A stretch of DNA of 37,693 bases, taken from positions 1-37,693 of the forward strand of contig CAIYZV010000013.1 in assembly GCA_903930765.1 (NCBI GenBank), written 5' to 3'. Under the pieces are notes generated by a model that was given only the letters and a program-made list of their open reading frames with translations, had not been told where the DNA came from and did no database searches. Positions 1 through 37,693 of the stretch are shown here, in pieces. Numbering within the stretch: position 1 is the first letter of the stretch; each line of letters begins with the position of its first letter. Position numbers and translations under genes: made by a program. Origin of the DNA: an uncultured Pirellula sp. (lineage in GTDB: Bacteria; Planctomycetota; Planctomycetia; Pirellulales; Pirellulaceae).

Positions 1-131
1 AGCCGATTAACAATCGGCCTCACCGTTCGTTAAAATAAGCTGCGATAAATCGTACACTGTAGCCTTCGTGGTTTTCGCACCGAGCCGCCAATACCAGCCT
101 CACCCAATGATTCTTTTCGGTCTTTTTTATC

Positions 132-1307
132 ATGCAGCCAATCGAAGGTAATCCCGTTTTCAATCGATGTCTCGTTCGTGAATTGTCTGTCCGAATCGCT
201 GTTGCCATGGCGATGCTCGGGGTATGTGCGCAGGGGGGTGCCCAAGACTCGAAGGCAAATCCGCCGTCAATACTTTCTGAGTTTATCTACGACCAAGCGA
301 GTTTTCCTAGCTGTCACGCCTCGACCATCGAGGAGTCCCGAGGCCATCTCGTGGCTGCTTGGTTCGGAGGCACCCACGAAAAGCATCCCGACGTAGGCAT
401 TTGGGTTGCGAGAAGGATTGATGGGAAGTGGACAGAACCGGTAGAGGTCGCCAACGGTGTGGTCAAGAGCATCGAGGGTGACGAAAAGCGTGGTGGCGAT
501 CGCAACTCGGTGCAGAGCCCCACCCAACGCTACCCGACGTGGAACCCGGTGTTGTTTCAACCCAAGAGTCGTTCCGATGGAGATGAGCAGCCGTTAATCC
601 TGTTTTACAAAGTCGGTCCAACGCCGCAGACGTGGTGGGGAATGATGACCACCAGCAACGACGGAGGCATTTCATGGAGTACCCCGACACGATTGCCTCC
701 AGGGATTCTAGGCCCCATCAAGAACAAGCCCGTGGAGCTGAAGGATGGGACATGGTTGTGCCCCTCCAGTACCGAGTCGGACGAAGAGGACAGCAAGTGG
801 TCAGCGCATTTCGAATGGACTTCGGATCGAGGAAAGACGTGGAACAGAACCAATGCTTTGAACGATGGCGTGGGAGTACAAGCGATCCAGCCTAGTCTGC
901 TCAAACTAGGTGAAGAGCACTGGTTAGCCATCGGGCGTTCGCGACAAGACAAAATATTTGAACTAGAGACGAAAGATGATGGGCGGACATGGTCCGCGTT
1001 GCGTCTGGGTAGTTTGCCGAACAACAACTCTGGTATCGATGCGGTTACGTTGGCGGATTCCCGGCATTTGATTGTCTACAATCACGTCCAAGGGACGCCG
1101 GGGGAGTGGGGTGGGAAGCGAACACCGCTGAATGTCGCCATTTCGAAGAACGGCTCTCATTGGGATTCTTCGGTGGTTCTAGAGTCGGAACCAGGCGAGT
1201 TCAGTTACCCTGCGGTGATCCAAACATCCGACGGTTTGATCCACATCACCTACACATGGAACCGCAAAAAGATCAAACACGTCGTCCTCGATCCGAAGAA
1301 ATTATAA
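132..1307 (+). CDS. Exported sialidase-family (BNR/Asp-box) protein
   Basis: A 391-residue protein with the six-bladed beta-propeller signature of sialidases. Four Asp-box motifs (S-x-D-x-G-x-T-W type) are visible: SNDGGISW near residue 175, SDRGKTW near 231, KDDGRTW near 281 and the weaker SKNGSHW near 338. A hydrophobic stretch at about residues 18-36 (RIAVAMAMLGVCAQGGAQ) reads as a signal peptide, so the enzyme should act in the periplasm or outside. The N-terminal part (AAWFGGTHEKHPDVGIW) resembles the BNR-repeat neuraminidase-like family that is abundant in planctomycetes, which probably works on glycans. The true substrate cannot be told from sequence. The ATG at 132 was chosen because it leaves the signal segment intact, but the n-region before it is long and a later non-ATG start is possible. 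It is followed by a 364-base gap. Confidence 0.85.
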   Translation: MQPIEGNPVFNRCLVRELSVRIAVAMAMLGVCAQGGAQDSKANPPSILSEFIYDQASFPSCHASTIEESRGHLVAAWFGGTHEKHPDVGIWVARRIDGKWTEPVEVANGVVKSIEGDEKRGGDRNSVQSPTQRYPTWNPVLFQPKSRSDGDEQPLILFYKVGPTPQTWWGMMTTSNDGGISWSTPTRLPPGILGPIKNKPVELKDGTWLCPSSTESDEEDSKWSAHFEWTSDRGKTWNRTNALNDGVGVQAIQPSLLKLGEEHWLAIGRSRQDKIFELETKDDGRTWSALRLGSLPNNNSGIDAVTLADSRHLIVYNHVQGTPGEWGGKRTPLNVAISKNGSHWDSSVVLESEPGEFSYPAVIQTSDGLIHITYTWNRKKIKHVVLDPKKL

Positions 1308-1671
1308 GCGGCGAGCCGCAAGCGTCCCGGTGCCGCATTGCGTACCGTTGCTCACCTCGCAACGAGTCCCAAACATTTTGCGGTGTGACGGCTTGATGTT
1401 TTCAAAACTGCCAACCGTGACATCATCAATTCGCAGAAAAAAACTCGCGGTAAAAACTCACGGCATGAACTGGCGGTAAAAACTCGCCAACGATCTCGGT
1501 CGCATCTGGCCCGTGGGACGCTTCTTTTAGTGCATCTTCTTAGTGCAACTTCGTTTTGGTACAATCGGAGTCCGTCGAGACGAGGAACCGCTTGAGTTTG
1601 TTGGAGATTTCCAACGCAGAGCATCCCGAATGATTTTTAGAATCGTTGAAAAGAACAGTAAGTAATTTGCC
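1308..1671. other. Intergenic gap with short direct duplications
   Basis: No credible gene on either strand. The gap holds two short duplications: a 13-base unit (gcggtaaaaactc) at 1447-1459 and 1473-1485, with a further partial copy just before, and an imperfect pair (cttcttttagtgca / cttcttagtgca) at 1521-1548. The promoter of the downstream thioredoxin-fold gene presumably lies here. No clear -35/-10 pair stood out. Confidence 0.6.
1447..1485. repeat. 13-base direct repeat, two copies
   Basis: The unit gcggtaaaaactc is present identically at 1447-1459 and 1473-1485, 26 bases apart. A partial copy (aaaaactcgcgg) runs directly into the first. It is one of about ten unrelated short duplications found in the gaps of this window. 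Confidence 0.8.
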
Positions 1672-2265
1672 ATGGTAAAAACAGCCAGTACGATGTTGCC
1701 GCTAGGAACTTTAGCTCCCGGCTTTCGACTTCCGAATGTCGATGGTTCGATCGTTTCTATTGAGGATGTCGCGGATGGGAAGGCCTTGGTGGTTGTCTTC
1801 ATGTGCAATCACTGTCCGTTTGTGAAGCATGTTGCGGCGGAGTTGGTGCGATTGTCGCGCGATTACGCGAGCAAGGGTGTGAAGCTGGTCGGTATCAGTT
1901 CGAACGATGTGTCGACCTATCCAGACGATTCGCCGGAGGCGATGAAGGAAGAAGCCAAGGTGCAGGGTTATGATTTTCCGTATTTGTACGACGAGACCCA
2001 GGAAGTGGCACAAGCGTACCGGGCGGCATGCACCCCCGACTTCTTTGTTTTCGATGCGCATCGAAAGCTCGCATACCGTGGCCAGTTGGACGACTCGAGA
2101 CCGAAGAATGGCCTCCCTGTCACTGGAGAGAACCTGCGCAACGCCTTGGATTTGATTTTGTCAGGACAGAGCGCACCCGCAGAGCAGCGGCCCAGTATCG
2201 GCTGTAACATTAAATGGCATGCAGGCAAAGAGCCTTCCTATTTCAATCCATCTGGCGTTCAGTAG
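1672..2265 (+). CDS. Thioredoxin-fold redoxin (AhpC/TSA-like) protein
   Basis: A 197-residue protein of the thioredoxin-like peroxiredoxin/redoxin superfamily. The redox site is CNHCP at residues 45-49, placed after a beta strand (ALVVVFMC) as expected for thioredoxin folds. A cis-proline region follows at ACTPDFFVFD, then the strand-turn R-K-L-A-Y-R-G-Q-L. The family reduces or forms disulfides, or destroys peroxides; the substrate is unknown. No signal peptide is seen, so it is probably cytoplasmic. The C-terminus carries SIGCNIKW, a motif common in the CNHCPFV subgroup. The ATG at 1672 gives full domain coverage; an ATG at 1693 is an alternative. The gene lies 69 bases before ispF on the same strand, so co-transcription is possible but functionally unrelated. 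Confidence 0.88.
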   Translation: MVKTASTMLPLGTLAPGFRLPNVDGSIVSIEDVADGKALVVVFMCNHCPFVKHVAAELVRLSRDYASKGVKLVGISSNDVSTYPDDSPEAMKEEAKVQGYDFPYLYDETQEVAQAYRAACTPDFFVFDAHRKLAYRGQLDDSRPKNGLPVTGENLRNALDLILSGQSAPAEQRPSIGCNIKWHAGKEPSYFNPSGVQ

Positions 2266-2334
2266 TTCGTTCAGTAATTTCCGTATCGACGAACGTCATC
2301 ACCGCTCGAAAGCAACAAACAAAGGAATTATGCC

Positions 2335-2832
2335 GTGGAGACATTCAAGCGGTTGCGCGTGGGTCTTGGGTTCGATTCTCACAGAATCGCATCGGGAGGC
2401 CCCATGGTCTTGGGAGGCATACGGCTCGATGTCGATTTGCATTTTGTTGGTCATTCGGATGCCGATGTGTTGCTGCATGCGATCACCGATGCCGTCCTTA
2501 GTGGTGCTGGGCTCCCTGACATTGGCCAGTTGTTCCCCAATACCGATGAAGCCAATCGCGGGCGGGACTCGGCAGAGATGCTCTCGCAAGCGATGCAGGC
2601 GGTGCGCGATGCGGGTTGGGAGTTGATCAATCTCGATGCGGTCGTGCAAATCGAACAGCCCAAGCTCGCGCATCATAAACTCGCCATGAGGCAACGCATC
2701 GCGACGATTCTCGACGTTACGGTGGACGAGGTATCGCTGAAGGGAAAGACGGGGGAGGGGATTGGCGAGATCGGTCGAGGCGAATTAGCGACCGCGCAGT
2801 GCGTTGCCTTGCTCTACAAAACCCAGCTATAA
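2335..2832 (+). CDS. ispF: 2-C-methyl-D-erythritol 2,4-cyclodiphosphate synthase
   Basis: A 165-residue protein matching IspF in length and motifs: GLGFDSH near the N-terminus with the metal-binding D-x-H pair, GHSDADVLLHAITDA carrying the third metal-binding His, DIGQLFPNTD, and the C-terminal KGKTGEGIGEIGRGE. It makes the cyclic diphosphate intermediate of the non-mevalonate (MEP) isoprenoid pathway in the cytoplasm. The start is GTG at 2335, preceded at about 7 bases by aaaggaa. An ATG at 2330 is in another frame. The 3' end lies in a 15-base tandem repeat, so the last codons and stop (KTQL-stop) are repeated in frame downstream. Confidence 0.96.
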   Translation: METFKRLRVGLGFDSHRIASGGPMVLGGIRLDVDLHFVGHSDADVLLHAITDAVLSGAGLPDIGQLFPNTDEANRGRDSAEMLSQAMQAVRDAGWELINLDAVVQIEQPKLAHHKLAMRQRIATILDVTVDEVSLKGKTGEGIGEIGRGELATAQCVALLYKTQL

Positions 2833-2877
2833 AAAACCCAGCTATAAAAAACCCAGCTATAAAAAATCCAACTGTAA
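2818..2877 (+). repeat. 15-base tandem repeat, four units, overlapping the ispF stop
   Basis: Units at 2818-2832, 2833-2847 and 2848-2862 are identical (aaaacccagctataa). A fourth at 2863-2877 has three changes. The unit is five codons long and stays in frame, so each copy reads K-T-Q-L-stop (K-I-Q-L-stop in the last). The first unit is the actual end of ispF. Confidence 0.95.
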
Positions 2878-2953
2878 AAAAGCACAGAGCAAAACGACCC
2901 TGTGATCGTACTCGTCCAACTCGACCGGGCGTGGCGATTTTGGACTGGCAATT

Positions 2954-5581
2954 CTATTCGACCTTTTGGGTTTCGATGGCCCGCAACAGGGTTTGTCTCA
3001 AGGTGTACAGTCGCGTTGGTTCGCTGACTTTCTTTCCGTCGACATCGGTCACATAGAAAACGTCGACCACTTGGTCGAGATGCGTACTGACTTTGGCGAT
3101 TTGCAAGTCCAACTGCAGGTCGAACAAGGTTTTTGAAATATCGTACAGCAAGCCGGTGCGGTCATACGCAAAGACAGTGATGATGGTAAAGTCGTCCGAG
3201 GTGCTGTTGTCGAATCGAATCTGGGTGGGTTGGGTTCGAGCGGCGGAGGCTTCGACTGTGGATTTGGTTTTCCAAACGCGGCGGAACGACGGCGGGGCTG
3301 TTTCGGTTGCCAGAATGGAATCCACGATCGTTTTGCAAACTTCTGCGATGCGATAGGGTGGCGATGATCCACCGTAGTCTGGGTCGTCGACGACAAACCT
3401 GTCCCAAGCGAATGGGCCTGGCTGGGTGTGGATTTCCGCCGATAGGATGCTGAGAGCTTGGCTGGTCAACGCGCCGGTGACGCGATGAAAAATGCCCGAC
3501 GCGCGGTCCGGGTGCACAGCCACCACGTACTCGGTCGCATTGCGGGCAGGGATGTAGTGCCCCCAGGCTTGTGCTGGTTGCTCCGACGAGAGGCGTTTGA
3601 TCCTGCGCAGCTCTTCGAACAGATCCTTCGGTTTGACTTGGGCGAGGTAGGTCGCTGGGATTGCAGCGATTTGCTCAGCCCACCATGGATCGTCCCGTTC
3701 GTGAGACGTTCGCTGGGCGAGCAACGTCGTCCGCAACGCGGCATGGGTGCTGGATTCTTTGTCCGGGTTGTTGCCAGAGGTGAGTTGTGTTTCGGTTGCG
3801 TCGTAGAGCTGTTGGATCAGGTTGAGTTTCCAGTCGTTGAGTGCGCCGGGTCCGACGGCGGCGAGATCGGCGCAGGATAACAAGGTCAACAGTTGCAGAC
3901 GTTCGAGGCTACCGACTTGTTGGGCGAATCGGACGATGGTGGAGCTTTGGGTCAAATCAAATCGGAACGCGGCGTGGGTCATCAGCAGGTGTTGATGGAC
4001 CAGAAAGACAATGAGTTCGCGATCGGCATCGGAGAGTTTGAGCATCCTCGCCGTTTCCTCAGCGATCACTTGACCGACTTCGCTGTGATCCTCGATGAAG
4101 CCTTTTCCTAAGTCGTGAAGGAGGAGCGTCAAGTGGAGGAGCATTTTGTTCTTGAGGCCCCGGTAGAGCTTGCCCAAAAAATCATCCCGCTTGATGAACT
4201 CTTCAGCGCATTCGACCGAGCGGATGCAGTGCGCATCGACCGTGTACTTGTGGTACTCATTGAACTGCAACAAGCAGCGGGCGTGGCGCATGGCGGGGAT
4301 GATTTGCTCGAGCACTCTCAGTTCGTGCAGTCGCCGCAGGATCTCACCCAATCGGCCTGGTTTGCTGATCAGATCCAGGAAGCGGTCGATGGTTTCGAAT
4401 CCCATTTGCCCGCCGACACGTCGCAACATTCCTTGGCGGATGGTCCGCCAGGTACGGTGCTCAATGCGTCGGTTGAAGCGATTGGAGATTTGCATCAACT
4501 CCAGAACCTTGGCTGGGTCGGATTGCAATTGCGAGAGTCCCTTGCGAGTCGACCAGACCTCCTTGAATCCAAGCCTTAGGTTTTTGCCGACAGGGATGCA
4601 TAGAAACTGAAGCAAAAAGCCGAAGGGGGATAGCCGTGAACGCGCCATGCCGACGAAGTTTGCCGAGCTGTATCGGACTTCGCTGGTCCGCTCAAAAAAC
4701 TGTTGCATGAACTCTTCGACGGGGAGGACGCCATCGGTGCCTTGGAACCCAAGCCACCTCGCTAATTCCACTTGTTTGCTTCTGTCCAGGGAGTCCTGGG
4801 CGCGGCCCGAGGTGAAATGAAGCTGGTTACGGAGATGGAGCAGGTACTGGTATCCGTCTCGGATGGCCGTAAAGTCCTCGGGAGCGAGCAGTCCCATATC
4901 GACCAATTGCTCAGGGCTCTTTTCACCGAAGCAAACGAAACCTATCCAGCGAACGATCTGCACATCGCGCAGACACCCTCGAGATCGTTTGACGTTGGGG
5001 TGGAGCAGGAACTCCGTCTCGCCATATTTTTGCCTCTCGGCAATGCGTTCCTTTTCGATCATCGCGGAGAGGGATCGCCAACGTCGTTTGGCTCCGGTCC
5101 GGATCGAGTTTTCGAAATGGTCGTAAAGGGACTGGGACCCGTGCAGCAATCGCATTTCGACGAGCGCCGTCAATGCGGTTGCATCGGACCAAGCAATCTG
5201 CCGACACTGGTACGGTGTACGAACGGAGAAGCCCAGCTGGAATCCCGCATCGACAATCATCTGGGACACTTTGCGAGCCAGAAGAGAAACGTCGTTCTCT
5301 TTGACTCCGCGGTGCAGCAGCATCAAGTCGATATCGGAAAACGGCGCTAGGTCTCTGCGTCCGTAGCCACCCAGTGCAATCAATGAATAGGCAGACGGAT
5401 CGGCCTCGGAGCCTTCGCTCGCGGCTTCGATCAGCCGACGAATAATCGCGTCGACAGAATCAGCCCAAGCGAGACAAACCTGAGGCCCCGTGACACCTGA
5501 GGCATGGAGATTTGAAGCCTTCAGACGCGCTTCCGCAAGTTGCGTACGCGCTTCAATGACCTGGGGATGGAGAGAGGACAA
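2954..5581 (-). CDS. glnD: [Protein-PII] uridylyltransferase / uridylyl-removing enzyme
   Basis: An 875-residue protein with the full GlnD layout. The nucleotidyltransferase site is GGYGRRDLAP at residues 71-80 followed by SDIDLML with its two catalytic Asp (83 and 85). A GlnD-type helical linker follows, then an HD hydrolase domain with HDLGKG at about 489. Two C-terminal ACT domains begin at about 684 (VVAVHPDRASGIF) and 797 (ITVFAYDRTGLLYDI). The enzyme adds UMP to P-II when glutamine is low and removes it when glutamine is high. It lies 26 bases downstream of glnB on the same strand, so sensor and modifying enzyme are almost surely co-expressed. The start is TTG at 5581; no better ATG exists before the conserved region and the ribosome site is weak. 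Confidence 0.95.
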   Translation of the reverse strand: MSSLHPQVIEARTQLAEARLKASNLHASGVTGPQVCLAWADSVDAIIRRLIEAASEGSEADPSAYSLIALGGYGRRDLAPFSDIDLMLLHRGVKENDVSLLARKVSQMIVDAGFQLGFSVRTPYQCRQIAWSDATALTALVEMRLLHGSQSLYDHFENSIRTGAKRRWRSLSAMIEKERIAERQKYGETEFLLHPNVKRSRGCLRDVQIVRWIGFVCFGEKSPEQLVDMGLLAPEDFTAIRDGYQYLLHLRNQLHFTSGRAQDSLDRSKQVELARWLGFQGTDGVLPVEEFMQQFFERTSEVRYSSANFVGMARSRLSPFGFLLQFLCIPVGKNLRLGFKEVWSTRKGLSQLQSDPAKVLELMQISNRFNRRIEHRTWRTIRQGMLRRVGGQMGFETIDRFLDLISKPGRLGEILRRLHELRVLEQIIPAMRHARCLLQFNEYHKYTVDAHCIRSVECAEEFIKRDDFLGKLYRGLKNKMLLHLTLLLHDLGKGFIEDHSEVGQVIAEETARMLKLSDADRELIVFLVHQHLLMTHAAFRFDLTQSSTIVRFAQQVGSLERLQLLTLLSCADLAAVGPGALNDWKLNLIQQLYDATETQLTSGNNPDKESSTHAALRTTLLAQRTSHERDDPWWAEQIAAIPATYLAQVKPKDLFEELRRIKRLSSEQPAQAWGHYIPARNATEYVVAVHPDRASGIFHRVTGALTSQALSILSAEIHTQPGPFAWDRFVVDDPDYGGSSPPYRIAEVCKTIVDSILATETAPPSFRRVWKTKSTVEASAARTQPTQIRFDNSTSDDFTIITVFAYDRTGLLYDISKTLFDLQLDLQIAKVSTHLDQVVDVFYVTDVDGKKVSEPTRLYTLRQTLLRAIETQKVE

Positions 5582-5607
5582 GTCAGGCTAACCGCGCTTG
5601 CAACGAA

Positions 5608-6024
<417 letters not shown>

Positions 6025-6228
6025 TTACTCGCACTCCCTCGGGAGATGGTTCGCATCTACCCTCACTTGTAGTGTACCGCTAAAGATTCGACCGGAACAA
6101 GGGTATCTCGAGGATTCCCTAAATCTGTTCGGACCAGGAACCGGTATCGGTTTGCCTAATGAAGCGGCTCCGCACATTACCTAAAGCGAGGTTGCCCGCG
6201 CGCGGCGGGAGTGGGACGGGCCCTGCAA

Positions 6229-6948
6229 TCAAGCGAGTTTAAGTACTTCTTTGAGATCGAGCCGCCCTTCGTAGAGGGCTCGGCCAATGATGGCACCGTG
6301 CGTCTTTTGGCGGATCAAGTCTTCGACATCCTTCAGGGTCGTGACTCCCCCGGAAGCAATCACTGGGAACGGGCTGCAAGCCTGCACCACAGCCAGGGAT
6401 TCGAGGTTCGGGCCTTCGAGCATCCCATCGCGTGAAATATCCGTGTACACGACGGCAACGCAGGCCTGGGTGTGTTCTCCGATCCTCTGGATCAATTCGG
6501 TGGCAGGCGTCGTCGACGTCTCCAGCCAGCCCTCGGTGGCGACCATTCCGTCCCTCGCGTCGACCCCCAAAACCATATGACCTGGGAATCGTTCGCACAT
6601 GGATGCGAACCACTTGGGATCTTTGAGGGCTGCGGTTCCGACCACGAGTCGCTGTAGGCCCAACCCCAGCAAGCGTTTTATGGTGGCTTCGTCCCGGACA
6701 CCTCCGCCGAGCTGCACCGGTTTGCCTTGGGAGGCAGCCACGATCTGCCGGATGGCGGGCTCGTTGACGATACTTCCAGTTTTGGCACCGTCCAAATCGA
6801 CGCAGTGGAGCAGTTGGGATCCAGCATCAAACCAACGCGAGGCAATTTCTCCCGGCCGGTCGCTGAAGATTGTGTCGCGAGCGTAGTCCCCTTGTTGGAG
6901 CCGCACGCATTTTCCACCGAGCAAGTCGATCGCAGGCCAAATTTCCAC
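6229..6948 (-). CDS. hisA: Phosphoribosylformimino-5-aminoimidazole carboxamide ribotide isomerase
   Basis: A TIM-barrel HisA of about 239 residues. The N-terminus MEIWPAIDLLGGKCVRL carries the first catalytic Asp (8). GVDARDG holds the second (130) and YTDISRDG the conserved Thr (169). Phosphate-binding loops are PVQLGGGVRD and PVIASGGVTT. It catalyses the fourth step of histidine biosynthesis, an Amadori rearrangement. The open frame reaches 7101, but the extra 51 residues are not family-like. GTG at 6948 is chosen because it fits the conserved start and has aaagga about 10 bases upstream. No other his gene is adjacent, so the pathway is scattered here. Confidence 0.95.
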   Translation of the reverse strand: MEIWPAIDLLGGKCVRLQQGDYARDTIFSDRPGEIASRWFDAGSQLLHCVDLDGAKTGSIVNEPAIRQIVAASQGKPVQLGGGVRDEATIKRLLGLGLQRLVVGTAALKDPKWFASMCERFPGHMVLGVDARDGMVATEGWLETSTTPATELIQRIGEHTQACVAVVYTDISRDGMLEGPNLESLAVVQACSPFPVIASGGVTTLKDVEDLIRQKTHGAIIGRALYEGRLDLKEVLKLA

Positions 6949-7285
6949 TTGGTTCGTTTCCTTTGCGTTTCTCGTCGTGTGCCACCGTTTGGATTCCTTG
7001 CACCGTTTGGATTCCACCGTTCGGAAAAGCTTAACAGGATCACCTCGGTTTGCTACGCCAATCAGCGATTCCAAACCATCCCGTCGAACCAAGCGTTGCA
7101 ACCGGTCCCCATGTCGACGAATCCCACCGGACGGTCGGGATCTCTCCCCGCGTCCGCTTTGAAGGGGATCGCCGGAACGTTACAATTCCGCCGAAAATCC
7201 ACATTGGCTCCCGCCGTTCATGGGACGACCCGACTGAAATCGGATATCTTTTCCTTTTTGCAAATTGCCCTTCCAAAAACCAATC
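6949..7285. other. Divergent intergenic gap between hisA and a TPR gene
   Basis: About 337 bases between two divergent genes, so it should hold both promoters. Open frames here are short and do not look like proteins. A 15-base duplication (caccgtttggattcc) lies at 6983-6997 and 7001-7015, in the hisA leader. No clear promoter pair or operator was recognised. Confidence 0.5.
6983..7015. repeat. 15-base direct repeat, two copies, in the hisA leader
   Basis: caccgtttggattcc occurs at 6983-6997 and again at 7001-7015, separated by ttg, so the period is 18 bases. It is upstream of the hisA start on the opposite strand. Confidence 0.85.
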
Positions 7286-7612
7286 ATGACCTCGATCTCC
7301 GAACGCTACAACCAAGCCGAAAAACTCAAGGACGCTGGCCAGTCCGATCAAGCGGAGCAGCTCTTGGTGGCTTTGCTGGCTGATGAGCCGGGACACGTCC
7401 TTTCGCACATGACACTCGCTCGCATTTACACGGCTGCTGGCAAGCACGAATCGGCGGTTGCGCATGCTGAAAAGGCATGCGAGCTGGAACCTTCGGAGTC
7501 CTTTAATTTCACTCTCCTCAGCGTGACCTATCAGCGGGCTTACGCAGGGACGGGGGACCAACGTTTCATTCGAATGGCAGAAGACGCGATGGCCCGATCG
7601 CGTATGCTTTGA
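7286..7612 (+). CDS. Small tetratricopeptide-repeat protein
   Basis: A 108-residue protein with about two TPR helical hairpins. One is ERYNQAEKLKDAGQSDQAEQ-like (residues 5-24), the second covers PGHVLSHMTLARIYTAAGKH and the acidic cap KACELEPSESF that closes TPR units. Such proteins are scaffolds for protein contacts; the partner is unknown. No signal peptide or membrane segment is seen. The ATG at 7286 is preferred to TTG at 7265. It lies 53 bases before a sugar isomerase on the same strand, so the two probably share a transcript. Confidence 0.75.
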   Translation: MTSISERYNQAEKLKDAGQSDQAEQLLVALLADEPGHVLSHMTLARIYTAAGKHESAVAHAEKACELEPSESFNFTLLSVTYQRAYAGTGDQRFIRMAEDAMARSRML

Positions 7613-7665
7613 TCTCTTCCCCACCCACCTTTCTTTCCCACATCCCACCACGAAAGGCTTTTTCA

Positions 7666-8520
7666 ATGGCTCTCTCCCCTTGGTCCATTGGTGTATTCAC
7701 GAGCATCGACGCAGGGCTTGGTGTTCATCTCGATGTGGCTCGCGAACTCGGGGTCCCTTCGATCCAGCTGCATACACCGCACGCAGCAGGTCGAACTCCC
7801 GCAGCGGCCGAAGCGTTTCTGAAGAAGCTCGATCAATACGGCATCGAGCTGACCTGCGTTTTCGGTGGGTTTGACGGAGAAAGCTATGCCGATATCCCGA
7901 CGGTCGAAAAAACCATCGGGTTGGTCCCCGCCGAAACCCGAGCCGCCCGGCTGAAAGAGATGAAGGAGATCGCCGACTTTGCGAGACTCCTCGGATGCGA
8001 TGTGGTCGGTTTGCATCTCGGAGTTGTCCCGCACGACATCAAGAGCAAAGAGTACCTCGATGTGGTTGAAGTGACTCGGCAATTATGCGATCACGCGGCA
8101 AAAAACGAACAAGCGATCCACTTGGAAACGGGCCAGGAAACAGCCGATTCCCTGTTGCAATTCATCTCGGATACACAGCGTCCCAACCTCTTCATCAATT
8201 TTGATCCCGCCAACATGATTCTCTACGGCATGGGGGAACCGATCGAAGCTCTTCGCAAGGTTGGCAAGTATGTTCGCAGTGTCCACTGCAAAGACGCAAC
8301 CTGGAGCGATCAACCCGGGAAGACGTGGGGAGCCGAAGTCCCACTCGGTAAAGGACAAGTCGATATCGCTTTGTACTTGAAGACGCTCAAAGATATCGGG
8401 TACACAGGTCCGCTCACGATCGAGCGAGAGATTCCTCAAGAGCCTGAACGACAAAAAGCCGAAATCCAGCACGCCGTTGACTTGCTGACCAATCTTAAGG
8501 CTTCACTCGGCACCAAGTAG
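7666..8520 (+). CDS. Sugar phosphate isomerase/epimerase (xylose isomerase-like TIM barrel)
   Basis: A protein of about 284 residues of the AP-endonuclease-2/xylose-isomerase-like TIM-barrel family. Typical elements are WSIGVFTSIDAGLG at the start, the metal-site-like segments VVGLHLGVVPHD, LETGQETADSL, FINFDPANMILYG, VHCKDA, and the final TIERE. These proteins isomerise or epimerise sugars or inositols and are amplified in planctomycetes; the substrate cannot be read from sequence. The open frame goes back to TTG at 7609, but ATG at 7666 has aaagg upstream and starts right at the conserved domain. It converges on the S41 protease gene. Confidence 0.88.
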   Translation: MALSPWSIGVFTSIDAGLGVHLDVARELGVPSIQLHTPHAAGRTPAAAEAFLKKLDQYGIELTCVFGGFDGESYADIPTVEKTIGLVPAETRAARLKEMKEIADFARLLGCDVVGLHLGVVPHDIKSKEYLDVVEVTRQLCDHAAKNEQAIHLETGQETADSLLQFISDTQRPNLFINFDPANMILYGMGEPIEALRKVGKYVRSVHCKDATWSDQPGKTWGAEVPLGKGQVDIALYLKTLKDIGYTGPLTIEREIPQEPERQKAEIQHAVDLLTNLKASLGTK

Positions 8521-8563
8521 CGATAACACGACCGAAATTTCGCCGTTATCTTTTTCGCATGCG

Positions 8564-8597
8564 CCGGCAACCCGCAACCGCCGGCAACCCGCAACCG
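8564..8597. repeat. 17-base tandem repeat, two full copies plus a partial
   Basis: ccggcaacccgcaaccg occurs at 8564-8580 and 8581-8597, followed by a partial copy (cccgcaacc). It lies in the convergent gap between the isomerase and the protease gene. Confidence 0.9.
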
Positions 8598-8677
8598 CCC
8601 GCAACCATCGAGGTGCCATCGGATCGGCGATGCCCTGCGGGTGCGTATCGACCAGCAGTCACCGTCGTCCGTCTGCA

Positions 8678-8711
8678 TATTCGGCGTCCCAAAATATTCG
8701 GCGGCCCAAAG
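8678..8711. repeat. 17-base tandem duplication, imperfect
   Basis: tattcggcgtcccaaaa at 8678-8694 is followed directly by tattcggcggcccaaag at 8695-8711, with two differences. It sits against the stop of the S41 protease gene and in the same gap as the repeat at 8564. Confidence 0.85.
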
Positions 8712-8715
8712 ATGC

Positions 8716-10026
8716 TTATGGCTGGCCGGAGATCGCCTCCTGAAGCTTGCGGACCGCAAGCAGCAACTGGCCATCGTCATTGAGGCTCGGATCGAGTGAA
8801 TCGCTAGAGGGCTTGATCTCGGTCGATTGAGGGATCATGCCATTGGCCGACGGGTCGCTCCTTTGGCGAAATCTTGCAATCGTTTTGGCAAGCTCCTCCT
8901 CTGTCAGATCGATCACACAGCCCTCGCTGGGGTCGACTCCCCAATCATCCGTCGGTTGGTTTTCCCTGCGATGGATGCGATGGCCGCTAGGTGGGTAATA
9001 GTATGCAGTCGTGAGACGTAATGCCGCCCTCCCTCCCTCGAGTGGGATCACGTTCTGAACGCTCCCTTTGCCGAAAGAGCGGACACCGACAACGAAGCAT
9101 CGATGTCTATCCTTGAGACACGCCGCTACAATCTCGCTCGAGCTGGCCGAGTTTTCATTGACGATGACGGCGATCGGTACTGAGTTCGGTACGACCGTGC
9201 CCACGTTGGCATCGATCTCTTCATCGATCTTTTGGTCCCGGCCGCGTGTGGTTACGATCTGCCCATCGTTCAGAAACATGTCGCAAATATCAGTTGCCGC
9301 GAGCAAAAGACCACCGCTGTTATCTCTAAGGTCGATGACGAGCCCTCGCGCGGTGTCTTTGCAACTCTCGATGGCTTTCTGAAGTTCCTTTGCTGTCCTT
9401 TCACCGAAAAGTTCAATGCGAAAGTAAGCGATACGTGGGTCGTATTGCATGGTGTAGTCCCACGTCCCATCGCCGCGTCGACGATCGCCGATCACGCTTT
9501 CGACATCGATCTTTTCACGCACAATGGTTTTGCTGAAAAGGCTTCCGGCTCGCTCGATCTCAAGCGTAACCGACGTTCCTTCCTTGCCCCGAAGCTTTTT
9601 CGATACTTGCTCCACCATGCTGTGACGGACTTCTTCGTCATCAATTTTCGTGATCACATCTCCCGGGAGTAATCCGGCACGGAAGGCGGGTGAATTGAAC
9701 AAGGTCGTGACCACGGTCAGGTACGGGCGTCTCGGGGGACCATCGAGGCTCACCCCGAGCCCCCCAAACTGCTGCTCAAAATAAGATTGAAACGATTGGA
9801 GTGAGTCAGCAGCGATGTAGCTGGAATGTGGGTCGAGTGACTTCATCATTCCGTTCATGGCCGAACGGTATAGGTCCTTAGGATCCGCCGGCTCAACGTA
9901 CGCTTGTCCGATAATATCCATCGCGAGTGCGAGATCCCGGGTCGACCGGAAGCGAATCGCGTTGGAATAGCAAATGAGGCAGGCGATGATTGAGATGCCA
10001 AGGATACGGAGGTTCTTGAACGTCAC
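8716..10026 (-). CDS. S41-family C-terminal processing protease with PDZ domain
   Basis: A 436-residue CtpA/Tsp-type serine protease. An N-terminal hydrophobic segment (ILGISIIACLICYSNA, about residues 8-23) is a signal or membrane anchor. A Ctp N-terminal region (YVEPADPKDLYRSAMNGMM, SLDPHSSYI), a PDZ domain (about 85-165, GLGVSLDGP then FRAGLLPGDVITKID) and the catalytic S41 domain follow. By spacing against E. coli Tsp (Ser430, Asp441, Lys455), the catalytic residues fall at Ser295 (in NSASSSEI), Asp306 and Lys320 (SFGKGSVQ), so the Ser-Lys dyad is intact. It cleaves C-termini of envelope proteins. The GTG at 10026 has ggag 7 bases upstream. It lies 16 bases after a methyltransferase gene, likely one operon. 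Confidence 0.93.
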   Translation of the reverse strand: MTFKNLRILGISIIACLICYSNAIRFRSTRDLALAMDIIGQAYVEPADPKDLYRSAMNGMMKSLDPHSSYIAADSLQSFQSYFEQQFGGLGVSLDGPPRRPYLTVVTTLFNSPAFRAGLLPGDVITKIDDEEVRHSMVEQVSKKLRGKEGTSVTLEIERAGSLFSKTIVREKIDVESVIGDRRRGDGTWDYTMQYDPRIAYFRIELFGERTAKELQKAIESCKDTARGLVIDLRDNSGGLLLAATDICDMFLNDGQIVTTRGRDQKIDEEIDANVGTVVPNSVPIAVIVNENSASSSEIVAACLKDRHRCFVVGVRSFGKGSVQNVIPLEGGRAALRLTTAYYYPPSGHRIHRRENQPTDDWGVDPSEGCVIDLTEEELAKTIARFRQRSDPSANGMIPQSTEIKPSSDSLDPSLNDDGQLLLAVRKLQEAISGQP

Positions 10027-10042
10027 TTGCGATCTCCGCTGA

Positions 10043-10771
10043 TTACGGCGAAGGCTCTTTAGGTTTTTGGGCCAATACCAAATACTGGGCTCCGAACGGT
10101 AGCTTGCAAAGCCACGTTTCGAGCGGTCGCATCCATTTTACAGCTCTTGGAAAGTAAAAACGGGTGTCGACGGAAAGAACATTAAACTTATTGTCGACAA
10201 TCATCTGTTTCGCTTGCGGGATCGATAACGTGATGGCGTCATGGTCAAAGGGGATTCGACTCATGACGTAGCGAGTCCCCGGATTCCATGGATTGTTCTC
10301 CCAAAATGCAAACCAACCGCCTGGCCGCAGCGAACTGCGGATCACCTCGAGCGCTTTGGGCCTGGCTTCGATGGGGATGTGATGGAACACACCATTGCAA
10401 AAGACAATGTCCAAATCTCCGGCCGGACGATAGGCAAACGGATTTGCAAACGAGAAATGGATCTGGCTGTACCGCTGGCGCGCGTGGTGCAAGGAGTCCT
10501 CGGAGGTGTCCAACCCGACGATCTTGGTCAGGCCGAGAATACTGGATAAATGGCGGACGCTATTGCCGGTCCCGCACCCAAAATCCATCCCAAACTTCAG
10601 TTCCTCTGCAGGTTTGAAACGGCCGATCCGATACCGAAGCCACTCCATGCGGCCTTTCGCAAAATAATCGGAATCCTCCCCGGAAACCCGCAACCCATGC
10701 TGAAGGGTTTCTTCGTAATTCCGAGCATATCCATCGAATTGCGATTTCGAATCCGGTTCAAGTCGATTCAC
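10043..10771 (-). CDS. Class I SAM-dependent methyltransferase
   Basis: A 242-residue Rossmann-fold methyltransferase. Motif I is GMDFGCGTGNS at about 61-71. An acidic motif II region (VGLDTSEDSL) and motif IV (LDIVFCNGVFHHIP) follow, then LRPGGWFAFWENNPWNP. This resembles the UbiE/small-molecule and lipid methyltransferase group; the substrate is unknown. No membrane segment is seen. The start is GTG at 10771 and the gene directly precedes the S41 protease in the same direction, 16 bases apart. Nothing in the sequence explains a shared role. Confidence 0.87.
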   Translation of the reverse strand: MNRLEPDSKSQFDGYARNYEETLQHGLRVSGEDSDYFAKGRMEWLRYRIGRFKPAEELKFGMDFGCGTGNSVRHLSSILGLTKIVGLDTSEDSLHHARQRYSQIHFSFANPFAYRPAGDLDIVFCNGVFHHIPIEARPKALEVIRSSLRPGGWFAFWENNPWNPGTRYVMSRIPFDHDAITLSIPQAKQMIVDNKFNVLSVDTRFYFPRAVKWMRPLETWLCKLPFGAQYLVLAQKPKEPSP

Positions 10772-10886
10772 GCAACGTTTCTCCGCAGGCTAGCGAATTT
10801 GTGATACGATCTCTGGATTGATATCAAAAACTTCATTTGCCATCCGCCGTCATTGGGTTACGGTCCAGAAGTAATTGGGCTAGCAA

Positions 10887-13412
10887 TTGCCGTCTTCCGA
10901 TCCTCCAACCACAAATCTTTCCACCACCAAGTCGGGGCCGGTTAACTCTACCGCGTGTTTGGACCGAGACGGTCTGGCGACGGAGTATTTTGAGCGATTG
11001 CTCTACCCTCCGTATCCTGTCCAAGAGGAAGCTTTGTTGGCTTGGTTCACTGCGGAGCATGGTGTTTTAGTCTGTGCCCCTACCGGTACAGGAAAAACGT
11101 TGATCGCTGAAGGGGCCATTTATGAAGCCCTCAGGACGGGAAAACGGTGCTACTACACGACCCCTCTCATCGCACTGACCGACCAAAAACTTCAGGAAAT
11201 CCAACAAGCTGCCGTGCGGTGGGGATTCCCTGCTTCTTCCGTTGGTCTGGTTACTGGGAACCGTCGTGTGAATCCGGACGCGCCCGTTCTGGTCGTGGTC
11301 GCAGAGATTTTACTCAATCGCCTCCTGCAACCCGACGGCGTTTCGATGGACGATGTGGCGTCGGTGGTGATGGACGAATTTCACAGCTTCAACGACCCGG
11401 AGCGAGGCATCGTCTGGGAGCTGACCATCGGCCTGCTTCCCCGGCACATACGCCTGATGCTGCTGTCGGCAACGATCGGGAATTCGGTCGAATTTTGCAG
11501 CTGGCTGTTGAGGTCTCACGGTCGGAATATCGAACTCGTTCAAAGTTCGGACCGGAAAGTACCACTGCAATTTGAATGGGTCGACGATGCTTATTTGGAT
11601 GAACATCTGGAGCGAATCGCCGAAGGAGACGACGCGCGCCGCAGGACACCGGGTCTCGTCTTTTGTTTCAACCGTGATCAATGTTGGCAAGTCGCCGAGT
11701 TGCTCAAGGGAAAGAAGCTGATCGATAAAGAACGACAAGCGATCATCACGAAACGGATCGAGCCATTCCATTTTTCAGAAGGGGCTGGGCCCAAGCTCAA
11801 GCAAATCCTGATACGGGGAGTCGGTGTCCACCATGCGGGGATTTTGCCCAAATATCGCCGGATGGTGGAGGTGCTGTTTCAAGAAAAACTGCTGAGCGTC
11901 TGTGTTTGTACAGAAACACTCTCCGCTGGCATCAACCTTCCTGCCCGCAGCGTTATCTTGCCGAGCTTGGTCAAAGGCCCATTTGGGAAAAAGAAGATCA
12001 TCGAAGCGAGCACAGCGCAGCAGATTTTTGGCCGCGCCGGACGGCCGCAATTTGATCGGGAGGGATTCGTGTATGCGCTCGCCCACGAAGATGATGTGAA
12101 GTACCACCGATGGCGATTGCAATACGACCAAATTCCCGAAGACACCCGGGATCCCAATTTGATCAAGGCGAAAAAGCAACTCAAGAAGAAGATGCCAACT
12201 CGCCGCGCCGCTGAAACGTATTGGTCGAAGGAACAATTCGAGAAACTGCGCACGGCCCCCGCAGCGCGACTCGCCAGCCGAGGTCCTCTGCCATGGCGTC
12301 TCCTCGCATTCATGTTGCGGCAAAACCCAAGCATACAACCCCTCAGGGATCTCGTCGGGAAACGATTGCTTCCCCCAACCGATATTCCGCGCGCTCAGAG
12401 GGAGTTGAACCAGATGCTCGTGACGCTTTGGACCGCCGGTTTTTTGGAATTGGTTCCAAAACCACAACCCAAAGGACCGGTCGCTCCCACCAAAGCGACC
12501 GGCAAAGAGGGCTTGGTCTCGAAGCCTTGGTTGAATATCCCCGCGCTCTCGGCATCCAATCCGGACGTGCCTCTGGAGTCCGATGATGATGAGCCCGATG
12601 AGACAACCGTTGCATCCGATGCGAAGTCAACCGAAGACGCTGCATCGCGGGGCTACGAACTGGACGAGTATCGACCGGATCATGTCGAGTTCACTCCTCG
12701 CCTCGAACTGCTAACCGAGATCCGAAGTTTGAACCCAATCTACGGACTGTTTCTCATCAGCCACCTGCAGTTCGCGGACATGAAAGAAAAGATCCAGGCG
12801 CTCGAGAGCGTGTTGGAACTCCCTGCGAATATTGCCAAACTGGTTCCTGTCCCGCCTCCGGAGGAACTGCCGTTCGGTCCTTTGGCCACGGAAATTCTCC
12901 ACCCGAAGCTGTTGGAACTCGGACTGGTTGGAGTTTCTGAGTTGTTGGGCCGGTGGGATGAAGATGACGACGATGACGATTCCCAAAAGCGTCGCGATGA
13001 CGATCGCGGCTTCCGCCCCCCGCCCCCGAAACCACTGGCGCTCGGCGAAAAGCTAAGACGGCTTTTCCAATACGATTTCCCGGGCGTTCACGACGTTTAC
13101 ACGCGCGGTGTATGGGTCGTCGGCGAGTTGCTCGAGTTCCAATGCGACTTCAATAAATACATTGTCGCCCGAGGATTTCAAAAGCAGGAAGGGATGCTTT
13201 TTAGGCATGTGCTGCGGTTTGTATTGCTCTTGAACGAAATAAGCAGCATCGCACCTGAAAACACCACTCCCGAAGAATGGGAAGCCCCCTTCGACGCGCT
13301 GAATAGCCAGTTGATTGAATGCTGTCGGCGGGTGGATCCCGAAAGCACGGATGAAGCCCTCCAGGAAATGACAGACCGCAAAGCGAACCCTGGTAAAGGG
13401 CGACGGGCATGA
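10887..13412 (+). CDS. Ski2-like DEAD/DEAH-box superfamily II helicase
   Basis: An 841-residue ATP-dependent helicase. Motif I is APTGTGKT at 64-71, motif II DEFH at 163-166, motif III LSATIG at 193-198, and motif VI QIFGRAGRPQFD at about 379. The second RecA domain has VHHAGILPKYRRMVE and ETLSAGINLPA, both typical of Ski2/Mtr4/Brr2-like RNA helicases, so RNA is the likelier substrate. A long C-terminal half (about 450-841) contains a very acidic run followed by basic residues near 690 (DEDDDDDD then KRRDDDR). The TTG at 10887 is the best visible start but the ribosome site is weak. The stop overlaps the next gene's ATG by 4 bases. Confidence 0.9.
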   Translation: MPSSDPPTTNLSTTKSGPVNSTACLDRDGLATEYFERLLYPPYPVQEEALLAWFTAEHGVLVCAPTGTGKTLIAEGAIYEALRTGKRCYYTTPLIALTDQKLQEIQQAAVRWGFPASSVGLVTGNRRVNPDAPVLVVVAEILLNRLLQPDGVSMDDVASVVMDEFHSFNDPERGIVWELTIGLLPRHIRLMLLSATIGNSVEFCSWLLRSHGRNIELVQSSDRKVPLQFEWVDDAYLDEHLERIAEGDDARRRTPGLVFCFNRDQCWQVAELLKGKKLIDKERQAIITKRIEPFHFSEGAGPKLKQILIRGVGVHHAGILPKYRRMVEVLFQEKLLSVCVCTETLSAGINLPARSVILPSLVKGPFGKKKIIEASTAQQIFGRAGRPQFDREGFVYALAHEDDVKYHRWRLQYDQIPEDTRDPNLIKAKKQLKKKMPTRRAAETYWSKEQFEKLRTAPAARLASRGPLPWRLLAFMLRQNPSIQPLRDLVGKRLLPPTDIPRAQRELNQMLVTLWTAGFLELVPKPQPKGPVAPTKATGKEGLVSKPWLNIPALSASNPDVPLESDDDEPDETTVASDAKSTEDAASRGYELDEYRPDHVEFTPRLELLTEIRSLNPIYGLFLISHLQFADMKEKIQALESVLELPANIAKLVPVPPPEELPFGPLATEILHPKLLELGLVGVSELLGRWDEDDDDDDSQKRRDDDRGFRPPPPKPLALGEKLRRLFQYDFPGVHDVYTRGVWVVGELLEFQCDFNKYIVARGFQKQEGMLFRHVLRFVLLLNEISSIAPENTTPEEWEAPFDALNSQLIECCRRVDPESTDEALQEMTDRKANPGKGRRA

Positions 13413-14203
13413 TTGGTTGGTGGTCGTCGTTGCTCGAGGATTGGGGAAGTATGGCTCCATCTTCATGGCTGCTGCTCGGTATCGCGGCGTTGGGAATAGG
13501 TATCACCAAAAGTGGCCTTTCAGGGGTGAGCTTGGTGCATGTCCTGGTATTTGCCTATGTTTTCGGCGCGAGAGCATCGACCGGTATCGTTTTGCCGATG
13601 CTGATCGCTGGCGATGTTATGGCCATGCTCATCTATGGCAAAGATGCCGATTGGCGTTATGTTCGCAAGATGATGCCACCTGCGATTCTCGGCGTCATTT
13701 GCGGATGGTGGCTGATGGATAAACTCGAAGAATCGTACTACCGACCGTTGATCGGCATGATCATCTTGCTGCTAGCTGCCATGCAAATCCTCCGCATGAC
13801 GAAAGAGAGTTGGTTCACCCATATCCCTCATTCGATCTGGTTTGCATGGGGCATGGGGATTTTGGTCGGAGTAACCACCATGCTGGCGAATGCAGCAGGG
13901 CCCGTCTTTGGCTTGTTCCTGCTCGCAATCGGACTACCCAAGAAAGAGTTCGTCGGGACGGCTGCGTGGTTCTTTCTCCTGCTCAACGTGTTGAAAATTC
14001 CGTTTAGCTGGAACCTTGGATTGATTCGCCCTCAAACGCTTTTGCTCAATGCAATCTTTTTGCCGGTGATTGTACTCGGACTGTGGATTGGTCGGTTGAT
14101 CATTCTTCGTATCCCGCAACGGTCGTTTGATCTTGTGATCCTCGGATTCTCGGGTCTGGCAGCGATCCACATGCTCATTACCGGTTGGTACGCCTTGCGA
14201 TAG
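13409..14203 (+). CDS. TauE/SafE-family membrane permease
   Basis: A 264-residue, strongly hydrophobic protein with about eight membrane helices. It has the TauE/SafE sulfite-exporter-family features: an N-terminal GIGITKSGLSGVSL loop, GIVLPMLIAGDVMAM, and the second-half repeat GILVGVTTMLANAAGPVFGL. The family moves sulfite, sulfoacetate or other organic anions across the inner membrane; the cargo here is unknown. The ATG at 13409 overlaps the helicase stop in an ATGA junction, so translation is coupled to the helicase, although no functional link is known. It converges on the proline-rich gene at 14277. Confidence 0.9.
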   Translation: MIGWWSSLLEDWGSMAPSSWLLLGIAALGIGITKSGLSGVSLVHVLVFAYVFGARASTGIVLPMLIAGDVMAMLIYGKDADWRYVRKMMPPAILGVICGWWLMDKLEESYYRPLIGMIILLLAAMQILRMTKESWFTHIPHSIWFAWGMGILVGVTTMLANAAGPVFGLFLLAIGLPKKEFVGTAAWFFLLLNVLKIPFSWNLGLIRPQTLLLNAIFLPVIVLGLWIGRLIILRIPQRSFDLVILGFSGLAAIHMLITGWYALR

Positions 14204-14276
14204 CCAACCTTTTCCGGAAGCGAAGGTGAACCTCTGCGGTTGAGCGATTCTTGCGTCCGGGATGCGGGAATGCGAC

Positions 14277-15332
14277 CTAGAGTTTTGAACCTGAAGCAGT
14301 TCGGGGTTGGCGAATGACGTTGGATGGATCAGGCATGCGGATTTGCGGCGGAGCGGATCCTGTCCCAGGGTCCAGGCGTTGGTCACGCGGTGGCTCCAAC
14401 TCTTCGACTTCCTTGGTGCGAATGCGATTGCTCGAAAAAGCCATCACCCGATCTCCTTCAGCCGAGTTGCTGTTCGCGCTAAAACCAGGAGCCACCGTTT
14501 TGGTCATTGGGGCTCGCCCATGGGCTGCGATCGACCTTGTTCCCTCGGTTCCGGATTGGTTGCCGGATACCAACTGTCCTCGATCTGGGCGAAACGATGT
14601 TCCCACCTGCGATGGCTGAAAGCCTTCGTCGGGCCACTTCTTTGATTCAGCCAAGGCTGGTGCGGGAGCCGCTGGTGTTGCAACCGGGCTTGTTGCGGTG
14701 CGTGGAGGGATACGAAAAGGGCTCGGAGCATCCAAATCCGCGGCGTTGGTCGCCAGTTGGGAGGTTGGCGATGATGCGTCGATGGGTTGGCTAGCGATGA
14801 GACCAGAACGGTTGCCGGATAGATCATCACCATCAACCCAAAGAGGCGGCTTGGCCGGAGGACCACGATGCAGTGGCGGCATCACTGGGATTATTGGCAA
14901 CGGTTCTCCCGCGACGCGATCCTTCAGTGGAGTATCGAGCCGTTGGTAAGGGGTTAATTGCAACTCTTGGTCGCCGACGAGATCTCCCGGCAAATCCCCG
15001 GCACCAGATCCAACTGCGACTACGTTAGTGCCTGCACCGCCACGATCGTTTTTATCAGGACTGGCCTTGGAGAAAAACGAGGGGAACACGAGTCCCTCCA
15101 ACCCCCATAGCGATTTAGGGGGAGCGTCCTCTTTTGAAGCCATGTCCCCTGCCGATGCGACGCTTACCAAGCCATTCGCAACGTTCTTCGCATCCTTTGG
15201 CAGTGGTCGGTACCAACACCAAGTACTGATCGCACCTCCCACGAGCACCATGACTCCTAGAAGCTTTGGCTGACGGGACGATGTGCCTTCCGGCGTTGTG
15301 CTACGCGATCGATTCTTTGTTTGTTTGGACAT
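14277..15332 (-). CDS. Membrane-anchored proline-rich hypothetical protein
   Basis: About 351 residues, family not recognised. A basic N-terminus (MSKQTKNRSRSTTPEG) is followed by one hydrophobic segment (LLGVMVLVGGAISTWCWY, about residues 25-42). The rest looks low in fold: long, rich in Pro, Ser, Gly and Ala, with runs such as PVMPPLHRGPPAKPP and PVATPAAPAPALAES. This fits a bitopic inner-membrane protein with a disordered periplasmic tail. The open frame extends to 15389, but the ATG at 15332 puts the basic stretch directly before the membrane segment. Its neighbours give no clue to function. Confidence 0.65.
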   Translation of the reverse strand: MSKQTKNRSRSTTPEGTSSRQPKLLGVMVLVGGAISTWCWYRPLPKDAKNVANGLVSVASAGDMASKEDAPPKSLWGLEGLVFPSFFSKASPDKNDRGGAGTNVVAVGSGAGDLPGDLVGDQELQLTPYQRLDTPLKDRVAGEPLPIIPVMPPLHRGPPAKPPLWVDGDDLSGNRSGLIASQPIDASSPTSQLATNAADLDAPSPFRIPPRTATSPVATPAAPAPALAESKKWPDEGFQPSQVGTSFRPDRGQLVSGNQSGTEGTRSIAAHGRAPMTKTVAPGFSANSNSAEGDRVMAFSSNRIRTKEVEELEPPRDQRLDPGTGSAPPQIRMPDPSNVIRQPRTASGSKL

Positions 15333-15766
15333 GGAAAAACCCGCAAAAGATCTGAGAATATCCAGGCGCCACGTCCATGCGACCGTCATCGAGCCGACAT
15401 CGACCCTTCTCCCTGGAAACTTGAGGAGCGCGATGGAAGTTCTGTTTTTTCGATTTGTGCCGTTTGTGCGGGAATCGCCTAAAACTCTTTAGAAAACGAT
15501 GTGGCCACTCAAAGCCGCACAGTCCTTGGAAAACCGTTGAGAACGAGCAAATTCCGCGTCTTCGGCCTGCTGATATACCGACGAGAGGTCATCGCCTCAA
15601 ATCGGTTCGCTCCAACGAAAAAGTGGTCTGCTGCGGTCCGCAATCATAAGATTGAAGGATGCTTCGACGAGGACTCGCTCCAAACTTTGTCTTCGCCTGA
15701 ATAATTCCGCAGCATCCCCACCCCCCGATTCCATTGTCGTGTCCCGTGTCCGTGGAGATCCATAGT
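15333..15766. other. Divergent intergenic gap
   Basis: About 434 bases between the proline-rich gene (minus) and the DUF1573 gene (plus), so both promoters should be here. Short open frames exist but lack family resemblance. No tandem duplication or clear hairpin was seen. Confidence 0.45.
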
Positions 15767-16840
15767 ATGAGATCTATTGCAATCGCGGCGCTTCTGTGCG
15801 CCGCGTGGGCTCCTGCCGTTTTCGGCAACCAGTTCAATCAGATGTTTCGGTCTACAAGCCATGATTTTGGCACCGTAGCAAAGGCCGCGAAAACCGAATA
15901 TCGGTTCCTGTTCGAGAATCCGTATGGCCAACCCATTCACGTCCGTAGCGTCCGCACGTCCTGCGGGTGCACCACGCCTATCATCGAAACGGAAACCATT
16001 GCTCCCGGTGGTCAAGGGAGTATCTTGGCCCGGTTCAACACCGGAACCCATTCCGGGGCTCGCGCTGCAACAGTGACCGTCACGTTTGATAAACCATCGT
16101 TCGGCGAAGTCCAATTGCATGTCAAGGGATACATCCGAACCGACGTTGTGTTCCAACCGGGCGAAGCATCGTTTGGCACGGTCTCCCAAGGATCCGGCAA
16201 GTCCATCCAAATCGTGGTCGACTACGCTGGCAAGCCAACTTGGCAAATCACCGGTGTTCGCTGCGATGAGAAATGCATCACCGTCGAACGTGAAGAGAAA
16301 ATTCGACAAAATGGTCGCATCCAGTACGCGATGACGGTAAGTATCCATGGTGACGCTCCCGCCGGCCCTCTTCAAAGCGAGATCGTTCTGCAAACCAATG
16401 ACCGCAATCTGACCACGGTTCCAATCCGGTTGACCGCAAACGTTATTCCCGAAGTTTCGATCACTCCAAATCTCCTATCGCTCGGCGATATCAACCGCGA
16501 GGAATCGATCAAGCAGTTGCTGATCCTCAAAGCCCAGCAACCCTTCCGAGTTCTCGGGGTCGAAAGCGAAGCCTTTGCAATCGAGATCAACAACCGTAAT
16601 GAAGAGGCTAAGACGCTGCACACGTTGCCCCTCTCGCTCCGAGCCATCGGGAACACCGCGTCCGGCGAGGCCCGAGGTAAGATCAAGGTGCTGACTGATA
16701 TCGAAGACAAACCAAGCCTTGAGATCGACGTTGTTTACCGACTAAAAGCGGAGCTCCCCGCTAGCACAGCGCTGACACCGGGATCGTCGGAATCAATCGA
16801 TTCGGAAATCGATTCGTTCTACAATCCTCTCCGCGAGTAA
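15767..16840 (+). CDS. Exported DUF1573-domain protein
   Basis: A protein of about 357 residues. A clear signal peptide (MRSIAIAALLCAAWAPAVFG) is followed by a DUF1573 Ig-like beta domain: SHDFGTVAKAAKTEYRFLF, then the signature V-R-T-S-C-G-C-T-T-P and a G-x-x-x-x-I-L-A-R-F segment. Two further beta-rich units follow (FGTVSQGSGKSIQ from about residue 127; LLSLGDINREESIKQ around 240). The family is common in planctomycetes and Bacteroidetes and is of unknown role, likely periplasmic. The ATG at 15767 has ggag about 11 bases upstream and gives the best signal peptide; the frame is open back to 15734. It ends before a strong terminator. Confidence 0.88.
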   Translation: MRSIAIAALLCAAWAPAVFGNQFNQMFRSTSHDFGTVAKAAKTEYRFLFENPYGQPIHVRSVRTSCGCTTPIIETETIAPGGQGSILARFNTGTHSGARAATVTVTFDKPSFGEVQLHVKGYIRTDVVFQPGEASFGTVSQGSGKSIQIVVDYAGKPTWQITGVRCDEKCITVEREEKIRQNGRIQYAMTVSIHGDAPAGPLQSEIVLQTNDRNLTTVPIRLTANVIPEVSITPNLLSLGDINREESIKQLLILKAQQPFRVLGVESEAFAIEINNRNEEAKTLHTLPLSLRAIGNTASGEARGKIKVLTDIEDKPSLEIDVVYRLKAELPASTALTPGSSESIDSEIDSFYNPLRE

Positions 16841-16947
16841 CCAAGTTTAGAAATTCTGAGGGTTGATACGAAAACCACAGGGTCCATGGTACTCCCATAG
16901 ATCCAACGTGGCACAGCCAACCCACTGCGGTAGTGGTACCAAGTAAC

Positions 16948-16984
16948 AAGAAAGCCGGCGGGATAAGATCCCGCCGGCTTTCTT
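16948..16984. terminator. Bidirectional rho-independent terminator
   Basis: A perfect 17-base inverted repeat, 16948-16964 against 16968-16984, with a 3-base loop (aag). The GC-rich core (gccggcggg) is flanked by aagaaa on the left and tttctt on the right, so each strand reads a T-rich tract after the core. It sits between two convergent genes, the DUF1573 gene and the giant S8/cadherin gene, and should stop transcription from both sides. Confidence 0.93.
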
Positions 16985-17041
16985 CATTTCGAATACAGAT
17001 CATGGGGCTTTGCGAAACCCTAAAGACTGCATCATTCAACG

Positions 17042-20000
17042 CTAAATGCGTCGACGTAGTTTTCCGTTCCCCCGCTGGCCGGAACCGTCAACCCAGTTGG
17101 CGATTGTCGAGTCGTCATCGCTCCAACCGTACGAGGCGAACACCGAATCCGCGGCGGTGCTGGATACAGGGGGTGTCGATGCTGCGATTGCTGAAGGTGC
17201 AATTCCTTCCCCTTCCCCGCCACCTCCAGAGGCATTCGAGTTCAGCTTGTTTACCACAAAGAGGACATCGAGTGGGGTCGAGAATCCATCGCCATCCACG
17301 TCAACGAACGGAGGTACATCGGGTGAGTTCAATGGCAACTGGCCACTTCCTGGGTGAGCGTTGATGTAGTTCACGATCGCCAGTGGGTCCAGCGGCGTGA
17401 TTAGCGTGTCTCCGTCCACATCCAAGTTGTTCACTTGATTCTGGAATGCGGAATAGAACGTAATAACCACGTTGCCCAAGTTACTCGTCACCCCGTTTTC
17501 GTCCTTCACATCGTATTGCAACACCAATTGCGTGGATGTAGCTACGCTATGGATGTACTCGATGCTCCCGTCCGGTCGAACCGTCGCCGTCCCGACCGCT
17601 GGCGGTGTTAGGATTCGCACGGTTGACGGGTCTAGAGGTGAACTGACCCCATTGTCGTTCGCCAACACCTTCATCGTAATCGGACGCCCATACGAGGTCC
17701 GGTAGTTGTCGCTAACTGCGACGGGTGGCAATTCCGAAAGGTTGTTGATGGTTACGATAAACGCCTTCTCATAGGTTAATCCGCCTGCATCCGTAACACG
17801 CACCCTCACTGAGTAACTGTCGCGAAGCTCATAGTTGAACTTAACATTGGTCTCAAGTCGGTTGCCGTTGATACGGAATTGGCTGTTGTCAAAACCGCCT
17901 GAACCGGAAACAAGCGCGTAACTTGCGGTATCCGGCGAGTCGACATCTTCGGCCGAGAAGAGGCCAACCAAAGATCCAATCGGCTTGTTTTCGTCGACTG
18001 CTTGGTTGCTCAATCGAATGTTTGTGGGACGCTCGTTCACGTTGGCGATAGCGATAACGATTTGCGTTGCAAACGTCGCACCGGCCTTGTCGGTGACCAC
18101 GATCGACTCGGTATACGATGTCGCCGACTCATAATCGAAAGACTGGAGAGCCACGAGGCTGTTTCCGACGATCGCAAAACGGGAACTAGGGGACGTAGTT
18201 GCACCCGATGCAAAAGTGAACACGAAGGTATCCCCTGCGTCTTGGTCAACGGCGTTGAGAGAGCCGACCACGCTGTTGGCGGGTGAGTTCTCTGGGATGA
18301 ACGAGGGCGTTAATGTCACACTGGTCGGCGAATCATTCACATCGGTAACCTGGATGATGAACGGTGCGATAACCGAGTGGTTGGCCGAGTCAATTCCTTC
18401 GATGCGAACCCGGTACGAGGACTTGGTTTCGTAGTCCCACGGCGTCTTCGCGTAGAGCTTGTCGCTGACGATAACAAACTGCAAATTGTCATCGGCTCCG
18501 GCTCCTGGAACGAGCCGATAGAAGACGGTTTCGCTCTGGTCAGGATCATTGGTGGAGAGGATTCCCACCAGCAGGTTCGAGGAGTTTTCCGTCATCACGG
18601 TGTTGCTCAATTGGATGGAGCTCGCCGCCTCGTTCACATCGTCGACCAGAACGGTAAAGCTCTTGTCTGTGAACGTGCCCGCCACATCGGTTGCGCGGAT
18701 GAGAACCGTGTAGCTTGAACGGGACTCATAATTGAAGATCGCGTTCGAAAGCAGCTGTGTTCCGGAGACTTGGAACATCGCGTTATCGACAGCACCCGAT
18801 ACCAACGAGAAGGATACTTGTCCCGCCAAATCGGGATCGATGGCTAACAGAGTCCCGATAGGACTTCCGGGAGGATAGCCTTCCGGAATGGTGTTCCCGA
18901 CCAACTTAAGATCGATCGGAGCTTCTTCGACGTTATCGACGTTGACTGCGATCTCTCGATCAATCGATAACCCACCCAAGTCCGTGGACCGTACCATGAT
19001 CGCGAAGCTCGATTGTTCTTCGAAATTGAAGGGACGCGTCGTTCGGAGTTGGTTTCCGTTGATCGAGAACGCGAGATGATCGAAGCTGCCTTGTTGCGGG
19101 ACTATTTGGTAGCTAAAGGAATCCCCGGCATCGACATCTGACGTGCCGAGTAGACCGACCAAGGAGTTCGCAGGTTGATTCTCGAGGATACTGCTGGGAC
19201 TGAGCACCACGTTGCTCGGAACTTCGTTCTCGTTGAGAACAGAGATTACGAATGCGCGTTCGATACGTGCTCCCTGGGAGTCGGTCGATGCAATGCGAAC
19301 CGAGTAGGATTTCTTAGTTTCGAAATCGAAAACAGCATTCGTTTTGAGTGAGCTGTTAACGATCGAGAACGCACTGTTATCCGTATCGCCAGATCCGCTG
19401 ACGAACGCATAAGTATGGGTATCCCCCGCGTCCTCGTCGGTCGTTGTCAAACTCCCTACGGTCGTTCCGATGGGGCGGTTTTCGAGGACAGTTGCCCCGG
19501 CCAACGTCAGTTGCGATGGAGTATCATTCCGATTCAAGACCGCAATCACAAAGACATCCTCTCGCGTCAAGCCGCCACTATCGCGCGTGCGGACTCGAAT
19601 TGAAAGGCTTGGCGTGGATTCGAAGTTAAGCGATTGGGACGCTTGCAAGGAGCTTCCAACGATCGAAAACAGGCCGTTGTTGGTGCTTCCGGTGCCACTC
19701 ACCAGGCTGTACGTCCAGCTCTCTCCCGCATCCGGGTCGGACGTTGAGAACGTACCCACAGTTGTTCCTACCGAACTGTTTTCCGGAATCGACGCTGGGG
19801 TCAGCGAGTTTGAGATCGGTGTTTCGTTCACGTTGATGACCGTTACGACGAACGCGGACTCCGTCGATAGGCCTTGGGCATCGGTTGAGCGGATTCGGAT
19901 TTGATAGGAGTTCTTCGATTCAAAATCGAATACCTGTGACGTCTTCAGTGCATTGCCGGTAATCGTAAAGGCACTATTGTCATCGCTTCCCGTACCGCTT

Positions 20001-23000
20001 ACGAAGGAATAGGTAAACGTATCGCCGACATCGACGTCCGTGCTTGAAAGCGTGCCCACCGTGGTTCCAATGACCGAATTTTCGGAAATGGTCAGTCCGC
20101 TTAGACCGATCGACGTTGGCGCTTCATTCACATCGACAACGGTGATGACAAACGCTTTTTCGAAAGCCAATCCGCCAGCATCGACCGTTCTGATCCGAAC
20201 CTGCTGGAATTTGGTCTGTTCGAAATTGATGGCGGCGTTCGAGACGAGTTGGTTGCCGTTGATTAGCCAGTTCGCATTATTGGCATCGCCAGCTCCGGTC
20301 ACCAAACTGTAGGTGAACGTATCGAAGTCGTCCGCATCAGTGGTGCTCAAAGCTCCCAAAACAGTTCCGAGGGGCACGTTTTCCTGGATGGAGTTCGATG
20401 ACAGGATAATGTTGGTTGGTGGGTCATTCACGTTGATGACTAAGATCACCAATGGGATCTCCGTACTCAGCCCACCGGCATCGGTGGTTCGAACGCGGAT
20501 GCTGTAGGACGATTTGACGTCGAAATCGAACACCGCAGACGATCGGACTTGCGAGCCGACAATCATGAAACTAGCGTTGTCCGAATCGCCATCACCGGAA
20601 ACCAGCGAGTACGAGAACGTGTCCGCGTTGTCAGGATCGACGGTCGAAAGTGTTCCGACGGTCGTACCAATCGCCATTCCCTCAAAAATCGTATTCGGCG
20701 AAAGCGAAACGAGGACAGGCTGCTCATTGACATTGAGAATCGAGATGACGAACGACTTCTCGAGAGAGAGCCCAAATTGGTCGCTGACACGGGCTCGAAC
20801 AGAATAGGTTGATTTGCTCTCGAAATTGACGGCGGTGTTGGTGAAAAGTTTGTCACCAACGAGCGTAAAGCTGCCATTATCATCGGAACCGGTCCCAGCA
20901 ACGAAGTCGTAGGAAAGTACAGAGCCGGCATCCGGGTCGGAACCTACCAGCGTGCCAACTACGGTCCCAATCGGAGAGTTTTCTGAGATTTGTCCCCCAA
21001 CGAGTGTCAAGCTATTTGGTGCTTCGTTGACATCGACAATTGTGATCACTTGAACCGACTCGACGAAAGCACCGATTCGGTCAGTGGCGCGGATTCGAAC
21101 GGTGTAGCTGCTCTTCGTTTCGAAGTTGAAGGATTGAAAAGACAGGAGTTGATCGCCGTTGATGGTGAACAAGGCGTTGTCCGTGCTCCCTGCACCTGGT
21201 TCGAGCGAGTAAGTATGCGTGTCCCCGAAATCCGGATCATCGTTGGACAGAACACCGACGATTGTCCCGATTGGCTGGTTTTCAGCGATGGATGAGTTGG
21301 ACAGATTTACTACGGTAGGTGCTTCGTTCACATTCGTGACACTCACGGCAAAGACCTCTTCGGTGAACAGACCACCTAAATCGGTGCTTCGGACACGGAT
21401 GCTGAGCGCGTTCTTCTGTTCGAAGTTTAGCGAGCCAATCAGAACGATTTGATTCCCGTTGACAGCGAATACTCCGTTGTCTGAGTCGCCGCTGCCATTG
21501 ACGAGGCTGTATGCGAATACGGTATCGGTGAGCGAATCCGTATCGGTCGTCGAAAGCGTTCCTAGAACCGTGTTGGCGGGTGAGTTTTCGGGGATGGTGC
21601 GTTTCGACAAACGGATCGTCAGAGGCACCTCATTCACGTTCGTCACGTTGATCGTGAACGGCTTCTCAATCAACAAACCACCGGAATCCCTCGAAAGTAC
21701 CCGAACACTGAACACGCTTCGAGCTTCGAAATTGAATACGTTGTTGGTGAGGAGCTGATTTCCGCTGACCGTAAAGAGCGTGTTATCCGCATCGCCCGTT
21801 CCTGGGACCAACGAATAGGTAAAGGTATCGGTATCGTCGGCATCGGTGGTGGTGAATGAACCGACCATGGTTCCCAACGGGCTATTTTCGGCAACCGATG
21901 GATTGGACAAGGAGATGTTTGTTGGGGGATCGTTGATGTTCGAGACATGGACAGCAACGGCTCGTTCGACCGAGAGTCCACCCAAGTCGGTCGTGCGAAT
22001 TCGCACGGAGTAATCCCGTTTGACGTCATAGTCAAATACCGCGAGTGTCCTCAGTTCGTCGCCGACGATCGAGAAGAGGGCGTTGTCGTCTGCCCCTGCG
22101 CCATTTGCGAACTCGTATCGGAACACGTTGTCATTATCCAAATCTTTCGTGGTCAGTTTCCCAACCGTTGTTCCGATCGGTTGCGATTCGGGAACAGTAT
22201 CCGGAGTGACCGAGATATCCGTGGGGGATTCGTTGACATTGAGTACCGAGATGACCAACGCAGATTCGAAGGTCAAGCCTTTGCTATCGGTGGCTCGAAC
22301 TCGGATCTTCTGAGTATTTTGCGACTCGAAATCAAACACGTCTGCGGTGGAGAGTGAGGTACCGACCAGCGTGAACTTCGCATTATCATCACCGCCGATG
22401 CCTGGGACCAAACTGAGCGTATAGCTGTCACCCGCATCGACATCTAGCGAGGACAAGCTGCCCACGAATGTATCGACTGGCATGTTTTCGAGAACACGAT
22501 CATCCGTGATCGAAATGGAGATCGGTGCTTCATTCACATCCGTGACGGTAATGACAAACGGCTGTTCAGTGAATAATCCAGCACGGTCTGTTGCTCGCAC
22601 TCGCAGCAAGTACTGCGATCGGGCTTCGAAGTTGAAGGTCACCGCCGATTGCAGTTTGTCGCCGACAATCTTAAACATGATGTTGTCGCTATCGCCCGAT
22701 CCGGAAACCAGCGAATACGCCACGGAGTCACCGGCGTCGGGATCATTGTTGGAGAGAGTACCGATTTCGTAACCGGGCAATTCGTTCTCTGGCAATATGT
22801 TGTTTGAGAGAGTGATTACAGTTGCCCCCTCGTTCATATCGATGGCTGTGACCGAGAGCACTTTTTCCACCCACAATCCGCCAGCGTCGGTGCTTCGTAC
22901 GCGAATACTAAAGACGTTTTGGGTTTCGAAGTCGATAGGCCCGTTCACGACCAATTTATCGCCCGCGATAGCAAAGGTTCCGTTATCTGCAGAACCAGCA

Positions 23001-26000
23001 CCCGAAACGAGACTGTAAGTGAAAACAAAATCGGTCAACACATCGGTGTCCGTTGTGTTTAAAGTCCCAACCACCGCACCGTTCGGAGAGTTCTCCAGCA
23101 CGGAAGACGGATTTAATGCAATATCCAAAGGTACTTCGTTTACATTGAGCACGGATATCGTGAAGACTTGGTCCAAGAAGAGCCCACCTTCATCGGTGGT
23201 ACGAACTTGGATCGACAACGATTGATCTTGTTCGTAATTAAAGGACTCATTCGTCCATAGTTCGTCACCGATGATTTGGAACCGAGTGTTATCAGGATTC
23301 GCCGGGGTGTTGGAGAAGCTATAGATGAACGAGTCACCGCGATTTGGATCCGTGGATGACAATTTACCTACTAAGGTTGAAGCGGGCGAGTTTTCGACGA
23401 CCGAAGATTTTGAAAGGGACAGACGGGTCGGAGCAACATTAGGCAGCCTAGCTCCATATAGTCGGTCATAGATGGGACTTCCATCGGTTGTGATCGTATG
23501 CGTTCCGTTGGATGGGACTGTGTACTGGTAAGCACCTTGAAGTTGTAGAACGGCATTTGAGGTGCCGGCCGGCATATCGACCAATGCGTAACCGTTAGCA
23601 TCGGAGACTGCACCCAATTCCCGAGAGATTTGCATGCTCCAATCGAGGATCACACCGGTATCGGAGGCGACAGTATCTTCTACTTTCAATTGCCATAGTC
23701 CAGTGAGCGTTTTGTAATTCATCGCGGCGAGCGGCTGGGCCGGAATAAACGTACCGGTGAATGGGGGGGCACCTGAACCGATTGCTACCGTCGCGGAATC
23801 GTCAAAAACCGTGTTAGTGAAGTTGTCTCCATCAAAGCCGACACCACCTGCGAGCAGCACCTCTGTTCCGTCGGGAGCGATGAGCGAGATGTTGAGATCG
23901 GAGTCCCACGTGTGCGTAATATTGACTCGCACATTGATATCGGTGATCACGCCACCAGACGTTACTAGGATTGAGGAATAAGCGGTACCAGCATCGATGA
24001 TGTCTACTGGGCCGGTGCTATTCCAGGTAACTACATCGGAGCCTGTGGAAACGATAAAACCTTGAAGAGGTAAATCGAGGCCATCGATGGCACCATCCCC
24101 CTTGAGATCCTCAAAAACCCTTGAGTACAACCGATCAGCCAGAGAGTAACCAAAGTTGTTTCCGACCGAGTAGTCAGTCCCACCAGCCAAGGTAATAGTA
24201 TATAAATTGGTAGCAGGTGATGTTTGGATCCAACCTGGGAGAACCGCTCCTATGGTGTACGTGCCGGCAGGTAGGGACGCAAACGTGTATCCGCCTTGCG
24301 CATTAACAATCGCTTGCGTATCCCCCGGTGTATAGCTTCCACTGCTATCGCGGTCGATATACGCAAATGCCGTCGTGCCGATGCCACGTTCGAAGGATTC
24401 GTAAAGTCCGTCACCATCGTAATCCTCGAAAATAGTGCCGCCGATGGATGGGGCTGTCGACGTGCCTGTCAATCGCAGTTGGAAGTTGGGGGTATCCGGA
24501 TCATTGGATTGGATGGTCAACAGCTCGTTGTAGTTGCCAGGAGCCGCGGGTGAAAATCGAACCACAAAGGTTGTTGCTTCTCCGATCGCCAATTGGATTG
24601 GAGAGAAACCAACAACAGAAAATGGCGCCGCGACGTTCATGCTGGGAATGTCGAGAAGCTCCGTACCCTGATTGCGGATGCGCAGGGTCTTCTCAACGAA
24701 TTGCCCGCTGAGCACAGCACCCATCGGCAAAGTGGCTAAATCGGCAAATTCTTTGAGTTCATCGACAATGGAAATTTCTGCAGAACCAATCCCCTTGACC
24801 AAGGTCCTTGCATTGATTCTTCCAAAACCATACTGAAGATTTTTGCCCGTGTTGATGTTGTAGGTCACGCCGCCGATCAGGTCCGTCGCATTTCGAATGA
24901 GCGACCTGAAATTACTCGGAGAAAGGGAAATCCCCTTGAGTTCGGCTTGGGCCAACGCCAAAGCCCCAATACCCGCCGCCAGAGGCGAAGCGGAGGAAGT
25001 GCCGCCGAAGCCAGTCGCTCCAGTTCCCGTGTAATCACCTGTGGCATAACCATCGGCGCCCGTGCGGTCCGTGGTATCGATCGCTAACGATCCACCATTG
25101 CTAGGAGAAACGATATCGAGGGCAGCACCATACTGGCTGTAGCTGGAACGGACATCGGAGTTCGTCGATGCGCCGATTGCGATAACACCAGGCGTAAACG
25201 CTGACTGTCCCGCTGGCTCTCCGAGAACGCCAGATCCATTGTTACCTGAGGAGAAAAAGTAAGTCGCTCCCAGCCCACCACGACCTTGCACGGTTCCGAC
25301 TGCGAGCGCCGCGTTCATGCTCGGAAAAGGCCCACCGCCACCCCAGGAATTATTCACGAGATCCCCGGCTCGCCACGTCGCACTTCCATCGGCTTTCATC
25401 CCCCCTGCGTATAGCAGTGCCGATGCGAAATCATCGAGTGCTCCCGTAGCCCCATCGTGAAAGACTTTGATCGATATCACAGGGGATTTGTAAGCAGCTC
25501 CTGCGACTCCAAGTCCGTTGTTACCCTTCGCTGCTGCAACCCCAGCGACAGACGTGCCGTGAGCATCACTACCTGTTGGCTCTGAGGCATTGTTACCTGT
25601 TACAAAGTTCCAACCAGTGACGTCGTCAGGCCAGCCATTATTGTCATTGTCGATCCCGTCCCCGGCGATTTCACCAGGGTTGTTCCATACGTTGAGGTCT
25701 GGGTGACCCGATTGAACGCCGTCATCAATCACCGCAATCACAATCGAACTGGATCCGCCTTGATTGATATCCCACGCTAAATCGACGTCCGCGTCCGCAT
25801 CCGCAACTCCACCACTTGCACCAAGGTTTCGCAAATGCCATTGGTTCCCGAATCTCGGGTCATTGGGAATGAAATGCTTCTCAAAGTTAACATAAAAATT
25901 AGGGTGTACCCACTCCGTCGATGCGTCCGAGAGAAGTCGGTTCGAAAGATCGATCGCGGCGCGTCCGCCGTTCTGCGCTAGTTTGCCAACGTACTGGTTC

Positions 26001-26512
26001 TGGGTTCCCAATACCCTTTGGAAAGATTCAAATCCCGAATGACGAGCAAAAAACTCCGAGGCATTCTCATTAGGCTTGAATCCCACGATGATCTCATCGA
26101 GGACCGACATGTCTGTACCGGATGCCATGTCTACATACACCGGACTAACGTCAATCACCCCAGCCAACGATGAAAGTTCTGCCAAATAAGCTGGGGTAAG
26201 CTCTGTTGAGGTTTGATAAACCACCGACTCGGTCCCCATGCCCCATAGTCGAGTAAGTCCTTCAGGTAGTGCAACTGTCGAGTTCGCGGTGGAAATGGCA
26301 ACTCGATTCAGACTCAATTGCAATCCAACGTTTCCTCGCCCACCCCAATAGAATGCATCAGCCCCCTTCACGACCGAGCTGTCATCAGGAGCATCGGGTG
26401 ATGCATCCCAATTCGGGTTGTTCCACACAACGTCACTTGCCAACATCGTTCGCAACTCGAGTCGCTCGATACGAAATGCACGACGCCCGAAACGCCCGCG
26501 GCTCTTTGCCAT
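17042..26512 (-). CDS. Giant S8 protease-cadherin-dockerin surface protein
   Basis: A 3156-residue exported protein. The leader RIERLELRTMLAS (about 14-26) is the planctomycete RxERLExRxxLA type. The subtilisin-family domain carries Asp263 (VIDDG), His318 (DAHGTS) and Ser506 (GGTSSASP), an intact triad. Then come a choice-of-anchor-D-like domain (about 580-685), an SdrD-B-like domain (about 687-780; FEDYDGDG), a P-type proprotein-convertase domain (about 846-965; THTWDSDLNISLIAPDG) and 19 cadherin-like repeats at 1027-2927. Each repeat is about 100 residues, runs from a xEN-P-xGT-VG start to a VNE end, and carries acidic, likely calcium-binding, motifs. An Ig-like domain (PVAVSDNY) and two dockerin-like calcium motifs (DVDGDTLITPLDP, DVDGDGFSTPLDV, about 3025-3095) follow, then a tail ending in KLRRRI. 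A role in adhesion or surface proteolysis is inferred. The ATG at 26512 has aagga about 9 bases upstream. Confidence 0.93.
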   Translation of the reverse strand: MAKSRGRFGRRAFRIERLELRTMLASDVVWNNPNWDASPDAPDDSSVVKGADAFYWGGRGNVGLQLSLNRVAISTANSTVALPEGLTRLWGMGTESVVYQTSTELTPAYLAELSSLAGVIDVSPVYVDMASGTDMSVLDEIIVGFKPNENASEFFARHSGFESFQRVLGTQNQYVGKLAQNGGRAAIDLSNRLLSDASTEWVHPNFYVNFEKHFIPNDPRFGNQWHLRNLGASGGVADADADVDLAWDINQGGSSSIVIAVIDDGVQSGHPDLNVWNNPGEIAGDGIDNDNNGWPDDVTGWNFVTGNNASEPTGSDAHGTSVAGVAAAKGNNGLGVAGAAYKSPVISIKVFHDGATGALDDFASALLYAGGMKADGSATWRAGDLVNNSWGGGGPFPSMNAALAVGTVQGRGGLGATYFFSSGNNGSGVLGEPAGQSAFTPGVIAIGASTNSDVRSSYSQYGAALDIVSPSNGGSLAIDTTDRTGADGYATGDYTGTGATGFGGTSSASPLAAGIGALALAQAELKGISLSPSNFRSLIRNATDLIGGVTYNINTGKNLQYGFGRINARTLVKGIGSAEISIVDELKEFADLATLPMGAVLSGQFVEKTLRIRNQGTELLDIPSMNVAAPFSVVGFSPIQLAIGEATTFVVRFSPAAPGNYNELLTIQSNDPDTPNFQLRLTGTSTAPSIGGTIFEDYDGDGLYESFERGIGTTAFAYIDRDSSGSYTPGDTQAIVNAQGGYTFASLPAGTYTIGAVLPGWIQTSPATNLYTITLAGGTDYSVGNNFGYSLADRLYSRVFEDLKGDGAIDGLDLPLQGFIVSTGSDVVTWNSTGPVDIIDAGTAYSSILVTSGGVITDINVRVNITHTWDSDLNISLIAPDGTEVLLAGGVGFDGDNFTNTVFDDSATVAIGSGAPPFTGTFIPAQPLAAMNYKTLTGLWQLKVEDTVASDTGVILDWSMQISRELGAVSDANGYALVDMPAGTSNAVLQLQGAYQYTVPSNGTHTITTDGSPIYDRLYGARLPNVAPTRLSLSKSSVVENSPASTLVGKLSSTDPNRGDSFIYSFSNTPANPDNTRFQIIGDELWTNESFNYEQDQSLSIQVRTTDEGGLFLDQVFTISVLNVNEVPLDIALNPSSVLENSPNGAVVGTLNTTDTDVLTDFVFTYSLVSGAGSADNGTFAIAGDKLVVNGPIDFETQNVFSIRVRSTDAGGLWVEKVLSVTAIDMNEGATVITLSNNILPENELPGYEIGTLSNNDPDAGDSVAYSLVSGSGDSDNIMFKIVGDKLQSAVTFNFEARSQYLLRVRATDRAGLFTEQPFVITVTDVNEAPISISITDDRVLENMPVDTFVGSLSSLDVDAGDSYTLSLVPGIGGDDNAKFTLVGTSLSTADVFDFESQNTQKIRVRATDSKGLTFESALVISVLNVNESPTDISVTPDTVPESQPIGTTVGKLTTKDLDNDNVFRYEFANGAGADDNALFSIVGDELRTLAVFDYDVKRDYSVRIRTTDLGGLSVERAVAVHVSNINDPPTNISLSNPSVAENSPLGTMVGSFTTTDADDTDTFTYSLVPGTGDADNTLFTVSGNQLLTNNVFNFEARSVFSVRVLSRDSGGLLIEKPFTINVTNVNEVPLTIRLSKRTIPENSPANTVLGTLSTTDTDSLTDTVFAYSLVNGSGDSDNGVFAVNGNQIVLIGSLNFEQKNALSIRVRSTDLGGLFTEEVFAVSVTNVNEAPTVVNLSNSSIAENQPIGTIVGVLSNDDPDFGDTHTYSLEPGAGSTDNALFTINGDQLLSFQSFNFETKSSYTVRIRATDRIGAFVESVQVITIVDVNEAPNSLTLVGGQISENSPIGTVVGTLVGSDPDAGSVLSYDFVAGTGSDDNGSFTLVGDKLFTNTAVNFESKSTYSVRARVSDQFGLSLEKSFVISILNVNEQPVLVSLSPNTIFEGMAIGTTVGTLSTVDPDNADTFSYSLVSGDGDSDNASFMIVGSQVRSSAVFDFDVKSSYSIRVRTTDAGGLSTEIPLVILVINVNDPPTNIILSSNSIQENVPLGTVLGALSTTDADDFDTFTYSLVTGAGDANNANWLINGNQLVSNAAINFEQTKFQQVRIRTVDAGGLAFEKAFVITVVDVNEAPTSIGLSGLTISENSVIGTTVGTLSSTDVDVGDTFTYSFVSGTGSDDNSAFTITGNALKTSQVFDFESKNSYQIRIRSTDAQGLSTESAFVVTVINVNETPISNSLTPASIPENSSVGTTVGTFSTSDPDAGESWTYSLVSGTGSTNNGLFSIVGSSLQASQSLNFESTPSLSIRVRTRDSGGLTREDVFVIAVLNRNDTPSQLTLAGATVLENRPIGTTVGSLTTTDEDAGDTHTYAFVSGSGDTDNSAFSIVNSSLKTNAVFDFETKKSYSVRIASTDSQGARIERAFVISVLNENEVPSNVVLSPSSILENQPANSLVGLLGTSDVDAGDSFSYQIVPQQGSFDHLAFSINGNQLRTTRPFNFEEQSSFAIMVRSTDLGGLSIDREIAVNVDNVEEAPIDLKLVGNTIPEGYPPGSPIGTLLAIDPDLAGQVSFSLVSGAVDNAMFQVSGTQLLSNAIFNYESRSSYTVLIRATDVAGTFTDKSFTVLVDDVNEAASSIQLSNTVMTENSSNLLVGILSTNDPDQSETVFYRLVPGAGADDNLQFVIVSDKLYAKTPWDYETKSSYRVRIEGIDSANHSVIAPFIIQVTDVNDSPTSVTLTPSFIPENSPANSVVGSLNAVDQDAGDTFVFTFASGATTSPSSRFAIVGNSLVALQSFDYESATSYTESIVVTDKAGATFATQIVIAIANVNERPTNIRLSNQAVDENKPIGSLVGLFSAEDVDSPDTASYALVSGSGGFDNSQFRINGNRLETNVKFNYELRDSYSVRVRVTDAGGLTYEKAFIVTINNLSELPPVAVSDNYRTSYGRPITMKVLANDNGVSSPLDPSTVRILTPPAVGTATVRPDGSIEYIHSVATSTQLVLQYDVKDENGVTSNLGNVVITFYSAFQNQVNNLDVDGDTLITPLDPLAIVNYINAHPGSGQLPLNSPDVPPFVDVDGDGFSTPLDVLFVVNKLNSNASGGGGEGEGIAPSAIAASTPPVSSTAADSVFASYGWSDDDSTIANWVDGSGQRGNGKLRRRI
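20123..21628 (-). repeat. Cadherin block B (repeats 7-11 of the giant protein)
   Basis: Residues 1629-2130, 502 residues (1506 bases), holding five cadherin-like repeats. They match repeats 2-6 one for one. Repeat 7, like repeat 2, is two residues longer than the 100-residue norm because of a TDTD-x-LTD insertion. Repeat 10, like 5, has the F/Y-DVK variant and ends in ND. Repeat 11, like 6, starts PPTNI and has TTDADD-x-DTFTYSLV. Confidence 0.85.
21629..23134 (-). repeat. Cadherin block A (repeats 2-6 of the giant protein)
   Basis: Residues 1127-1628, 502 residues (1506 bases), adjacent to and the same length as block B. Shared unit-specific features include RATDR-x-G-x-F in repeats 3 and 8, and DDN-x-x-FTLVG with an LNVNE end in 4 and 9. 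The order of unit types is conserved across both blocks. Confidence 0.85.
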
Positions 26513-26965
26513 GAGAGTAGTCCTTCGATCTTTGTGTGTGAGGTTCAGTCTTCCGAGAAATAGGAAAAGTAGGATCTGGTTCGGAAAACCGGAATATGCC
26601 GAATGTGATGAGAATTTCTCCCGCGCCCAAAATCAATATGACAACTCCTACACGCTCCAAAATTCCCTGGAAAAACGGGACTACCCAAAGCCCGCTCTTG
26701 GACGCGGCTCGAACGATTGCGCCACCGTCTCGAACCAAAAACGATCGCCATTCCCATAATTTTCCATTGAAGAATGGGAGTGTGATCTACAAGAAGGTTA
26801 GTCCTGGTGCACTGGCGCCCCCCTCAAGAGAGGGGGCGTAAGACGGGTGGTAGTTGTCGCTGGCGGAACCAATGGGCTAGATCGTTGCATCCTGCCCGAT
26901 CCGCTCCGTTGGCCACCAGACTTACAAAACACTTTCCAAGAAATCCGACTGCAAGCTTCATCATC
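26513..26965. other. Divergent intergenic gap upstream of the giant gene
   Basis: About 450 bases between divergent genes. A hairpin at 26816-26838 (cgcccccctc against gagggggcg, one bulged C, loop aaga) has no T tract, so it is more likely a leader or attenuator-type structure than a terminator. An overlapping minus-strand frame at 26433-26738 encodes a hydrophobic stretch but runs into the giant gene and starts at TTG, so it was not called. Confidence 0.45.
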
Positions 26966-28315
26966 GTGTTCCATTTCCGCAGCAACGAACCATCGACGAT
27001 CGAACCAGGCTCGCGACTCCAGTCCTCGCGGCTGCTCGACAAGCCATTGGCGGTCATTGGCGTCTGGTTCGCGCTATGCGCCCTCACGCTTTTCGGTTCC
27101 CCCAATTTCGAGTGGGGCAACGAACTAGGAAGCACGCCGTACGGAGCCGACTTCCTCCAAGAGTGGGTCGGTGCACGAATGATCCTAACCGGGCATTCGA
27201 GCGACCTCTACAATCCCGAAGTTTTCCAAGCTTGGCAGCACGATCCATCGGTCGTTGGTTTTGCGTGGGATGTGGATCAATACTACCCCGCGGTCTATCC
27301 ACCAATCCACTACGCGTTCTACGCGCTGTTGGCTTGCATCCCATACCGCATTGCGACCATGGTTTGGGTCGGTGTCCTGTGGGGAGCGGTTCTCGCCTCG
27401 GCCAAACTGATCACCGACATCGCAGCGAACGCCTTTTCACCCGATCCAACGGATCAGCAGAGGGTCCGCGATCGAATGCGACATATTTGGATCGCACTGG
27501 TGTTCTTTCCACCCGTACATTTTTCGATCATCCTTGGACAGAAGAGCGTGCTCTGGCTTCTGGTCCTTTGCATTGTTTGCCGATTGCTCCAAATGCGACG
27601 CGAGCTTACCGCCGGATGCATTTTCGCGCTCTTAGCGGTCAAGCCGACATTGTTTTTTCTAATCCCCTTGCTCATGTTTCGCCAAGGAAGATACCGATTT
27701 TGCTCCGGTATCGCTTTGGGGATCGTTTGCCTGTTCGGATTGGGCGCACTGACGATTCCAACCGCCACGTGGCTCGAGTATTTCCGCTCGATCGGTGACC
27801 CGACGACCTACGCCAACCATTCCGGTTACCGTCTGGATTGGTCCTGCAATATCATCGCTCTGGCGAATGCACTGCCACATGGCTGGGTTGCTTGGGGCAA
27901 GTTTGCTCTTTGCGTTCCGCTAGCAGTCTATGTGGGGCTCTGTGTTTTCCAGCATCGACTCAACCCAACGAGTCCCGATTTCTTCCTAGTAGCTATCGCC
28001 GGTACTGCGTTACTTAGCCCCCACACCTACCACTACGATATGTGCTTGTTCATGCTGCCGGTTCTCTGGGCATTTGCCGACCGGCCCCAAACATCGATCG
28101 CCTACTACGCATTGCTGTCGGTCGCGATCGCAGCCTCGCCAAACGTAGTGGATTTCCTTGGAATACCCATCGTTGCGATTCTGCTCATCGGTATTCTTTC
28201 GGAGTTCAGGCTTCGAAATTGGGCTGCCAATCAACTGGAAACCCCGTTTTGCAAACACAAAGTGAATGTAAGCCCGGTGGCACATAAGCTATACTCGTCC
28301 CATATCGACGCATAG
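26966..28315 (+). CDS. GT87-type (DUF2029) polyprenyl-phosphate mannosyltransferase-like membrane protein
   Basis: About 450 residues with roughly ten membrane helices. The N-terminal loop after helix 1 reads GADFLQEWVGARMILTGHSS then DLYNP, the hallmark of family GT87 with the candidate catalytic Asp in ADF. Helices FYALLACIPYRIATMVWVG, HIWIALVFFPPVHFS, GCIFALLAVKPTLFF and others follow, along with SPHTYHYDMCLFMLP near the end. Family members transfer sugars, usually mannose from polyprenyl-phosphate-mannose, outside the membrane. The frame opens at GTG 26807, but the first 53 residues look non-conserved and include the hairpin, so GTG at 26966 is preferred with low certainty. It ends 19 bases before the next gene. 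Confidence 0.8.
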   Translation: MFHFRSNEPSTIEPGSRLQSSRLLDKPLAVIGVWFALCALTLFGSPNFEWGNELGSTPYGADFLQEWVGARMILTGHSSDLYNPEVFQAWQHDPSVVGFAWDVDQYYPAVYPPIHYAFYALLACIPYRIATMVWVGVLWGAVLASAKLITDIAANAFSPDPTDQQRVRDRMRHIWIALVFFPPVHFSIILGQKSVLWLLVLCIVCRLLQMRRELTAGCIFALLAVKPTLFFLIPLLMFRQGRYRFCSGIALGIVCLFGLGALTIPTATWLEYFRSIGDPTTYANHSGYRLDWSCNIIALANALPHGWVAWGKFALCVPLAVYVGLCVFQHRLNPTSPDFFLVAIAGTALLSPHTYHYDMCLFMLPVLWAFADRPQTSIAYYALLSVAIAASPNVVDFLGIPIVAILLIGILSEFRLRNWAANQLETPFCKHKVNVSPVAHKLYSSHIDA

Positions 28316-28334
28316 CTCCAGCACACGGCAACCC

Positions 28335-29957
28335 ATGGACTCTCCGAAAATTGACGAACCTCCTCGTCCCCTTCCGAATCGTCCGAATCGAAATCTTTTA
28401 CGAACCATCGCATGGTCGCTGCTCGGGCTCCTATTGATCCTAACGGCATTCGTTGCCAGCCTTCCCTCCATCGTCGGTTCGCGTTGGTTCTACCAAAAGC
28501 TGGTCGACAAGCTCGCCGTCGAAGGCTTTCGACTCGAGATCGGCTCGGCGGATATTAGTTGGATTCGGCCGATCGCACTTCGCGATATCCGCATCGAGCA
28601 GTTGGATGCTCCAAAACCCGTCGATCCATTCTTGGCCTCTTCTGATAACCCTCTGTCCTCGTCCGATCCCACCGTATCGCTTGCTCCATCTGCTACTTCG
28701 CAAAATACATCGCGAAAACTAAGTCTGCTATCGGTCGAGGCGATCGAATCGAATCGCTCGCTTCTCGGGTACCTCATGGGCGGCAGGAACTTGGGCAAGA
28801 TCACGATCGTCAAACCCAAGGTCGACATCGAGTTGCTCGAGAACTCATCGAATCTAGAGAAGCTGGTTCGATCGATCGAGAACACGCAGACAGGGGCGAG
28901 TGAGGCCAAAGCCAAAAAACCACCGAGGATCGATCTTGAAATCGCTCTGAGCGATGCCTCGGTCGCGGTTGTCTCAGAGAAACGCGAAGAAGAACTGTTG
29001 GTAGTCCCTCCCTTCAGTGTCGACGTCCAATACAAAAGCCTCGACGGGAACTCCCGGCTCCTCATCGCGCCGTCACGCATCCTTAACCAAGTCGACATCA
29101 GTCAAGAATTGGTTCGACTAGGACTCGGTCGCGCGATCCCACTGCTTGCAAAATCAGCGTGGTTCGATGGCAAAGTGTCCTTGGATATCGATGCGATCGA
29201 GATCCCACTCGATCATGCGGAACGGTCCACGGGTAGGGCGCAACTGTCGCTGCACCAAGTTCGCAGCGGTCCCTCGGAACCGGTAGTGATCAATATTCTG
29301 GAAATGATCGCGAGGTTCCGAAACAAGGAGGTCGTCAACGAACTCGTCTTTGTCGATGGGTCGCTCATCGAGATCACGCTCGGCGATGAACAGGTTTTCC
29401 ATAAAGGCGTCCAAGTCGGCTTGCCGAAACTGGATCCTCGTTTGCAAATCACCAGCAGCGGTAGCGTCGGACTGGTGGACAAATCGCTCGATGTGCAACT
29501 CGGGATCCCTGTGCCCGTCGAAATCTTCGCAAAACGGGATGCCGTAAAACAGATAGGCATTCCGCAAGTACTATTGCCAGTGCGCGGTACCTTGGAATCT
29601 CCCTCCGTGGATTGGACGGCTATGCGGCATGACTCTGCCGACCTGCTAACCGTCATCTCTGATGCTTTAGGCAATGAAGCACCCGGAACCGCGGCGGCGG
29701 TCGATGCATTGAGTGGCTTGGCAGGTGGGGATGCGGACCAAGCCATCGGGGCAGCGGTCGATGTCCTGAAGGAACTTCGACGACGCCGTCAGGAACGGGC
29801 CAAACAGTCAGAGGCCAATGCACCATCGGATCCTAGTCGCTCCAAAGAGAATGCATCCCAAACCCCTGCACGCAGGCCCTTCCGAGACGCTCTGAAAAAC
29901 ATCCTCAACGGCCCGCCGAAAGATCCAGGGCAAAGAGATCCTGGAAACGGCCAGTAG
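28335..29957 (+). CDS. AsmA-like membrane-anchored protein
   Basis: A 540-residue protein. A short cytoplasmic proline-rich head (MDSPKIDEPPRPLP) precedes one membrane helix (TIAWSLLGLLLILTAFVASLP, about residues 25-45). A long periplasmic beta-rich region of the AsmA/TamB/DUF748 kind follows: FRLEIGSADISWIRPIALRD-like start, ISQELVRLGLGRAIPLLA, and the late AsmA-type segment VNELVFVDGSLIEITLGDE with LQITSSGSVGLVDKSLDVQL. The tail from about 470 is charged and probably disordered (RRRRQERAKQ, PPKDPGQRDP). Family members are linked to outer-membrane lipid transport. It follows the GT87 gene by 19 bases, suggesting an envelope operon. ATG at 28335. Confidence 0.78.
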   Translation: MDSPKIDEPPRPLPNRPNRNLLRTIAWSLLGLLLILTAFVASLPSIVGSRWFYQKLVDKLAVEGFRLEIGSADISWIRPIALRDIRIEQLDAPKPVDPFLASSDNPLSSSDPTVSLAPSATSQNTSRKLSLLSVEAIESNRSLLGYLMGGRNLGKITIVKPKVDIELLENSSNLEKLVRSIENTQTGASEAKAKKPPRIDLEIALSDASVAVVSEKREEELLVVPPFSVDVQYKSLDGNSRLLIAPSRILNQVDISQELVRLGLGRAIPLLAKSAWFDGKVSLDIDAIEIPLDHAERSTGRAQLSLHQVRSGPSEPVVINILEMIARFRNKEVVNELVFVDGSLIEITLGDEQVFHKGVQVGLPKLDPRLQITSSGSVGLVDKSLDVQLGIPVPVEIFAKRDAVKQIGIPQVLLPVRGTLESPSVDWTAMRHDSADLLTVISDALGNEAPGTAAAVDALSGLAGGDADQAIGAAVDVLKELRRRRQERAKQSEANAPSDPSRSKENASQTPARRPFRDALKNILNGPPKDPGQRDPGNGQ

Positions 29958-30268
29958 AAAATGTGCTAGGACCATTCCCTCGCCAACCGATCCAGGGTCC
30001 CGCAGCCCGGAAAATGGTGATGGCCCATCAACGCTCTGGCCGATTATGCCCTACAGATTACCGACCGAGTCGTATACTTTTCTGGGATCCGTTAGCGTTG
30101 GGGTTTCCTTATCGCTGCGCCCACGTATACTGCTAACGTGCTTGAGAGGGGCTCTCGCGAGGGGGAAGCGTGAACCGGGTCAGGACTTAAGTGGAGCAGC
30201 CATAAGCGTCGTACTCTTGTGCGAGGGCCTCTCCCAAGCACCTTCTACCTCATGGCCCATATGCTCAC

Positions 30269-30300
30269 GGCCAAAAATCTCACTGGCCAAAAATCTCACC
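30269..30300. repeat. 16-base tandem duplication
   Basis: ggccaaaaatctcact at 30269-30284 and ggccaaaaatctcacc at 30285-30300, one mismatch. No relation to the other short repeats in the window. Confidence 0.9.
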
Positions 30301-30365
30301 AGTAAAATCGAACTTCTCTCGTCGCAACCGCTTCTCGCTTCCAAACTCGCTCGATCCAACAGCGA

Positions 30366-30397
30366 CCGCACCCCAGCATCACCGCACCCCAGCATCA
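30366..30397. repeat. 16-base tandem duplication
   Basis: ccgcaccccagcatca occurs at 30366-30381 and 30382-30397, identical, and is followed by ccg of a third start. It sits 66 bases after the previous, unrelated duplication. Confidence 0.9.
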
Positions 30398-30466
30398 CCG
30401 AAACGGTGTTGATCTCGACCGCGACATTCAGATGCAATTCAAATCGCTACAAACCATCCGGGATCG

Positions 30467-30964
30467 CTAAACCAATCCGCCTTGAATCGCGATTGCGATC
30501 GCGCGATTGGCTTTCAAGTTCTCGATCCGCACGGTTCGGTGGTTGGGATCCGTGGGATGGACTTCGAAATGCAGCCACAAGCAATCTGTTGGCATGCAAC
30601 CAGGGAACCGATCTGCCCATTCAACGATGCTGATCGATGGTTCTGAGAACAATTCCTCAACCCCCAACTCTAAAAACTCGTCTTCATCACCTACGCGGTA
30701 TGCGTCCAAGTGATAAACCGTCGGGGTCGTTCCGTAGCGTTGCACCAGCACGAACGTTGGGCTGGATATTTCCTCTGGGTGAGCCCCCAGTTTCATCGCA
30801 AAGAAACGGGTCCACTGAGTCTTTCCCGCGCCGAGGGTTCCAACCAACGCGATCGTCTTTGGGGCCGTTATCGTTGTAGCAATGAACTCAGCGAGTTTTC
30901 TGCAATCGTCGAGCCCATCGAGGTGCACGAGGCACCGGTCGGCATCGATCGAGCTGACGTCCAT
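30467..30964 (-). CDS. tsaE: tRNA threonylcarbamoyladenosine biosynthesis ATPase TsaE
   Basis: A 165-residue P-loop protein of the TsaE (YjeE) family. Walker A is GTLGAGKT at 42-49, followed by TRFFAMKLG, the family motif SSPTFVLVQRY, and YHLDAYRVGDEDEFLELG; the acidic SIVEWADRFPGC gives the late motif. TsaE supports TsaD-TsaB in making the t6A37 modification of tRNAs reading ANN codons. The ATG at 30964 lies 4 bases after the stop of the upstream ABC-F gene, so both are translated from one message. Confidence 0.95.
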   Translation of the reverse strand: MDVSSIDADRCLVHLDGLDDCRKLAEFIATTITAPKTIALVGTLGAGKTQWTRFFAMKLGAHPEEISSPTFVLVQRYGTTPTVYHLDAYRVGDEDEFLELGVEELFSEPSISIVEWADRFPGCMPTDCLWLHFEVHPTDPNHRTVRIENLKANRAIAIAIQGGLV

Positions 30965-30968
30965 GGTG

Positions 30969-32762
30969 TCACTCCACCGACTCGAGCTGTTCTTGAAGTT
31001 CGGACCATTTGGTTTCAGCGGATTCCAAATCCGACGTTACTTGCGTTAACTCCTCGTGCAATCGCATCGCCTCTTTGGGGTCCGTCGCCTGCATCATTTG
31101 ATCGTTGAGCTGTTTCCGCTGAGTGTCGAGTTTGGCGATTGTTTTTTCGACGTTGCCGATTTGCTTACGCAGTTGGCGTTCATCCAATTGGGACGGAGCA
31201 CCGGATTTCGACGAAGGCTTGATTGCGGATTTCGCACTGGCTTTAGGCTTGGCTTCGTTCCGCCGACTCTCTTCGTCGTCGATTTCCTTTTGGACCATGT
31301 ACAAATATGCATCGTAGTTGCCGCGGTAGTGGGTCACGCCACCATCTTTGACCTCGATAAAGGCAGTCGCAACACGCTTGAGAAAATGCCGATCGTGCGA
31401 CGTGAAAATCACCGTTCCCTTGTAGTCGATCAACGCATCGGCGAGCGCTTCGACCGTTTCCACGTCCAAGTGGTTACCCGGCTCGTCGAGAATCAATATG
31501 TTGGACTTGCCCAGGAGCAGCGACGCCATACACAGCCTTGCCCGTTCACCACCGCTGAGGACCGGAATGCGTTTATTCACGGCGGTTCCCTTGAATAGCA
31601 TCGCGCCGGCCATGTCCAAAATGGTTTGCGTCTTAGTGCCGGGTATCGATTCGTACTCGAGATACTCTAAGACCGTTTTGTTCTCGGGTAGGCTTGTGTA
31701 GACATGCTGTGCGTAGGTTCCCAATTCGCATCCATAACCCCATTTCACTTCACCCGCCAGCGGGTTCAGCGACTGGACCAAGGTCCGCAACAACGTCGTT
31801 TTGCCTTGGCCGTTATCCCCAACAATCGCCGCTCTCATGCCATGATCGATCTCGAGCGTGATCTCCGATGCGATGACGCGATCGCCATACCCGATTGAAA
31901 GGTCGCGGCAACGTACGGCTGGACCTTGTCGAGGGTCGACTTGCGGGGCACGGACGATCGCCCGCGACTGATCGCTGACGACGTCTTTCATCTCGAGCCG
32001 GTCGAGCATTTTGCTCTTGGACTTTGCCCGCGTCGCCGTGCTGGCGCGGGCCCGATTCCGATCGATGAACTCTTGCAATTGCTTACGCTTAGCAGCGATC
32101 GACGCATTGGTGCGCTGATCGTGTTCGTTCAGTTCCTGCTGGTATTCGAGAAACGCATCGACTTTGCCTGGAAATAACGTCAGCTCCCCCATCGAAAGGT
32201 CGAGCGTCGAATCGCAGGTGGCATTGAGAAAGGCGCGATCGTGGGAAACGATCAAGCACGCTTCGTTGAAGGACCTCAGGAAATGCTCCAGCAGGATCTG
32301 TGTGCGCAAGTCCAAGAAGTTGGTAGGCTCGTCGAGGAGCAGCAGATTCGGCTCATGAAGCAACAGCGCAGACAGCTTGACGCGGGTCTGCCAACCACCC
32401 GAAAGGGATTGCAAGGGAGCTTCTAAGTAACTGCCCTTGATCTCAAATTCGCCTGCCACTTCACCGCATTTCCAATCGGGCTGGCCGCTATCTCGCATCA
32501 AAAACTCTAGCGCTGTTTCACCCGGCAGGAACGGATCGTGCTGACGCAGGTATCCAATCTTCAATTTCGGATGCCGAATGATCTCTCCCGTGTCCAGCTC
32601 GTCATCCCCGAGGATACATTTGAGCAACGTCGATTTTCCAGCACCGTTGCGTCCGATAAATCCGACCTTGGTGTCGCTGGTGAGCGTGCATTCGGCTCCG
32701 TCGAGTAGGATTTGATCCCCATACCTTTTATGGGCGTTTCGTATCTGTAGCAAAACAGTCAT
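30969..32762 (-). CDS. ABC-F family ribosome-associated ATPase (Uup/YheS-like)
   Basis: A 597-residue protein with two ABC domains and no membrane segment. Domain 1: Walker A GRNGAGKS (37-44), signature LSGGWQTRVKLS (about 120), Walker B LLLDEPTNFLD. The linker (about 200-270) is charged and helical, as in ABC-F proteins. Domain 2: Walker A GDNGQGKT (about 316), signature LSGGERARL (about 403), Walker B LILDEPGNHLD (about 425). A C-terminal coiled coil follows a Lys/Ser-rich hinge (about 490-597; KQIGNVEKTIAKLDTQ). ABC-F proteins bind the ribosomal E site and act on stalled or forming ribosomes. The coiled coil suggests Uup or YheS rather than EttA. Pro-Gly replaces Pro-Thr in the second D-loop. 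Confidence 0.93.
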   Translation of the reverse strand: MTVLLQIRNAHKRYGDQILLDGAECTLTSDTKVGFIGRNGAGKSTLLKCILGDDELDTGEIIRHPKLKIGYLRQHDPFLPGETALEFLMRDSGQPDWKCGEVAGEFEIKGSYLEAPLQSLSGGWQTRVKLSALLLHEPNLLLLDEPTNFLDLRTQILLEHFLRSFNEACLIVSHDRAFLNATCDSTLDLSMGELTLFPGKVDAFLEYQQELNEHDQRTNASIAAKRKQLQEFIDRNRARASTATRAKSKSKMLDRLEMKDVVSDQSRAIVRAPQVDPRQGPAVRCRDLSIGYGDRVIASEITLEIDHGMRAAIVGDNGQGKTTLLRTLVQSLNPLAGEVKWGYGCELGTYAQHVYTSLPENKTVLEYLEYESIPGTKTQTILDMAGAMLFKGTAVNKRIPVLSGGERARLCMASLLLGKSNILILDEPGNHLDVETVEALADALIDYKGTVIFTSHDRHFLKRVATAFIEVKDGGVTHYRGNYDAYLYMVQKEIDDEESRRNEAKPKASAKSAIKPSSKSGAPSQLDERQLRKQIGNVEKTIAKLDTQRKQLNDQMMQATDPKEAMRLHEELTQVTSDLESAETKWSELQEQLESVE

Positions 32763-32885
32763 GGGAACAACGGGCTATCGGACGAGCAAGGTTGGTGACG
32801 GACTTTGGAAACTAGCGTGGCGAATCACGCTACGTTTGCTATGTTAACAGCAACGCGAATGAATCGTAAGGAGAAACGTCGCTTC

Positions 32886-33485
32886 ATGGCAGAGATCTCG
32901 CAGTCGGTAACGGAATTGGTAGAGCAATTGGGCAAACTGCCCGGCATCGGTAAAAAAACCGCCGAACGGTTGGCGTATCATCTGCTACGCGTGCACGTTT
33001 CGGAAGCCCTTGCCCTCTCCGATGCGATTCGCCGTGTCCGGGAAAATGTCCGGTATTGCTCGGTTTGCTTCAACCTCTCCGAATCGGATCGCTGCGGCAT
33101 CTGCGAGGACGCGCGACGGGACCAAAGCCTCTTGTGCATCGTTGAACAGCCTCGCGATTTGATCGCGCTCGAGCAAGCCGGCGTGTTTCGGGGCTTGTAC
33201 CACGTACTGCTCGGCCGAATCGCACCCTTGGACGGTATTGGGCCGGATCAATTGACCATTGAACACCTTGTGGATCGCGTGCGGACGGGAAACTTCAAGG
33301 AGGTGATCATGGCAACCAACCCAAACGTCGAAGGAGACGGAACGGCCTTGTTTATCTCCAACCGCCTTGCGGATTTCCCGGTCCGGCTGACTCGATTGGC
33401 CCGCGGAGTAACCAGCGGCAGTGTTCTCGAGTTCACCAACAAGGAAATCCTCGCCGACGCCTTGAAAGGGCGGCAGCTTCTGTAG
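32886..33485 (+). CDS. recR: Recombination protein RecR
   Basis: A 199-residue RecR, normal for the family. It has the helix-hairpin-helix LGKLPGIGKKTAERLAYHLL at 17-36, the four-cysteine zinc site YCSVCFNLSESDRCGIC, and the TOPRIM domain with CIVEQPRDLIALEQAGVF and GLYHVLLGRIAPLDGIGP. RecR joins RecO (and RecF) to load RecA on single-stranded gaps. The frame opens at 32805, but ATG at 32886 matches the conserved start; aaggag lies 12 bases upstream, slightly far. An ATG at 32859 is possible. No dnaX or ybaB neighbour is seen. It is divergent from the ABC-F gene. Confidence 0.96.
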   Translation: MAEISQSVTELVEQLGKLPGIGKKTAERLAYHLLRVHVSEALALSDAIRRVRENVRYCSVCFNLSESDRCGICEDARRDQSLLCIVEQPRDLIALEQAGVFRGLYHVLLGRIAPLDGIGPDQLTIEHLVDRVRTGNFKEVIMATNPNVEGDGTALFISNRLADFPVRLTRLARGVTSGSVLEFTNKEILADALKGRQLL

Positions 33486-33690
33486 GCTTCATCCAGCACC
33501 ATCCCGCTTGCAGCATCCCGTTTACTCCCCAAATCTTTCGGAATTATCGGGTGATTTGAGTACGTTAAAATCCTTAAAACTCTAAGAGATGGGAGTCCTC
33601 CCAGATCCTCAGCCCGGAATTGTCGGCAATTCGCCAGTGCCAAACCGCAGGGAAGTTCTGGCCAGGCTCTTTCCACCGCGTCGAGTCTCA

Positions 33691-33741
33691 GTGAAAATAG
33701 AACCGGTGTGAAAAGAGAACCGGTGTGAAAACAGAACCGGT
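33691..33741 (+). repeat. 17-base tandem repeat, three units differing at one base
   Basis: gtgaaaaXagaaccggt is repeated at 33691-33707 (X=t), 33708-33724 (X=g) and 33725-33741 (X=c); otherwise identical. It lies 30 bases before the ATG of the di-heme protein gene. Confidence 0.95.
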
Positions 33742-33771
33742 CCGGTTCGATTTGGGCTCTTCGGCTGGTCC

Positions 33772-35826
33772 ATGAACCATTACTTCAGCAAGGGTGAACG
33801 CGTGGCTCCTTTTCTTCGACCGTCTCCTCCGTCCGTCGCGTTCCGCCGGTCTCCGGCCCAGTCCGCAAACCGGGTCATAACCAGCCTGTTCTCGGGCTGG
33901 TCGCGGATCTCGCTGGCTGGATTGGTCGTTGCCATTCTGTGGTGCGGCGCCTCGCTCGCAGAGGATCCCACACCCCCGAAAAACATCGATGACGCCAAAG
34001 AGCAACTGAAAAAGGCCGGACAGCTGTTCAAGGATAAAAAGTTCGGGGAAAGCTCGGCGCTCGTCGAAGCCTGCACGCAAGCGTTCGTGCCAATGGTGCT
34101 CGATTCCGACAAGAAAAACTTGCCAGAGTGGGAGAGGATCCACAAGCAGCTATTGAAAGCTTCCGAAGCCCTCTCGATCGAAGGCGCTGAGTTCTCGCCC
34201 CTCCCGGAATGGAGTGAGATCGCCACCATGGTTCGGAATGCAAAGTCGGACAAAGGAAAGCCTCAGACAACCCCATCGGCTCCAACCCCATCGGCGCCAA
34301 CCCCGCCAAAATCGGATCCCAACGTCGTGAGCTTTGCCAAAGATGTCGCGCCGTGGATCGTCGCATCATGCGGTCGCTGCCACGTGGATAAAGAAAGTGG
34401 CGGATTCCAAATGGCGAACTACGAACAACTCATGAAAGGCTCCAAAGCAGGCGCTGTCCTCTTCGCCGGTGACCCCGATGGTAGCCAACTCCTCAGTGTG
34501 ATCGAGACCGGCACGATGCCCCCCAACGGATCCAAAGTAGCCCCTGAGAATCTCGCCAAATTGAAGCAATGGATCCAACAAGGAGCCAAATTCGATGGGG
34601 AAGATCCCAAAGCATCGCTAAAGACCCTCGCGGGGAATGGGAATCCAACCATGCCCGCCAACGACAAACCTGTCGACGTGAAGCAAAGCACCGGCAAAGA
34701 AACAGTCAGCTTTGCCAATGACATCGCACCAATCTTGGTGGCTAATTGCAACGGTTGCCATTACGGCGGCACTCGCCCCTCCGGCGGTTTCGCATTCAAT
34801 AACTTTACCGGGCTGCTCAAAGGTGGAACCAGCGGCCCCGCTCTCGATCCAGGCAAGGGAGACGACAGCCTCATTGTCAAGAAGCTGCTCGGAACCGCTG
34901 GGCAACGCATGCCCGCTGGTGGACGACCCGCACTCAGCGATGAGCAAATCAAACTTGTGAAAACATGGATCGATGAAGGTGCCACGTACGATGGAGACAG
35001 CCGTGAAAGCCAACTCGAGTCGGTAATCGCCAAGTCGTGGGCTGCCAAAGCAAGCCATTCGGAATTGATGGCAAAGCGAATGGAGCGGGCCAAATCGCGT
35101 TGGCAACAGGTTGCACCCAAGTCGACTCCTGATGAAGCCAGCGACGATGAGTTTCATATCGTGGGAAACATCGGCGAAGGAGGAGCCAAACAACTCCTCG
35201 CCCAAGCGAACAACGCTGCGAAAAACCTCAAGAAACAACTGAAGATCAGTCCCAAAGATCCTCTGATCAAAGGAGGCATCACCATCTATGCCCTCAAATC
35301 GCGATACGACTACAGCGAACTAGGCAACATGCTCGAGAAACGAAGCTTGCCTCCGGAATGGTCCGGGCACTGGCGCAAAGACGTCCTCGATCTCTACATT
35401 GCGATGGTCTACGATAAATCCGATAGCAAGCTGAATGAGACGTCGCTGCTCCAGCAACTTACGAGCGTCTGGGTCGCATCTCACGATGGTGTTCCCAAAT
35501 GGTTCGCCGACGGTGCTGGCCGGAATGCGATGGCAAACGCCGTCGGACAAAATGATGCCCGTGTCCAACCATGGTTCCGCCGATTCCCAGAAGTGCTCCA
35601 AGATCTAAAAACGATCAAGCCTCTGACGGACGGAAAGATGAATGACGAAGACGAAGCCATCCTCGGATTCGGACTTATCCGGAATATGCAAGTCTCCGAA
35701 ATGAAAAAGCAATACGATCTGGTGCTCAAGAATCTTGCTGGAGGAGCCAAGTTCGACGATGCATTCACCAAGAGCCTTGGACCCGTGGATACATTCCTCA
35801 CACGCTCTCTCGGCAAAGGGAAATAG
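33772..35826 (+). CDS. Exported di-heme c-type cytochrome-like protein with a peptidase-like C-terminal domain
   Basis: A 684-residue protein. A long n-region is followed by a signal helix (ISLAGLVVAILWCGASLAE, about 46-64) and a helical region to about 145. A Pro/Ala/Thr linker (TPSAPTPSAPTPP, about 166-178) follows. Two planctomycete-type cytochrome c units each have a heme site: CGRCH at 200-204 with later MPPNG, and CNGCH at 326-330 with MPAGG, giving candidate Met ligands. The C-terminal part (about 485-684) resembles DUF1570-like putative peptidases (KSRYDYSEL, GVPKWFADG), but no HExxH is seen. Likely periplasmic. ATG 33772 is called; GTG at 33802 has a better ribosome site (aaggg). Confidence 0.82.
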   Translation: MNHYFSKGERVAPFLRPSPPSVAFRRSPAQSANRVITSLFSGWSRISLAGLVVAILWCGASLAEDPTPPKNIDDAKEQLKKAGQLFKDKKFGESSALVEACTQAFVPMVLDSDKKNLPEWERIHKQLLKASEALSIEGAEFSPLPEWSEIATMVRNAKSDKGKPQTTPSAPTPSAPTPPKSDPNVVSFAKDVAPWIVASCGRCHVDKESGGFQMANYEQLMKGSKAGAVLFAGDPDGSQLLSVIETGTMPPNGSKVAPENLAKLKQWIQQGAKFDGEDPKASLKTLAGNGNPTMPANDKPVDVKQSTGKETVSFANDIAPILVANCNGCHYGGTRPSGGFAFNNFTGLLKGGTSGPALDPGKGDDSLIVKKLLGTAGQRMPAGGRPALSDEQIKLVKTWIDEGATYDGDSRESQLESVIAKSWAAKASHSELMAKRMERAKSRWQQVAPKSTPDEASDDEFHIVGNIGEGGAKQLLAQANNAAKNLKKQLKISPKDPLIKGGITIYALKSRYDYSELGNMLEKRSLPPEWSGHWRKDVLDLYIAMVYDKSDSKLNETSLLQQLTSVWVASHDGVPKWFADGAGRNAMANAVGQNDARVQPWFRRFPEVLQDLKTIKPLTDGKMNDEDEAILGFGLIRNMQVSEMKKQYDLVLKNLAGGAKFDDAFTKSLGPVDTFLTRSLGKGK
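34271..34300 (+). repeat. 15-base tandem duplication inside a coding linker
   Basis: ccccatcggctccaa at 34271-34285 and ccccatcggcgccaa at 34286-34300, one mismatch, in frame, encoding the repeated T-P-S-A-P linker of the di-heme protein. It resembles the intergenic duplications in size, and is the only clear one inside a gene outside the cadherin array. Confidence 0.85.
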
Positions 35827-35928
35827 CCGGCCGACTGATTTCTGAAGTTCAGCTCCATGGCTCGCTTCAAACACGGAGCCGTTGGTGGCCTGAGATGCAC
35901 TCGTAAATAGATTGAGCGACCTTGGTGC

Positions 35929-36336
35929 TTACCGGCCAACCATGGGTTGAGCATACCCCGGTGGCATCGCTGCACCTGTGGCTGGGTAACCCGTCCCTGG
36001 GATCGGTTGGCCATACACCGGAGCCGTCACGCCAGCCATCGGCACTCCAGCTGGCATCGCGCCGCCCGCCGGCATAGCCCCGGCTGGCATCGCCCCAACA
36101 GGCATAGCCGCTCCCGCAGGAACCGTAGCCCCCGGAGCGCCATAACCTGGATAATTCGTTGGGTAAGCAGGATACGTTGGGTACCCAGGTTGCGGTGCGC
36201 AGGTCTGAGGGCTCGAGCATCCCAATGCATGCCCCATAATTCCCAAGGCGATACAAACCGCTGTTTCCCTGAGACGAGTTTTCAAAACGCGGCTTTCCGC
36301 TGGAGTGCTGCTGGGATTTTTACACGCGTTCAACAT
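35929..36336 (-). CDS. Small Pro/Ala/Gly/Met-rich lipoprotein-like protein
   Basis: A 135-residue protein, family not recognised. A hydrophobic stretch (TAVCIALGIMGHALGC) ending in ALGCSS at about residue 40 looks like a lipobox, though Ala rather than Leu at the -3 position makes it imperfect. The mature part has no regular fold: Tyr/Pro repeats (YPTYPAYPTNYPGYG) then repeats of AMPAG/VPAG (for example MPVGAMPAGAMPAGGAMPAG), ending in GYAQPMVGR. It is probably exported and membrane-attached; function unknown. The ATG at 36336 has gagg about 9 bases upstream. It converges on the di-heme protein gene. Confidence 0.75.
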   Translation of the reverse strand: MLNACKNPSSTPAESRVLKTRLRETAVCIALGIMGHALGCSSPQTCAPQPGYPTYPAYPTNYPGYGAPGATVPAGAAMPVGAMPAGAMPAGGAMPAGVPMAGVTAPVYGQPIPGTGYPATGAAMPPGYAQPMVGR

Positions 36337-36581
36337 AGGTGCCGTCCTCAGGAAATCTTTAAAGTGGTTCGGGGAAATCCAACCAAACGTTGCTCCAACT
36401 CCGAGGCCTCGCTTGCAACCCCCTGAGCTGTCTCCGGGATAGTCTGAATTTCATGCAGCGGTGTCCATGCCAATCTGCAGTCGCCATTGCCCAATGGGCG
36501 ATATTTTTGCTACTAACGAGAAATGCTATGCCACGTAGGTACTTTCGAACCAACTCGACTCCTGCTCCCTAGGGATTGATC

Positions 36582-37130
36582 ATGCAAATCTCAATGAGAA
36601 TGCTTTTTTCCCTCTGGCCAGGAACGCTAGCCGCATGGCGGCTCGGCGACCCTCGGTCCCTTCTCATCGCGATCGCCTTTGGACTCATCGTTTGCACCGC
36701 CTGGATCGGAACCACCATTTGGCCGTTGTGGCTCGATTCATGGAAAATACGGGGATTGTGGTGCGTGGTAGCCGCCGGATCGCTGGTCTCTTGCGCACAC
36801 AATGCAATGGTAGGACTACTCTCTCGCCCTAAACTCAATATCGGTTGCCCCCTCGATCAATGGATGCTCGCGCAAGAACACTATTTGCAAGCAAACTACT
36901 TCGAGGCTGAACGCATCCTGCAACCATTCGCATTTGGAAAAAGTACCGACGTCGAAGCCGCATTGCTCCTTTCTTCAATCATGCGCAGGACCGAACGCTA
37001 CCATCAGTCCATGGAACTCCTGGACCAATTAGCACTCCTCGACAATGCATGGCGATGGCACGATGAGATCGCAAAAGAAAAGCGTTTGGTGCTCCAGCAA
37101 AAAGTTCGATCGCACACGGAAAGTCTCTGA
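36582..37130 (+). CDS. Small membrane protein with a soluble helical C-terminus
   Basis: A 182-residue protein, family not recognised. Two membrane helices are visible (SLLIAIAFGLIVCTAWIGT, about 27-45, and GLWCVVAAGSLVSCAHNAMVG, about 58-78). A soluble helical part follows with TPR-like pairing (MLAQEHYLQANYFEAERILQ, then EAALLLSSIMRRTERYHQSM), ending in a basic tail. It may scaffold membrane-associated partners. The frame opens at TTG 36576 but the ATG at 36582 has aggga 6-8 bases upstream. The next gene is clpC on the same strand, separated by about 395 bases, so they are probably transcribed separately. Confidence 0.72.
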   Translation: MQISMRMLFSLWPGTLAAWRLGDPRSLLIAIAFGLIVCTAWIGTTIWPLWLDSWKIRGLWCVVAAGSLVSCAHNAMVGLLSRPKLNIGCPLDQWMLAQEHYLQANYFEAERILQPFAFGKSTDVEAALLLSSIMRRTERYHQSMELLDQLALLDNAWRWHDEIAKEKRLVLQQKVRSHTESL

Positions 37131-37525
37131 TCCCACACGTTTTCTGTGATTCTCTCGAATCTCAATTCGTATATTGCCCAACTGTCTGATGGACACTTGG
37201 GCTATGCTTCGTTGGTATCCATCGTTGGCCCCCCTTCAATGCAATGATATCTATGCTGCAATGAAGAAAATTTGTCGGTCCTGCTACCGGAACGGGTTTT
37301 GCTGTATATATGTTCCATGAGGTGCGAACGGCACATTGCACGGGGAGTTTTTGATAAACACTTTCCCTTCGTAACCAATATTCGATAGGCCCTACGCAAC
37401 GACTTGGACCCCAGCCCGCTTTGGCGCTCAACGCACCCAGTATTTACGGCGTTAAACGCAACCAGTATTCACGGCGCTCAACGCACCCAGCGTTCGCAAC
37501 GCTGAACTTGAAAGGAAGGATTGAG
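37131..37525. other. Intergenic gap and clpC leader with a 25-base tandem repeat
   Basis: No credible gene. The gap carries the tandem repeat at 37423-37497 in the last 100 bases before clpC and should hold the clpC promoter. A strong ribosome site (aaaggaagg) lies just before the clpC ATG. No CtsR-like or CIRCE-like operator was recognised by eye. Confidence 0.55.
37423..37497 (+). repeat. 25-base tandem repeat, three units, in the clpC leader
   Basis: Units at 37423-37447, 37448-37472 and 37473-37497, each starting ggcg and sharing the core acgca-cccag/accag. Units 1 and 2 both end in tatt-x-ac; units 1 and 3 share ggcgctcaacgcacccag. It sits about 28 bases before the clpC start, on the leader transcript if the promoter lies upstream. 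Confidence 0.9.
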
Positions 37526-37693
37526 ATGTACGAACGATTTACGGACCGCGCTCGCAAAGTCATGCAGTTGGCCAACCAAGAGGCCCAGCGGTTCAACCAC
37601 GAATACATTGGTACCGAGCACATCCTTCTCGGACTCGTCAAGGAAGGAAGCGGTGTTGCCGCCAACGTTCTCAAGAATCTCGATATCGATTTG
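37526..37693 (+). CDS. clpC: ATP-dependent Clp protease ATPase subunit ClpC (5' part, cut by window edge)
   Basis: The first 56 residues are present: [20 protein letters not shown], followed by [20 protein letters not shown], the N-domain of ClpC/ClpA Hsp100 proteins. The full protein would be around 800-850 residues with two AAA+ domains and a middle domain, forming a hexamer that unfolds substrates for ClpP. The ATG at 37526 follows aaaggaagg at a good distance. The coding sequence runs past the end of the window, so nothing can be said about the rest. Confidence 0.95.

Follow-up and report, generated by a model that had tools for sequence, protein, structure and literature searches.

Domain order of the giant protein

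The window, by which we mean the whole stretch of 37,693 nucleotides analysed, carries on its minus strand a single frame without internal stop codons that encodes a giant protein. The first-pass annotation had likewise read one frame of 3156 amino acids, without naming the strand. The gene and its features are as follows.

17042..26512, minus strand: whole gene, 3156 amino acids, ATG start, single frame without internal stop
26432..26485, minus strand: Arg-rich LExRxML N-terminal motif, residues 10-27 (alignment of relatives)
25874..26332, minus strand: putative inhibitory prodomain, residues ~61-213 (upstream of the mature N-terminus expected from solved enzymes)
24803..25873, minus strand: S8 catalytic domain, residues 214-570, with D263, H318, N424 and S506 (Pfam and alignment)
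24464..24733, minus strand: Ig domain of the HYDIN / choice-of-anchor-D type, residues 594-683 (Pfam, over cut-off)
24218..24448, minus strand: SdrD_B-like domain, residues 689-765 (Pfam, below cut-off)
23630..23944, minus strand: P-domain, residues 857-961 (Pfam)
17750..23452, minus strand: 19 cadherin-type units, residues 1021-2921 (Pfam and own-unit HMM)
17483..17728, minus strand: Big_9 Ig-like domain, residues 2929-3010 (Pfam)
17240..17422, minus strand: type I dockerin with both calcium loops, residues 3031-3091 (Pfam)
17045..17239, minus strand: GEGEG linker and Arg-rich C-terminal tail, residues 3092-3156 (sequence inspection)

Comparison of the protein to Pfam shows a Peptidase_S8 match at residues 255-564 (E = 4.9e-31, 108.6 bits vs. 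a cut-off of 21.8), a P_proprotein match over the cut-off at 857-961 (E = 1.7e-11), a Cadherin match (E = 2e-124, 406.8 bits vs. 28.8) and a Dockerin_1 match at 3031-3091 that covers 55 of 57 positions (E = 1.1e-8, 35.6 bits vs. 22.9). The S8 and cadherin families, for which the first-pass annotation had suggested a domain search, are both found over their Pfam cut-offs; its P-type domain is present, and its triad (Asp263, His318, Ser506) lies at exactly the positions it gave. Its inventory of S8, P, cadherin and dockerin domains was correct but incomplete, as it lacked the HYDIN-type Ig domain (594-683; E = 3.2e-6, over the Pfam cut-off, with an NCBIfam match below that family's cut-off), the SdrD_B-like domain and the Big_9 domain (best stretch 2929-3010, E = 2.2e-10, over the cut-off). 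A calcium-binding dockerin is indeed present, but as a single type I domain, of which each of the earlier dockerin-like motifs forms one half.

The solved structures nearest to the giant are S8 enzymes, deseasin MCP-01 (2.3e-36) and mirolase (1.8e-31), whose catalytic domains align with it over residues 216-554 and 217-569. Both are secreted enzymes of a much smaller type, and we know of no protease of this type with a 19-unit cadherin stalk and a dockerin. Because the solved S8 enzymes align from residue 215-216 of the giant, removal of its prodomain is predicted near residues 213-215. The prodomain (~61-213) has no Pfam propeptide match, and the AlphaFold model of residues 1-1040, built on a four-sequence alignment, has a mean pLDDT of 35. 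In proprotein convertases (kexin/furin) the P-domain sits directly after the catalytic domain, whereas in the giant the Pfam matches of S8 and P-domain are separated by 292 residues that include the Ig and SdrD_B-like domains, so that the Pfam scan does not show the convertase layout. Upstream of the prodomain, the LExRxML motif has no Pfam or NCBIfam match at E 0.1; the N-terminus that contains it resembles, by eye, planctomycete extracellular N-termini, and ERLExR is kept in all 18 relatives whose N-terminus is present.

With an HMM derived from the repeats of the protein itself, we identified 19 cadherin units with a mean spacing of 99.9 residues over residues 1021-2921, and the earlier count of 19 units and 1901 residues is thus exact; in autocorrelation, a lag of 100 was by far the best among lags 80-124. 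The units share 27-58% identity with each other (mean 41%). At nine columns that presumably correspond to cadherin calcium ligands, D, E or N occurs in 18-19 of the 19 units, including the Glu of ENxP (19/19), the two positions of DxD (19/19 and 18/19), the Asp of TD (19/19), the last residue of FxFE (E or D in 19/19) and the linker positions of NxNE (D, E or N in 18, 19 and 18 of 19). The best Foldseek matches of the C-terminal model, a weak one, are protocadherins (E = 1.7e-18), at a mean pLDDT of 54 and query TM-scores of 0.2-0.3. The ligand columns, together with the intact triad, support the earlier suggestion of a calcium-binding stalk that carries its own protease. Matches to the HigB toxin in two proteins of the family were dismissed as chance; the one inspected, at 24.6 bits vs. 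a cut-off of 27, sits inside a cadherin unit.

Distribution and conservation among relatives

We searched for orthologues of residues 1-1040 in 40 genomes (the window's own, 24 of the same genus and 15 others of the order); two further same-genus genomes, G141 and G142, lie outside this search. Of the 24 same-genus genomes, 17 carry a long orthologue, and G004 adds a fragment at the end of a contig. The remaining six (G006, G011, G014, G020, G021 and G023), some of which are incomplete, show no orthologue, and a full-length match is absent from the 15 other genomes of the order. Five loci were identified in named genome contigs; two belong to partial relatives and three to orthologues with identities of 98, 87 and 52%. 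From the isolate names of the matching genomes, we presume a lake habitat.

Since 17 of the 24 same-genus genomes carry a long orthologue, the giant is no fusion artefact, and errors of sequencing or assembly are a very improbable source of it, given that seven other genomes contain a complete 19-unit frame. The same seven frames speak against two genes joined by a frameshift, which the first-pass annotation had named as one case that would overturn its reading.

Further comparisons used 20 sequences from the 17 genomes, leaving out the fragment G004:C480. The catalytic D, H and S and the Asn of the GN motif (N424, oxyanion) are kept in all 20 in the alignment, including the paralogue L048, for which an over-strict motif search had suggested a loss of the triad that the alignment ruled out. 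Pfam was run on the window protein and 13 of the 20 relatives, the seven omitted being partial or truncated frames. The S8, cadherin, P and HYDIN-type Ig domains were each found in 14 of these 14 proteins, the dockerin in 13, Big_9 in 11 and the SdrD_B-like domain in 10.

The number of cadherin units in 14 complete proteins, the window's included, is 19 in eight and 16 in four (L050-L053), and the shortest arrays have 13 units (L038) and 5 units (the paralogue L048); the array length thus varies across the genus. The partial relative L055 has no cadherin unit in its sequenced part. Comparison of single units to those of the window protein shows that the best match lies at the same position for 19 of 19 units in L037, 16 of 19 in L040, 17 of 19 in L044 and 16 of 19 in L046, and in the seven other complete 19-unit proteins the units largely follow the order of the window protein, with identities near 55%. 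These same-position matches argue for an old array, inherited unit by unit and constant within a clade, and against recent slippage.

Full-length alignment of ten relatives beyond L036, L037 and L038, each to the window protein, gave identities of 60-68% for the S8 domain and of 28-59% for the prodomain, Ig, SdrD, P-domain, cadherin array and Big_9. The dockerin is 69-74% identical in five 19-unit relatives, above the S8 domain, and 48-56% identical in four 16-unit relatives, below it; over the five further carriers outside the 69-74% group (L036 and L037 left out) the range is 45-56%. The first 30 residues match or exceed the S8 domain in five relatives (67-70%), and in the N-terminal alignment S8 identity is 59-68% in 16 divergent relatives. 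By these identities, S8 and dockerin are the most conserved domains of the giant; that S8 is the single most conserved part is ruled out by the higher values of the dockerin in five relatives. The NG86 dN/dS ratio against L037 is lowest for S8 (0.023, vs. 0.031-0.151 for other parts), at dS values of 0.9-2.8, which are saturated. With L036, the closest relative, as reference, the ratios (0.096 for S8, about 1.0 for the P-domain and 0.7 for the tail) are noisy, resting on very few substitutions.

Of 14 relatives whose C-terminus is present, 12 carry a dockerin and an Arg-rich tail there, and two, the paralogues L048 and L049 of one genome, carry RTX-type sequence instead (L048 by Pfam HemolysinCabind, L049 by alignment), which points to an exchangeable C-terminal module in this family. 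The last 10 residues contain 4-5 Arg or Lys in 12 of the 12 dockerin-ended relatives, 2 in L048 and L049, and 0-4 in the products of eighteen neighbouring genes. The tail (3092-3156) is otherwise poorly conserved, at 26-40% identity in divergent relatives. In the window's own genome, a C-terminal dockerin is followed by a GEGE-type linker and tail in 10 of the 17 dockerin frames inspected (nine flagged by a script, plus L069, added from its visible linker) and not in the other seven. A GEGE(G/S) linker and short tail end both dockerin proteins (L056-L070) and the dockerin-less family A proteins described below (L080-L095). It is possible that this ending is a sorting or processing signal. As a genome-wide tag, GEGEG was rejected, its 14 pattern matches vs. 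7 in a reversed control being too small a signal; of 13 distinct places with GEGEG, 5 lie in the tail at the C-terminus of a dockerin protein or a family A protein.

The neighbours of the giant look by eye like housekeeping genes. We compared 17 neighbours, as candidate operon or functional partners, to the loci of the 20 relatives. Only the two closest relatives, L036 and L037, share any of them, except that L038 and L054 give weak ABC-ATPase matches; the giant therefore appears to act independently of any constant operon partner. Among 15 loci compared, a different neighbourhood is common to L040-L044 and in part to L046. The neighbour at 15734-16840, likewise common only to the two closest relatives, looks by eye like the DUF1573/HYDIN type of Ig domain that also occurs inside the giant.

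Proposed role and candidate dockerin partners

Building on the catalytic residues, calcium motifs, domain order, clade-wise unit number, conserved dockerin and exchangeable end read from the alignments, we propose with moderate confidence that the giant is a secreted, surface-held subtilisin-type protease, activated by loss of its prodomain and carried on a calcium-stiffened stalk. For its export route, activation, stiffness, retention and substrate we infer the following course. The protein would be exported by way of its planctomycete-type N-terminus. As in its homologues, the prodomain would then be removed autocatalytically near residues 213-215, and the N-terminal motif would be lost with it, so that attachment would have to come from the C-terminal side. 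The 19 units would form a stiff stalk whose free N-terminal end bears the protease; a cadherin unit spans ~4.5 nm, and at that figure the stalk would be roughly 85 nm long. Big_9, dockerin, GEGEG linker and Arg-rich tail would hold the giant to the surface or matrix, where its task would most likely be to digest extracellular protein, or to process surface proteins nearby, at a defined distance from the cell.

The first-pass annotation had seen no cohesin-like protein nearby, and this stands: no neighbour is cohesin-like by eye, and PF00963 has no match at E 0.001 and none over the Pfam cut-off in the window's own genome, where the count of scaffoldin cohesins over the cut-off, which would mark a cellulosome, is 0. 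The genome-wide search for cohesin-like domains that it had proposed gave none over the cut-off but did give two divergent borderline candidates elsewhere in the genome. Such an absence is usual: among 117 genomes sampled from the order, 76 bear dockerins, and 60 of these lack any cohesin match at E 0.001 (cohesins occur in 18 genomes, both in 16). Dockerin matches number 5-53 per genome in 27 same-genus genomes. The model NF012209 was discarded as a signal in the own genome, where nothing exceeds its cut-off, because matches at E 1 also occur in 7 of 14 control genomes.

The own-genome borderline match to PF00963 (E = 0.00102, 21.3 bits vs. a cut-off of 24.1) lies in G000:C333 (L080), the own copy of a protein type of ~1580 amino acids. 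A profile built from the borderline cohesin-like domain of this type (A4) matches 27 of 27 same-genus genomes in two protein families, each of which occurs in 26 of 27 among the matches listed. We inspected the architecture of 16 frames of family A and 11 of family B. Family A (L080-L095) has a cyclophilin domain (two proteins scanned), one cohesin-like domain, Big_9 repeats and, near the C-terminus, a GEG-type linker in 14 of the 16 frames and EGEG in the other two; 5 of the 6 N-terminal regions examined contain, by eye, a thioredoxin-like region with CxxC, the exception being L082, of those examined the nearest to the window's genome. Family B (~1710 amino acids; L100-L109) has SdrD_B, GEVED, two cohesin-like domains and a C-terminal dockerin (three proteins scanned). 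The metzincin motif HExxHxxGxxH is present in 10 of its 11 frames, the eleventh being the window genome's partial copy, L058, which is ended by the contig end.

These families provide the evidence for a reading of the giant as a client of a non-cellulosomal cohesin-dockerin protease assembly, in which its dockerin would bind the family A and B domains. In favour of it are the borderline own-genome match, the near-universal presence of both families in the genus, the protease motif of family B and the good conservation of the giant's own dockerin. Moreover, when only the first-named match was counted for 21 such domains (7 of family A and 14 of family B), cohesin was the sole Pfam family matched by more than one of them (7/21, best 3.4e-5); in G021, the protein of family A meets the Pfam cohesin cut-off, and PF00963 over its cut-off marks the same stretch as A4 at G023:C24 and G043:C46. 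Of the 28 A4-positive genomes in the order sample, 27 have dockerins, vs. 76 of 117 overall (Fisher p = 2e-5, uncorrected for kinship and with some A4 matches falling in dockerin proteins). However, whole-protein scans at E 0.01 found no cohesin in two family A proteins (L082, L083) or in three of family B, and searches of PDB sequences with A4 and the profile A6 found none, although a control profile of six Pfam-grade planctomycete cohesins (A5) did so (best 9.9e-8). Profile-profile comparison to A5 gave probabilities of 38.7% over 22 columns for A4 and 8.7% over 26 columns for A6, and Pfam-grade cohesins occur in only 5 of the 27 same-genus genomes. The domains of families A and B thus appear related to each other, with a borderline identity as cohesins, and we consider it unlikely that the giant is such a client. 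Its extended form is also rather doubtful: here the giant would serve a genus-core extracellular assembly for protease action and protein processing, a cellulosome-like architecture rebuilt for proteins. Just as doubtful is the corresponding arrangement of parts, in which divergent cohesins, borne by a folding factor of the cyclophilin type and by a dockerin-ended metzincin-type protease, would gather the cell's dockerin proteins, protease-tipped rods with cadherin stalks among them.

The giant might also be a freely secreted digestive protease whose stalk and dockerin bind the substrate and not the producing cell. Its Pfam and NCBIfam matches include no cell-surface anchor family, and the nearest solved enzymes are secreted, both of which would fit; the long-kept unit number and conserved dockerin nevertheless suggest a structural role, as does the Arg-rich end kept in all dockerin-ended relatives, and on balance free secretion seems improbable. 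The first-pass annotation had offered self-release and attack on other cells as further uses. That one chain carries both protease and stalk is compatible with an adhesin that detaches the cell by cleaving its own stalk or anchor, but ~2400 residues lie between the protease and the C-terminal module, so the chain would have to loop back or the protease cut a neighbouring molecule, no release site was noticed, and the sole cleavage suggested by the anatomy is ordinary N-terminal prodomain removal; self-release is therefore very improbable, and for attack on other cells we found no evidence. The surface-held protease on its stalk remains our preferred reading.

Relation to known systems

A comparable assembly, the planctosome, has been proposed for the Nemodlikiaceae, freshwater planctomycetes, and is described there as non-cellulosomal, with dockerin, P-domains and extracellular peptidases (PMC6461901). 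The giant resembles it in joining a dockerin, a P-domain and a putative extracellular peptidase in a planctomycete of presumed freshwater habitat. It differs in that planctosome hosts belong to a different class, the Phycisphaerae, the peptidases are Zn enzymes (M12B, M14) whereas the giant is of the S8 family, and cohesin modules are reported where the giant's genome has only borderline ones (PMC6461901). Very long genes are common in the planctomycete phylum, and huge extracellular proteins with Dockerin_1, Big_9 and cadherin-like domains have been described, with Planctomycetota as the largest contributor; the portions of these papers dealing with giant proteins name no S8-P-cadherin-dockerin family (PMC5177795, PMC11573180). 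This architecture was not found in the open-licence literature searched. Each part of the giant is ordinary for the phylum, and most of the genus retains the complete combination.

Dockerins and giant surface proteins abound in planctomycetes. The present family offers a tractable case, with a conserved enzyme of testable activity, a long-kept stalk, an exchangeable dockerin and two candidate receptors. If these receptors bind, the planctosome idea would extend to another class, with a hint at the role of orphan planctomycete dockerins.

Other S8 giants of the genus share the protease with the present family but differ from it in having no cadherin unit by the own-unit HMM. L126-L129 form a second family, with frames of ~6.1 thousand amino acids and the S8 domain in mid-protein, and L133 has a frame of 3513 amino acids from base 3991 with an S8 domain, two P-domains, a dockerin, a GEGE linker and an Arg-rich tail. 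Because L127, L128 and L133 also carry dockerins near their ends, dockerin-bearing subtilases appear to be a theme in the genus. The contig G020:C1 holds several S8 giants, L133 among them.
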